A stretch of 61,588 bases of DNA from an uncultured Candidatus Altimarinota bacterium (GCA_913055215.1 CAJXJP010000002.1:1-61588), one strand, 5' to 3'. Shown: positions 1 to 61,588, counted from the stretch's first letter. Notes: a model not told the origin generated them from the letters alone. Program-made: numbers and translations.

Positions 1-5
1 CAAAA

Positions 6-35
6 AAAACCAGAGGCGCATGCGCCTCTGGTTTT
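6..35 (-). terminator. Rho-independent terminator of the subtilisin gene
   Basis: A perfect 22-base palindrome (10-31) is flanked by A and T runs. Read on the minus strand it ends in eight U residues just after the protease stop codon. It is GC-rich compared with other terminators in the window. Confidence 0.85.
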
Positions 36-50
36 GGGTTTTATTTTTGA

Positions 51-2441
51 CTATTGATTATATCCAGAATTGTCTAGTATCTTTAGTTTATCTGAATACA
101 TCATAAACACTATATGTGAAGTTAAGGGACTATCATAGGATATGATTTCTTTTCTAGTAATTATTTTACCTTTTTCATGTAAAATTTTACACCAACCTGG
201 CGTCTTAATATAATCATATTTCAGCTCTTCATTTTCTTTGCTAAATAGTTGTACCATAGACTTGCAATGAGCGTAAGATTCTGTTTTATTAAAATCAGTA
301 CGATCTATACATCCTGAGTCAAACTCTGGGCTACAAATAGGTAGACCCGCGAATAATCTTAGGCTATGGTTTTTGTTTAGCTGTATAATTCCTGTATAAG
401 AGTTATAGTCACGTTTTATTCGTATGAATTGTAAAATAAGATCAAACATTGAATGATTATTAGATCGAACATTGGCAACAATTTGTTCTTGGTTTATTTT
501 GCTGTTATAGCTTAAATACCGTTGATGAATCGATGTATCCCTTAGGATCTCTAATTTAGAGCCACCAGAGGATAAAAGGTGATTATAGTCTGGTACATGT
601 AGATAAAAGCATGAATCCTCCTCAAAAATTAAAGGTACTATATCATGTATTTGTGGTTTAGTTCCCGTCAAAGCTTTCCAAATATTTTCACATTGCTGTG
701 GATTAGTAAAAGTATTAACTGCTAAACATGAATCTTGACCAGTTGGACAAAGATCATTTTGGGTCAGTCCTACATTTCCTTGTAAATTTAATGTCAGACC
801 GTAGCCCTGTCTCCATGTTTCATCTGTTCTTGCAGACTCCATGTTGTTAATAAACTTACGTACCGTTTGATATTCGTCGTAATAAGCATCCCCATAGTAT
901 AAACTTTTTGCTAGTTTCGATGGAATATCATATTCAATTATGAATGAGTTTCCACGGAAATAGAGACATTTGTTACCGTAGAATAAAGATTCATAAACTT
1001 TTTTGGGACCAATTATATCTCTTTCAGCATTGTTTTGTTGCCAAAAGGTGCTACAATCGTTTGTGCTCGTAATGTTTGCTGTTTTGTTGAGAATAAGTTG
1101 TATATCATCTAAAACTTCTACTTTGATATTATACTTTAAGTCATCATAAGCTGCTCTAAGATCAATAATAGGTAGTTGTTTGTCTAATTTTTCCAGATGA
1201 CATCCTACTTCTTTACATTTATTTTTTTCTACTCCTGTGTAACGATTTTTTGCAAAACGGCTTGTGCGATGTTTTAAATAAGCTTTTGCTGACATCGGTG
1301 GTAAAGTTGAATCTAAGCTAAAAAGTAATGCTGACATACCAGCTGCAATCGGAGCTGCTGCTGATGTACCATTAAATGCATTATGTCCATTTCCATACCC
1401 AGTAGAATCACAAGGAGCACCTGTGTTTCCTAAATCTGAATTTTGACGATAAATACCATATCCATCTTCTGTGTCATCTGTCGCATAGTGACTTCCTTTT
1501 TCATCAACGCAACTTGCTGCTAAAACACCAGAAATCACTGCTATATCAACAGATTCACCATAATCAGAATAATTATGTAAAATTTCATCATAACCAACAG
1601 CAGCTACAATGAGTACATTATTAAGCGCTTTAAATAGAGCACTTTCTGCTTTTGTGTCAATTGCAGGAATGTATTCATAATGTACTGCCCCATTCATCCA
1701 AGAGGCATCTACAGATTCGTTTCCAGCTGACAATATAAATAAAGTATCTGGATTCTCTTTAAAATGCTGTCGAATTGGAGCAAGTGCCTCGACATGATTT
1801 ACCATGTCAGTTTCATCATATGTGCCTCCTTCTGTTAAGCCACAAGAGTTAATAGCATGATTTTTACTCGCAATAGCCGCAGCATTTGTGCCAGTATTAT
1901 TCGCAGCTTCTTGTGCACGATACGAAGTACAATATTCTAAAGTTATACTTTGAGTGATAATTTTAACATCTTTATAGTCTTCGCTATAAACCCTATAGTT
2001 AGACAGATTTTTTCTCGCTCTCTTAGAATAATCAAGAATCAATGATTTCGCATTCACAATACCATGAGTACCTAAGTTATTCTGGACCTCAGAGACAGAA
2101 AATACACTCGCTACTCCTGTTCCATGTGAATCAGATTCTGTAGATAGTACTTCTTTCATAAAACCATGAAAATCAGCATGATCTTTATAAAATCCTGCAT
2201 CAATAATTCCAACTGGGAAATCAGGTGTAAATAGATATTTATTATCATGTAATACTGATAAAATATTATGTCCATCGAAGCCTAAATACCCAGCAGAATT
2301 ATTTATTCCTACTTTGAAATCTTCGCCTTCATATGATACTTGGAGGTTTTCATCCCAAAATATTTTTCCCTCCTTAGTAGGTAGTGTATTAGATTGTACC
2401 GATGTTGTTAATAAAAATAGTAAAACGAATAAAATTCGCAT
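51..2441 (-). CDS. Secreted subtilisin-like serine protease (S8 family)
   Basis: Predicted exported endopeptidase of 796 residues. An N-terminal signal peptide (about residues 1-18) is followed by the S8 core: Asp81 in VGIIDAGF, His106 in SHGTGVAS, the oxyanion Asn241 in LSAGNES and the nucleophile Ser360 in NGTSAAAP. The catalytic order D-H-S and spacing are those of subtilases. The C-terminal half (about 400-796) is Cys-containing and I do not recognise it. The gene is followed by a strong terminator and lies 25 bases downstream of a membrane-anchored protein on the same strand, so the two probably form an operon. Oddity: it has roughly 50 Gly residues and not one UGA codon, unlike most neighbours, which suggests recent acquisition from a standard-code donor or selection against UGA. 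The protease family is certain; its substrate is unknown. Confidence 0.93.
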   Translation of the reverse strand: MRILFVLLFLLTTSVQSNTLPTKEGKIFWDENLQVSYEGEDFKVGINNSAGYLGFDGHNILSVLHDNKYLFTPDFPVGIIDAGFYKDHADFHGFMKEVLSTESDSHGTGVASVFSVSEVQNNLGTHGIVNAKSLILDYSKRARKNLSNYRVYSEDYKDVKIITQSITLEYCTSYRAQEAANNTGTNAAAIASKNHAINSCGLTEGGTYDETDMVNHVEALAPIRQHFKENPDTLFILSAGNESVDASWMNGAVHYEYIPAIDTKAESALFKALNNVLIVAAVGYDEILHNYSDYGESVDIAVISGVLAASCVDEKGSHYATDDTEDGYGIYRQNSDLGNTGAPCDSTGYGNGHNAFNGTSAAAPIAAGMSALLFSLDSTLPPMSAKAYLKHRTSRFAKNRYTGVEKNKCKEVGCHLEKLDKQLPIIDLRAAYDDLKYNIKVEVLDDIQLILNKTANITSTNDCSTFWQQNNAERDIIGPKKVYESLFYGNKCLYFRGNSFIIEYDIPSKLAKSLYYGDAYYDEYQTVRKFINNMESARTDETWRQGYGLTLNLQGNVGLTQNDLCPTGQDSCLAVNTFTNPQQCENIWKALTGTKPQIHDIVPLIFEEDSCFYLHVPDYNHLLSSGGSKLEILRDTSIHQRYLSYNSKINQEQIVANVRSNNHSMFDLILQFIRIKRDYNSYTGIIQLNKNHSLRLFAGLPICSPEFDSGCIDRTDFNKTESYAHCKSMVQLFSKENEELKYDYIKTPGWCKILHEKGKIITRKEIISYDSPLTSHIVFMMYSDKLKILDNSGYNQ

Positions 2442-2466
2442 ATCTTAATTTCCTTGTATTGTTTAA

Positions 2467-3267
2467 TTATTCAATAGTTGCATTTATGGTTGCTTGTATT
2501 CCATCTTCTAGTTCTTTTGTACCTCTATATTGTGGCAGATAAGGGTTTGATATTCTAATAGATATATTCTCCTCTTGTTTTAAAAGTGAATAACTATTAT
2601 AAATAGTATCCATGTTCCCTTCTCTTATAAAAATATTCCAGTTTCTTCCTCCATCACGATTATTAAATTTAGATTCAGCAACAAAATAAATATCTGAATC
2701 TGTATATTGACTTAACCAATTTAAAAATTCTGTTCTATTTGTAAAACCGTTTTTGTTTCTTAAAAATAATACTCTTGGGCTATATCCATGCATATGCTTT
2801 GGAACCATAGAAAACATACCTGATGTATTTCCTGGCAGCAAATATGATTCAGGTAGATTATCATAAATAGTATCATAATCTAAAGTAGCTGGATATTCAT
2901 CCGTTGCAGGCTCAATAATCCAATCTTCTGGAATCGGAGCAGGATTATTATAGGTATAACCATCTTCTAGAACTTTATCATAAAAACCTACTGGATGAGT
3001 TTCTCCTGTAATAGGATTTATAATAACTTTTTCATTATTCACCTCCTTAGCTTCACTCACTTCTCCAGAATCTACTTTTGCAGATTTCTCATTAGTTTTT
3101 TCTGCTTCCCTACTCACTTCAGATACATTATCACCTTCTGTTTGTACATTAGAAACAACTATTTCATTATCTGCTGTTGGAACAACTTCCTCCTTTTGGT
3201 TTATGAAGAATAACACCCCTGCAATTAGAATTACAAGACCCCCCATTGGTAACGCAAATCTTTTCAT
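2467..3267 (-). CDS. Membrane-anchored protein of unknown function, partner of the S8 protease
   Basis: A 266-residue protein with one N-terminal membrane segment (about residues 8-24, uncleaved anchor or signal), a Glu/Ser/Val-rich low-complexity spacer (about 26-80), then a soluble domain rich in Tyr, Asn and Pro that I do not recognise. It is encoded just upstream of the secreted subtilisin with a 25-base gap, so it could be its propeptide-like inhibitor, anchor or substrate; that is inference from context only. Like the protease it has no in-frame UGA among about 17 glycines, so the two genes appear to share a history. Confidence 0.75.
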   Translation of the reverse strand: MKRFALPMGGLVILIAGVLFFINQKEEVVPTADNEIVVSNVQTEGDNVSEVSREAEKTNEKSAKVDSGEVSEAKEVNNEKVIINPITGETHPVGFYDKVLEDGYTYNNPAPIPEDWIIEPATDEYPATLDYDTIYDNLPESYLLPGNTSGMFSMVPKHMHGYSPRVLFLRNKNGFTNRTEFLNWLSQYTDSDIYFVAESKFNNRDGGRNWNIFIREGNMDTIYNSYSLLKQEENISIRISNPYLPQYRGTKELEDGIQATINATIE

Positions 3268-3379
3268 AATGATAATCCTTAAAAAATAATCTCTCTCTAA
3301 TTTTTTATCTTTCTAATAGTCAAAAAATGTTTATGAATGAATAATATATTTTAATTTGAAATATACTATATTTGTGTTT

Positions 3380-3580
3380 TTATTTAATGATATAAAAAAT
3401 AGTCTCTCTTGTGTCGACAAATTGATTCATATGCTCAATTTTTGCATATTCAATTTTTGAAGATGTGTTTGTAAAAGAATTTTCTATTGTTGGAGTTTCT
3501 GCAAACGCAAAGGGAAATACTGAGAAAAAGAATAAAATAATTCCTCACAAAATACAAGTTTTAATATTTCATTTTTTCAT
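3380..3580 (-). CDS. Small exported peptide, 66 residues
   Basis: A short ORF seen only when UGA is read as Gly (two in-frame UGA codons, residues 4 and 12). It starts MKKGN, has a hydrophobic core and an AFA-AE cleavage-like site near residue 27, followed by about 40 residues rich in Asn, Thr and Ile, and ends with TAA. The signal-peptide architecture supports a real gene, but there is no clear ribosome binding site and no family that I recognise. It lies in the gap between the protease operon and the divergent pilus locus. Confidence 0.5.
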
Positions 3581-3687
3581 AGGAGCATATTTTTGATATA
3601 TATTTTAAAGTATGATACTATAGTTGATGAAATATCCTAATAAAAATGTTTGACGAAAATATTTTTTTATTTTTTTATAAAAATTAT

Positions 3688-4443
3688 ATGAAACAAAATT
3701 CACATACTTCTGCCTTTACTTTGGTAGAATTAGTTGTTGTGGCAACAATATTGATTATTCTAGCGACTATTGGTTTTGCAGCTTATAGTGACAATATTCC
3801 TGATGCGAGAGATGCTGAAAGAAAAGCAAGTTTTGCGAATATTCAAGCGGCGATGAAACTTTATAAAAAAGAACGTTGAGCGTATCCTCGTCCTGGTGCG
3901 GCATTTAATATTGTGAATGGGAATGTAACAAATATAGTTGCTTATCAAGGAAAGCTGGATACAACGGTTTCTCTTTCAACTCTTGATAGGCTGCCAATTG
4001 ATCCTAAAACAAAACAAACATTTGTTTATTCTACCACAAAATCAAGATGAGAGTATCAAATTGCAGGGACTTTAGAAAATGGAGACCAGCCAAAAGCAAT
4101 AGTTCAATGAGATTATAAATCGGTTGCAAGAAATATATTACCAACAATTGTCCTAGCAGCAGATGCAGAAACAGATATTTCTACCGAAAAAAGTAAGTTT
4201 TTATTTGATGGAAGTATTTATAATATCCCCTACGATATTGTTGAGCCTTATACTCCGATTTCTGATGATACAAAAGATATCAATTCACTTTTAACTGATG
4301 GGAATGTAACATTTTGGCAAAATTCTGATTTTAGAAGTTGTGAAGAAATTATCGAAGCAAACAAGTTTATTGGAGATTGAGAATACCAAATTTTAGATTC
4401 TGATGGAAATTTAGGAAATATAACATGTACAGTGACTCCATAA
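3688..4443 (+). CDS. Type IV pilin-like protein (minor pilin or pseudopilin)
   Basis: A 251-residue prepilin. The short basic leader MKQNSHTSA precedes the class III methylation motif FTLVELVVVAT with the conserved Glu5 of the mature protein, and a hydrophobic helix continues to about residue 34. Processing is expected after Ala9 (Ala replaces the usual Gly). The start at 3688 is chosen over 3646 because it gives the normal short prepilin leader. Four in-frame UGA codons are read as Gly; treated as stops they would leave only 64 residues. It is the first gene of the plus-strand pilus cluster and is likely a minor pilin, since a UGA-free major pilin lies at 10440. Confidence 0.88.
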
Positions 4444-4607
4444 TTGCTTTTTGAAAAATTTAAGTGATTGAGTTGATTATTAAGCAAAAAAAAAGGAATT
4501 TTGTTTTATATACTTATGAGAAATAGACTTTATTTTGATTTAATTTTCAAAATAATTTATAATAAATATAGAAAAACAATAATTTAAATTGTAAAAACAA
4601 AAACAAA

Positions 4608-5501
4608 ATGGCAGAAATGAAAAAATTAAACTTGAGCGCAATCAAATGAAATATGCCACAAGTTGAGTCAGAACCAGAAACGCCGAAAGAAACTGTAGTC
4701 GAAACTACAGAAAAAGTAATTAATTCTGCAACTGAAGAAAAAACGGTTATTGAACAAAAAACTGCAGTAAAAGCCATTCCTAAAATTAGCTTATCAAGTA
4801 TTAAAACACAAGTACAAGAAGAGCCAGAAGTTGTAGAAGAAATCGATCATCACGAAGCAGTGAAATTATCAGAAGAGGAAGAAAGAATTAAAGAACTTAC
4901 CAGTAAAGTTACGGTTGATCTTCCAAAAACAGAAAACTTAGAAGAAGGAGCAGAATATTTTACCAACTACAATAAAGAAGTAGAAGAGGTAAAACAAAAA
5001 GTAGAAATTACACTTGAAACAACTATTGAGCCAGTAAAATCGGAAGGAGAAATAGTTGAAATGGTAGAAGAAAAAGAAAAAGCTCCGGAAGAAAAAGAAA
5101 AATTTATGAAAAAAATATTTTCTAAGAAAAAAATCTTCCCTTTTGTTGTTATGCCAACAGCGGCAATAATGGTATTATGTACTGGATTGTTTGTTTTTGT
5201 TCAATCAAATGGTGAAATTCCAGCACAACCAGTAAATATACTTGAACATTCAGCGGAAGAAGAGTTCCCTACATCAGATAACACAACTCCTGAACAAGTT
5301 GAAATTATTAAAAATGAAATGGAAGAATTAAATAGAGGAGGCTATAAAATTCAAATGAAAACCATTAATAACCCAGATGGAACAACAGTATATATGTTTA
5401 ATGGGAAAGAATTTACAGATGCTGAAAATCTGTATAAAGCGATTGAAGAACGTATTGATTTTCTGAAAGTAAAAAAACTAAAAGACTTTATTTCAAAATA
5501 A
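4608..5501 (+). CDS. Glu-rich single-pass membrane protein in the pilus locus
   Basis: A 297-residue protein starting MAEMKKLNLSAIKGN, where the Gly is a UGA codon; a UGA-blind start would be at 4653. Residues about 20-165 are highly charged, rich in Glu, Val and Lys, and predicted cytoplasmic and disordered. One membrane helix (about 180-200) leads to an outer domain with a Gly-Gly-Tyr and Pro-Asp-Gly turn and a C-terminal helix. Its position between a pilin and pilB suggests a pilus assembly or alignment role comparable to PilN/PilO/PilP proteins, but I see no homology. A strong terminator follows, so it may form a unit with the upstream pilin-like gene. Confidence 0.75.
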
Positions 5502-5502
5502 A

Positions 5503-5545
5503 AACAATAAGAGTCCTCCATTTTTTGGGGGGCTCTTATTGTTTT
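5503..5545 (+). terminator. Rho-independent terminator after the Glu-rich membrane protein
   Basis: Long stem of about 17 base pairs (5503-5520 with 5527-5545) beginning immediately after the TAA stop and ending in a T run. Confidence 0.85.
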
Positions 5546-5644
5546 AAAAAGCCTTTTTTAAAGGTGTCAATGGAAAAATCTTTTCAGACAATTAAAAACA
5601 TGTTATTATCATAGAGATATTATTATATTTATTACCTCGTAGAG

Positions 5645-6868
5645 ATGTCAGAAATTAATAGAGAATTAGAAGCAATGGAAGTCAAAAGAGATTTAGGTGA
5701 TATTGTTGAGTATGTCGACAATATTTTTAGACAGGCAGTTGATTACGGAGCTTCGGATATTCACATAGAACCAACTGAACATTTTATGATGACTCGTTTC
5801 CGTAAAGACGGGGATTTTATGATGGTGAATAAAGTTGATAGAGAAAATATGTCTGCGATTGTTACCAGACTGAAAGTTCTTTCAAAAATTAAAATTGATG
5901 AAAATAAAAAACCACAAGATGGGAAAATCGTATATTATTATGAAACAGAAGATAAAAATATCGATATCCGTCTCTCTACCCTTCCAACAAATTATGGTGA
6001 AAAAGTGGTAATGCGTATATTAAAACAAGATGATAATTTAACAAATATTGAAGCATTAGGACTGATTGATGTAAATCTTGAAAAAGTAAGAGAAGCATTA
6101 AAAAGTAAGTTTGGGATTATGCTTGTAGCTGGACCAACTGGGTCTGGGAAATCAACTACCCTGTTTGGTGTTCTAAAAAATTATAATCCATTAGAATATA
6201 ATATTTCTACACTAGAAGATCCTATCGAGTATGATATTGAATACGTAAATCAATCACAAGTTCATCCAGATATTGGTTATACATTTTCGTCAGGACTTCG
6301 TTCACTTGTTAGACAAGATCCAGATATTATAATGGTTGGGGAAATTCGTGATAAGGAAACAGCAACTCTTGCCGTTGAGGCGGCACTAACGGGTCATTTG
6401 GTATTATCAACAATCCATACGAACTCAGCAACTGGTACAGTACAAAGATTAATTAATATGGGTGTGGAACCATTCTTATTAGCATCAGCTATGAAAATGG
6501 TTATTTCTCAAAGACTTGGGAAAAGAATGTGTACACATTGTAAAAAGCCACATGCATTAACAGAAAGTCAAATTCCAAAAGTAAGAGAACATTTAGCTCC
6601 TATCATGGATGAAAATATAGAAGATCTTATTTTTTACAAAGGTGAAGGATGTCCGAAATGTCGTGATACCGGTTATAAATGAAGACTCGGGATTCATGAA
6701 GTTCTTATTTGTGGAGATTATCTAGAACCTCTTATTCTAGAAAAAGCCAGTGCAAATGAAATGGCAGACTTAGCAGTAAAAAAATGAATGGTAACAATCG
6801 TTCAAGATGCATTATTAAAAGCTCTTATCTGAGAAACAACAGTAGAAGAGGCATTAAAACTTATTTAA
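5645..6868 (+). CDS. pilB: Type IV pilus extension ATPase, PilB/GspE type
   Basis: A 407-residue secretion ATPase that powers pilin polymerisation at the inner face of the membrane. It shows the Asp box region (SDIHIEP near residue 38), Walker A GPTGSGKST at about 163-171, a Walker B-like IIMVGEIRD, the His box TGHLVLSTIHTN, and a CTHC...CPKC pair of Cys motifs (zinc site) that marks PilB/GspE rather than PilT. It is shorter than the usual 560 or so residues because the N-terminal T2SSE_N domain is missing. The final 60 residues lie beyond in-frame UGA codons. A 21-base gap to the phosphatase gene and 37 bases from there to pilC make an operon of ATPase, phosphatase and platform protein. Confidence 0.93.
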
Positions 6869-6889
6869 ATTTATATATTATAGAAAATT

Positions 6890-8803
6890 ATGTTTTCGTT
6901 TTTCAATAAAAAAGCTAAAAAAATTGATACAAAAAGTATTATCGGATTTACAGAAGCGATGGGAGCCATTAAGGTTTTCATCCTTCTTTCTGAGTGGGAA
7001 AAAGCTGGAAAAGCGCTAAGCGAAATTAAGATTAAAGAAAAAGATAAACTAGATGAAGATTTAAAAATTCTTTCTGAAAAAGATTTAAGAACGAGAGAAA
7101 GAGGTGAAAAAAAACTACGTGCTGATTATGAAAGTAAGCTGAAAAAAATCACAAAAATATCGATGGTTCTAGAAGAAAAAGAAAGAAAATATATCGATAC
7201 CGCCACAAAGGAAAAATTTAAAATTCGTTTTAAAAAAATTAAAGAAGAAATTGAGCATCTTACAGGGAGTAACAATAACACTCAAGCCTTAGCCGTACTT
7301 CAAAGTTTTTTAGAAGAAAATAAAGAAAATTCAATTGTTATAAAATTTTATAATAAAGAAAAAAGAATTATTCAAAGAAATGTTGGAAAACAAAAGAGAA
7401 TCGAAAACGAAAAAATGAAGAAAAATGCTCGTTTAGAAGCATTAAAACTTATTTGAGGAAGTATCAATATTGATAAACCTGAAGAAACAAGAGAAGAGCT
7501 TGCTCAGCAAAAAACAGTATTATGAAAATTAAAAAGCAAATTAAATTTTTATAAAAATCTAAAAGACAGAATTAGAAAAAAAAGATTAATGGATGAAATT
7601 ACTTTATTAATCGAAGAAGATAACAAAGTAAAAAATGATATTGCTGCAAAAAAATTAGAAAATATCCATAAATGACTCGTAAAAGAATTATCATATGATA
7701 GTATGAGATGATACGAATTATATGGGAAAATATTATGAGCGGATAAAATTTCTTGAGATACGTTTTGAATTCATGAAACAAATGATTCGTATAAATTCTT
7801 TTTATGAGATGCTACAGGACATGGAATTCGTGCGGGGTTCATTGTTACCCTACTTTCAAGACTGTTTACTCAGTTTGCTGATAAATTATGAATTTGAGAA
7901 TTATCATATGAAATCAACAATGGATTAAAACAAGATTTAAAAAGCAGAAACTTTATTACTGCAATATTTTTTGAAATTATTAAATCGAATCCTGAAAAAG
8001 TAAAATATGTTGGTATGTGACATGAAGCAATGTTTATTTATCGTCATAAGACAAAGAAAATTGAAAAAGTTATTCCAGGAGGTTTAGCTGGGTGAATTCG
8101 TATGATGAAAACACCAGATGAGGTAAGAGTAAAGGAATTTGATATTTCACATAGAGATATTATTTTGAGTTATAGTGATGGGATTGTAGAATCGAAAAGT
8201 CCAGAATGAGAACAATTTGGGCACGATAGATTACAAAAAGCATTCATGGAAGTAGCTCAACACGAAAGAAGCTTAAAGAAAATTTATGATTATCTAGTAA
8301 ATGATTTACAAGTTCATAGATCAGGAAGTAGCTTTACGGATGATGTAAGTTTACTTTTATTTTCAAGAAATGTTGAGAAAGATGTAGTAGAAGAAGATTC
8401 ACAATATATTCAAGATATTAGCCTTCGTGAAGGGATTCATGGGAGAGCATTGAAAAAATTAGAATGAAAAACAAAAGCTGAAATTCAAAGAGAAATTGAA
8501 AAGATTAAAGAAGAAAAAGAAGTAGAAAGAATTTTAAAACATTTAGAATGATTATTCTATACTTGAGAAATATTGAAATTAAAACAAGAATGTATTCGTC
8601 TCATTAAAAAAGGACATATTCATAAAAAAATTAATTTCTACTTGAAAAAAGCAATTGATAACGAAACAAAATATAAAATTGAGCAAAAAAATCAAAAAAT
8701 GCAAAATCGTTATATTTTACTCAAAGAATTACAAAAAAAATGAGATAATGAAACAGTTATTCGTGAAATCGAAGAAATTATTTCAAAAGATGGAAATTTA
8801 TAA
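6890..8803 (+). CDS. SpoIIE/PP2C-type Ser/Thr phosphatase with coiled-coil arms, inside the pilus operon
   Basis: A 637-residue soluble protein. Residues 1 to about 250 are Lys/Glu-rich and helical, with no sensor domain I recognise. The central domain (about 260-495) is a PPM phosphatase of the SpoIIE/RsbU class: SGDTFGI, GDATGHGIRAGF, VGMGHEAM, SYSDGIVES and FTDDVSLLL carry the metal-binding Asp residues. A helical Lys/Glu-rich tail of about 140 residues follows. Many glycines are UGA, including several in the catalytic motifs, so a UGA-blind reading breaks the gene into four or more fragments. It sits between pilB and pilC with short gaps, suggesting that pilus output is controlled by phosphorylation; the kinase or anti-sigma partner is not in the window. 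Confidence 0.88.
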
Positions 8804-8840
8804 GAAAATATTATATTTATAATTTATTAATTTAATTTAG

Positions 8841-10061
8841 ATGTTCTGAATTTGAGAAGGCTTCTATGATAAGTATGGAAATTTTGATAATACAAAATTT
8901 GTAGAACTTTTAGAACAAGCAAGAGAAGCACAATATAAAAAATCAAACAGATGAATCGGCAATAAAAATATAGAAATTGCTCTTTTTAATAGTGTCTCAA
9001 AAAAAGAATTATGGCAAATGATTAATAAATTATCAATATTTGTAAACTCGGGAATTGATATTAAATGAGCGTTAGGGATTTTAACAAAACAAATAAAAAA
9101 CCCGTATCTAAAAAGAATCGTAACAGAAATGAAGTTAAACATTGATCATTGAGTGACTATTAATGAAACAATGCAACAGTATCCAAAAGTATTTGATCAG
9201 TTAACAACAGCTCTTGTTGGGGTTTGAGAAAAAACTGGGCAACTTTGAAAAATTTTAGCAGAACTTGATAAAAATTTACTAGAAAGTATCGAACTAAAAG
9301 GGAAAGTAAAAGGGGCTATGATCTACCCAATGGCACTTCTGATGCTTACTATTTGTATGGTTGTATTCATGATGGTATTTATTGTACCGAGAATTACAGA
9401 GAGTTTTGAAAAAGCAGGAAGTGACCTCCCTGCTCTGACTCAATTTGTTGTAAGTGTTTCGGACTTCTTTATGAATGATTGGTTCATCCTTATTTGAATT
9501 ATTGTTTGAATAGTTTTTACTATAAAAATGATTAATAAAATGTATTGGTGAAAAATGATGTTTGCAACATTGTTTACAAAAATGCCAATTTTTGGTTATG
9601 TGGTATGTCAATCAAATATAGTATACTTTATCAAATCATTTACGATTCTTTTAGATTCATGAGTGTTATTACTAGATTCATTAAAAACATCAAGTTTAGT
9701 AGTTCCGAACCTTGCTTATAAAAAAGAATTAATTCGTATAAAAAATGAAGTAGAAATTTGACTTACAATCTCAAAGTCATTAGGACTCAATTTAGATTAT
9801 GAAGCAAGTGTTTATTTAAATAAACTCTTTCCAGAAGAGTTTGCCTATGTTGTAAGTACAGGTGAAGAAACTGGTTCTCTATCTGGATCATTGAAAAAAG
9901 TGGGTAAAAATTATAATGGTGAATTAAATCGTTATATTGGAAATCTATCAAGTATGATGGAACCATTAATTATTGTAATTGTAGGGGCTTTAGTTGGTAC
10001 AATTGTTGTCGCTATTATGTTACCATTTTTCCAAATGGGTGATGTTATCAAAAACGTATAA
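8841..10061 (+). CDS. pilC: Type IV pilus inner-membrane platform protein
   Basis: A 406-residue GspF/PilC family polytopic protein that couples the ATPase to pilin insertion. Two repeated T2SSF modules are visible, the first with FVNSGIDIKGAL and GEKTGQLGKIL, the second with LLDSGVLLLDSL and TGEETGSLSGSL, and membrane helices near 165-190, 215-235 and the C-terminus (IIVIVGALVGTIVVAIMLPF). The start at 8841 places two UGA-coded Gly residues within the first five codons. It is the last gene of the pilB-phosphatase-pilC unit and is followed by a terminator. Confidence 0.93.
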
Positions 10062-10088
10062 AAAAACTGCAAAATTTGCAGTTTTTTT
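10062..10088 (+). terminator. Rho-independent terminator after pilC
   Basis: AAAAACTGCAAA pairs with TTTGCAGTTTTT directly after the stop codon, ending in a T run. Confidence 0.85.
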
Positions 10089-10439
10089 ATTTTTTAGACA
10101 AATAATATGTAAAATGATTGACGTTTTTAAAAAATATTTTATTACTAATTTTTAGTAAAAATATCTAATTATTTTCCTTAAACCTTAATTCTTTCTTAAT
10201 TGAAATATTCCCTATTCTGTCGCTAAAAGTCTAGTTTTTCTTTTGCTGTTCAGCTCTTTTTTGACTTTTGACAATACTGTATTTTTATATGATATAAAAA
10301 ACCGTTTTTAAAAAAAGTCCAACGAAATAGCCTAAAATAATTGCATTATTTTTCAAAAAACGATACACTAATTATGTCCAAGTTTATATGGACTTTAACT
10401 CTAACATTTATTTTGTATTTATTTTCTTAACTATTACAT
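10089..10439 (+). other. pilA upstream region without a gene
   Basis: About 350 bases of AT-rich non-coding DNA. It holds the pilA promoter at 10341-10369, and a second possible promoter (TTGACA at 10268-10273 with TATAAA at 10293-10298, spacer 19). No ORF with a credible protein is seen in either strand under code 25. Confidence 0.6.
10341..10369 (+). promoter_or_regulatory. Promoter of the major pilin gene
   Basis: TTGCAT, a 17-base spacer and TACACT. The expected start near 10376 gives a leader of about 64 bases before the pilA ATG. The same TTGCA(T/A)-17-TACACT form precedes the symporter at 29738. Confidence 0.6.
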
Positions 10440-11186
10440 ATGAAAAATACAAAAAAAGCATTCACATTAGTGGAACTAATCGTAGTTATCACTATCTTAG
10501 CTGTACTTGGTACAATCGCATTCGTTTCTTTTGGTTCTTACTCAGCTGACGCTAGAAATACTAAAAGAACAGCTGATATGAACGGGCTTCAATCAAAAAT
10601 TGCAGCTTCTACAACTGGAGGGACTCCTCTTTTAGCTTTAGTTGATACTAATCTTTCTGCTAGAGGGTTAGACCTAAATGTAGCTAGTGTTCAAGGGAGA
10701 GATTCTACTGCTGATGATTATAAAGCTGGGAAAGTTAATTTTCAAGTTTTAGGTGAAAAAAATGAAGATTTTAAAGATCCTACTGATGTAGATTATTCTT
10801 TTGCTGCTACTTCAAGATTAAAAGGTAAATTTGAATTTGCAACTAAATTAGAAGATGGAGCAGGATCTTTCTTTACAAAAGTTAATGGGAACTATACTCC
10901 TAGAGCAAAAGAAAAAATCACTGCTACTGCTAATGTTGTAACGTCAAAAACTTTTAAAGTTGAAGATGCTGATTTAGGTAAATTAGCTGTTGGAGATTCT
11001 ATTACAGGAGCTAAAATTATTAAAATTTCAAGTGATTTAAAAACTATTACTCTTGATACTGCTGTATCATTCGATGTTGCTACTGGAACTGAACTTTTAG
11101 TAGCAGAAGCTGTTTCACTTCTTTCTGAAGATGGTGCAACAACAACTCCATTAGTTGATGGAAGTACTACTAAATTCCCTTACTAA
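10440..11186 (+). CDS. pilA: Major type IV pilin
   Basis: A 248-residue prepilin with leader MKNTKKA and mature N-terminus FTLVELIVVITILAVLG, including the conserved Glu5. Processing is expected after Ala7. The globular part is rich in Ala, Thr, Asp and Lys and has no Cys pair, so there is no classical D-loop disulfide. It contains no UGA codon despite about 20 Gly, as do the ribosomal protein genes here, and it has its own promoter and terminator; both fit high expression. It lies between the pilB-pilC operon and convergent pilT. The assignment as the main subunit is an inference from these features. Confidence 0.9.
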   Translation: MKNTKKAFTLVELIVVITILAVLGTIAFVSFGSYSADARNTKRTADMNGLQSKIAASTTGGTPLLALVDTNLSARGLDLNVASVQGRDSTADDYKAGKVNFQVLGEKNEDFKDPTDVDYSFAATSRLKGKFEFATKLEDGAGSFFTKVNGNYTPRAKEKITATANVVTSKTFKVEDADLGKLAVGDSITGAKIIKISSDLKTITLDTAVSFDVATGTELLVAEAVSLLSEDGATTTPLVDGSTTKFPY

Positions 11187-11196
11187 TAAGTAAATA

Positions 11197-11230
11197 AAAA
11201 AATATTTTCTCGAAAGAGAAAATATTTTTT
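11197..11230 (+). terminator. Rho-independent terminator of pilA
   Basis: A 15-base-pair AT-rich stem closed by a GAAA loop (11212-11215), ending in T8. Confidence 0.85.
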
Positions 11231-11254
11231 TTGTCTGAAAAATTCTATATAAAT

Positions 11255-11285
11255 AAAAACCACTTTTGATAAAAAGTGGTTTTTT
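11255..11285 (-). terminator. Terminator of pilT
   Basis: AAAAACCACTTTT pairs with AAAAGTGGTTTTT. It lies just beyond the pilT stop on the minus strand and is usable in both directions. Confidence 0.75.
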
Positions 11286-11304
11286 AAATTTATGTGTAAA
11301 GTAA

Positions 11305-12387
11305 TTATAAAATACTTTCTTTGATAAGTTTTGGATTATTAGAATATTTTAACCCTTCTTCTTGGCTAATAGTTCCATTTTCAATTAATTCAATAATATC
11401 AGTTTCTAGTAATTGCATCCCCTCTCTTGACCCCATTTGAAGTACTGAAGGAATTTGATGTAAATCATTTTCTCTGATAAGATTTGCAATTGCCCCATTT
11501 TTGAAAAGGACTTCTTTAGCAAGTTTTACTCCAGTTCCATCGTTTATTTTCAATAATCTTTGAGAGAAAACGGCTACAAGAGAATCTGCTAATTGCATTC
11601 TAATTTGATTTTTATCTTCTGCATCAAAACTATCTAGGATTCTTGTAATGGTTTGATATGCTGAACGAGTATGGAGTGTTGAGAATACTAAGTGACCAGT
11701 TTCTGCTAGTCTTAATGCATTTTCAATTTCCTCTCGGGTTCTCATTTCCCCAAATAAAATAACTTGAGGGTTTTGTCTCATAGCACCAAGAAGAGCTACT
11801 TCATAGTTTGGAACATCTTTTCAAATTTCTTTATGCTCGATGATTGATTTTTTATGCGGATGAACATATTCAATTGGATCTTCGATAGTAATGATATGTT
11901 TGTTATAATTTGTGTTTACATAATCAATCATTGCTGCGAGAGTTGTTGTTTTTCATGATCCTGTTGGACCTGTAACGAGGATTAACCCTTGTCAGAGCTT
12001 TGTTACATCTTTGTAAATATCAGTAAGTCCTAAATCGTTAATATTTGGAATATTAAGAGTTAATAATCTTAATACCGTCATATAATGCCCCATTTGAAAA
12101 GAGATATTTACTCTGAATCTTCTCCCTGCATGAGCAAATGAAAAATCCAGATTTTTATCATTTAAGAGTTTGTTATGTTGATCATCAGTGATAATTGAAA
12201 GTGCAAAATTTTGACTATCTTCAGCAGAAAATTTTTCTAAACCATCATCAATACGGATTATTTCACCACCAATTTTTATCCCAGGATAAGTTCAAACAGT
12301 TATATACATATCCGAACCTTCATTATCAATCATAACTTGTAAAAGTTGATCTTTTATGAGATGATTTTCTATCAGCATTTTTTCCAT
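11305..12387 (-). CDS. pilT: Type IV pilus retraction ATPase, PilT type
   Basis: A 360-residue hexameric ATPase expected to drive pilus disassembly and twitching or DNA uptake. Seen: N-terminal PAS-like domain with GSDMYITVG, Walker A GPTGSGKTTT at about 140-149, the Asp box ITIEDPIEY, a Walker B-like VILFGEMRTREE (the usual Asp in GExRD is replaced), the His box TGHLVFSTLHT, and no zinc motif. The P-loop Gly145 just before the Lys is encoded by UGA (codon read from 11955 to 11953), which is among the strongest proofs in the window that UGA means Gly. The C-terminal 158 residues alone would be found by a UGA-blind reading. It is convergent with pilA. Confidence 0.93.
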
Positions 12388-12449
12388 CTATTTTGCAAAA
12401 TTAAATATATTATATGTTTTATTTTACCACATAAAAGCACTGAAAACAA

Positions 12450-12477
12450 AAAAAGCAAAGATTAATCTTTGCTTTTT
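12450..12477 (-). terminator. Terminator of the sortase-tail protein gene
   Basis: Perfect palindrome with arms AAAAAGCAAAGATT and AATCTTTGCTTTTT, 18 bases beyond the stop. Confidence 0.8.
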
Positions 12478-12495
12478 GCTTGTCATATTGGAAAC

Positions 12496-13302
12496 TTATT
12501 TCATAAGTTTTTTTCTTGTTAGATATGCTCAATGAACTAAGAATGTAAGAAGAACTAATACCCAAGTTTCAGCTCCTGTGTCAGGAGTTTCTGCTGCGTT
12601 TAAGGCCATTTCTTCTAAGTTTTTTTCAGATTCTTCTTCAATTAATTCTTCAGAAGGAGCTACTGTATCAAGAGTTTCGAAATTATGTAAATCTTCATCA
12701 AGTAAAACAGGTTGAGCTAATGCATCTGTTAAATTTAATGCCATTAACATAAATTGACTGTTTGACGGAAGAGCGTGTTTTGTTGTAAGAGATAGATTTT
12801 GTTCACCAGTATATGAAACTTTATTTAAAGCTAATTCATTAAATAGTTTAAAATCAAATTCTTCTTCTTCTAGAGGAGCTTGGAAAAATACTTCTACTGT
12901 TCTTGTATCTTGGATAATTAATCTTAAAATTCCTTGTTCTGTAGGACGTTCACCATTAATTATTTCTACCCCGCTTAATGTATCTGCTGTTTGAAATTCA
13001 ATATTTCCATCAACTCCATAAATACCAAGTAAACTATAAGAAGTATTTGCTTCTAAGTCTTCATCTAAAGTAAGAATAAGTTTATTTGAATCGTTATAAT
13101 CTTTTGTAACAAATGAAACTAAAATATCTTTTAATATTTTAAATTCCCCTTCTACACTATTATCTAAAGCAATATCATCTGACATTTCTAATTGAATTGT
13201 ATGAGAATCACTTACTGAAATATTATTAATATTTGCTGCGTGTGCTGAATTTGATAAGAATATCATAAGACATGTAGCAACTAAAACTTTCCAAGTTTTC
13301 AT
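12496..13302 (-). CDS. Secreted surface protein with sortase-like C-terminal signal
   Basis: A 268-residue protein with a signal peptide (MKTWKVLVATCLMIFLSNSA, cleavage near AHA), two Ig-like or Big-type beta domains (repeats of the type TVEVFFQAPLE), and a C-terminal PDTGAE motif followed by a hydrophobic helix and the basic tail RKK. This layout is that of a cell-wall sorting signal (LPXTG-like, here TPDTG) or of an analogous CPR anchoring signal. A UGA codon within the hydrophobic tail would truncate it before the basic residues if read as stop. No sortase gene lies in the window. The ligand is unknown. Confidence 0.8.
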
Positions 13303-13456
13303 AATGATTTTTTATAAGTTAAATTTGTTATTCCTTACCATTACATCATATTAATTATTTTATGTCAAATATAATAGAATTTTCAGGATTTTTTATTTGT
13401 ATTCAAAATGTTTAGAACTATACTATTGATATTGTTTTATTTACTAATGTCAACTT

Positions 13457-14392
13457 ATGTTTCTATCTATTTGTCTATTAATTGTTTGATTTTTACTTTT
13501 AATTAAGTGATCAGATGTTTTAGTAGATGGTGCAAGCTCAATTGCAAAAAAATTTGGTGTGTCATCTTTAGTTATTTGATTAACTATTGTTGCATTTGGA
13601 TCAAGTGCCCCAGAATTAGTAATTAATATGATTTCATGATATACATGAGAAACAGATTTAGCTCTTTCAAATATTTTATGAAGTAATATTTCAAATATTT
13701 TACTGATTTTATGAGTAACGGCTATTTTGTATCCGATTAAATTACCAAAAACAACTATAAAAAAGGAAATTCCTTACCTTATATTTTCTGCAGCAATTCT
13801 TATTTTATTGTTATTTGATAAAATGATATCACGTTTCGATGCAGTTGTATTATCAGTAATGTTTGCATGATTTATATGGTATACATTTAAAATTGCTAAA
13901 AACTGAACATCTTCAGATGAAGAAGTAGAAACTATGCCAACTTGGAAAGCAGGACTGTTTGTGGTATTGGGGCTTGCTTGATTAATAGGTGGAGGAAAAT
14001 TAATCGTTGATAGCGCGGTGTTTATTGCAGAAGGTTTCGGTCTTCCTCAAGCATTTATTGGTGTCACTATTGTTGCGATTGGGACATCTCTTCCAGAATT
14101 AGCGGTCAGTGTAATGGCAGCAATCAAAAAAGATACTGATATGGCCATCTGAGCGGTGGTTGGTTCAAATATTTTTAATACTTTATGGATTTTATGAGCA
14201 ACAGGAATGTTAGCAAATCTTCCAGCTTATCCAGGTATTGAAATTGATCTATGAGTTAATATTATAGCAAGTATGTTAATTTTTGCTTTTGCGTTTACAT
14301 TCAAAAAGCATCTTCTAGATAGAAAAGAATGAATCATATTGGTTCTTGCCTATCTTACTTATGTTGGATACTTAACGGCACAAGTATTATAA
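13457..14392 (+). CDS. Cation/Ca2+ exchanger, CaCA family (YrbG-like)
   Basis: A 311-residue membrane antiporter with about ten helices. The two inverted alpha repeats are clear: [10 protein letters not shown] near residue 55 and [10 protein letters not shown] near 212, with acidic Glu residues that bind Ca2+ or Na+. The N-terminus [19 protein letters not shown] is also typical of the family. The start at 13457 is set by an in-frame TAA at 13445. More than a dozen glycines are UGA, so no long UGA-blind ORF exists here. It is probably monocistronic, with a terminator shared with the convergent ruvX. Confidence 0.9.
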
Positions 14393-14423
14393 AAAAAAAG
14401 AGAACTTTCGTTCTCTTTTTTTT
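14392..14423 (+). terminator. Bidirectional terminator between the exchanger and ruvX
   Basis: AAAAGAGAAC, TTTC loop, GTTCTCTTTT with A and T runs on both sides, located between convergent genes. Confidence 0.85.
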
Positions 14424-14425
14424 GT

Positions 14426-14809
14426 TTATTGTTTTTCTAAATATGACTCTAAAATTAATGCAGCAGAGATATCATCTCTTTTTCATCATTTTTGAGCTCA
14501 CATTTCATGTACTATTTGATCAGCAGCAAAGCTGGTAAATCTTTCATCTTCTCAGATTATTTTTAATTTTGGAAAAATATTTTTTAATTTCTCCATAAAA
14601 TTTTTAGTTTTTTCTAATTGTCTGAGTTCTTTTCCATATAAATCATAAGGTAATCACACGATTATTATAGAAATATTATACTCTGTAATGAGTTTTTTGA
14701 GATCATTCACGAGTTTTGGGCGGAGAATAATTCCTTTTGGGAAAACAATTCATCATACTTCTACCGCTATTCCACAGCGTTTATCTCATAAATCAATTGC
14801 TAAATGCAT
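14426..14809 (-). CDS. ruvX: Holliday junction resolvase-like / pre-16S rRNA nuclease RuvX (YqgF)
   Basis: A 127-residue RNase H-fold nuclease. Motifs: LAIDLGDKRCGIAV with the catalytic Asp6, IIVGLPYDLYG, DERFTSFAA and KRDDISAALILESYL. Eight of its eleven Gly codons are UGA, including the conserved ones in LGDKR and GLPY, so a normal gene caller finds nothing here. It starts 11 bases after rplI on the same strand, giving an L9-RuvX unit linked to translation and rRNA maturation. Confidence 0.92.
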
Positions 14810-14820
14810 AGTTTTTATAA

Positions 14821-15276
14821 TTATTTATTTTCGCTTTCTACTACAATATGCATTTTTGCCATTGCGTCTTTTCCTAATTTAATGAAAATTTGATGAGTTC
14901 CTGTTTTTTTAATATGCCCATCTAAAAGTTGAACGTGTTTTTTTGTTAGTTCAATTTTAAATTTTTTCTTCACTTCCATTAAAATATCTTTTTCACCAAC
15001 TCCTCCAAAAATTTTCCCATTTGCTCAAGATTTTAAAACAAATTTTAATTCTTTTCCATTTAATATTTCAGTAAGATTATGTCTGTTTTCAATAAGCTCT
15101 CTTCTGTGAGCGTCATCTTTTTTTAATTTATCTTTATATTTTTTTTCGATAGCAGGAGTAAATTCTACGGCAAGATTTTGTGGAAATAGCATATTTGCTG
15201 CATAACCTGGTTTTACATCTTTTACTTCACCCTCTTTCCCTACGTTTATAACATGTTTTAAAAATAGTACTTTCAT
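14821..15276 (-). CDS. rplI: Ribosomal protein bL9
   Basis: A 151-residue 50S subunit protein. The N-terminal domain reads [32 protein letters not shown] (shown here in two parts: [17 protein letters not shown], then [15 protein letters not shown]), followed by the long connecting helix and the rRNA-binding C-terminal domain. One UGA-coded Gly follows FVLKS. bL9 is missing from some CPR lineages, so its presence is a useful lineage marker. ruvX follows 11 bases downstream. Confidence 0.95.
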
Positions 15277-15320
15277 TATATTTTCTTAAATAATAATTTG
15301 TACTAGTATACTGAAAAATA

Positions 15321-15350
15321 AAAACTCGTGAAATAATTTTCACGAGTTTT
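15321..15350 (-). terminator. Terminator of nusA
   Basis: AAAACTCGTGAAA pairs with TTTTCACGAGTTTT immediately after the nusA stop. Confidence 0.85.
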
Positions 15351-15355
15351 TATTT

Positions 15356-16420
15356 TTATTCTTCAATATCAACAATTGAAATTTTGAAATCTGTTAATTG
15401 AGTTGCTAAATTTACATTTAGACCATTTTTCCCTACAGCTTTTGCTCTTTCTGTTGGAAGAATATATGCATTTGCAGAATTTTCTTCATAATTTACTTCA
15501 ACTTTAAGAACTTCAGCAGGAGAAAGTGCTTTTTTAATTACTTCTGACATATCATCAGAATTTGGAATAATATCAATTTTTTCACCTGATAATTCATCCA
15601 TTACACCTTTTACTCTGATACCTTTTTGACCAATAAGTGTTCCTACTGGATCAATTTCATCATAGTTTGTAGAAACAAGCATTTTTGTTTTGATTCCAGC
15701 TTGTCTTACTACTCTATCAATAGTAATAACACCTTCTTCAATTTCTGGAACGAATTCAGAGAAAATTGCAGGAACCATTTCAGCTCTTTTTCTTGAAAGA
15801 ACTACTTTTGGAGAACCTGTTTCTGATTTTGAAACTTCAGCAACAAAAATGAAAAATCTTGCAGGAGCGCTATAATTATCTCTTGAAACTTGTTCAGATT
15901 TTGGTAAAACTACTTGATTTCCGTTGTAATCAAAAATAACTTTTCCACCTTCAACAATTTCAACTTTCATACTAATAGCTTGACCTTCTTTTCCTTCGAA
16001 AAGTTCATATGTTTTTTCTTTTTCAGTATCACCAATTTTTTGGATAATTACTTGTCTAGCAGCTTGAGAGGCAATTCTCCCGAAAGATTCAGCATTTTCT
16101 TCACTCATAACTTCATCAGTAACATCAAGTTCAATCATGTCCCCTTCTGAAAAGTTTGCTGCATCGTCTCCAAGTTCTTCAAATGAAATTTCAAGAGAAG
16201 GGTTTGTAACTTCTTTTACTACAGTTTTTTCAATAGCAATTTCAATTGAATGATTTGCTAAGTCTAATTTTACGTTTACTTCTTCATCTCTGTTTCCGTA
16301 ATCTTTTTTGTAGGCTGTTTTAATAGCAGCTTCAATAATTTCTATTAATTTTTCTTTGGCAATCTTTTTTTCAAGAGAAATAATAGTAACTGCTTGTTCA
16401 ATTTGTTTTAAATCTAGCAT
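15356..16420 (-). CDS. nusA: Transcription termination/antitermination factor NusA
   Basis: A 354-residue RNA polymerase-binding factor. In order: N-terminal domain (1 to about 125), S1 domain (about 130-200), KH1 with DPVGTLIGQKGIRVKGVMDEL near 260-280 and KH2 with PTERAKAVGKNGLNVNLA near 325-342. There is no C-terminal acidic repeat. It has no UGA codons. It lies downstream of ftsZ behind a terminator-like hairpin. The short version without extra C-terminal domains is normal outside proteobacteria. Confidence 0.95.
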   Translation of the reverse strand: MLDLKQIEQAVTIISLEKKIAKEKLIEIIEAAIKTAYKKDYGNRDEEVNVKLDLANHSIEIAIEKTVVKEVTNPSLEISFEELGDDAANFSEGDMIELDVTDEVMSEENAESFGRIASQAARQVIIQKIGDTEKEKTYELFEGKEGQAISMKVEIVEGGKVIFDYNGNQVVLPKSEQVSRDNYSAPARFFIFVAEVSKSETGSPKVVLSRKRAEMVPAIFSEFVPEIEEGVITIDRVVRQAGIKTKMLVSTNYDEIDPVGTLIGQKGIRVKGVMDELSGEKIDIIPNSDDMSEVIKKALSPAEVLKVEVNYEENSANAYILPTERAKAVGKNGLNVNLATQLTDFKISIVDIEE

Positions 16421-16454
16421 GTTGTATTAACTTAAAAAATATTTTAAAAGAAAA

Positions 16455-16480
16455 CGAGAATTTGTGTTCACAAATCCTCG
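16455..16480 (-). terminator. Terminator between ftsZ and nusA
   Basis: Interrupted stem CGAG-ATTTGT / ACAAAT-CTCG with a GTTC loop, and a T-rich tail on the minus strand. Confidence 0.7.
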
Positions 16481-16533
16481 CTTCTTTCAGCTTATAAAGG
16501 TATTTTATAATTTTTTTCAAAAAATGCAAGAAA

Positions 16534-17718
16534 TTACATTTTTTTTCTTAAGAAAGCAGGAACATCTAAGTCTTCCCCATGATTATTTGATGCTTGTTGA
16601 GTTGATGGAATAACTCTTGAATCAGCTACTGATTTTCTCCCGAAAGGATTAACCGTTGTTGTTTCAGTTTTATTATCTTGGTAGTTTGCATTTGAAACTT
16701 CATCAAAACCTGTTGCACAAACAGTAATTTTCAATTCACCGTTATAATCTTCGTTAATAGTAGCACCAAAAATGATATTTGCATCAGAATCAACTGATTC
16801 AGTAATAATTTTTGCAGCTTCATCAACTTCGAACATAGATAGATCAGTACCACCAGTAATGTTGAATAATAGACCTTTTGCTCCAGCAATTGATAGTTCT
16901 AGTAATGGAGAGTCAATCGCAGCTCTTGCTGCTTCAACTGCTCTATTTTCACCTGAACCATAACCAATACCCATAAGTGCTGAACCAGCATTTCTCATAA
17001 CTGAACGTACATCAGCGAAATCTACATTAATCATACCTGGTTGAGTAATTAGATCAGAAACACCTTGTACACCTTGATTTAATACTTCATCAACAATTGA
17101 GAAAGCATCAAGAAGAGGAGTTTTTTTATCAATAATTGATAGAATTCTATCATTTGGAATAGTGATAAGAGTATCAACTTTTTCTTTTAAGTTGTCATAA
17201 CCGTCAAGTCCTTTTGCCATTCTGTTTTGTCCTTCAAAAGAGAATGGTTTTGTTACAACCCCAACAGTTAATGCACCAGCTTCTTTTGCGACTTCTGCAA
17301 CAACAGGAGCAGCACCAGTACCAGTACCACCACCAAGACCACAAGTAATGAAGATCATGTCAGCACCTTCTAGTGCAGCTTTAATTTCTTCTCTTGATTC
17401 TTCAGCAGCTTTTTTCCCAGTTTCAGGATCTGAACCAGCACCTAGACCATTCGTAATTATTTTACCAATATTTAGTTTTGTTGGTGCTAATGATGAGAAT
17501 AATGCTTGTGCATCAGTGTTGATAGAAATAAATTCTACTCCAGCTAGACCACCTTCGATCATTCTATTTACAGCATTTTGTCATCCTCCACCTACTCATA
17601 CAACTTTAATTTTTGCAACTGGTGAAATTGATGATGAAATATTTACTTCTTCAGGACCTGTTTCCATTGGAGCTGAACCTGATAATAGATTTTTTAATTT
17701 ATCTTCTCTTTGTGACAT
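16534..17718 (-). CDS. ftsZ: Cell division GTPase FtsZ
   Basis: A 394-residue tubulin-like GTPase that forms the Z ring. Seen: the nucleotide loop KVVGVGGGGQNAVNRM (two of the glycines are UGA), the tubulin signature [13 protein letters not shown], the T7-loop region [11 protein letters not shown], a variable linker and the C-terminal anchor peptide [12 protein letters not shown] that normally binds FtsA. The start at 17718 (MSQREDK) is set by UGA read-through; without it the glycine-rich loop is lost. It lies 37 bases after ftsA, forming an ftsAZ operon. Confidence 0.97.
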
Positions 17719-17755
17719 TTTAGAATTAATTATAGATTAAAAATTTTATTTAAAA

Positions 17756-18991
17756 TTAGAATTTTAGTTTTTTGAATATGTTTACGATCGAATCAAAGAA
17801 TCCTCCAATATTTAGAGAAAAAACTTTTGATGACGCACCATATTTATTTGAAAGAATCATTGTCCCGATTGCTGATGAGAATACTGGATCAGAAATTGAA
17901 GCATCTGCAAATTCATCTTTTGAAACAGGAAGTCCTATAAATGTAGGAAGTCTTAGTTCAGATTTTGCAAGTTCTACAAATCAAGTCATTTTTACTCAAC
18001 CTCAAACACAAACAGCTCATTCAGGAAGCATTCCATCTTTTCAAACAGTTTTTAGCTCGCTTCTTACGAATTGGAATATTTCGTTATAACGAGCAGTTAC
18101 TATTTGTGATAGATATAATTTAGATACACTTCCTTCTTCCCCAAGGTTTAAATCTGCTAAATTAATTTCAGTATCTGAGAAATTGTCTATGTTTTCAAGA
18201 TTTAATTCTGCAAATTCAAGCTTTAATTTTTCAGCAACCCCTGTTGAAGTTCTGAGTCCAAGTGCAATATCATTGGTAACATTGTCTGCACCAATAGGAA
18301 TAACACTTGAGAAAATTAGATTCCCTTCTTCGTACACTGTTATACCAGTTGTAGAAGCTCCTAAATCAATATTTACTACTCCAAGTTCTTTTTGTCTTTT
18401 TGATAGAACTGCTTCTGGAGCACTTAATAGATTTGGATAAATGTCGAAAATTTCAATACCAATATCTGAAACAGCTTTTTTAATATTATTTAAAACATTG
18501 CTATTCATAGAGAAGATATTTGCGATTACCTCAAGTTTACGAGCTGACATCCCAATTGGATTTTTTACTCATTCTTCAGCATCAACAATAAAGTTTTCTG
18601 GAATGACTTTGAGAATATCTCTATTTGGTAGATCTACACCATTTTTTGCCATATCAAGAGCTCTATCTATATCATCTTCATGAATTTCTCATCCTGAAAT
18701 AGCGATAACTCATTTATTTTTAATAACTTCATATGATGAAGAATTAAATGAAATATATGCTCATGCAACTTGTTCCCCAGCCATTCTTTCAGCTTCTTCT
18801 AATGATTTATCTAAGTTGTTTTTAAATTCTTCCATATCAAGTATATTCCCTTTTCTAATTGCGTTTGATTCTGCAATTCATACACCTAACACATGAAAAT
18901 CTTGTTCTTGTTCATTATCAAAGTATCAGATAATAGTTCTAATTTTAGAACTTCCGATATCTATTGTAGTAATTGTATTTGATCCTCACAT
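17756..18991 (-). CDS. ftsA: Cell division protein FtsA
   Basis: A 411-residue actin-like ATPase that anchors FtsZ to the membrane. The phosphate-1 motif reads ITTIDIGSSKIRTIIG, phosphate-2 VVNIDLGASTTGITVY, and the adenosine motif AVCVGGGVKMTGFVELA. The C-terminal amphipathic helix is SIVNIFKKLKF, the usual membrane-targeting sequence. It is broken by many UGA-Gly codons. The ATG at 18991 is used; an upstream in-frame TTG at 19030 would add 13 residues. It is divergent from the phosphatase at 19266. Confidence 0.95.
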
Positions 18992-19265
18992 ACAGTCGTT
19001 TCTATAATTATCAAAATATTTTATGTTCAATTTTTTTATACAAGTCTTTTTCCCTAGAAATAAACACTTTCGTGTCTAGAAAAATCTTATTATATAACAG
19101 ATTATATCGAGAGAAACACCTTTTTCAAAATAAGTTTTAAAAGTTATGTTAAAAAGATTTGAATTGATGTATTAAATATTTGCTTATTTTGTATTAATAT
19201 AGTATTCTAAATGTAGAACATTCCACTAATGGAAAAAATTTATACATCGCAATAACGGATTACTT
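18992..19265. other. Divergent intergenic region between ftsA and the membrane phosphatase
   Basis: About 270 AT-rich bases. It contains a hairpin with CTAGA/TCTAG and ACAC/GTGT arms (about 19053-19079) upstream of ftsA, and the promoter of the plus-strand phosphatase. No gene is seen. Confidence 0.5.
19180..19208 (+). promoter_or_regulatory. Promoter of the membrane SpoIIE-type phosphatase
   Basis: TTGCTT, a 17-base spacer and TATTCT, about 50 bases upstream of the ATG. Confidence 0.45.
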
Positions 19266-20465
19266 ATGAGAGGATTTTACACATTATTTCAAGCATTTAT
19301 ACTTTTGGTATTAATTTGAAATATCGCCATTTTTTATGTCTTCGGAGAAGACGCTCTGAATCTTCCAGATACTGCAAAATATTCTTTTATGGTATCTTTA
19401 GTGGTAATAGAATTTTTAATTATCATATATATTGTTAATAAATTCTTTTTTGCGCCTATTAAAGAGTTAGAATTAACTATCAAAAACTTCCTTGCATGAA
19501 ATCTTAAAAATAAAGATATTGCCCTAGAGAGAAGTTTTAATCCTCATTTAAATTTCATTCTTTCATTTTTTGTAAAAACACTCAATACATTAAAAAATAT
19601 TAAATCAGAATTTATTCACGGAAAAGAAATTAAAAGTGAAGTTGAATTGGCAAAGGAAATTCAAGGAAAAATGCTGACTAAAAAATTAACAAAAGTTCCT
19701 TCACTTGATATTATTGTAAAATCAAAACCAGCAGGTGAAATTGGTTGAGATTCATACGATATTATTCAACAATGAGATAACTATTATATTTATGTTGGTG
19801 ATGCTACTGGGCATGGTGTTTGAGCAGGGTTTATTATGATTATGGTAAATGCACTGATTAGTGGATTTTCAAAAGTTTATAAATCATGAAATGCGATTTT
19901 AGCAAAAACAAATGAAGTATTGAAACCAAGAGTTAAAGCGAATTTACTTATGAGTTTACTCATGATTCGTTGGGATGAAGAAGAAAAACGTATGTTTATG
20001 ACATGAGCATGACACGAATATTTAATGATTTATAAACACGAACAAAGAAAATGTTTTAGAATTAAATCAGGTTGAGTAGCACTTGGTATGATCAAAGATG
20101 TTACAAAACTATTAAAAGAACAAGAAATTAAATTTGAACCAAATGATATTATAGTTCTTTATAGTGATGGTATTACAGAAGCAATAAATAAACCTAAAAA
20201 AGATGGTTCAGAAGAAATGTTCTTAGAAGATAGGTTGGTTCAATCAATCGAAAATGCACCAAATATCAAAGGAAAAGACTATAAATCAAGTCGTTCAGTC
20301 TTTAATAATATTACGATAGAATTATCTAAATTTATGGGATATAATCCGGTTCAATTAGATGATGTAACATTAGCGACAGTTCATTATAAATGAGATAATT
20401 TTGATATTGCAAATGACTTCCCAGCAAATATTCCAGAATCATTTATTACTGAATGGAATTGGTAA
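19266..20465 (+). CDS. Membrane-bound SpoIIE/RsbU-type Ser/Thr phosphatase
   Basis: A 399-residue protein with two N-terminal membrane helices (about 7-26 and 40-60) flanking a short outer loop, a HAMP-like linker (APIKELELTIKNFLAG), and a C-terminal PPM phosphatase domain. Catalytic motifs are AGEIGGDSYDI, GDATGHGVGAGF, TGAGHEYLMIY, VLYSDGITEA and QLDDVTLATV. It probably senses an extracytoplasmic or membrane signal and dephosphorylates an anti-sigma antagonist or other phosphoprotein; no such partner is in the window. This is the second phosphatase of the class here, and its motifs resemble those of the one in the pilus operon. Many UGA-Gly codons fall in catalytic motifs. Confidence 0.88.
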
Positions 20466-20472
20466 AAAAATC

Positions 20473-20506
20473 AAAAAGATGAAAAATATTTTTTCATCTT
20501 TTTTTT
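20473..20506 (+). terminator. Terminator after the membrane phosphatase
   Basis: AAAAAGATGAAAAA pairs with TTTTTCATCTTTTTT. Confidence 0.85.
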
Positions 20507-20628
20507 CTATAAAAAATTATTTAAAATGAATAATTCTTAAAGGTAAAGGTTAAAAGCTGAATCATCCTTTACAAAGAGACTTCTTAATATAAAATAGTAA
20601 AAATATTACTATATAATTTGAGGATTCT

Positions 20629-22485
20629 GTGTCAAACCAAGAAAAACTTTTAGAACTCGTAGGTAAAAGAATTCCAGGAGATATTTCTGGCCACATCAAA
20701 AAAGAAGTAGTGGAAACTACAAAAAAAGAAGTAAAAAAAGAATCAAATGATAAAGATATTCTCAATGCTGAAAAAGAATATAAAGAAGCATTAGCATATG
20801 TAAAAGATATGATTGCGCCTGCTTTTATGAAAGTAAGTGCAGATAAACTAAAGATCAACAATACTATTGCAAAAACATTTTTCATTTACGCTTATCCTAC
20901 ATTTTTAGAATGAAATTGGCTTTCTCCTATTATTAATTGGGATGTGAAATTTGATATGAGTTTATTTGTATACCCTGTTGAATCAGCGTTTATACAAAAA
21001 TATCTAAAAAAGAGACTCGTTCAATTAAATTCGGAAAGATCAATCAATGCTGATAAATGATTAGTAAATGATCCAGCAATTGATGCTCAAATTCAAGATG
21101 TAGAAGAATTAAGGCATAAACTCACAAGATGAGAAGAAAAATATTTCCACTTTGGATTATATATAACGATTTATGCTGAAGAAGAAGATCAGTTAAATAA
21201 AATCGGTAAAGATATAGAAACGATACTCGCAGGAAGAAATGTTCTTCAAAAACAAAGTTTCTTAAGGGCGGAACAATGATTTATATCAACTGGACCATTT
21301 TGTAAAGATGAACTAGGTGTTTATAGAAATATTTCTACTGGAGGTCTTTCTACGACATTCCCATTTTCTTCTAGTACCCTCAGTCATGATGATGGTATTT
21401 TATATGGAATAAACACTCATAATAATTCGTTAATTATTTTTGATCGTTTTAAAACGGAAAATGCAAATATGACGGTATTTGCCAAATCAGGTTCTGGGAA
21501 ATCATTTGCAGTGAAGTTAGAAATTTTGAGATCATTGATGTTAGGAACAGATGTAATTGTTATTGATCCTGAAAATGAATATCAAGCATTAATTAATCAA
21601 GTAGGTGGGAGTTATTTAGATGTAAGTTTGAATTCTCAACAAAGAATTAATCCTTTTGATTTACCTCTTGCTCTTAAAGATCAAAATGAACAACCATGAG
21701 ACCTTCTTCGTTCTGCTGTAATTAATCTATTAGGGTTAATGAATTTGATGCTTTGAAAAATGACAGCTGAAGAATGATCATTAATGGAAAAAGCAATTAT
21801 TACGACATATAGTCTAAAAGGGATTACTTTAGAAGATGATAATATCATTGGGAAAGATATTCCAATTATGAAAGACTTGCAAGATGTGTTGGAAACTATG
21901 GATGGTGCAAATTCATTAGTAACTCGTATTCAAAAATTTACGACATGAATATTTTCATGAATATTTTCTCAAAAAACAAATATTGATTTAGGAGAAGGAT
22001 TGCAAGTATTTTCTGTGAGAGATTTAGATGATATGTTGAGACCTATCGCAATGTATGTTATCTTGAATCATATTTGGAACAAAGTAAAATCATCAAATAA
22101 AAAAAGAATGTTAGTAGTTGATGAAGCTTGGAATGTAATGCAACATGAAGATTCAGCAAAATTTTTATATGGTCTTGTAAAAAGAGCAAGAAAATATAAT
22201 CTTTGAATTACTACTATTACTCAAGATGTTGAAGATTTTGTCGCGAGTCCTTATGGGAAACCAATTCTAACCAATTCTTCTATTCAGTTATTATTAAAAC
22301 AATCTAGTGCTTCAATCGATGTACTTCAAAATGTTTACAAACTAACAGAACAAGAAAAATATATTTTATTAAATGCTTCAGTTGGGCAAGGATTATTCTT
22401 TGCTGGAATGGAACATGTATGAATTCAAGTTGTCGCAAGTTTTTATGAAGAACAAGTGGTTACTACAGATCCAAATAAAAAATAA
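20629..22485 (+). CDS. VirB4/TraC-like conjugation or secretion ATPase
   Basis: A 618-residue AAA+-like ATPase of the VirB4/TraC class. The start is a GTG preceded by GAGGA, and an in-frame TAA just upstream excludes a longer protein. The N-terminal 280 residues correspond to the CagE/TrbE/VirB domain. Walker A is KSGSGKSF (about 286-293), followed by VIVIDPENEY; Walker B is MLVVDEAW with Asp498-Glu499; ITTITQD and LLLKQS follow. It has no neighbouring VirB6, VirB8 or VirD4 and is bounded by terminators. It could power DNA uptake, conjugation or effector delivery; function cannot be set from sequence alone. Confidence 0.88.
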
Positions 22486-22491
22486 TAAATA

Positions 22492-22522
22492 AAAAAAGAA
22501 ACTCTGAGAGTTTCTTTTTTTT
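22492..22522 (+). terminator. Bidirectional terminator between the VirB4-like gene and the TSP1 protein gene
   Basis: AAAAAGAAACTC pairs with GAGTTTCTTTTT around a TGA loop. It sits between convergent genes. Confidence 0.85.
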
Positions 22523-25500
22523 ATTTATTATCTTGCATGATAATAGAAGGTTCTACTGACCAACGAGTATCTTTTTCGATTACAACTGGCGCAGAATCTT
22601 TTCCTTGGGCTTCTAGGTCAGACTTATAAATCGAAGATTTAGAAGTTTGCCCTATTTTGATATTTGGGTGATATGGAACAAGATTTGTTCATGTTCAACC
22701 AAAATCATTAGGTTTGACTAAAGTATATCTTCTTAAGAATGATAAATCATACACTTTTGAAATTGCTTCTGTACAATTCGTTTCAATATAAGGACAAGTA
22801 CTGCTTTTAGATCCTCAAATTGTATTAAGTGATAATACAGATCCTTTAATATGTAACTGATTTAATAAATTATATTCATTATCATATGAATGGATAATTT
22901 CAGAATTGTTAGACGATACAAATGCTCATTGAGCTAATATTAAACTATTTATATTCGTAACATTTTGATCAACCGTAATCCACCCTTTTTGTTTTGATAC
23001 GTTATTTTTATCATTTTTTAGATTGATGTTTGATTGACCTGCATCTGATATAGATACTAAAAATATTTTACCATCTCAAGTAATATTTGATTTTATATTT
23101 AATCTACCATCTTTTACGATAATAGTTATTTTATCATTTGAATTTGTATTACATCAATTTGATCAAATACATTTAATATCAACATTTCCTTCTAAAAAGT
23201 AAATTGTTTCACCATTTATAGTATATTTGAAATTATTTAAATTTGATTGACTTTGTAATGATTCAATATTAAATACTTCTCCAGAATTTACTGTATACCA
23301 GTTACTGTTCTTATTAATATTAAAAATATTTTTCTTAATTTGTTTGAGCATTTCTGATCTAGATAAAGTTTTATCTAGTTCTAGTGAAATTAAACCTTTT
23401 TGATTTAAGAAATCGCTATGAACTCAGTCTCATTTTCTAATTACTCCGTTTATTGATAAATCTTTTGTTAAAAATACAGTGCTAGAATCAGCATGAATAA
23501 CGTCTGGGAAATTCGCTGAAGCAAGATCTTGAGCTTTGTTAACAGGAGAGATATTTGCTTTTATTCATCTTGAAATTGAAGGAATAGCTACACCATTTAC
23601 CTTTAAATATGAGATATAACCCCATTTTGAAAAATTAGATCCACTTTTAGCTTCATAACGAGCTTTATATTCTTTGTTAATATCTATTGGATTCGTATAC
23701 GTAACAAAATCATTTTGTTTGTTATTGTTTACATAAAAATTTGTTTTTCATGAGATGCTATTTTTTGCATCAAAATCAAAATATTTTTCATGAAGACTAT
23801 AATTTCCATTTACTCAATATTTAGAAATTGTTTTAGAATGTTTAGAATCTATACCATCTCTTAAAAGATTAAGATTATCAGTTGTATAAACAATTGGTGA
23901 AGCAAAATGTAAATTATATTTCCCTTCTATCTTATTGAGATTCAATGAACTATTTGTGATTTTCCCATAGTTTGCGGCTACTGTTCAGTTATGTCTATTT
24001 CCTAAATCTTCTATAATGGCATTACTGTCAACTAATCAAATATGATTCATATTTTTAATGCCCGAACTGTATCCATCAGCAGGTTGATTATATGTCGCTG
24101 AGTTATAATTTACACTAGTAGTAATTTTATTTATTGAAAAAACACTGCTATCTTTCATATATTTATAAGCACTAACTGTTGGCACTTTTGATTTTATTGT
24201 AAAGCTATATATCCCATCGGCTGAATTGTTTGCCTCCTTTAGAATAATATTTTTATTAGTATTATTTGAGTTGTTAATTACTTCAGTTCAATTAATGCTA
24301 ATAGCATTGTTCGTATAAGTAGCTCATGCTATATTTACTTGCTTTCCATTTAATCCATTTGTAACAGGCAATGTAGAGCTTACATTTTTTATAATCGCTC
24401 CATTTGCACTTTGAACATTCGCCACTTTATTATTATATTTATCTTTGAGTGTATAGGTAAATTGGTAACCATCATTATTGTTAGCAAAAACTTTATTGTT
24501 TGATTCTGTTGCTGATACAACCATTGAAGATTTTAATGTATCAATTTTATGAGCCATAACACGGAAATTGCTTAAAACATCTTCTCATGGAATACAGTTC
24601 CCTACATTGTCACAAATTTTATTCCCAGAAATATTTGGACTTTTAAATTGAATAGAATATTTTCTATAATTTTTTGAACTTCCAGATGTTTCAGGTTCAT
24701 TATCAACTTTTGATAAATCAAATTTATGTGATAATGCAGTTCCTATTGTGGAACCAAGAAGAGTGCTTTTTTGATACATAGGAGCTTTGTTGATATCTTC
24801 AACTAACATTTCAATATCTCCAATATGGTTATTTTCATTTCCTGTTCCCCATGAATGGAATAATTCAAATTGGTCGTTAGCAGGAATAAATTTAGACTCT
24901 CTATTGCTATAATTTAAGTTTGTATTCTTATCATTATGTGTAAAAATAAATTTATTTTTATCTGGAGCAGATTCATCTCTATACACTTGGAATTTTTTTT
25001 CTGAATAATTTCCAGCATTATCATAAATTTTTGCTGATATAATTTTTCATTGATTTGCTACATTTTTAAAATCAATTGTATCGAAACTAAATCCTGTAGA
25101 AATATTTGTAATCACTTTGTTAAAGTTGCTTCCTGTTAATTCAATTTTTTTGATTTGAGAATTATTTTTTAATTTTCAGTCCCATTCGTCATTTGCAGAA
25201 AAATTGATTTTTAAATCCCTTCTATTTGCATCAGTTACTTTATAACGTACTTTAGTCGCATTGCTGTCAGTAATGATTGTTCCAGAAGGATTATCATTTA
25301 TATAATCCGAGATAATAGGCGCAGTATTATTTTTGTACTGAGGAATTTGTAAAACGGTATTATTTAATGTGTTTGTGTATTTTTCTGTTGTATCTATATA
25401 AGGCGAATTATTGTCGTTAAATGCTAAACTTTTAAATAAAGGAGCTGTTTTATCTAATTGATAAACATATGTTTTAATTGAAACATTGTCAGCGTTATCG

Positions 25501-26330
25501 TTGGATACAATTTTGATTTTTAGTATCCCCTCTCATTCAATTTTAAATTGTAATTTGTTAGATAGTTGATTAATTTGATTCGTTGTTAACCCATTTTTAG
25601 ATAAAAATGCTGTTCCAGAAAGGTTTGTAAATTTTCAGACTTTACATCCTCCTTGTGTTATATGAGCAGGACACCATTCAATTTGATAGTCGATATTGTA
25701 AATTCAGGCTGAAATATTTTGATCATATGCAGCACTAGATGAAGAGCCAAGAAGTCTACGTTCAGTTGAATCTCAGATACAATATTTTCATGAATTCAAA
25801 GGTTTAGGTGATGTACATGTTCTGGTTCTTTTTTCTGATCAAGAGGTGTCTTTTACCCAGTTTGACCAATCGCTCCATCCACCATCTATAGGAAGATATA
25901 AGTTTTTATAATGAGTATCTGTACCAAGACAAGCTGCTCATCAATTTGCTGGACTTGGATTGTTACAAAGTCTTGTTCTTACTTGTTTTTGAACTCATGT
26001 AAGTTGATTTTTTGCATCAATATTTTTCCAAGTAGTCCAGTTTCCCCATCCTCAATTGATTTTTACATCGATATTTCTATAATCCCAGCTAGTTTTTCCT
26101 GATGGCTGAGGTCCTTGTGCACATCCGCAAGGTCCTTGTGCACATCCACATCATGAAAAATAATATGAACATGTTTTACTTCTTTTTTGTCTTTGTTGAG
26201 CAGTGTCTGTATTAATTTCTCAATCATTTGTCCATGCAGTCCAGTTTCCACATGACTGACTCCAACTTCAAGCTGAAACACTAGGTGTAGAAAAAAGTAA
26301 AAGTAAGACTAAAAATAAAAATAATTTCAT
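22521..26330 (-). CDS. Giant secreted protein with N-terminal thrombospondin type 1 repeats
   Basis: A 1269-residue exported protein (signal peptide MKLFLFLVLLLLFSTPSVSA; an ATG 21 bases upstream is an alternative). Three TSP1-type repeats occupy about residues 21-210: CGNWTAWTND with KRSKTC, GGWGNWTTWKN with VRTRLCNNPSPANGG, and GGWSDWSNWVKD with KRTRTCTSPKPLNSG, the usual WxxW...RTRxC..P.P..GG..C plan of animal TSP1. The middle contains Ig-like segments (DKTAPLFKSLAFNDN; RDESAPDKNKF). The C-terminal 300 residues have a beta-rich module shared with the protein at 41451. It is UGA-rich throughout, so only fragments appear in a UGA-blind reading. A role in adhesion or predation is plausible but inferred. 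Confidence 0.87.
26109..26150 (-). repeat. Tandem duplication of a 21-base unit in the TSP1 gene
   Basis: Two adjacent 21-base copies (26109-26129 and 26130-26150) differ at one base. They encode the Cys-rich run CGCAQGPCGCAQGP between TSP1 repeats 1 and 2. Confidence 0.8.
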
Positions 26331-26412
26331 AATTTTAGAAAAAATAGTCATAACGTTATTGTTACGGTATATAATATATTTTTATTGTAACATAATTTTA
26401 TATTTTATTGCA

Positions 26413-26443
26413 AAAAAAAAGCATTTTATATAAATGCTTTTTT
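26413..26443 (-). terminator. Terminator after the small Cys-containing membrane protein
   Basis: AAGCATTTTATATAAATGCTT with a long A run on its left (U run on the minus strand). It overlaps the stop codon of the gene at 26442. Confidence 0.75.
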
Positions 26444-26825
26444 AGTTGTTTTTAAATAATGTACAATTTTCACTTTCTATTGAATTTAATGCATCACAAG
26501 GAAAATGTTTATATACATTTTCTCACTGTGAAATAATTTCATTCCATGTTGTATTTTTCCACGCATCTCTGAGAGATTTTTGCTGATTTACACAATAATT
26601 TTTTGCAGAAATTGATGAAATATTATCACAATTAATAAAAAATATTGATTCTTTTCACAAATCTAATTCAGATTGTAATATTGCTTGCATTTCATTATTA
26701 TAGTTTAATTCTTGTTTTTTTGATATATATAATCAAAGTGAAAGAATTATTATAGCTATAATTGTTACGCTACTTAAAATAATTTTTAATGAATTATTTT
26801 GAGTACTAGAATGTTTTTTATACAT
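26442..26825 (-). CDS. Small membrane-anchored protein with conserved Cys residues
   Basis: A 127-residue protein with one N-terminal helix (about residues 12-33) and a soluble part with four Cys (INCDN, NYCVN, FPCDA, ENCTL). The arrangement resembles the protein at 51973 and the tail of the lipoprotein at 37003, so these may be a lineage-specific family. It sits between two giant TSP1 protein genes on the same strand and 22 bases after the first of them, so it is probably co-expressed. Function unknown. Confidence 0.7.
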
Positions 26826-26847
26826 TATTTTATTATAATTAATTATT

Positions 26848-29568
26848 TTACCAACCTCATCATTGTATAGGATCAATATAACCAGGATCAAATATATCTT
26901 TCATAAAATCATCTGGTAGACAACTTCCATTTTTACAAATATTTGGATCAATCATAGAACAATTTTTCATACATTTTTCTCAATCTAATAGGTATCCAGA
27001 AGGACACGTCATCTTTGGATTAACTGGCATTGGAGAATGTCCATTGCTTCAAGTGTATATACAACATTTTCTGGTTGTACAAAATCAAGACTTAGTTGAT
27101 GTGTTTGTAAATAAATTATATGATCATTCAGAATACATAGAACAAGCATAATTTACAGGAATACTTTCAGTTGCATCACATGTTGGAGTCGAATTACAAG
27201 GTAATTCTGTTAAATATGGAATACCACAGAAACTATTATCAACTTTATAACTATTACTTTGAGATGTATGTTTATAACATGCTAGTGATCTTGTTTTTAT
27301 ATTGTTTTCACAAGCTCAATATTCTCATACTTTCCACTTGTATTCACTACATGACTCTTCAGTTTTTGGTTTCGTATAATTACAAAATCAATCAGAAACG
27401 GCTGTTTTTCAGTCACCAGAATTTTTATAACATTGAACAGTTCTTGTTTGTGTATTGTTTGTACATTGACTGAAATCTCAAGTCTCCCAAGTATAAATAT
27501 TACATGATTCAACACTTGCTGGAGTATTTAAATGAGCACATTTTGTAGAGTGTGCATTCGTCCATATATCAGATCAAGATTCTTTTATTTGGCAAACTAC
27601 AGCTCTCGTTTTTCTATAATTAATAGTTGAGTTACATGCAGACCATCTACCTGTTGCCCATCTATATTTTGTATTTTTTACACAAGTGTTTCAACTTTGA
27701 CTATATCAAGAATTACATGTCCATTTACAGGTTGTGTTCGTAGCTACTGTTTCATTATTACACATTTTAGTTTTAAACTCACCTGTTAATGGATTTACAT
27801 TATTTGGAAAATTCCATTTTGCATCTGCTGGCAAAGTTCAGCTACACTTTTGTGTAGGACCATCGGTATAATTTTCACAGTAAGGTACATCTAATGCGTC
27901 GTCATTAATTTCAAATTTTCAAATAGCAGTTTTGTTGAGCCAGTTATTATCTCAGGTCGGTTGATCTCAATGTATTTTAATATTGACTCATGAATGATCA
28001 ATAAGTATAAAGTCTGTATTTTTTGTTGATAAATGTGATTGATTTGATGACAGAGATTTTCAGTCAACTTCACTTCTGGCATTATCTTTCGCAACTACAC
28101 GTAAATAATTTTTTCATTGAGTGAGACATTCATCTATTCTGTTTACTCACATAGCAGACTTTAGACTTGGATACGTCTTTCCATTCAGGACTAAATTATC
28201 ATTTACAGTTAATACGATAGGTGCTTTTAGCGTATTTTTTACTCATGATGGGTTAGTTCTACTTGCAACAATATCTGTAACTTCACTTGGGAAGTCATAT
28301 GTAGCTCTACATTTTCATAAATCTAAATTTATTGAAGATATTCATGAAGTATCTTGAACTTTTACAACAATATTTTCTAAAAGATCAGGCGAATTTCCAT
28401 CAAGTCCCGCTTGCGATTTATAGTATTCACAACCAGAAGTTTTTGGTATACTTACTCCATAACTTGGAGATAAATACTTTTTGATATTACACCAATTTTC
28501 TGATGAAAACGAAAAAGCTCATTTTTTTAATAATTCAATGGTAGGTCAGTTGTTGTCTGGGGTTGCATATCTTCCTTCAACTGTACATCTTGCTCCATTA
28601 CTTTGACGTTTTGTCGTATTGTTTTCAGTAACGATTCAATATTGATCGAAATAATTAATTATTTTTTGTTCGGCTTTATAATATTGACAATAGCCATCTC
28701 TTCACTCAGTTTTATAATATGTTCAATTCGTTCCACTACATTGTGTGTTTAATTGTTGAGAAGGCATTCTTAGTGGTACAGCAACAGCTACTTGAGTACA
28801 AAACTTATTTTTATCATTTCCTAATTTTACTTTTCAAGAAGGGATATTATAGGTTTTAGATATTGAATCTCCTAGATAATCAGCATAAGTTGAAGTTGTA
28901 TAACTAGGAGTATTTTGATAGCTTTTACATCAATAATGACACGATTTATTTCAAGTTTGAACTTGAATATCTTTCACACACATTCCTTTTAATACGCTAT
29001 ATGTGTTTGGACAACTAATCGAAGCTGTTTTTGATTCTTTGGTATGTTTACAGATTTGGTAATAAATGGTTGATCAGCTATGTTCTCATCTTCTACAATT
29101 AAAATGTGAAGTATTAGATATTTTTCATAGTGAATATCAAGTTAATCAAGTTACACTTTGATTATTCCAGTACATCTTTAATTTTCCAGTTAGTCAGCAA
29201 TTTCATTCATTTTTACTTCACCAAGTTCATGTATCTTTTTTACACACAGTAACAGTTTTGATACAATTTTTTCATGAAATACTCCACCCAGATGGACAAG
29301 AATAGCTAGGATCAATTACTTTTTGAATAGTTGAGAATTTTGCCCCACACGATTCATCTTCTCAATAAAATTGTTCGACACAAGATAAAGAAGTATCGCA
29401 ACTATATCCAGTCTTAAATGTTTTAGTATTTTTTTGACAATTTGTTATTGAAATTGAATTTTGTCATTTTTCAATTGTTCCAGGTATAATTCATGCAAAA
29501 GTATCTTGAACTCCAAATAATATAAATATAAATGCAATACTGAGTATTGTGTTTATTGAAAATTTCAT
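26848..29568 (-). CDS. Large secreted Cys-rich protein with ADAMTS-type TSP1 repeats
   Basis: A 906-residue exported protein (signal peptide ending near FGVQDTFA). The N-terminal 600 residues are Cys-rich and contain several short repeats around a Cys-Lys-x-x core and Ser-Cys-Pro motifs. Three tandem repeats at about residues 632-790 match the ADAMTS-type TSP1 plan: RWATGRWSAC...RKTRAVVC, TWETGDFSQC...TQTRTVQC and KWKVGEYGAC...IKTRSLAC, each ending in a further Cys pair. The C-terminal segment carries CxxGxxLLDGEKC and a final GGGW. It is very UGA-rich. With the 1269-residue protein it forms a locus of surface proteins with TSP1 domains. A domain search would settle the N-terminal region, which I do not recognise. 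Confidence 0.85.
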
Positions 29569-29677
29569 AAGAAATGTGTAAATTACAATATAATGACCGA
29601 CTTTTTGTTACATATATAATAATATATTATTAAGCGAATATATACAAATCTTTTTCTAAAAATTACTCGACATTTTT

Positions 29678-29706
29678 TTGCAAGGCGTTTTTATATATGT
29701 TACACT
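29678..29706 (+). promoter_or_regulatory. Promoter of the symporter gene
   Basis: TTGCAA, 17-base spacer, TACACT; same -10 and nearly the same -35 as the pilA promoter. Expected leader about 25 bases. Confidence 0.6.
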
Positions 29707-29737
29707 TTATAAGAATATTCACTTATAAAAATATTAT

Positions 29738-31111
29738 ATGAGCAAACAAACAATACACGGAAAAATGGAATCATTTTCTGATACTTGTTGGAGAGTAATT
29801 AAACGTCTTGAATTTCAGGTTGTAGTTGCATTATTTTTAGCGATTTATGTAGGAGTGTTCTTTCCTGAAATCTCGTCATCTACATTAAACTTAGCAACTG
29901 GTGAAATTGAAAAAACTACGTATTTTCATATAGACTCAATCGCCTGGATGTGAGATATGTTTATGAAGTTATTAAAAGTATTTTTATGACCACTTTTGTT
30001 CTTTTCTGTATTTTCTGCCGTTTTAGGACTTGGAGATTTTAAAAAATTATGAAATATCTGACTGAGAACGATGTTGTATTATATGCTTACTACAACATTA
30101 GCTATTTCAGTTTCTCTGATTTTAATGAACATATTTGAACCAGGGGTTGGATTAAACTTTGGTTTTAAGGAATTTAGTCCTGAAACGATTGAAAAATTAA
30201 CATTTTCATCATTTATAGGAAGTTTGATTCCTTCAAATATTTTTCAGGCATTCGTTGATTTAAATGCGATGCAAATTGTCTCGACGGGGATGATTTTATG
30301 AATTTCAGTACTAGCAATTTGAAAAAATAAAGATACAGAAGCTCTACATGCGCTTATTGAAACCCTGAATACAGGAATCTTAAAGTTTATTAGTTTTGTT
30401 ATAAAACTGACGCCATTTGGTGTATTTGCCATCGTTGCAAAGGTTGTGTATGAAAACTGAGTAGAAAGTATGATTAATCTTCTTCCTTTCGTAGCAGTAA
30501 TACTTTTTGCTTTATTTATCCATGCATTTTTAAGTCTTCCACTTATTGGAACAATTATTGGAAATTTTAATCCTTTTAAATATTTCCGGAAAGTAAAAGA
30601 AGCAATTCTTGTTGGTTTTTCAACGGCATCAAGTAGTGCAACTATGTGACTATCAATGAGTGTTGCTAAAAATAAAGCACACTTATCAAAAGAAGTTGTT
30701 GATTTTACATTTCCAATTTGAACAACTATCAATATGGATGGAACCGCGTTATATCAAGCATGAGTAGCAATTTTTGTTGCACAAGTTTTATGAATTGATT
30801 TAACAATTATGGCACAATTAACCATAGTGTTAATTGTAATCTTAGCGTCTGTTTGAGCTGCTGGAATCCCATGAGCAGGGATATTGATTCTTACGACAGT
30901 ATTTTTAACTATATGACTTCCAGTTGAGGCAATTTGAATTATTTTGGCTGTAGATAGAATTCTAGATATGTTCAGAACTGGGGTAAATGTTTGGTGAGAT
31001 TTATTGACAGCAAAAGTTGTTGATAAAATCTATAGAAAAAACATAGATACAGCAGAAAACAAAAAGAAAAAGAAAAAAATAATTATTCCAGGCTCAGAAG
31101 TCCAAGCGTAA
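29738..31111 (+). CDS. Dicarboxylate/glutamate:cation symporter (SDF/DAACS family)
   Basis: A 457-residue secondary transporter that imports glutamate, aspartate or C4-dicarboxylates with Na+ or H+. Family signatures: the serine-rich STASSSATM of hairpin HP1, TTINMDGTALYQAG in TM7, AAGIPGAGILI of HP2, and DRILDMFRTGVNVWGD in TM8 with the substrate-binding Asp and Arg. The C-terminus is Lys-rich. Several conserved glycines are UGA. The Arg in TM8 favours acidic substrates; I cannot tell glutamate from dicarboxylate. An import route for amino acids suits an organism with reduced biosynthesis. Confidence 0.92.
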
Positions 31112-31176
31112 GAGAAAAACAATATAAGTATTCCCTATTTTTAGCGAATGAAAATTAATTTTTCACATAAAAAAAC

Positions 31177-31213
31177 AAAAACGCAAGAAAAGTTTGATTT
31201 TCTTGCGTTTTTT
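31177..31213 (+). terminator. Terminator of the symporter gene
   Basis: AAAAACGCAAGAAAA pairs with TTTTCTTGCGTTTTTT. Confidence 0.85.
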
Positions 31214-31331
31214 AATAAAATGTTTCCGCTTCTAAAAATCCTTTTTATAAAAGGTTATTTATCTTTTTTCTTTCGTTTGTCCCGAAAACAATCTCAAAAG
31301 AAAACAGATAAAATATTTTAAGAAAAACAAA

Positions 31332-31369
31332 GTTTTCATTTTGATGAAAACATCACTAAATATTATAAT
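31332..31369 (+). promoter_or_regulatory. rplK promoter with overlapping hairpin
   Basis: TTGATG (31341-31346), 17-base spacer and TATAAT (31364-31369). The start would be near 31376, leaving a leader of only about 9 bases. A perfect inverted repeat GTTTTCAT/ATGAAAAC (31332-31351) overlaps the -35, so it would act as DNA (operator) rather than RNA if this promoter is right. Confidence 0.5.
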
Positions 31370-31384
31370 AATAAAAATATTATC

Positions 31385-31849
31385 ATGGCAAAAGATGTAA
31401 AAGGATATATTAAGTTACAAATTAATGGTGGACAAGCTAATCCAGCTCCTCCAGTTGGTCCTGCACTTGGTCAATACGGAGTACCAATTCAAGAATTCAC
31501 TTCACAATTCAACGACAGAACTAAAGATAAAATGGGTGTAAAACTTCCAGTTATCATTACTGTTTACGAAGATAGAACTTTTGATTTCATCGTAAAACAA
31601 CCACCAATGTCTACTCTTATTAAAGACATTCTAAAACTTAAAAAAGGTTCTGGAGTTCCACAAACTGATAAAGTTGGACACTTAACTTTAGAACAAGTTA
31701 AAGAAGTTGCTGAAGCTAAAATGCCAGATCTTAACTCAATCGACTTAGCAGGTGCTATGATGACAGTTAGAGGTACAGCTAGAGCTACAGGTGTTACTAC
31801 TGACATTGACGGTTTAGTAAAAGCTGAAGTTGCTGAAAAAATTGCATAA
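31385..31849 (+). CDS. rplK: Ribosomal protein uL11
   Basis: A 154-residue 50S protein of the GTPase-associated centre. The N-terminus carries GGQANPAPPVGPALGQYG and the C-terminal domain the rRNA-binding region with GTARATG. No UGA codon. It stands alone between two terminators, away from rplA, nusG, rplJ and rplL, which usually neighbour it. Confidence 0.97.
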   Translation: MAKDVKGYIKLQINGGQANPAPPVGPALGQYGVPIQEFTSQFNDRTKDKMGVKLPVIITVYEDRTFDFIVKQPPMSTLIKDILKLKKGSGVPQTDKVGHLTLEQVKEVAEAKMPDLNSIDLAGAMMTVRGTARATGVTTDIDGLVKAEVAEKIA

Positions 31850-31857
31850 TTCAAAAT

Positions 31858-31891
31858 AAAAAAAAGAAACTCTTATGAGTTTCTTTTTTTT
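31858..31891 (+). terminator. Bidirectional terminator between rplK and the Msr fusion
   Basis: AAAAAGAAACTC pairs with GAGTTTCTTTTT across a TTAT loop, between convergent genes. Confidence 0.85.
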
Positions 31892-33617
31892 ATTGTTCAA
31901 ATAACTTTTTGTATTCATTGTATCATTTCCCTTCTAATTCATCATATGGGATAAATTTCAATGCAGCGGAATTTATACAATACCTTAATCATCATTTATC
32001 TTTTGGCCCATCTTCAAATACATGTCATAAGTGTGAATCTGAAATTTTACTTCTTATTTCAGTTCTTGTTGTAAATAGCTTTTTATCTTCTTTTTCGATA
32101 ATATTATTTTGATCTATAGATTGTGTAAAACTTGGCCAACCGCTTCCAGATTCAAATTTATCAACTGATGAAAATAAAGGAGTTCCATCTATTATATCTA
32201 CATAAATTCATAGTTCTTTATTGTCCCAATATTTGTTATCGAAAGCTTTCTCTGTCCCATTTTCTTGGGTCACTCTATATTGTAATGGAGTGAGTTTTGT
32301 ACGAAGAGATTCTTCGGACCAAGTTTCATTAATATAGTCTTCTCTTCCAGATCATTTCTTATAAACTTTATAACGAAATGATTTTTTTTGCGCATAATTT
32401 TGATGATATTCCTCAGCACGGAAAAAAGTTGTGTAATCTTCAACTTTTGTAGCAATATCTTTTTTAAATTTTTTAGATTTTTCTAAATCATTCATAAAGT
32501 TTTCAATTGCTTCTTTTTGCTGATTATTTGTATAATATACAGCAGTTGTATATTGAAAACCTCTATCCGCAAATTGTCCTCACTCATCAGTTGGATCTAT
32601 TTGTTGAAAAAATAAGGAAACAAGGTTTTCATAACTAATAATATCAGGATTAAATTCAACTTTAACTGCCTCTCTATGGTTTGTTTTACCATTTGATACA
32701 TCGTGATAATTTGCATTTTCTTCAGTTCATCAAGCATATCAAGAAATAGCTTGGTATACGCCATCTTGTCAATCCATGATAGATTCTATACACCAAAAAC
32801 ATCCCCCAGCAAAATATGCTTCTTCTTTTTTCTTTATAGAATTTGTTTCAGTATGTTCCATAGTATTTGAATTAGATTCTAAAGATTTTATTTCATTATC
32901 GAGTTTATCTTGAAAAATATTTTCAATATTTGATCCTCATAAAAATCAGTTTTTAATTAAACTCGCTTCTATTTTTTTATCAAATCCTGTTACTATTAAT
33001 AGTCAAACAATTAAAAATATTACTCAAAGAACTTTCTTAAACAGTGAATTTGGATTTGAAATTCATTGTAATTTTCATGAGAATTTTTGTCATAACCTAG
33101 AAATCAACAATAACATAATCGCTAAACCTAGAGTATACGCTATGAGATTTATAATTCATAAGCCGAAAGATATCGGAAGAATTACTGCTAAAATTAATCA
33201 ATAAGTAGGACTACAGCTAGAAAATACAGGTCATAATGAAAATCCAATAAGTACACTTCCCAGAATTCATTTCTTTTGCGCAGATTTACCTAACTGTTGA
33301 TTTGAATTATTTGCAAATCTTAGAGATATTTTTTTCCATAAATTAGGAAAAAGAGTAATAAGTCAAAATGCAATAATAATTCATCCGGAAAAACTGGTAA
33401 GAATATTACTGTTTAATCATATAAATAAAGTGGTTGCCTTTAGAGCAAGTGAAAAAATAATTATAGAAATAGATAATGATGCAATAATTATGTATGGTCT
33501 ATATCTATCAGTATGATTCTCTACACTTGCTCAAAGAATTACTGGAAGTAATGGTAATACGCAAGGAGCTAATATGGTCAACACCCCAGCTAGGAATGAT
33601 AATACAAGTAGTGTCAT
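31890..33617 (-). CDS. CcdA-MsrA-MsrB fusion: membrane electron carrier joined to methionine sulfoxide reductases
   Basis: A 575-residue single chain. Residues 1 to about 210 are a CcdA/DsbD-type six-helix electron carrier with its two Cys in LAPCVLP (Cys19) and SSCSPTYG (Cys135). A linker leads to MsrA, with GGCFWC (catalytic Cys273) and the YHQNY region, which reduces Met-S-sulfoxide. The C-terminal part is MsrB, with [17 protein letters not shown] and RYCINSAAL (catalytic Cys547), for Met-R-sulfoxide. MsrB lacks the zinc CxxC pairs. The enzymes should face the outside and draw electrons through the membrane. The thioredoxin lipoprotein gene lies just upstream on the same strand. About 30 UGA-Gly codons hide the gene from a standard reading. 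The three-part fusion differs from the Trx-MsrA-MsrB form of Neisseria. Confidence 0.92.
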
Positions 33618-33644
33618 AATATAATCTTAAATTTTAAATACTGA

Positions 33645-33709
33645 GATGACCCAAAAAAACTGGCTAAAGAAACTTTTTGAGTCATCACAATACTAAAAAA
33701 GTATTGTGA
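33645..33709 (-). promoter_or_regulatory. Two overlapping inverted repeats in the leader of the Msr fusion
   Basis: Between the thioredoxin stop and the Msr start are hairpin TCACAATACT/AGTATTGTGA (33685-33709) and a longer imperfect repeat (arms about 33645-33660 and 33671-33686). The two share bases 33685-33686. Neither is followed by a clear U run, so this could be an mRNA processing or attenuation region rather than a plain terminator. Confidence 0.4.
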
Positions 33710-33713
33710 AAAA

Positions 33714-34340
33714 TTATTTTAATTTTTGAATAATTTCATCTAATGATCTTGCTCAGAACCATTTTGTAATCTTATTCCCTTCATTATCAACTTGAACAAA
33801 AGTTGTTTGAGTAGTGACTCCGTATTTTTTCTTTAATTCAGTTTCATTATCATAGTTAACTTTAAGAATGGTAACTCATTCAGGGATTTCTTCATTGTTT
33901 ACTTTTTTATCAATTGCTTCACAAGCAGGACACCAGTCAGCATGAAAAAATAGAACAATTTTGCCTTCGGCATTTGTTACTTTATCAGATGAGTAAGCAC
34001 TATATTCTCATTTTTTAGTAAGCATTTTGTCTGATTGAATAACTTCAGTTTCATTTGATTTATCTTCAGTTTTCATATCATCTTTCATATTTTCTTCTGA
34101 TGTCATCTCATTTTTTTCTTTTTCCGCCATTTCTTCACTTTCTGTTACATCCATCATTTTTTTCTTTTCCATTTCTTCTTTTACCGGCATGCTTGTATTT
34201 GATATATCCTGAGGATTATCATTTACTATAGCTGCTGGAGTTTCGACAACTTCTTTCTCTTTTTGTAGAGAACATGATCATAGAAGTAATGCACTTATTG
34301 CTAGAACTGGTAGCAAGATGAGTATTTTCGTATTTTTCAT
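33714..34340 (-). CDS. Thioredoxin-like lipoprotein with Met-rich linker
   Basis: A 208-residue lipoprotein. The signal ends in lipobox LLGSC with lipidated Cys23; the Gly is UGA. Residues about 50-110 form a Glu/Lys/Met-rich disordered linker with at least ten Met. The C-terminal domain is a thioredoxin fold with FFHADWCPACEAID (Cys137, Cys140) and an Ala-Arg-Ser-rich end; a cis-Pro is not obvious (TTQTTF at that place). It probably receives electrons from the CcdA domain of the neighbouring fusion and passes them to MsrA/MsrB or to other surface thiols. The exact electron path is inferred. Confidence 0.88.
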
Positions 34341-34411
34341 AATAAATAGTATAATAAATATAAATTGTACTCTGATAATACTTGCGAATCTTAAATCTAA
34401 CTTAAGACGAA

Positions 34412-34437
34412 AAAAAAATCCCAATTTTGGGATTTTT
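34412..34437 (-). terminator. Terminator of the 216-residue secreted protein gene
   Basis: AAAAATCCC and GGGATTTTT arms at the gene end; the A run on the left gives the U tract on the minus strand. Confidence 0.8.
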
Positions 34438-34438
34438 C

Positions 34439-35089
34439 TTAGTATGATAATTGCATCATTTCAAATTTGATAAGCGTTAACATTAAATAATAGTTATTAG
34501 CTTTTTCTGGTAATGCAGCATCTGCAGGATATTGTAATAAGAACTCAGTAATCATGTTTTCTAATTGACTTACAGCTTTTTCATGAACTGTTTGTTTTTT
34601 ACTAGAAGAATACTTTTTTAAGATTTTTTCATATTTAGCCAATACATTTTTAGCTGTTGCTGTATCTTTCGAGTTTAATCTTTTTTTTATAACATCGTAA
34701 AAATTCTTATCATTATTACTTAATACACCTTCTTCGAAAGGTCTAATACATTTATTTTTTGAAATACTCCAAATATATCCAGCAGAACCGATACATCCAT
34801 GATTATCTTTATCTGAACCTGGCAGTGCTAAAGTAGTCATTGTATCTTCTTTGAATGTTTCACATGTCCATTGTGGTTTAAAATTTTCTTCACACATCAT
34901 ACGTGTTCCGCCTCAAATTTTCCCATCAACTACAAAGTAACTATTACATCCATCAGTTGCCATTTTACAAACTGATCATTTAGATTTTTCAAAGTCAGCT
35001 TTATTATCGAAAACTGCATATTCAGCATTTACTGAAGCAAAACTTAATAAAATAGTAAACATTGCTAATAAAGTATTTTTCATTTTCAT
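34439..35089 (-). CDS. Secreted protein with ATDGCN domain (paralogue A)
   Basis: A 216-residue protein with signal peptide (MKMKNTLLAMFTILLSFASV, cleavage near NA-EY). The N-terminal domain holds CKMATDGCNSYFVVDGK, GGGTRMMCEENFKPQWTC, a Cys-rich unit shared with the protein at 36109. The C-terminal part (about 115-216) is helical. Two UGA-Gly codons occur near residues 38 and 60. I do not know the family; the pattern of four Cys suggests two disulfides. It lies in one direction with the DUF1835 gene and the paralogue but separated by terminators, so each is probably its own unit. Confidence 0.78.
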
Positions 35090-35164
35090 ATTGTTATTGT
35101 TAATTATAAAGGCTATAACACAAACTAAAACGTTAAAAAAAATAAATAGTGACAAAAATAATAA

Positions 35165-35200
35165 AAAAAGATATTATTTTCTTTAAAATAATATCTTTTT
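35165..35200 (-). terminator. Terminator of the DUF1835 gene
   Basis: AAAAAGATATTATTTT pairs with AAAATAATATCTTTTT across a CTTT loop. Confidence 0.85.
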
Positions 35201-35220
35201 CCCCTTAAAACAAAGTTAAG

Positions 35221-36012
35221 CTAGGATTTTTTTATTTTAAAATCATAGAGTGCTTTCATGTCTCATTTTGCCAATAATACTCATTTTTGAATGAGGAGAT
35301 TGAGTCTGTGTTGAATGTAATTGTCTAATAATTTTTGCTCTGAGTAGCCAAGTGTGTCCCCTACAACTTTTGCAGCAGGTATGAATTTATTAGTTACAAA
35401 GCTCATTATTAAGTTATCATAATAATCTTCATTTACTCCTATAATTTCACCATTTTCATAAATATGTAATATATAATCAGTTTTTACTATTTTTTGAAAA
35501 TCATCTATTAATTTTTGTCTATCTTTTGATGAGATCAACTGTCCTTTTGTACTTAAATTTCAAATTTGTTCTGGAGAGCATTCTCACATAGCTTGAGGAA
35601 TAGTTCAAAATTCGTTTACTTCATTATTAATATTTATAATAAAAATATTTTTATGATTTGTTGAACATAAAATTCTTCTGAGCATCAATTGTTCAATAAC
35701 TCAACCCCCTACCCAAATATAAATTTTATCTTGTTCTTGTACTTCTCTCAAAGTAGCAAACAGTTTATACATTTGTTGGGTATATGATGGGACTATTTCA
35801 TTAGTATTTCCATCACAATCATAAGGGAATAAGTGTTTTTTTATCCATGAAACTCTATTTCTTATATTTTCATCAGTATACTCTAGGCAGAGAGGACCAG
35901 TAGATAAGTCATCTACAAAATTTAAAATCTTATCTTCTAAATGATTTTCATTAAGATAATACCTTAAACTTCAAGCAGCAGAATGGCCGGATACAATATG
36001 ATACACTTTCAT
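35221..36012 (-). CDS. DUF1835 / DUF3658 domain protein
   Basis: A 263-residue cytoplasmic protein. The N-terminus matches DUF1835 (MKVYHIVSGHSAAGSLRYYL, and later VDDLSTGPL, IYIWVGGG). The C-terminal part matches DUF3658, with NEDYYDNLIMSFV, AAKVVGDTLGYSEQ and RLNLLIQKG. The family is widespread in bacteria but has no settled biochemical role. UGA-Gly codons occur at both ends. The 85-residue fragment visible in the UGA-blind reading is only the middle of the protein. Placed between the two ATDGCN paralogues, but with its own terminator. Confidence 0.82.
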
Positions 36013-36042
36013 GTTAGGTGAATAAAAATTAAATTAAAAAAA

Positions 36043-36084
36043 ATTAATATACTATATGATAATAATTATCACTGAGTATATTAA
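36043..36084 (-). terminator. Terminator of the second ATDGCN gene
   Basis: Long near-perfect AT hairpin (TTAATATACT...AGTATATTAA with inner TGATAA/TTATCA), flanked by A7 on the left and T6 on the right. Confidence 0.75.
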
Positions 36085-36108
36085 TTTTTTATTAAAAATA
36101 AACTTCTT

Positions 36109-36903
36109 TTATTCTGACATAATAGACATATTTTTACATGTAGAACCACATGCTTTTTGTAATAGTAAATAATCATCAATTTTTGCTTCTTTTGTAGTGT
36201 AGCTATTCCCTTTTTTTGTTACAAATCTAACAGTTAAATCGTGAGATTGAGCCATGCTTTCTAATTTTTCTGATTTAGCAATTTTTAATGCTTTATTCCA
36301 TCCAATGATATTATTTGATTTAAAATCTAATTGTTGTAATTCAAATTTTAATAATTCTAACATTAGAAATTTATTATTATCTTTGTCAGCTAATCCTACA
36401 TCTTGTGGAAATTTAGATAAAAATTTAGCAATTTTATCATCTAATTTTACAACAACTTTATCGTTAATTTTATATTTTTTAGAATTTGAATATTTATCTA
36501 ATTTATTTAAATATCCAGAAACCATTTTATTTACATGATTTTGATATTTTTGATTTAAACTTTTTTTAATTGAAAGGTAGAAATTATAATCATTTTCAGA
36601 TAATCCACCTGGAAATGTTTTTTCAGCTTCAAATTCGATAGCAGTTGTAGTAATCATACCTTCTTTTGATTCTTTACATGTCCATTGAGGTTTAAAATCT
36701 TCTTTACATGCCATTAATGTTCCTCCTCATACTTTTCCATTTACCATGAAATAAGTATTACAACCATCAGTAGCAACTTCACACATTTCACCTTTTGCCT
36801 TTTCAAATTTTTCAGCAGTATCATAAGTAACATATTCTGCTCCTACAGATGTAAGACCTAATGCAATAACTCCAATTGTTAAAAGTGTATTTCTCATTTT
36901 CAT
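36109..36903 (-). CDS. Secreted protein with ATDGCN domain (paralogue B)
   Basis: A 264-residue exported protein with signal peptide MKMRNTLLTIGVIALGLTSV (cleavage near GA-EY). Its first 90 residues align with the protein at 34439: CEVATDGCNTYFMVNGK, GGGTLMACKEDFKPQWTC, KEGMITT. It has a longer C-terminal region (about 100-264) that is Lys/Leu-rich and helical and ends with CGSTCKN. One UGA-Gly is in the VGGGT turn. The pair must come from duplication followed by divergence of the C-terminal half. Function unknown. Confidence 0.8.
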
Positions 36904-36978
36904 AGTTTTATGAATTATAATTTAAATGATGTACACAAGCTAAAACGCAAATATTAAATAATCGTGACAAAAAAATAA

Positions 36979-37004
36979 AAAAAACTACCAAAATGGTAGT
37001 TTTT
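36979..37004 (-). terminator. Terminator of the lipoprotein gene
   Basis: AAAAACTACCA pairs with TGGTAGTTTTT, overlapping the stop codon region at 37003. Confidence 0.8.
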
Positions 37005-37770
37005 ATTGTCTAGAAAGGCAATCTTCTTTTTTGAAATAATCATTAAATAAATCACATTTTCAGTCTGTAACCCACGATTCTTCAAGCATTTGCTGCATAA
37101 CAATTTCTTGTGGAACGGGAGTGTCTGTGAATAAAAAATCAGCATCTGAATTATTTACAGAAGTTTGTATAGAATCTTCTGAAAATTTATATTTTTTCAT
37201 GAAATCATTTCAAACGTATTCGCCTGTTTCAGGAAGTGTAGTTTTTCATATTTCTTGATATGCTTTTGAATATTGTTGGAATTTTTTTCCATTTAATATT
37301 TTTTCAACTATGTCAGAATTAATATGAGGAACTTCTTGAACGAGTCTATTTATTGCAAATTCTCTTTGAGGGAGAATTTGTTTCAATAATTCATTTTTGG
37401 TATTTTCTCAGAAACTTTTATTTTCTGCAATGAGTTTAATTTTTGCATCCAATTCAATCACCTCACTTAAATGTGTATTTGATGATAAATTATGAAGAAC
37501 TTCTTTTGTTATAATTATATCTTTTTTTTCCAATTCTTTAATAACAGAATTTTCATTAATTAAATATTTTTTTTCTTGTTTTTTCTCTGCATGACTATTT
37601 GAATCAGATAAATTATCTATTTCCATAGATAATTTAACTGTTTCTTTTTCTGAGTCAGACAAGTGTTGATAAATTTCTGAATTTTCAAATGATTGTTCAT
37701 TATTAATGTCAGTTTTGCCACAGGATACAAGCAAAAAAATTAATGCTATAATTGCTAATTTAGATTTCAT
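37003..37770 (-). CDS. Lipoprotein of unknown function
   Basis: A 255-residue lipoprotein with signal MKSKLAIIALIFLLVSCGK (lipidated Cys17). The mature part is helical and rich in Glu, Lys, Ser and Asn. The last 25 residues carry a two-Cys motif (GKCDLFNDYFKKEDC) similar to Cys motifs in the small anchored proteins at 26442 and 51973. It starts 11 bases after the fibre protein gene, so it is the last gene of a three-gene operon. It may dock the fibre to the membrane; that is inferred from position. Confidence 0.72.
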
Positions 37771-37781
37771 AATTGAGATTA

Positions 37782-40700
37782 TTATTTATATTGTTCTACT
37801 TTTAAAGCCCCATTTGAAACTGAAAGCATATAATCATTTCCATTCACTTTGTCACGAATAATAATATGATTTTTAATATGAAGAGTACTAATAGATACAT
37901 CATTTGTCGTAATTGTTAGACCATCAAGAATATCAATTCTTTTTATCCCTTCATTATGTGTCATTACTTCAACAATATGTTGTTTTGTTGAATCTCTTGT
38001 AAGTGAGAAAACAAGTAAACCAGGTTCAGTATCATCAGGATATCCATAAATAGTTTTATTTTGCAATTGTGCATTATCGGTAATTCCAGGCAATACTTTT
38101 GATAAATCATATGAAGCAGTTTTTAACGTCCCTGATTCACCATTTGCTGTAATTTCTGAACTTGATACATAGATAATAAAACCTGTAGGTGGTTGAATAC
38201 TCATAACTTTACGTCCTGAATTATTTGCAATCCAGAAATCATTAAATGATTTTTTTACTCTTTCTTTCCAGTCTAAAACTGTAAAATCAGCATAACTATT
38301 TAGTTGAATATGATGACCTCTCGTTGTGAAATGTGCTCCGAATAAATGATGAAGTCAAAGAGGTATTTGAGTGGCATAGTATTGGTGGCCAATAGGTCAA
38401 ATATATCTTGTTGTAATCGCTGTATTCATCGCAACATCAAATTGTACTTGAATTGTGTTTCTTCTTGCCCCTGATCACATTGTATTACAAGTTAAACCTG
38501 TATCAATAATATATAAATTACTTCATTCTAAGTAACTAATAGAATCTGGAGAGTAGCCAGCTGAACAGGTATATCTTACTTGATCTGCTGCGTATAATAT
38601 TGAAGACCCCATAGGACTTACTCAACTAGAATTATATGAGAACATTTGATAATACAGATAATTCATAGGGTATTTTTGACCAGCAGAATCGATGCTAAAT
38701 CTTTTATCAGCAATAGCAAAATTTACGAAAAAATGACTATCTGAAACTGGAATAATACGGAAACCGTAAATGGTTTTGTCAATATTTGATTGATTGACTG
38801 TCCGGTTTGTTTTTCCATCAGGAATAATAGCGACTGGCTTATCTATATAATATTGATCAGCTGTTTTATTTAATTCAGTTTTAATTAAGTCTTTCCAGTT
38901 TGAAGGAAGAGTTACATGATTAATAATAGCACCTTTCCCATCATTGCTTCCCCCTAAGTATTTCATGATATTGTTTCCTTCAATTCTGTAGGCAATATTT
39001 TCACCATTTTCATCTAAAGATTTATTTGCTCAAACGAGTTTTGCATAATTAACTTCTGCAATTTCTACATTCCCCTCTTTGTTAATCGTATCAGAATCAG
39101 CAATTTGTACTTTTGTACTTACAAAACCACTTTCTAAAGATGTTTTTCAATAGTTAAAACGAGTAGATTTCATAGCAAATCTATTTTTAGATGCAAAAAT
39201 CCCTTGTTCTAAGTATTTTCATAATAAAGAAGCATCATATGGTGTTTTTTCAATTTCAGAACTAAATCCAACTTTTCTTGAAGGATGAACATCAGTACTT
39301 AAATCACCATTTTGATATACGTAATCAAGTTGTGTACTATTTGTGAATTCTGCGATAGAAACCCCTTGTCTTTGAATTTGACCAGGATAAGCTTTTACCC
39401 CAGTATGCCAAACTCTTTTCGATTTTTTCAAATAAGAAGTATGGTGATTTATATAATATATAGGAGTTGATGTACTAATATTTCAAATCGAACCATTAAA
39501 ATTATTTGCTGAATTTGCAGCTGGATCAAACACAATAGGCATTGTATTTAGATATTCAATTGCTTGAGTTTCAGGATTATAAGCGAGTTTTATATTTGCA
39601 AGAGTATGGAAATATGAAAATCCAAGACTTGCAGGTCTCCGCTCACGGAAACAGTTTACAAATTGGAAATATACTTTTCCATCATTTGCATTATATGCAG
39701 CGTATGCAGATCTTGGCCCTCCCCGGCACCCTCCAGCATAAGTTGTCCCTTTAAAATCCCAATATTGTCAAGTGCTCGGATCAAAGTTGAAAACAAGACT
39801 GTTATCTGTACTGTTAATAGGATTTGTGAAATTTATTGCAGCGAATGTATCATCATAGATATACATTCTTGAATTTGTTCCGTGTCCTTGGTATTGAACA
39901 TAGATTTTTTTATCAGCGATATAATCAATTTTATAACCGCCTTTGTAAATAGAAGTAATTTCTGTTAACTGGTTATCGTTAATAGAAGGATCTAAACTAT
40001 CCGCGTTATTTCCTAAAAAATAATATTGCTTTACAGCTGCATCATCATATGAACAAGCCGCAAAAGTAAACCCAAATTGGTTACTTGAAATTAAATCACA
40101 TGGATAGAATCAAGCTGTTTCAAGTGCAGGAAGGAAATACTGTTGATCAGTCATATGTAAATCTTGTTTTTGTCCAGATTTAGAATACATATAGAATAAA
40201 CCTCTTTTTTCTCCATCATACCCTACTCTTAAACCAATAACTGTTCCATCAGCTTCTTCAACAAAATATGAAGGTCTGTGAGCAACAACAACAGGGGCTT
40301 TAAAGTCCCCTTTAATATCTGGTTTTAGATAACTATTACTTCAAAGTTTTTGAAATGGTAAATTTGTTTTTCTATTCGCGAAAACACGATCTTCATCATT
40401 TTCAAATAATAATTTTTGCCCATCAGCAATAACCGTTGTACCAACTACTTTTAAATTTCCATCAATATGGGTATTCCCATTAATAACTGTATCACCTTTA
40501 ATTTGTGCATTTCCAGTAACTAACGCATTTCATTCAACATGAAGTTTTTGACTTGGATTTAATGTTCCAACGCCAATTCTATCTTTTACAAATAAGTCTT
40601 GAGTTATTTGTATGTCAGAATTAACATCTTGTCTTGTTGTAGAATTTTTTATTAGATATTCACTTGCGAGTTTATCGCCAAGTTTATTTGCATTATTGAT

Positions 40701-41429
40701 TGATGCTGAGTTTGAAAAATGATTTGTAGAAAGCGTTCCATTCGCAACATCTACTCATGAAACTGTCCCATCTCTAATGTCAGAACTCATGACTGCATTA
40801 TCAGAAATATCTGAACTTACAATTGTTCCATCTTTGATGTCAGCACTCTGGATAGTATTGTTGGCTATATCATTTGAGTTTACAGTACCATCTTTAATGT
40901 CATGAGACTCGATAGTTCCATTTAAAATATCATTTGTAGAAATAGTATTATCTGCGATATCTAATCCAGTAATTGATGAATTTTTAATATCAATACTTTG
41001 AATTGTTCCGTCAGTAATATCTTGAGTTTGGATAGTATTATCCGCAATATCCATTGAATTTACTGTACCATCTTTGATATCATGTGACTGAATATCATTA
41101 TCTTTGATATCTGAACTTCCAATTGATCAATTTTTAATATCAATTGTATCAATTGATCCATCTTTAATATCTACTCCCTCAATTGCACCATTTTTTATAT
41201 CTGCAGATGTAATATCATTATCTTTAATTTCTGTTCCAGAAACAGTTCAGTCTTCGATAGCAGAACCATCGAGTCTCCAAACATCAACGACAGAAACACC
41301 ATTTTCTATACCAGTAATTTTTTTAAATAATGCTCCGATACTTCATGAGTTGGCAGCATAAGAATATCCAGTAAGAGATAATACTCAAACAAGTACGGCA
41401 GTTATTTGTATTTTGATTTTTGTTTTCAT
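37782..41429 (-). CDS. Giant fibre-like surface protein with decapeptide repeats
   Basis: A 1215-residue secreted protein (signal to about residue 26). Residues about 55-235 contain some 17 tandem decapeptides of the form DIxDGTIxSx, consistent with a beta-solenoid stalk. This is followed by DRIGVGTLNPSQKLHVEGNA and GNAQIKGDTVINGNTHIDGN, the entry motif seen in many phage tail fibres and bacterial adhesins. The large C-terminal part (about 330-1215) has aromatic-rich beta repeats and three Cys-containing segments that I do not recognise. Several UGA-Gly codons break it into many pieces in a UGA-blind reading. It is the middle gene of a 41-43 kb operon. An adhesive fibre is the simplest reading; a phage origin is possible but no phage genes are near. 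Confidence 0.83.
40723..41255 (-). repeat. Tandem decapeptide (30-base) repeat array
   Basis: Roughly 17 units of 30 bases in frame, each with the pattern D-(I/V)-x-(D/N)-x-x-(I/V)-x-x-x. Units are diverged at the nucleotide level but conserved in register. They code for the stalk of the fibre protein. Confidence 0.85.
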
Positions 41430-41450
41430 AATTTATTTTTTTATAAGTGA

Positions 41451-42995
41451 TTATTGTTTAATCAGAATTGAAGGTGAAGTATTAATAATAGGATTAAATT
41501 GAATATATAACGGTGAGACTTTTTCAGTTTCACGTAGATTATTAATAGGAGCTTCTGAGATATAACATTTCTTTTTTCCTGCAAATGCGTATTGTAAAAT
41601 ACTGTCTTGTGACTCATTTGCCATTGCTGAAAATTTCTTTGGCTGATTACATATTGAATCATTTGCATCGTCAGAACGCATTGCCTGGAAAGTACGAAGA
41701 TTTTCTAAATTATATTCTGCATCTGTGAGTGTATTTCAATTGTTTTGAATATATGCATCAGAATTATAAGGTGCTGAATCACTTCCGAGAGTATTACGTG
41801 AAATAATTGAACCAAAAACATAGAGTTGTCTTCTGAGTTTATTTCTATCTGAACTTCTATGGCCTGATAGAACATTTACACCATCATAGCTGAGAACACT
41901 TCATTCTGTTACGAGTAATGCATCTATATTTGTTACATTTGGGTGAATATAAATATTTCAACCATTATTATAATCTGATGTATCACGAGTGGCTATAATT
42001 ACGAGAAGACTATTTTGATCTTTATTATAAATATCTGCTTTGATATAGATATTTCCTCACTCAACAACGATATTTTTATGACCATTTACCTCAATTGAAT
42101 CGAATCCTGGTCCAGCTAGTCAGCCATTTCAGAGTGTAAGTATTTTTCATCTATTTCCATCGTGTTCGAGTAGTGTAGTTGTTTGTTTTGTGTAGTCGTA
42201 TAAGTGAAATTTATTAGTTAATGAGTGTAAAGCACTTTCAAATGTTTTTCTTGTTTCCCCTGCTGTATATTGAGCGATATTTTTCTTAATATTTTTCCAC
42301 ATCTGTGTAGATGTTCCGTCATATCAATTATTATCGATAATAACAAATTCTTTATTATATGCGGAATCTCAATAGTCAATTTCTATTTCAGATTCTAATC
42401 CGCTTGTAGTATCTCAGCGAACTAAACCATTAATGACAATTTTATTTGTGTTGAAGATTTCAGAGGTTGCAATGTTTTTTCATTGTATTTCAGTTGTTTC
42501 TTGTGTTGCTGTATTTGAAATGGCAACTGGTCAAAATGCCTGAGAATCAAGAGAGACTGATATTTTTTTTGTTTCTGGACAATAGAATGAATCTGATCAA
42601 ATTGGAATTTCAAATCACCAAATAGGTCAAAATAATGTTCCAGATAGTTTATATTCTAATTTTCCTGAACAGTTTGGTGAATTATTGATTAATTTTTTTG
42701 CAATAATTTTATCCTTAATATAAAACTCTCCATATTGTTTACTATTAACGAATCCATATCCGTTATAATTATTATTTTGAGTTATATAAAAACGTTCACC
42801 GTCTTTAAATTCCTGAGAAAACCTATCTGTGATAAGAACTCTAGCGTTCATATCTGAAAGTAAGTAAATATCTTTTTCATTTGTTGGGTTTAAGTCTTCC
42901 CCATCTCAACTAATTAAGACAAAACTATAACTTCAAATAACAGATAAGGCTGACACGAGAATTGCTCATAAGAGTATTTTTACAATTCGTTTCAT
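41451..42995 (-). CDS. Secreted protein sharing a C-terminal module with the TSP1 protein
   Basis: A 514-residue protein with one N-terminal membrane segment (about 5-27) and a beta-rich outer part. Residues about 340-440 (GGNIYIHPNVTNIDALLVTEG; LYVFGSIISRNTLGSDSAP, quoted in short) resemble the C-terminal region of the 1269-residue TSP1 protein (KGWITVDQNVTNINSLILAQG; LHIKGSVLSLNTIGGSKSS). It is the first gene of the operon and lies 21 bases before the fibre gene. I know of no characterised homologue; a surface display or assembly role is inferred from context. Confidence 0.75.
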
Positions 42996-43091
42996 GGCCT
43001 TTTATTTATAAAATATTGGTACCTTTTATTATATATACTATAGTATTCTATCATGTTAAAAAATACGAGTCAAAAATATAACTATGTTTTA

Positions 43092-43119
43092 TTGAAATTT
43101 TGTAAAATTAGTATATTAT
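43092..43119 (+). promoter_or_regulatory. Promoter of the metallophosphoesterase gene
   Basis: TTGAAA, 16-base spacer, TATTAT; about 70 bases upstream of the ATG. Confidence 0.45.
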
Positions 43120-43188
43120 ATACTTCAACTCAAATTGAACTTAATCGTTACAGTAGGATAAAATTTATCTTTTAAGAATTGATTCAAT

Positions 43189-44037
43189 ATGCACGAAATT
43201 ATTTTGTATGGAAGTTATATAGTTTTTCCAATTATTTTTACTTGTTTTTATACAAATAAAATACCAAAATTATTAAGAATAATAGTTATTTTTCTCTGTA
43301 TTTTATTTATATGGGTTCGTTTCATAGAGCCACAAAATATATCAATTCAAAAGACTCAGATAGATTTGTGATTTGAAACAAAAATTGCGTTAATTTCAGA
43401 CCTACATATTGGAATATATAAAGATGAAAAATTTGTTGAAAAAATAGTAAATAAGGTAAACACATTGGACGTTGATACTGTTTTAATTGCATGAGATTTA
43501 ACGTATTACCCAAAAATAGAAGATTTACCGAAATTATTTGCGCCTTTATGAGAAATTAATAAACCAGTATATTGGGTTTTAGGAAATCATGATGTGGAAA
43601 AACCAGGACCTGCATTAAGAGAAGAATTAATCAAAGTATTATCTGATTTGGGTCTTCATTATTTAAATAATGAAGAAGTTCAATTTGAAGATTATAATTT
43701 ATTAGGATTATGAAGTAATTGGAATCAGGAAGATCAAGTAAATTTATTAGAAAAATATTCAGAATCAGATAATGTTATAGTTCTCGCTCACAATCCAGAT
43801 ACTACACTAAATTATACGAATAAAAATGCTGACTTAACTGTTGTTGGACACACTCATGGATGACAAATACGTATACCATTTTTGTATAAAAAAGTTATTC
43901 CAACGCATGGTGATTTTGATAAATGACTCACTCAGGAAGAAAATACATTATTATTTACAACATCAGGAATCTGAGAAACAGGATTGCCAATGAGGTTTTT
44001 AAATTTCCCTGTTATCGACATTTTAGAAATACAATAA
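43189..44037 (+). CDS. Membrane-anchored metallophosphoesterase (YkoQ/YaeI type)
   Basis: A 282-residue protein with two N-terminal membrane helices (about 5-20 and 28-45) and a calcineurin-like phosphoesterase domain. Metal-binding motifs are complete: ISDLHIG, AGDLTYY, LGNHDVE, LAHNPD and GHTHGGQIRIP. Relatives act on phospholipids such as UDP-diacylglucosamine or on other phosphoesters; the substrate here is unknown. The start at 43189 keeps both helices. Several Gly in the motifs are UGA-coded. Confidence 0.9.
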
Positions 44038-44065
44038 AAAAAGACTCTTTCGAGTCTTTTTTTTT
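44037..44065 (+). terminator. Bidirectional terminator between the phosphoesterase and the chemoreceptor
   Basis: AAAAAAGACTC, TTTC loop, GAGTCTTTTTT, between convergent genes. Confidence 0.85.
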
Positions 44066-44079
44066 ACTTGGTAGTTTTG

Positions 44080-45609
44080 CTAAAAACTATAATGTTCCGT
44101 CGATGATTTTAATTGTTCGACAATAGTTGCAGAACTGTTAATTGCATTTGGAATTTCTCTAGTTATCTGATTCAACACAAGTTCGGAACTGTCTGAAATT
44201 TGAGTTGAATTTCTCGCTATTTCCTCCGTTGCAATAGCTTGTTCATTGATCGAAGCAACAATTTCTTCGATATAACCGGAAACATCGTCAGAGATTTTTT
44301 GAGTATTTGTGAGCAAATCATTTGAACTAGAAAGAACGCCTTCCATATTTTGAAGTTGTTCATTTACTTTTTGTCCATGTGAGATGGCAAACGAAACAGT
44401 CTCTTTAATCTCCTTAAACTTATCATTGATTTCTACAGTTGAAGTCTTTGTTACTCCTGCGAGATTTCGTACTTCATCTGCAACAACAGCAAAACCACGT
44501 CCATGTTCCCCTGCTCGAGCTGCTTCAATTGCAGCATTTAAAGCTAAGAGATTCGTTTGTTCTGCGATGTTTGAAACCACTTCTAACACACTATAAACTT
44601 CATCAACCACTTTCCCAACGACGTCTAAATTTTCATTAGAAGTTTGAACTTGTACGCTCAAGTCAGAAATACTTTTAATGGCATCAGATGATAAATCAAT
44701 ACTTCTGTTTACTTCTTGAGCAAGTGATTTATTTTGACTCGACATTTCTTGAGCATTTTCAGAAACTTGCTTCGATATAGATGCAATTTCTGTTGACGCA
44801 GAAGCTACGGTCGAGATTTGAATATTTTGCTGAGAAGTCACTTCTTCTGTTTCATTGGCAACACTTCTCAGATTCTCCATATCACTTAGTAATTGCGATA
44901 AAGATTGATTCATATCTGAAGAATTATTTCTTTGAAACTCAGTAAGTTTTCGTAGAGCAAAAATCGTAACGTAGACTTCAGTAATAAAACTATTTGTTTC
45001 TAGTTTTGCTGTATAATCGCCTGTTGTTCTTTTTTCGATTACGTCCTTAATATTTCGAAGCGGTCGACAAATATATTTATAGACATTATGAAATGATATC
45101 AAAACTAATAAAGCTAGGATACTCCTCTCAATTATGCTATAAATGGTGATAAAGTTTTGTTTTTCAACGGTGTGATCTTCTTCTAAGTTCACTAAGTCAT
45201 TTGCTCTTTTTTTAAGCAAATCTGAATAGCGATCAACATCTGTATCATTGTTTGATTGTAAGCTGTTTTGAAGTGAGACAAGAATTCCTTGTAACTCGCG
45301 AACATTTGGTTGTAAGTCCTTACTTAATGGTAGGTATTTATAACCATTTTTTGAACTTCCCATCTGAAGGGCCAAAAGAGCCTGTTCAACTTCAATGAGC
45401 GGTTGTTCGTTTGATGCCCCTTTGTAATAATTTTTAGCAATTTTTTGAGAATACATTCTCAGTTTTCCCGTGGTATTTATATTATAAGCATCATCATAGA
45501 TCTGTTCATGCAAATAATACGAACCAATTTGTCCCCCAAGTAATATAACTATATAAATAAATCCTGTAATACAGAGCAATAATTTCGCTGAAATCAATTT
45601 TTTATCCAT
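44080..45609 (-). CDS. Methyl-accepting chemotaxis protein with PilJ-like sensor domain
   Basis: A 509-residue chemoreceptor. Helix 1 (about 9-32) is followed by an outer helical sensor with [19 protein letters not shown], which matches the PilJ-type N-terminal domain (type IV pili chemoreceptor). A second helix near 160-180 leads to HAMP and the signalling domain, with the tip [20 protein letters not shown] and [16 protein letters not shown]. No CheA, CheW or CheY is in the window. It has about 20 Gly and no UGA, so it may have been acquired from a standard-code bacterium. The PilJ-like sensor fits with the pilus locus at 3.6-12 kb. The ATG at 45609 is the start. Confidence 0.93.
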
Positions 45610-45683
45610 ATGGCTTTTTCCCCTTTTTTGCCAAATTTAACGACACAACTATATAAAAAATATTAGCTATGTCAATATTCAAT

Positions 45684-45715
45684 AAAAAAGCCATATAAAA
45701 ATATTTTATATGGCT
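45684..45715 (-). terminator. Terminator of ohrR
   Basis: AGCCATATAAAA pairs with TTTTATATGGCT; A5 on the left gives the U tract on the minus strand. Confidence 0.8.
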
Positions 45716-45719
45716 AATT

Positions 45720-46148
45720 TTATTTTTCGAATTGTTTCATAAGTTTCCAAAGATTTTTGTGTAAATCTTGTAATTCTTGCGAATTCATATCCACTGATTC
45801 GAGTAATTTTTCTGGTATTTCTTGTGCTTGTTTTTCTAAGTTTTTTCACTTATTTGTTACTAAAACTAAGACTTCTTTTTTATTTCATGATTTTTGTTTT
45901 CTTTCGATAAACCCCTTTGCTTCAAGATTTTTTATGAGCGGTGAAACTGTATTTGTTTCTAACCATAATCTGTCACAAATATCTTTAATAAGAATTTCGT
46001 CTTTTTCCCATAAAATCATCATAACTAAGTATTGAGGATAAGTGAGATCTAAGTGTTGTAAGAAAGGAGTATATCTTTTTATGATGTTACGAGAAAGTGC
46101 ATAAAAAGGAAAACAAATCTGATTTGAGAGTTTTAAAGCATCTGACAT
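45720..46148 (-). CDS. ohrR: MarR-family redox regulator, OhrR type
   Basis: A 142-residue winged-helix regulator. The N-terminal ICFPFYALSRNI places a Cys (residue 12) at the peroxide-sensing position of OhrR. LTYPQYLVMMILWE is strongly OhrR-like, and the recognition helix region is DRLWLETNTVSPLIKNLEAKGF. Two UGA-Gly codons in the C-terminal part extend it past the 87-residue fragment seen otherwise. It starts one base after the gpx stop codon, so the two are co-transcribed. It likely represses its own operon through the palindrome at 46650 and is released when Cys12 is oxidised. Confidence 0.9.
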
Positions 46149-46149
46149 G

Positions 46150-46632
46150 TTAGTCTTGAAGTAACGAGATAATATGTTTTTCTAGTTTATGTGGTTTTGT
46201 TGTTGGTGCAAATCTTTTCACTGATGTTCCATCTTTTGAAATTACAAATTTTGTAAAATTCCATTTAATCTTTTTCCCAAATAATGCAAAACTATTATCT
46301 TTTAAATACTCAAAAACCTCGTGTGTATCTTCCCCATTTACATCAACTTTTTTAAAAACTGGAAATGTTACTCCATAGTTTAATAAACATTGTTCTTTGA
46401 TTTCAGAATCTGAACCAGGTTCTTGATTCGCAAATTGGTTACATGGAAAACCAAGTACTACGAGACCTTGATCTTTATATTTTTTATACAGTTCTTCCAG
46501 TCCTTCGTATTGATATGTTAATCCACATTTACTTGCTGTGTTTGCAATGATGATTACTTTTCATTTGTATTCTTCCATAGAAACACTCTTCCCTGAAGGA
46601 AGTTCAGCTGATAGTTTATAAAAATTATTCAT
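46150..46632 (-). CDS. Glutathione peroxidase-like thiol peroxidase
   Basis: A 160-residue Gpx/BtuE-family peroxidase. Motifs: ANTASKCGLTYQYEGLE with the peroxidatic Cys, GFPCNQFANQEPGSD with the second Cys, and IKWNFTKFVI with the Trp-Asn of the active site. A Cys replaces the Sec of animal enzymes. It probably uses thioredoxin for reduction. One UGA-Gly is at residue 24. It is first in a gpx-ohrR operon driven by a promoter with an operator. Together with the Msr fusion it points to peroxide and methionine oxidation stress as a real need. Confidence 0.93.
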
Positions 46633-46649
46633 ATTATTTTTTTATTAAT

Positions 46650-46671
46650 TATATATCGTACACGATATATA
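46650..46671 (-). promoter_or_regulatory. OhrR-type operator palindrome
   Basis: A perfect inverted repeat of 10-base arms, TATATATCGT and ACGATATATA with an AC spacer. It overlaps the -10 region of the gpx-ohrR promoter, as expected for an autorepressor. Confidence 0.7.
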
Positions 46672-46695
46672 ATAAGAATATTTTGTAAAAGTCAA
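46666..46695 (-). promoter_or_regulatory. Promoter of gpx-ohrR
   Basis: On the minus strand, TTGACT (46695-46690), 18-base spacer and TATATA (46671-46666). The -10 lies within the right arm of the operator. Confidence 0.6.
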
Positions 46696-46809
46696 CAAAA
46701 ATAGATGAAAAATAATTTTAATTCTAAAATTTTACTGATTGACAAAGGAAAAAATAAATTTAATATTTGAATCTAATTTCAAACTAAATATTGGTAAAAA
46801 AGGGGAAAA

Positions 46810-46980
46810 ATGTTTGAAGGTATAGCTGTTGTCGCGTTATTAATCAATACTGCATCTATCCTGAGAATGATGAAAAATAATAGTAAATATTGGTTTGGTA
46901 TTATGTGTTTATCATCGATTACGTCGATAATTTGTATTGCTCAGATTGAGCTGCATTTATATATAGTTTCTCTGTTTTAA
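46810..46980 (+). CDS. Small two-helix membrane protein, 56 residues
   Basis: Starts MFEGIAVVALLINTAS with an AAGGGG ribosome binding site five bases before the ATG, and contains two hydrophobic segments (about 4-18 and 29-43). No in-frame UGA. It is preceded by an AT-rich region and followed by a bidirectional terminator. Nothing in the sequence shows its function; the good ribosome binding site and the terminator support it as a real gene. Confidence 0.6.
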   Translation: MFEGIAVVALLINTASILRMMKNNSKYWFGIMCLSSITSIICIAQIELHLYIVSLF

Positions 46981-47005
46981 GAGAATGCTGGTATAAATAT
47001 AAAAT

Positions 47006-47036
47006 AAAAAATCCTCCGTAACGGAGGATTTTTTTT
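47006..47036 (+). terminator. Bidirectional terminator
   Basis: AAAATCCTCCG, TAA loop, CGGAGGATTTT with long A and T runs, between the 56-residue ORF and the convergent MGMT-like gene. Confidence 0.88.
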
Positions 47037-47045
47037 GCTGTTTTT

Positions 47046-47342
47046 TTATAGAAAATATTTTTTATCAATCTTTCCGTTGATAACTTCAACTCCCTCTTCT
47101 TTGATTTTATTCACTTTTCCGTGAATTCCATCTTTTCCATTGTAGTAGCCAATTTTATTTTCAGTTTCCAAAACTTTATAACAAGGAACTTTTTCAATCT
47201 CCATATTACTTTTCACGATTTTTCCAATTTTTCTCGCGTGCACTTCAAACACAAGCCCAATTGCCGCGTATGTCGTCACTTTCCCCTTCGGGATATTTTG
47301 TATATATTCAAACACTAAAGGTCTTAATTCGTCAGTTTTCAT
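47046..47342 (-). CDS. MGMT-family DNA-binding protein with altered active site (PCYKV)
   Basis: A 98-residue single-domain protein of the O6-alkylguanine alkyltransferase fold (only the DNA-binding domain). It has GKVTTYAAIG, the Arg-finger region ARKIGKIVKSN and the active-site strand VPCYKVLE, where the usual PCHR is PCYK. The alkyl-acceptor Cys is kept and the His that activates it is changed to Tyr. It could be an alkyltransferase-like lesion binder or a weak repair enzyme. The end lies just inside a terminator. No UGA codons. Confidence 0.82.
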   Translation of the reverse strand: MKTDELRPLVFEYIQNIPKGKVTTYAAIGLVFEVHARKIGKIVKSNMEIEKVPCYKVLETENKIGYYNGKDGIHGKVNKIKEEGVEVINGKIDKKYFL

Positions 47343-47413
47343 GGATTTTGAATGGTTTTATGAGTTATATGTTGGGAGTATACTTGTGGATGTGGAAATG
47401 GGAAGAGGAAAAG

Positions 47414-47524
47414 TTAGATTCATAAATCTTTGTTACATTCTTCAATAACATAATTAGGAATTATTTCATATTTTCTAGGATTTAATTGAAATAAATAATC
47501 ATTTTCAATATGAAAAAGTCACAT
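47414..47524 (-). CDS. Possible short ORF, 36 residues
   Basis: Starts MGLFHIENDYLFQLNPRK with UGA-coded Gly2 and ends at TAA. The residue composition is protein-like, but there is no ribosome binding site, and it may be the tail of a decayed gene. Confidence 0.3.
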
Positions 47525-47625
47525 TTATATAATATATTATACTCAATTGCTACTTTTATTCCACTATTATCATTTTTTTCATTAAGTATATGAAATACTC
47601 AACCCTATAATTTACCTATTTATAG

Positions 47626-47811
47626 GAAAAAATAATAATTGAATATGTTAGAAGTAAATATGATGAAAATTAAGATAAAATAAAAAATGATTCATATAAA
47701 TATCAAGATCGATTAAAAATCATTGAAAATAAAATTGAGTGTGTTCAGAATAAAATAATTCAAATGGATAGACAACTGATACTAGTATTAAAATTACTTG
47801 AAAAGAAATAA
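47626..47811 (+). pseudogene. Interrupted coiled-coil-like gene fragment
   Basis: The frame reads IEYVRSKYDEN, then TAA (47671-47673), then a Lys/Ile/Asn-rich stretch (DKIKNDSYKYQDRLKIIEN and onwards to LKLLEKK) ending in TAA at 47809. Past it, peptide-like sequence goes on in other frames to about 48000 (e.g. IIEHLSDLLSEGRSHEELS). This is best read as a gene that has been broken by a stop and frameshifts. The parent family is not recognisable. Confidence 0.4.
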
Positions 47812-48018
47812 ATGACTTAACTTTTGAATATACAACGATCCAGAAGGGTTCAAAAAATTTTGTTTTTATATAATCGAACATCTATCAGATTTGCTTTCAG
47901 AAGGCAGAAGCCATGAGGAATTATCTACCCTATTCAAGTTTGTATTTAAGAAAACACCAACCTATAATCAGATAAATAATCAAACATTTCAATTAAACCT
48001 TATATTCGCTTTAAATAC

Positions 48019-48050
48019 AAAAAAAGAACCTCAATTAAATTGAAGTTCTT
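48019..48050 (-). terminator. Terminator after tRNA-Trp
   Basis: AAGAACCTCAATT and AATTGAAGTTCTT arms with one mismatch pair, and A7 on the left giving a U tract on the minus strand. Confidence 0.75.
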
Positions 48051-48067
48051 CTGTAAATCTTAAATGG

Positions 48068-48139
48068 CAGCCCCACTTGGAATCGAACCAAGCTCGCAGG
48101 ATTTGGAATCCTGAATTCTAACCGATGAACTATGGAGCT
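48068..48139 (-). tRNA. trnW: tRNA-Trp (anticodon CCA)
   Basis: Cloverleaf with acceptor AGCTCCA/TGGGGCT, D arm GTTC/GAAT, anticodon stem CAGGA/TCCTG with loop TTCCAAA, and T arm CTTGG/CCAAG. The discriminator is G and CCA is encoded (48065-48067). Anticodon CCA reads UGG. This fits UGA being assigned to Gly rather than Trp, since a UCA-anticodon Trp tRNA would be needed for code 4. Confidence 0.95.
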
Positions 48140-48144
48140 ATATC

Positions 48145-48182
48145 AGAAAATTCTGGTACACGGAGTATATCCAGAATTTTCT
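48145..48182 (-). terminator. Hairpin between tsf and tRNA-Trp
   Basis: AGAAAATTCTGG and CCAGAATTTTCT arms. There is no good U run, so it may be a processing site or weak terminator between the tsf mRNA and the tRNA. Confidence 0.5.
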
Positions 48183-48197
48183 AATAATCAAAACTTT

Positions 48198-48986
48198 TTA
48201 TATAGCAAATCTATTAAAAGATTGAATAGAATCTGCACCAATGAAGTCTTTAACTTTTTGATCAGGGCTAATAACGAAAGCTTGTTCTAATAAAGAAATT
48301 TCAGATTTGAATTTCCCCATTTTACCTTCGATAATGTTAACTAGAACTTGTTCTGGTTTTTGAGCCATTTTAGGATCATTTTTCATCATTTCTAATTGAA
48401 TAGCTTTTTCTTTTTCAACGATTTCTTCTGAAATGTCTGCAGGAGAAAGGTATTCAGGATTAGCAGCAGTAACGTGCATAGCAACTTGTTTTAATTTTTC
48501 TTCATCAAAACCAGCTTCTTTAGCAACAACAAGTGCAGCTAATTTACCGTTTGAATGAACATAAGAAGCAGCAGTTCCACCAGTAACAATAGTATAATCT
48601 TTAATTTGAAGGTTTTCACCCATTTCTAAAGCGTATTCTTTGTTGATAAATTCTTGAGCAGCTTCTTTAGAATCAGCACCGTTTTCTTTTAGGAATTCAG
48701 CAACTTTTTCTAACATAGCTTTGAAGTTATCAGTGTTAGCAAGGAAATCTGTTTCACAAGCAACTGAAATGATGTAAGCGTTTCCACCTTCAGTAACGAT
48801 TTTAATCCCACCTTCGAAAGTTTCTCTATCAGCTTTTTTAGCAGCTTTTGCAAGACCTTTTTTTCTAAGTTCTTCAACAGCTTTTTCTAAGTCACCATTT
48901 GATTCAGTAAGAGCTTTTTTACATTCCATCATTCCGATTCCTGTCATTTCTCTTAATTCTTTAACTTGAGCAGCAGTAATTGCCAT
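48198..48986 (-). CDS. tsf: Translation elongation factor Ts
   Basis: A 262-residue guanine nucleotide exchange factor for EF-Tu. The N-terminal UBA-like domain contains VKELREMTGIGMMECKKAL, followed by GDLEKAVEELRKKG; the core has SVACETDFLANTDNF with the conserved TDF and HVTAANPEYL. The C-terminal coiled region is short. No UGA codon. Order on the minus strand is rpsA, rpsB, small membrane protein, tsf, tRNA-Trp. Confidence 0.97.
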   Translation of the reverse strand: MAITAAQVKELREMTGIGMMECKKALTESNGDLEKAVEELRKKGLAKAAKKADRETFEGGIKIVTEGGNAYIISVACETDFLANTDNFKAMLEKVAEFLKENGADSKEAAQEFINKEYALEMGENLQIKDYTIVTGGTAASYVHSNGKLAALVVAKEAGFDEEKLKQVAMHVTAANPEYLSPADISEEIVEKEKAIQLEMMKNDPKMAQKPEQVLVNIIEGKMGKFKSEISLLEQAFVISPDQKVKDFIGADSIQSFNRFAI

Positions 48987-49015
48987 AATCTATTTTAAAT
49001 TAATTACTAAAGGGA

Positions 49016-49342
49016 TTATTTTTTTTCTACATCGTTCATACTATCTTTAATTTTTCCTTCTAAATCATCAATAAGCTCAATATCTACATTTTCACCGTTA
49101 TAAGCTTTGTATCCTAAGACACCAGCAATACCGATATAAACAAGACTGAGTAATGAAGCTAAAGGTCATGGAAGAATAAAAGAAAGCACAAAATAGAATA
49201 CAAATAATGCCCCTCCGTATTTAATATGTTTCATTAAATTTGTAGATTTGTTATCTTCTGTAAAGAAAAGAACAAAAGCTACTACAGGAATATAACATAG
49301 AGCATGTTTTAAATTTTCTGATTGAGGAGCGTTATTTGTCAT
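49016..49342 (-). CDS. Small membrane protein encoded between rpsB and tsf
   Basis: A 108-residue protein with three hydrophobic segments (about 13-27, 42-59 and 62-80) and an acidic C-terminal tail (ENVDIELIDDLEGK). The pattern is close to DUF4870/Tic20-like small membrane proteins. One UGA-Gly is in SFILPGPLASL. It lies 23 bases after rpsB and 29 bases before tsf in the same direction, so it is inside the rpsB-tsf operon. A translation-linked role cannot be assumed. Confidence 0.7.
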
Positions 49343-49365
49343 AGTATTATTTTACTTGAATAATA

Positions 49366-50142
49366 TTATTTTTCTTCAGTTGTAGTTTCAGTTTTTGGTT
49401 TTCTAACTGGAGCTTTTCTTTCTCCACTTACTTTTTTAGTTACAACTCTTTTTACAGGAGCTTTAACTTTTACACCAGCTAATTCTGAAGATAATTCAGA
49501 AGCAATAAATTCAATTGATTTAACTGAATTTGTATTAGCAGGAATACAATTGTTAACAAGAGTATCATCTCCGTTTGTATTTAATACAGCGAAAGAAGTA
49601 AGTTTTAAAGTTTTAGCTTCTTTAACAGCTTGAGCTTCGAAAATACCATCAACAACGAATACAACTTCAGGAATTGATTTCATTTCTTTTAACCCTTTAA
49701 ATGCTTTATCTAATTTTTCAAGTTCAAGCATTTTTGCAGCTTTTTCTTTTTTAGTTAAAACATCGAACGCACCACTTTCAGCATCTTTAAGAAGTTTTAA
49801 GTAAGTAGCAATTCTTTTTTTAATTGTTTTGAAGTTTGTTAATAATCCAGGAACCCATTTTTCAGTTACGTAAAAATGACCAGTTTCTTCAGCTAATTTA
49901 GTGAAAGCATCTCTAGATTGTAATTTAGTAGCAACGAATAATACTTTTTTTCCTTCAGCGTGTAGAGCTTTTAATTCAGCTTTTACTTCTGCAAGTTTTT
50001 TAGCAGTTTCTACTAAGTTAAGTACGTGAACACCGTTTACAGAACCGTAAATGTAAGATTTCATTTTAGGATTCCAGTAGTTAGTTTTGTTCCCGATGTG
50101 TAAAAGGTTTTCAAACATTGAGTTTAATACTTTTTTTTCCAT
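49366..50142 (-). CDS. rpsB: Ribosomal protein uS2
   Basis: A 258-residue 30S protein. Motifs: LLHIGNKTNYWNPKMKSYIYG, the strand LFVATK, the helix-turn region WVPGLLTNFKTIKKRI and EVVFVVDG, with a Lys/Glu/Thr-rich C-terminal extension not seen in E. coli. No UGA codon. A conserved organisation with tsf is kept, with one extra gene between them. Confidence 0.97.
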   Translation of the reverse strand: MEKKVLNSMFENLLHIGNKTNYWNPKMKSYIYGSVNGVHVLNLVETAKKLAEVKAELKALHAEGKKVLFVATKLQSRDAFTKLAEETGHFYVTEKWVPGLLTNFKTIKKRIATYLKLLKDAESGAFDVLTKKEKAAKMLELEKLDKAFKGLKEMKSIPEVVFVVDGIFEAQAVKEAKTLKLTSFAVLNTNGDDTLVNNCIPANTNSVKSIEFIASELSSELAGVKVKAPVKRVVTKKVSGERKAPVRKPKTETTTEEK

Positions 50143-50294
50143 TTGATTAGTTTATTTAGTTATATAAGCAAGATTATAATAATCTTTAAGTAAATATTTC
50201 TGTGCATTTATAGCTTCCCAAAAATATTTTTACCTAACCCTACCATCCTCTTATAAAAGAAAATGGTAATGAGATAGGATTTTTAAACTGAAAA
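50143..50294 (-). promoter_or_regulatory. rpsB leader region with inverted repeats
   Basis: Between rpsA and rpsB are two inverted repeats: TACCATCCTCTT...AAGAAAATGGTA (about 50242-50268) and AAGATTA-TAA-TAATCTT (50170-50186), the latter covering a possible TATAAT box on the minus strand. They could be an rpsA terminator and an rpsB promoter element. Confidence 0.4.
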
Positions 50295-51437
50295 TTATTT
50301 TTCTTCAGAAGTTTTTTCTTCTTTAACTGCTTCAGCTTTTTCTTCTTTAGCAGGAGCTTCTTGTAAAGCTTTTAAAGAAAGACCAATTCTTTTTTTGTTA
50401 GGTTCAAAGTTAATGATTTTAGCAGTAACTTCTTCTCCAACTTTAACATGATCTCTGATATCTTTTACAACACCGTGAGAGATTTCTGATAAGTGAATAA
50501 GCCCTTGAATACCTCCTTCAAGATCCATAAACGCACCAAATTTAGAAATTCTAGAAATTGGAGCAGAGATTGAATCACCAAGTTTACATTTTTTAGCAAG
50601 AACATCCCATGGATTTTCTTTAAGTCTTTTGATTGAAAGAGAAATTTTATCAGAATCAAGACCGATAACTTTAACTTTAACTTTCATACCAACTTTTGCG
50701 AATTTTGATGGATCGTTAACATGTCCCCAATCGATTTCAGAAACGTGAACTAGACCTTCAAGACCTTCAAAAGTAACGAAAAGACCGTAAGATAGAATAC
50801 CAGAAACAACACCTTCTACAATGTCTCCTTCTTTAAGACTTTTTAGAGCTTTTTCTCTATTTTCTTCTATTGCAGCTTTTTCAGAGAAGATGATTTTTTT
50901 ACCAGCTTCATCAACATTAATAACTCTAACTTGGAATTCTTTTCCAACTAGACCTTCTAGATGTTCAAGAATTTTTTCAGCATCAGCACCTTCTACTCTA
51001 GGGTAGTGAAGTGGAGTTAATTGAGAAACAGGAATAAACCCTTTTAGACCATCGATATCAACAAGAAGACCCCCTTTGTTTGCTTCAGTTGGTCTAACAG
51101 TAATGATTTCAGATGATTCATTGTATCTAGCAAGATTTGAAAGATTTTTAATTTGATTTGCTCTTTTAAGAGAAAGAATTAAAAGACCTCTTTCAACAGA
51201 GTCACCAAGAACCATAACATCAATTGGTTGTCCAGCTTCTAGAGCGTTAAGATCAACAGTGTTCCCAACTTCTTTTGAAACTACTAAACCAGTAAATTGA
51301 TTGTTAACGTTAACAAGAATATTTTTTTTCTCTACTTTAACGATAGTTCCAGAAATAACCTCACCTTCTTTTGGATATTTAATTTCAGGTGATTGTTCGA
51401 ATAACTCTTGAAACAGAGTTAAATCAGTATTAGCCAT
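50295..51437 (-). CDS. rpsA: Ribosomal protein bS1
   Basis: A 380-residue RNA-binding protein with four S1 domains: about 24-92 (EGEVISGTIVKVEKKNILV), 105-190 (GLLVDIDGLKGFIPVSQL), 205-275 (GDIVEGVVSGILSYGLFVTF; GLVHVSEIDWG) and 288-358 (GDSISAPISRISKFGAFMDL; GLIHLSEISHG). The tail is Glu/Lys-rich. Four domains instead of six is usual outside proteobacteria. No UGA codon. Confidence 0.95.
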   Translation of the reverse strand: MANTDLTLFQELFEQSPEIKYPKEGEVISGTIVKVEKKNILVNVNNQFTGLVVSKEVGNTVDLNALEAGQPIDVMVLGDSVERGLLILSLKRANQIKNLSNLARYNESSEIITVRPTEANKGGLLVDIDGLKGFIPVSQLTPLHYPRVEGADAEKILEHLEGLVGKEFQVRVINVDEAGKKIIFSEKAAIEENREKALKSLKEGDIVEGVVSGILSYGLFVTFEGLEGLVHVSEIDWGHVNDPSKFAKVGMKVKVKVIGLDSDKISLSIKRLKENPWDVLAKKCKLGDSISAPISRISKFGAFMDLEGGIQGLIHLSEISHGVVKDIRDHVKVGEEVTAKIINFEPNKKRIGLSLKALQEAPAKEEKAEAVKEEKTSEEK

Positions 51438-51765
51438 ATAGACTTAAAAATTAAGAAATAAATTAAGTTCTTAGAAAGAAAAACTTCCTAGAACTTGTAA
51501 AAAATTTTGAGAGATGTACACATCTCTACAGTAAAAAGCTTTTGCAATAGAAAACTCTTTACTCGAAGACGAAAACATCTTGTTCAAAAAATGCGCACTA
51601 AATATATTCAATAAGCCAAAAAAGTCAATAGATTTTTTAATGAAAAATCGCTACTTTGACAAACGTGTTTGATTTTCCATAAAAATACTTTTAAAGCAGA
51701 AAAATATAGGTTATTTTAAGCGTTAAATTATATAATGTTAATGCTTAATATTTAACGAGTTGGCT
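51438..51765. other. rpsA leader and divergent promoter region
   Basis: About 330 bases. On the minus strand, the rpsA leader holds hairpins AAGTTCT/AGAACTT (about 51464-51497) and a perfect AGAGATGT-AC-ACATCTCT (51510-51527). Both could control S1 translation. On the plus strand, TATAAT at 51731-51736 lies upstream of the small ORF at 51766. Confidence 0.45.
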
Positions 51766-51885
51766 ATGAAGATGCAAGATGAATGGAGGGAAAAATATAA
51801 GTGATTAAGGGCGATTTGGAAAGTACGCTCAAAAACACATTACGTTGTTTTTGGAATTATCGAAATATTAGCAAAAAAGTATTAA
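51766..51885 (+). CDS. Small basic protein, 39 residues
   Basis: Starts MKMQDEWREKYKGLRAIWK with UGA-coded Gly13 and ends at TAA, which is followed at once by a terminator hairpin. A TATAAT box lies 30 bases upstream. The Trp/Lys/Arg-rich composition is plausible for a nucleic-acid-binding or regulatory peptide, but I do not recognise it. Confidence 0.5.
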
Positions 51886-51910
51886 AAACTCAAGAAATCT
51901 TGAGTTTTTT
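51884..51910 (+). terminator. Terminator after the 39-residue ORF
   Basis: AAAAACTCAAGA pairs with TCTTGAGTTTTTT. Confidence 0.85.
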
Positions 51911-51972
51911 TAAATTTTTATATTAAAAATATTTTAAAAACATGATTTTTATGCCAAGTAATTTACAAAACT

Positions 51973-52416
51973 TTATTTACTTGAACAGATAATTGATTCT
52001 GAAAAATTATCTCTAGACACAAAGAATGATCAAAGAATTAAGGCATCTTCAAAATATAGAATTTTATCAGCAATCTCCTCTCAATATTTTTCTTTAATGT
52101 TTTGATAAAAACAATAATCTTGTTGATATATTGAATTAACTAAGTCACATTTTGTATTCAAGCAGTCGTTTTTATATTTTATTTGAGTTTTATGAATATA
52201 GTTTTCATAAAGGATTTCATCTGTATCCAAACAATCAGATCAAGGAAGGCAACCAGTGTTTTTATAAGAAATATTATGCTGTGATGATACGTCATCGATC
52301 ACTATAGTATTATTCTGGAAAGCAGTTTCTATATATAAACGGTATGAAATAATTATAAACACAATGGCTAAAATTACAGCTCATAATAAAATAATTATAT
52401 TTTTTTTATTGCTCAT
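51973..52416 (-). CDS. Small membrane-anchored Cys-containing protein
   Basis: A 147-residue protein with an N-terminal helix (about 6-24) and an outer domain with Cys at TGCLPGSDC, NDCLNTKCD, DYCFY and IICSS. The set of Cys pairs resembles that of the proteins at 26442 and 37003. UGA-Gly codons are found at four positions. It lies between a terminator and tRNA-His and has no obvious partner. Function unknown. Confidence 0.7.
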
Positions 52417-52523
52417 TATATTAGTGTTTTTTCTTAAATAAAATGATAAATAGGGATATTTGCTTTCTATTATATGGATATGATATTAACAGGATATTAA
52501 TATTTTTATATTTTATAAAATAA

Positions 52524-52558
52524 AAAAAGCATAAAATAATAATTATTTTATGCTTTTT
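52524..52558 (-). terminator. Terminator of tRNA-His
   Basis: A perfect palindrome with 17-base arms centred on A52541 and bounded by A5 and T5, just beyond the tRNA-His 3' end. Confidence 0.85.
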
Positions 52559-52574
52559 GAAAATTTTAATATGG

Positions 52575-52649
52575 GGTGCCCTATGGGGATCGAACCCACG
52601 ACCTCCAGAATCACAACCTGGCGTTCTAACCAACTGAACTAAGGGCACC
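52575..52649 (-). tRNA. trnH: tRNA-His (anticodon GTG)
   Basis: Acceptor GTGCCCT/AGGGCAC with an encoded extra G(-1) paired to discriminator C73, which is the His identity feature. Anticodon loop TTGTGAT gives anticodon GTG. T arm GTGGG/CCCAT-like and an encoded CCA end (52572-52574). Confidence 0.95.
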
Positions 52650-52718
52650 ATATTTATGCTTTTATAACAAAGCAGGGTGATTATATTAAAAATCAGAGAC
52701 TTGTCAAAATAAAAAATA

Positions 52719-52755
52719 AAAAAACTTTATAGTTTTTAATCTATAAAGTTTTTTT
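52719..52755 (-). terminator. Terminator of lepA
   Basis: AAAAAACTTTATAG pairs with CTATAAAGTTTTTT, with A5 on the left. Confidence 0.82.
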
Positions 52756-52762
52756 ATTTTTA

Positions 52763-54646
52763 TTATTTTTTTAGAAGATTTACAAAAGCTTCTGATGGAA
52801 GTGAAACTTTTCAGAATTGTTTCATTTTTTTCTTCCCTTTCTTTTGTTTTTCTAAAAGTTTTTTCTTTCTTGAAATATCTCAACCGTACAGTTTTGCTGT
52901 TACGTCTTTTCTCATCGCTGAGAGGTTTTCTCTTCATACTACATCTCCTCAAACAACCGCTTGAATTTTAATAGTAAACAGAGCTTTAGGAATAGATGTT
53001 TTCAAATTTGCACAAATTTTCCCTCATAAAAGACGAGCTTGAGATCTATGACAAATAAATGCAAGAGCATCTACTTTTTCCTCTGCAATAAGCACTTCTA
53101 ATTTTACTAAATCATCTTCTGAGAAACGAATAAATTCGTAATTGAGTGATGCATATCAAGAACTTAATGACTTAATTTCATCATAAAAATCTCAAATTAA
53201 CTCATTCATCGGAAGTTCATAAGTCAGCATTACTCTATCTGAATCGATATATTGTTGGTTTTTGAAAATCCCTCTTCTTTCTTGAGATAGAGTCATTAAA
53301 TTCCCAACAAATTCATTTGGAGTAAGAATTTCTACCTTAGCAATTGGTTCTTCTATATACAGATATTTTTCTCTTGCCGGTAAATCTTCAGGATTTGAAA
53401 CAAGAATTCTTGTACATTTTTGACCTTTTTCGTTATCTATAAGTTCAGCAGAATATCTTGAGAATTCTGATCTTTTATCTCATAGTAAAATAACTCTATA
53501 TGTTACTTGAGGAGAAGTTAATATTACGTCCATATTAAACTCTCTCATCAGTCTTTCTTTTACGATATCGAGATGAAGAAGTCCTAGAAATCCACATCTA
53601 TACCCATGACCAAGCGCTGGAGAAACATCAGTTTCAACGGCTAATGCCGAATCATTAAGTACTAATTTTTCCATCGCATCTTTCAGTAATGGATATTCAC
53701 TTGAATCCATTGCAAAAATCCCGGCGTAGATAAATGGAGTAACTTCACCAAAACCTTCAATAGGTTTTGCTGCATCAGGTTTCATTTTTGGACCTTCTAC
53801 AATTTCAGGTTTCCACATAGTGTCCCCTACTTTTGCATCACGAATAGTTTTTAATCCAGTTACAACATATCAAACAGAACCTAAGCCAATTTTATCATCA
53901 CTGATATAACTTGGTGAAAAATGCCCGACATCAAGAGCAATGATTTTTTTATCAGTATTGAGGAAATGACATTCATCTCATTTTTTAATTTCTCATTGAA
54001 ACACTTTTACATAAGAAACTACTCATCTATATGCATCGTATTGAGAATCAAAAACAAGTGCTTTTAATTCATCTTTTGATGAATCTTTGTCAGAATATAC
54101 TTGAGGAGAAGAAATTCTGTCGATAACTGCTTCTAAAACTGATTCTACATTTTCACCAGTTTTTGCAGATACTCCGATAATTTCAGATTTTTCACAACCA
54201 AGAAGGTTGATGATTTCTTCAGCAACTTTATCAAAATCAGCAGCAGGAAGATCAATTTTATTGATAACAGGAATGATATCTAAATCATTTTCAATCGCCA
54301 TATAAACATTTGAAAGTGTTTGAGCTTCGATTCCTTGAGCAGCATCAACGATGAGTAAAGCTCCTTCAACAGAAGCAAGAGAACGTGATACTTCGTATTG
54401 AAAATCTACGTGACCAGGAGTATCGATGATATTCATTTCATGTCCTTTCCGGTTCATTCTTACTGGTTGAAGTTTGATAGTAATCCCCCTTTCTTGTTCA
54501 AGTTCCATCGTATCAAGCATTTGAGAATTTTTCATATCTCTTTTTTCTAGTGTTCCTGTAATTTCAAGAAGTCTATCAGCAAGAGTAGATTTTCCGTGAT
54601 CGATATGAGCAATGATACAAAAATTTCTAATTTTTTCTAAATTCAT
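52763..54646 (-). CDS. lepA: Elongation factor 4 (LepA)
   Basis: A 627-residue ribosome-bound GTPase that back-translocates or frees stalled ribosomes. G motifs: [16 protein letters not shown] (G1), [12 protein letters not shown] (G2), [16 protein letters not shown] (G3), [13 protein letters not shown] (G4) and SAKTG (G5). The EF4-specific C-terminal domain contains [20 protein letters not shown] and [25 protein letters not shown]-Gly codons split it into three main fragments in a UGA-blind reading. Length is normal. Confidence 0.97.
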
Positions 54647-54732
54647 AGGTTCAAATATTGGTTAAATTTCCGCAGCATTTTAGCGAAAAATTTAAAAAAG
54701 TAAAGGCTATAAAAATTACTAAAATAAAATAA

Positions 54733-54763
54733 AAAAAGAAGCAATTATTTTTTGCTTCTTTTT
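54733..54763 (-). terminator. Terminator of the first ATP-grasp gene
   Basis: AAAAAGAAGCAA pairs with TTGCTTCTTTTT, overlapping the stop codon. Confidence 0.8.
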
Positions 54764-56097
54764 GGAGTAATCGTATGAGTGAAAGTTTTCACAATATTCA
54801 TAATGCTAATAAATTTAGACTCTTCATCAATATAAAGGAAATTTTTATAATTTCTTTTGATATATTTCATATCTCTATGAATTTGATTTAGATCTTCATT
54901 TTTTAATTTTATGGTAATGATTTTGATAAAACCATCTTTTGTAAGTCAGACTTTTTTTCCGATAAAGTTTTGAGGTTGTTCAATTTCATAAACAGAAGGT
55001 CTATATTTTACTCGTTGAATTAATTCTTCATTAAATCAAGTAAGTATCCCTTTGTAAGGAGCGTAAATATTTATTTTTATGATATTGTTTTTGAGTTTTT
55101 TTCTTGTTTGTTTCTTTCCAAGAACAAATTCATATAAATTAATACCATAGGCTTCACTTGTTAATTCTACCCTTCCTCATCAAATTCTTCAATTGATTTC
55201 AATCGTTTTTAATTTTCATTTTGTCGTTTTTTTGAACTCATGGTGAATAAAAGTATTTTTTATTCCACAAGCTTTTACTGTTTCTTGTACAAAGTTTTCA
55301 ATTTCTTTATCTTTAAATTTTTCTTCAACCGCAATTGAATGATGCATAATTCAATTAAAATAATCATCAATTCATAATTCTACACCAAGTTCAACATGAA
55401 CAGGGCGAGCAATCGATATTTCTCAACTTTCTGATACAAAATAATCAAGAGAAAACATTTCCCCATCAATATATTCTTCAGCTATAATCAGATCGCTATC
55501 AAATCACCTGTTTTGGCAATTTTCATGAAATTCTGTAAAGTGATATTTATATTCAGAAAAATCTTCTTTGTTATTGATCTTTATAACTCAAGCGCTTTGG
55601 ATTCAGTTTACGGGTTTGAGAATACAAGGAAGTCAGACCTTTTTTTCAAGTGTTTTGAAATTTAGGTTTTTTATGCAACTTTTTAAAAATTTGATTCCAT
55701 TGGTACATCCTCCTTTGTGTAAAAGTTCTCTTTGAATAAATTTGTTACGAAACATTTTTGTGTTATCGCAGGCTTTTTGTCAGATTTGCTTTTTGAGGTA
55801 ATTTGAAAGATTTATGAGGAGTTCGGAAGTTGTATTTATATACAAAATTTCATGTTTATCGCGTAACTCTAGAATCTGCTCAGTAATATGTTTTCTATTT
55901 TGATAAGAAAAAACCAGGATTCATTTTTCTTTGAGTTCTGAGATAAACTCTTCATCTTTTATAGGCTCTCATTTACAAAAAATGAGGTTATAAATCCCGT
56001 GTTTTTTGTGAAGTTTATGAAAAACTTCAATTTCATAATAAAAAACATCAGTCGTAAGTCGTGACTTTGACATTAAATGAATAATGCTCTGTTTCAT
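54745..56097 (-). CDS. ATP-grasp ligase A (peptide or amino-acid ligase of unknown substrate)
   Basis: A 450-residue ATP-grasp protein. ATP-binding Lys in LPCILKPVNGIQSAGVIKIN (about 160-180), the IIAEEYIDGEMFSLDYF strand, and the Mg-binding EINGRIGGGRVELTSEAYG loop match ATP-grasp ligases of the carbamoyl-phosphate synthetase/D-Ala ligase type. The N-terminal 110 residues form a pre-ATP-grasp domain. It is a paralogue of the protein at 58101, with similar motifs throughout, and lies divergent from the DUF1704 gene at 56256. It is much richer in UGA-Gly than its paralogue. It could form peptide bonds on a protein or small-molecule substrate; the acceptor is unknown. Confidence 0.88.
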
Positions 56098-56194
56098 TTT
56101 GTTATTTTAAGAGTAATGAGAAAATTACTTTTCTATTGAGTAAATCTAGACACTTTCCTCCATGTGAAGATTTGGTGAATAAATTATATTTCTT

Positions 56195-56223
56195 TTGACC
56201 AAAAATGCAAAATATGATACTAT
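56195..56223 (+). promoter_or_regulatory. Promoter of the DUF1704 gene
   Basis: TTGACC, 17-base spacer, TACTAT; about 32 bases upstream of the ATG. Confidence 0.55.
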
Positions 56224-56255
56224 AAAATATATTTTTATTAAAGAATTTTTCTTTT

Positions 56256-58061
56256 ATGTCTAACACGCAATGACATAATCAGACTAAAAAAATTGAGGAT
56301 TTAATTCATGAATTAAACACCTCTATTTTTGATGAAAAAATTTGGAAATCACAACATGTGTGGAAAATCGCAGAAGTAACCTATTCTTATGATAAAGAAA
56401 CCAATATCAATGAAACACTTTTTTGAAAAATTGGATGATTAAATCTTCGTGAATATAAGAAACTTTCAGCAGAAAAACAAACAAAAGTACTTCTGAAAGC
56501 AAGTGATACATTTCAAAAAATTATCAAAGAGAAATTAGCACTTATGAAAGATGCTCTCTATCAATTAAATAGTTCAGAATATTCTGAACTTTGAGAAGAA
56601 GAATTATTAGAAAAAGAAATATTTGAGAGTGCGGTAATTGAAAAAATGAATCTGTTAGAATATTGTATTCTTTCTCTTCCGTTTGAACTAGAAAAAGCTG
56701 GAATTCCGCTTGAATTGGATGAAGAAGAAATACCAGAATTAGAAAAAGCATTGTTGCAAATTGATTCAAATTTGTTTTGAGGATTAGTAAAAGATAATCC
56801 TGAAGAAGTAGAGCTATCTTATGATTATTTTAAACATATTCTATTAGAAAAAAAAGAGAATTTATCAAAAGAAGAATTACTCAGACTAGAGGGGTTTTTA
56901 CAAAAAGTAAAACCTCATCTTCCAAAGAATTATCAATTCAAAAAAAGAAAAAAAACACAAAAAATCGCAGGAAAATACCTTTCTTATGAGATTAATAGAA
57001 CTGATTATATTCTTGCATTTAACATGTTAGTTGATGCTTTTGGGAAAATGCACCATGTGGTAAAAAGTGATAAAACTGCCGGGAGTATTTCTGATGGACC
57101 AGAAGGAGTGTACTTCCCAATGAATGAAAAATTTAATACGATTACGATAGAAAGATTTTTTAAATTGTGAATGCATGAAATAGAAACTCACAGTGTAACG
57201 GATTATAATACAAAAGACCTTTTAGGAAATTTAAGAGGATCAAAAAGTACTGAAAAAGATGAATGAGTTGCTATTTTAATGGAACAACTATTCTTATATG
57301 GAAAAGAATTGCTTACTACAGATAAAGAAGGTCATCTATTAATTGATAAAAATAAAGTCCAAATTAATGGATATTTTATTAAAACATTAATGTGAGAGCT
57401 TTTAAATAATGAAGAATTCAGTGAATTCTTAGAACTATCAGAAAAAATAGACCCTGATATTATTTCACCGTTTGAGAGATACAAAAGGTTAAAAAGAAAT
57501 AATAGATCATGAGTTCAGCATAAAGATACGACTTATACGAGAGGCTTATTAAAGGCTATTAAGTATGTAAATCAATTCTATGCATCTGAAGGAAAAAAAT
57601 GAATTTCACCACTTGATATGTTTATTGGAAAAATCTCATTTGATGAAACAGAAAAACTAAAAAGATTAAAAAATCTTAAAAAACAAAGAGGAATAGAAAT
57701 AGAAGAATTATTACCAATATTTGTTTCTGATGCGGTTTATTTCGTAATTGAACATACTCTTGGTTGAGATGAAGAAAATATTTCAGAAAAAAACTTTTTA
57801 GAATATTTACAAGAAAAATATCCACTATTTTCATTTTCATGACAAATTGAAGCAGATTTATATTTTGCAGAAAATTCAAGAGTAAATGGGATTGCAAATA
57901 TTTTACTAAAAATAATTAGTAATCGTAAAGTTGATAATATTCTTATGGATGCAAATCCTCAGCAAAGAATGGTTTTAGAAAAAATTTTTCAAAATCAATA
58001 CGACCCAATTATTCATGCTGTTCATGATAACTTGGCAAGTCATAGGCAAAAACAAAATTAA
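56256..58061 (+). CDS. DUF1704 zinc carboxypeptidase (QEGLA / MATCAP-like family)
   Basis: A 601-residue soluble protein. The family signature is present: HEIETHSVTDYN with the HExxxH zinc motif at residues 307-312, and EKDEGVAILMEQL (Glu336, with Gly337 coded by UGA), which corresponds to the QEGLA motif. Human members of this family (MATCAP/TMCP) remove C-terminal Tyr or Glu from tubulin; bacterial members are uncharacterised. The N-terminal 240 residues are Glu/Leu-rich and helical. It lies between two ATP-grasp ligase genes. Motif match is clear; the substrate is not. Confidence 0.87.
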
Positions 58062-58095
58062 AAAAAACAAATCCTGTACAGGATTTGTTTTTTTT
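58061..58095 (+). terminator. Bidirectional terminator between DUF1704 and ATP-grasp B genes
   Basis: Perfect palindrome around CTGTACAG with A7 and T7 tails, directly after the DUF1704 stop codon, between convergent genes. Confidence 0.88.
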
Positions 58096-58100
58096 AATTT

Positions 58101-59441
58101 TTATGAATGTTTTACGGCTTCAAAAGCAGGTTTTCTTTTAGAATTATCAATTACTGGTAATTCTATATCTAATAATTTTTTATAATTTTTCATAATATAT
58201 AAAAAATCTTTTCTTACTTTTGCGTAATCTTTGTCTTGTAATTTAATAACTCAAACTTTAACAAAACCATCTTTTGTTAGACCAATTTCTTTCCCAACAG
58301 CAGATTCATCAGTTTCTACTTCGTAAGTTGTTTCCCTTTTAGAAATTTTTTCTAAAAGTTTTTCATTAAACTCAGTCAGTATACCACTTTCAGTAGCGTA
58401 GATATTTACAGCAATATTATTTTGTTTTAATATTCCAGGTTTTGTTTCTGAATTAACGGTTAATTCGTATAGATTTAAATCAAAAGCTTTTTTCATTACT
58501 TCTAGTCTTCATCCTCCGATTCTCCCGTTTAACTCAATAGTTTTAAATTCACCTTTACTATTAATTTTAATTTCATGGTGAACAAAAGTATTTCTAATTC
58601 CAGTTGCTTTCACAGTAGAATTAATAAATGTTTTTAATCTTTTTCATTTAAATTCATTTTGAGTTTTTTCAGTACAGATTCTTGCGATATTACAATAATC
58701 ATCAACTCCAATATCAACACCAAGTTTTACTTTTACTGGTTTTGACATAAGAACATTCCCCTCAAAATCAACATAATAATCAACAGAATACATTTTCCCG
58801 TCGATATATTCTTCAACAATAAGCATTTTGTTGTCTACCCCTCTGCTTTTTAGTCTTTCGTGAAAAACTTCATAGTGTGAGATATATTCTTCAAAATCTT
58901 CTCTGTTGTTAATTTTACCAACCCCTGAACTTTGCACCCCATCAACTGGTTTTATGATAAAAGGATAACCTACTTTTTCTTCCAATTCTTCTATTTGTAG
59001 GTCTTCTGGTGCTCCTTGAACATACTTAATTCCTAGTTCTGGATTATGATCTCTGATCATTTGTCTTTGAAGATATTTGTCTCTAAAAACATCAGGATCA
59101 TCTGAAAGAGGGTGTCCAAGTACTTCTTTTACTTCATTCATCACGTTTACTAGTAATTCCATTGGACTACTTACGTTAATGATTTCATATTCTTTTGAGT
59201 ATTCTAAAGCTTTTTCTTTTAATTCTTCTTTATTTGAATAGTTGCAGAAAACAATTCCGAACTTTTCTAATTTTGCTACTAATTCTATATATTCAATCTG
59301 TTCACCTTTATAAAAGATGATGTTTTTTACTCAGTACTTCTCCGAAATTTCTTCCATACTATCAATTTCCGCTCCAAACAGATCACTTTTCATTCTAATT
59401 TTTGTCAAAATGTGGATAATTGCTTTTTGGGATTGTGGCAT
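58101..59441 (-). CDS. ATP-grasp ligase B, paralogue of ligase A
   Basis: A 446-residue ATP-grasp protein. The same motifs as ligase A occur: YPFIIKPVDGVQSSGVGKIN, LIVEEYIDGKMYSVDYYV, VKLGVDIGVDDY and IELNGRIGGGRLEVMKKA. The C-terminal domain of about 130 residues (starting near NIAVNIYATESGILTEFNEK) is shared with A and contains GLTKDGFVKV. It is convergent with the DUF1704 gene across one terminator. ksgA is encoded 112 bases upstream on the same strand, so the two could be co-transcribed. UGA is rare here, in contrast with ligase A. Confidence 0.88.
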
Positions 59442-59553
59442 GTTTTATAATTAATTATAAATAAGAACGGCAAAGTATAGTTTGCATAATTCTTCTATTG
59501 TACAAATTTTGAACCCGCATTATAGAAATAAAATCCAAAATGTAAATATTTTT

Positions 59554-60372
59554 TTACGTTCTAGATAAAAATTCTGTAACTTCTATCCATTGTTCTATGT
59601 TTAAATCCTCAGCTCTTGTGTTTTCTGAAATATTCATTTTTTCAAATAGATTTTGTACTATGTCTTTTTGAAATCCCCCCTTAATCAAGTTTTTTATCAT
59701 TTTTTTTCTTGGTTCAGAAAATCATTTTTTAATAATACTAAGAAAAATATCATCTTTTGTCTCGTTAAATTTTCAGTGTGTTTCAAATAAAAGAACGGCT
59801 GATTCTACTTTTGGAGCAGGAATAAAGTTTTCTTTTGGCACTTTAATTACTTCAGAAACAGTACATTTTTTTTCTATAAACAGACTTAATACAGAGGATT
59901 TATTTTTCCCTTTTCCTAATATTTTTTGACCAACATCATCTTGCATTAATATAACCATTTTCTTTGGACTAAATTCTGTCTTATATAGGAAATGTTGTAA
60001 AATTGGAGAAGTAATATAGTATGGAATATTCGCAATTACATCATATTCTTCATGAGTTGGCTCATATTTTAAAACATCAATATTATTAATTTTAAATTCT
60101 GATGCACTGAGATCAAAATCTTCATTTTTAATTCTATCATTTAGGATTTCAATCATATCAGAATCAAGTTCAACGAGATTAAGAGACTGAGGATGTTTTT
60201 CTAAAAGTTGTTCTGTTAATGCTCCGTAACCAGGACCAACTTCGATAATATTTTTTCATTCAACTTCAATGCTTTCAGCAATTTCTGTTACAATTTGTTC
60301 ATTTACTAGGAAATTTTGTCCTAAGGCTTTTTTAGCACTGATTTTATACTTTTTGAGAATTTCTAAGGACAT
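59554..60372 (-). CDS. ksgA: 16S rRNA dimethyladenosine transferase
   Basis: A 272-residue SAM-dependent enzyme that dimethylates the two adjacent A residues near the 3' end of 16S rRNA. Motifs: KKALGQNFLVNEQI, motif I IIEVGPGYGALTEQL, VELDSDMIEIL and the catalytic IANIPYYITSPIL; the C-terminal domain has GFSEPRKKMIKNL. UGA-Gly codons at residue 39 and near the C-terminal third split the gene in a UGA-blind reading. Position is just upstream of the ATP-grasp B gene. Confidence 0.95.
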
Positions 60373-60452
60373 TTATTTTTTATTTTTATTGATTTAAACT
60401 GCTGATATTTTAAGCAAAAAATTATTTTTTTCAACCAAAATTTTTGATAAAT

Positions 60453-60485
60453 AAAAAAAGCTATTTTTATTTAAAAAATAGCTTA
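60453..60485 (-). terminator. Terminator of the MAM-like protein gene
   Basis: AAGCTATTTTT and AAAAATAGCTT arms with A7 on the left; overlaps the stop codon. Confidence 0.8.
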
Positions 60486-61511
60486 AATACTTGTAATTAT
60501 AACATTATCAATTCAGGCGTCTCATTGATAGCCAGAACCAGAAGTATAACGAATTCTAATTTTTTCTACGAGTTTATTAGAAATGTCGATATTTCCACTA
60601 TTTAACCATGCGTCAGTTTGATTTGTATGTTGCTGTCATGTGAGATTATATACATCTGTCCAAGTTCAATTATAAAGCGTTTCTACTATAAGAGTTCAGA
60701 TATTTCCTCAGTGCATATGATAATCGAAAGAAATACTTTGTGCTTGTCTAAAATTACTAGTTTCGATTGCAAAAACTTTGTTTGGATTATTTGGATTTGA
60801 TGTTTCTGGAAATATATAATAATTTCATGTTGAAGCAGAATTTGGTCCCGTTCCAGATGAAGGTGTTCCCGTAGTTTGAACAAGGAAATTTGCATCATTT
60901 CATGCAGAATCGGACCAATTTCAAATATTGTTAGATTCAAATCATTCATTATAAACCCCATTTACTCATGTTCATAAAACAGGAGTAATCACAGAAATTA
61001 AGTTGGCTCAATTCCCTGTCCATACGCTACTTAATAATCATCAATTATTTACTACGAGGTCATAGGTTTGTGAATTATTCCCAGTTGTAATATTTGCAAT
61101 AAGTTCGCTCGGAGAATTTGCACTCGTTGAATGTATTGTTCCGTCAAAAATTGGGATATTTACTTGAGAATTTGGACTAAAATTTTCTCCAGTAATTGTA
61201 ATGTTATAATTAGTATTTGGAGATAAGAACACAGTCGAATCAAGAGAAATATAAGGGTAATTTCAGTTCCCCCCTGTACTATTAATTTCTAAATTATTTC
61301 CATTTGGAGTAATAGTTATATTGGATCAAGCAATTATTTGTGTACTTTCAAGCTTGTTGTTTAACGAACTAACAAGTTCATTCCATTTTGTAGCACTAAT
61401 GATATCTCAATTTTCTGCAAGCAATCAATTCCAACTATAGGTTATGGTTGCGGTAGATATAAGAAAAATAAAGAAAAAAGATATTTTATAAAAGAAAGAT
61501 TGTTTTTTCAT
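60483..61511 (-). CDS. Secreted protein with C-terminal MAM-like jelly-roll domain
   Basis: A 342-residue exported protein (signal peptide to about residue 27). An ISATKWNELVSSLNNKLES segment near 38-56 is followed by an IPT/Ig-like region with TGENFSPNSQVNI and a C-terminal domain (about 190-342) that follows the MAM plan: FESNNIGNWSDSAWND, TGPNSASTGNYYIFPETS, SISFDYHMHGGNIGTLIVE, DAWLNSGNIDISN and GDAGIDNVIITSI. The match to MAM (meprin/A5/mu) is by motif order and not proven. About 12 UGA-Gly codons break the reading frame. It is the last complete gene before the window edge. Confidence 0.8.
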
Positions 61512-61588
61512 GTTTTATAATAAATAAAGAATATTTATGTTTTATTATAATAAAAAAAACTAAACTAAAAGCAATAAAATTATTCTTG

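Follow-up and report, generated by a model that had tools for sequence, protein, structure and literature searches.

Two ATP-grasp ligase genes that enclose a gene for a DUF1704 peptidase raise the question of whether the three enzymes act on a common product, and whether that product is a protein or a small peptide. DUF1704 is a family of zinc peptidases whose members in animals and ciliates trim the tails of tubulin. A sequence-only reading of this locus proposed a cycle in which an amino acid or peptide is attached to a target and removed again, drawing on the analogy with tubulin tyrosine ligase and naming FtsZ as a candidate target. The analysis described here partly supports that reading.

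The window, i.e. the whole stretch of 61,588 nucleotides that was analysed, belongs to a genome of 1.39 Mb (83 contigs) in which TGA encodes glycine (code 25). The standard code (table 11) leaves only short fragments open, and translation with table 25 gives three complete open reading frames that lie exactly inside 54745-59441, the span in which two paralogous ATP-grasp ligases had been placed around a DUF1704 protein with HEIETH and DEGVA motifs. Pfam searches, the motifs and the reassigned code all bear out this description. The features of the locus are as follows.

54745-56097, minus strand: LigA, ATP-grasp_4 amide ligase paralogue of 450 aa, 16 TGA codons read as glycine (PF13535, 83.1 bits; tree)
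55171-55200, minus strand: EINGRIGGGR, Mg-binding/catalytic motif of LigA (columns aligned with BL00235 and BacD)
56098-56255, no strand: 158-bp intergenic region between the divergent LigA and DUF1704 genes, promoter-like sites on both strands
56256-58061, plus strand: DUF1704/MATCAP-like zinc metallopeptidase of a long, divergent subfamily, 601 aa, 12 TGA codons read as glycine (PF08014, 33.0 bits; profile match to 7z5g)
57174-57191, plus strand: HEIETH, zinc-binding/catalytic HExxxH, residues 307-312 (conserved in homologues)
57255-57272, plus strand: KDEGVA, third zinc ligand, the EEG motif of TMCP/MATCAP, with DEG at residues 335-337 (conserved in homologues)
57477-57545, plus strand: RYKRLKR...HKDTTYTRG block, common to human MATCAP (RAKRG..KD..Y..G), putative role
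58062-58100, no strand: 39-bp bidirectional intrinsic terminator (perfect inverted repeat, T/A runs) where the DUF1704 and LigB genes converge
58101-59441, minus strand: LigB, ATP-grasp_4 amide ligase of 446 aa, 4 TGA codons read as glycine, orthologue of the ligase found between ksgA and lepA in relatives (PF13535, 86.9 bits; tree)
58506-58535, minus strand: ELNGRIGGGR, Mg-binding/catalytic motif of LigB (columns aligned with BL00235 and BacD)

All three genes are located between lepA and ksgA, with the peptidase gene on the strand opposite to both ligases. Since DUF1704 diverges from LigA and converges with LigB on a terminator, the three genes do not form one transcript or operon. The number of promoter-like sites in the 158-bp region is not above chance.

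The scores of both ligases exceed the ATP-grasp_4 (PF13535) cut-off of 27 bits, and the two proteins are 42% identical. The tree places LigA outside the group of all ten LigB orthologues sampled (support 99/96), and the duplication that the sequence-only reading had suggested is therefore an old one; among the sampled genomes, the resulting pair is retained only in the window genome. An alignment of 13 sequences of this ligase family (LIG4) reveals invariant residues K164, E290, E303, N305 and R307, and in the catalytic region the acidic residues and the arginine persist when BL00235 and BacD, two L-amino acid ligases, are aligned with it. These two ligases are the nearest solved structures to the 13-sequence profile (6.5e-20 and 9e-10, respectively). 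The homology is nevertheless remote: LigB scores 25.3 against the BacD equivalog (NF053745) cut-off of 850, and LigA is not listed. No bacilysin-type cluster is present. An AlphaFold model of LigB, with LigA as the sole added homologue, has a mean pLDDT of 42. A plasmid search with LigB returned only remote ATP-grasps, below 27% identity among the matches listed.

The ligase assignment bears on the possibility of a protein-tagging cycle, in which a cellular protein would receive an amino acid or short peptide from the ligases, at its C-terminus or on a side chain, and lose it again through DUF1704. True precedents are RimK/RimB on ribosomal protein S6 and the tubulin ligases TTL(L) with TMCP; relatives of MATCAP act on protein tails, and ligB sits between two ribosome-related genes, ksgA and lepA, a synteny that may be inert. 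However, the LIG4 family is nearest to ligases of small peptides. The two ligases score 18.4 and 26.0 against the RimK (TIGR00768) cut-off of 143.4, and neither matches tubulin tyrosine ligase (PF03133) at E<=1, so the proposed tubulin tyrosine ligase analogy is not supported. The C-terminal peptide of FtsZ (window 16534-17718) is the normal one, with nothing unusual about it, and FtsZ is not supported as the target; no other target was found. A tagging cycle is thus considered unlikely.

The peptidase is a member of the MATCAP/DUF1704 family by its PF08014 score, against a cut-off of 27 bits. As a single sequence it has no match among solved structures. A profile of 14 long homologues matches human MATCAP (KIAA0895L, 7z5g, E=8e-6) in an alignment that superposes HEIxTH, EEGLA and the RxKR...G..KD..Y..G block. 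A QEGLA profile also matches human MATCAP (3e-19), with HExxxH, EEG and RxKR..KD..Y..G aligned, and the short form of DUF1704 present in relatives carries HExTH and EEG. The window protein scores 27.9 bits against the QEGLA equivalog (TIGR02421) cut-off of 338.65. In TMCP1, the glutamates of HExxxH and EEG are both needed for activity, and TMCP enzymes take off C-terminal tyrosine and glutamate and shorten polyglutamate chains (PMC10499314). The window DUF1704 retains the residues needed in TMCP1, and the catalytic motifs are intact in all three enzymes of the locus. The peptidase shares with MATCAP/TMCP the HExxxH, EEG and R-x-K-R...KD..Y..G elements, but the relationship is very distant (33 bits), its N-terminal half has no Pfam match, and there is no sign of a tubulin substrate. 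An AlphaFold model built with 16 rhizobial homologues has a mean pLDDT of 38. No DUF1704 relatives were found on viral contigs.

Whether the neighbourhood has meaning can be judged from how often it recurs. A sample of 60 relatives and the window genome contains 13 genomes with a strong LIG4 gene, all of which encode a metallopeptidase, and in 12 of the 13 it lies no more than about 6 kb from the ligase. The partner is a short DUF1704 in ten genomes, the long DUF1704 in the window, and an enzyme resembling N-formylglutamate amidohydrolase (FGase-like), adjoining LIG4, in two. In 9/10 genomes the short DUF1704 either adjoins the ligase or is found past lepA at a distance of up to about 6 kb; in the tenth (G004) it is on another contig and the ligase is close to a contig end. 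By Fisher's test, with relatedness ignored, LIG4 and the short DUF1704 co-occur at p=2e-7. In one relative (G018), two M29-like peptidase genes also stand beside the ligase/peptidase pair. PF08014 is present in 37/60 relatives. DUF1704 proteins 765-861 aa long were found in 29 relatives; both of the two scanned with Pfam have an ATPgrasp_ST domain (alpha-L-glutamate ligase-like) at the N-terminus and a MATCAP domain at the C-terminus.

In the wider phylum, 63/287 genomes harbor PF08014. Among 40 phylum DUF1704 loci, five match both profiles (ATPgrasp_ST-DUF1704 fusions), 34 are stand-alone, and one has a DUF1704 missed by the profile. An ATP-grasp gene occurs within 5 kb in 24 of the 34 stand-alone loci and in none of 20 control regions (285 kb) from genomes of the same phylum sample; the ATP-grasp profiles derive largely from genes next to DUF1704 in the family and are not neutral, which limits the fairness of the control to those subfamilies. 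The order 7TM_transglut, ATPgrasp_ST, DUF1704 recurs often. Of ten phylum genomes that have both LIG4-like and DUF1704 genes, three (G150, G264 and G315) have them side by side.

The linkage extends to Proteobacteria, where the ligase belongs to another ATP-grasp subfamily. In Rhizobiales, all 80 of 80 DUF1704 loci combine FGase and QEGLA with a GshB-like ligase, all encoded on the same strand within 500 bp, and this order is also seen, as annotated, in several plasmids. In a further case, reverse-transcriptase genes are inserted between FGase and QEGLA. In Photobacterium, QEGLA and GshB, with neighbouring locus tags, are up 27-fold and 38-fold at low salinity (PMC10308900), and the tags for QEGLA/COG3930 and a glutathione synthetase are adjacent in a published Vibrio vulnificus table (PMC3091676). 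The window locus resembles the FGase-QEGLA-GshB-like operon of Rhizobiales and other Proteobacteria in placing a DUF1704 peptidase beside an ATP-grasp ligase, and the FGase-like enzyme also partners the LigB orthologue in two relatives. In contrast, a search with PF05013 found no FGase gene in the window genome, and the window cluster is not an operon of this type.

A further line of evidence is the exchange of peptidases around one ligase type. On contig C45 of the window genome (L265 5871-9482), three consecutive genes encode a 7TM/RloB-like protein, an ATPgrasp_ST ligase and an RloA/RimB-type retropepsin; a PF08014 search found no ATPgrasp_ST-DUF1704 fusion in this genome. Since the ATPgrasp_ST ligase stands here beside a retropepsin and in relatives goes with DUF1704, the same ligase type is served by exchanged peptidases. 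The RloABC system of Pseudomonas aeruginosa likewise combines an ATP-grasp ligase (RloC) with a dedicated peptidase (RloA) in one process, and in CPR genomes DUF1704 takes RloA's place beside ATPgrasp_ST and 7TM/RloB-like genes. The window cluster differs in its ATP-grasp_4 ligases, in a zinc peptidase instead of a retropepsin and in the lack of a 7TM protein, and thus does not contain the RloABC set of 7TM/RloB, ATPgrasp_ST/RloC and retropepsin RloA. PADLOC gave no match and hence no sign of a known defence system.

It could still be argued that the three genes are unrelated neighbours and that DUF1704 is a chance insertion between two ligases. The opposite strand is in keeping with this, as are the lack of a long DUF1704 at this position in most relatives and the splitting of its orthologue at the same place in G030 into two frames. 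Partner swapping, the presence of both domains in one protein and the phylum-wide enrichment all speak against chance, which is disfavoured by the Rhizobiales (80/80) and phylum (24/34) counts and is considered very improbable. Recurrent neighbourhoods, two-domain proteins and partner swapping together support a functional coupling of the ATP-grasp ligase and the DUF1704 peptidase, as judged from sequence. They also confirm the association that the sequence-only reading suggested looking for in other CPR genomes. Of the add-and-remove system it proposed, the coupling is thus supported by linkage; no result favours a protein target, and a reversible cycle is hypothetical.

The nature of the coupling is suggested by the activities predicted for the partners. 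Formation of an amide bond through an acyl phosphate is established chemistry of the ATP-grasp fold. As ligases of the L-amino acid ligase type, LigA and LigB probably activate a carboxylate in this manner and join it to an amino acid, and would thereby make or extend short peptides. DUF1704, a predicted zinc carboxypeptidase of the MATCAP/TMCP family, would take the C-terminal residue or residues off the same product, and the balance between ligase and peptidase would set the amount or length of the peptide. The reading of the cluster as a module in which the peptidase opposes the ligases on one product is given about an even chance of being correct. The genes present, their intact motifs, the homology, the repeated linkage and the exchange of partners are observed directly, and from them we infer the reaction, the shared product and the opposing rather than maturing role of the peptidase.

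A different order of events is sequential biosynthesis, in which the ligases would build a longer precursor peptide or amide that DUF1704 trims to a final metabolite or wall component. Several unrelated peptidase folds (DUF1704, FGase-like, M29 and retropepsin) occur with ATP-grasps, as in peptide biosynthesis clusters, and in relatives the long DUF1704 has lytic transglycosylase genes beside it. However, the cluster has no other biosynthetic or export gene, and its divergent and convergent layout suits separate control. The best studied analogue also indicates opposition: in P. aeruginosa, a strain lacking RloA, which cuts polyglutamate, has a growth defect under hypo-osmotic conditions, and this defect is rescued by deleting rloB or rloC (PMC12239564). 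Maturation is accordingly rated as rather unlikely. By analogy with RloA and RloC, which provide the main, indirect argument for opposition, DUF1704 would cut the product of the neighbouring ligase.

The opposing module is best read as a variant of the bacterial ligase/peptidase loci RimK-RimB, RloC-RloA and GshB-QEGLA. RimK and RimB, an ATP-grasp ligase and a peptidase, add and remove glutamate residues; by score, LigA and LigB are not of the RimK family, the window peptidase is of another fold, and an S6 target is without support. A small peptide, which may be acidic or under osmotic control, is a more probable product than a protein tag. Several points weigh against the module, including the position of DUF1704 on the opposite strand outside the ligases' operon, second LIG4 paralogues with no nearby peptidase in six relatives, the 3/10 adjacency in the wider phylum, and the non-neutral profiles. 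A broader and quite improbable proposal is that bacterial MATCAP-family peptidases are general erasers for ATP-grasp writers with freely exchanged zincin, retropepsin and FGase folds, that the window locus tags proteins via two ligases of different specificity, and that the eukaryotic tubulin ligase and TMCP go back to a bacterial writer and eraser of this kind.

RimK-RimB and RloC-RloA are known examples of an ATP-grasp ligase paired with a matched peptidase, and genome annotations already show the QEGLA-GshB pair. Iyer et al. reportedly surveyed ATP-grasp neighbourhoods with peptidases in 2009. Among the open papers searched, none was found that combines DUF1704 and ATP-grasp, or that gives bacterial DUF1704 members a function. 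To these, the present analysis adds the variant with LIG4 ligases, the finding that peptidases of different folds replace one another beside one ligase, and a count across the phylum. The two-domain proteins, the operons and the exchange with the rlo retropepsin predict that bacterial DUF1704 cuts the product of the neighbouring ATP-grasp ligase, and the linkage points to an osmotic-stress-linked peptide as that product. For ultra-small bacteria that use code 25, it is unexpected to find a ligase retained next to ksgA and lepA while its peptidase can be replaced.

Glycine is encoded by TGA unevenly in the two paralogous ATP-grasp ligases, with the recoded codon specifying 16 of the 29 glycines in LigA (window 54745-56097) and 4 of 29 in LigB (window 58101-59441), and none in nearby ribosomal genes. 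FtsZ (window 16534-17718) ends in a C-terminal peptide of the standard type (10 residues). Two further features of the window are as follows, the second carrying a domain best known in animal proteins.

Window 58062-58100: bidirectional terminator, a perfect palindrome between the converging genes for DUF1704 and LigB
Window 60483-61511: MAM-domain protein, with MAM at the C-terminus (42.6 bits) and a signal-like stretch at the N-terminus

Elsewhere in the same genome (G000), contig C45 harbors a trio resembling Pseudomonas rloABC, within positions 5871-9482 of locus L265.

Within L265:5871-9482: Glu-rich PKD/7TM RloB-like protein
Within L265:5871-9482: ATPgrasp_ST ligase
Within L265:5871-9482: retropepsin, anchored N-terminally

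The sole close orthologue of the window DUF1704 is found in a relative (G030, L051:8891-10698), in the same position adjoining ligB, and is broken across two frames, reflecting either decay or an assembly error. Other relatives display gene rows: a ligase of the LigA/LigB family, a short DUF1704 and two M29-like peptidase genes in G018 (L060:5123-10574), and DUF1704, ATP-grasp, N-formylglutamate amidohydrolase-like and second DUF1704 genes in G019 (L099:7700-12531). The long DUF1704 genes (L068-L073), some of them in tandem, are often flanked by dnaA and an adenylate-kinase-like gene, and are frequently adjoined by a lytic transglycosylase.
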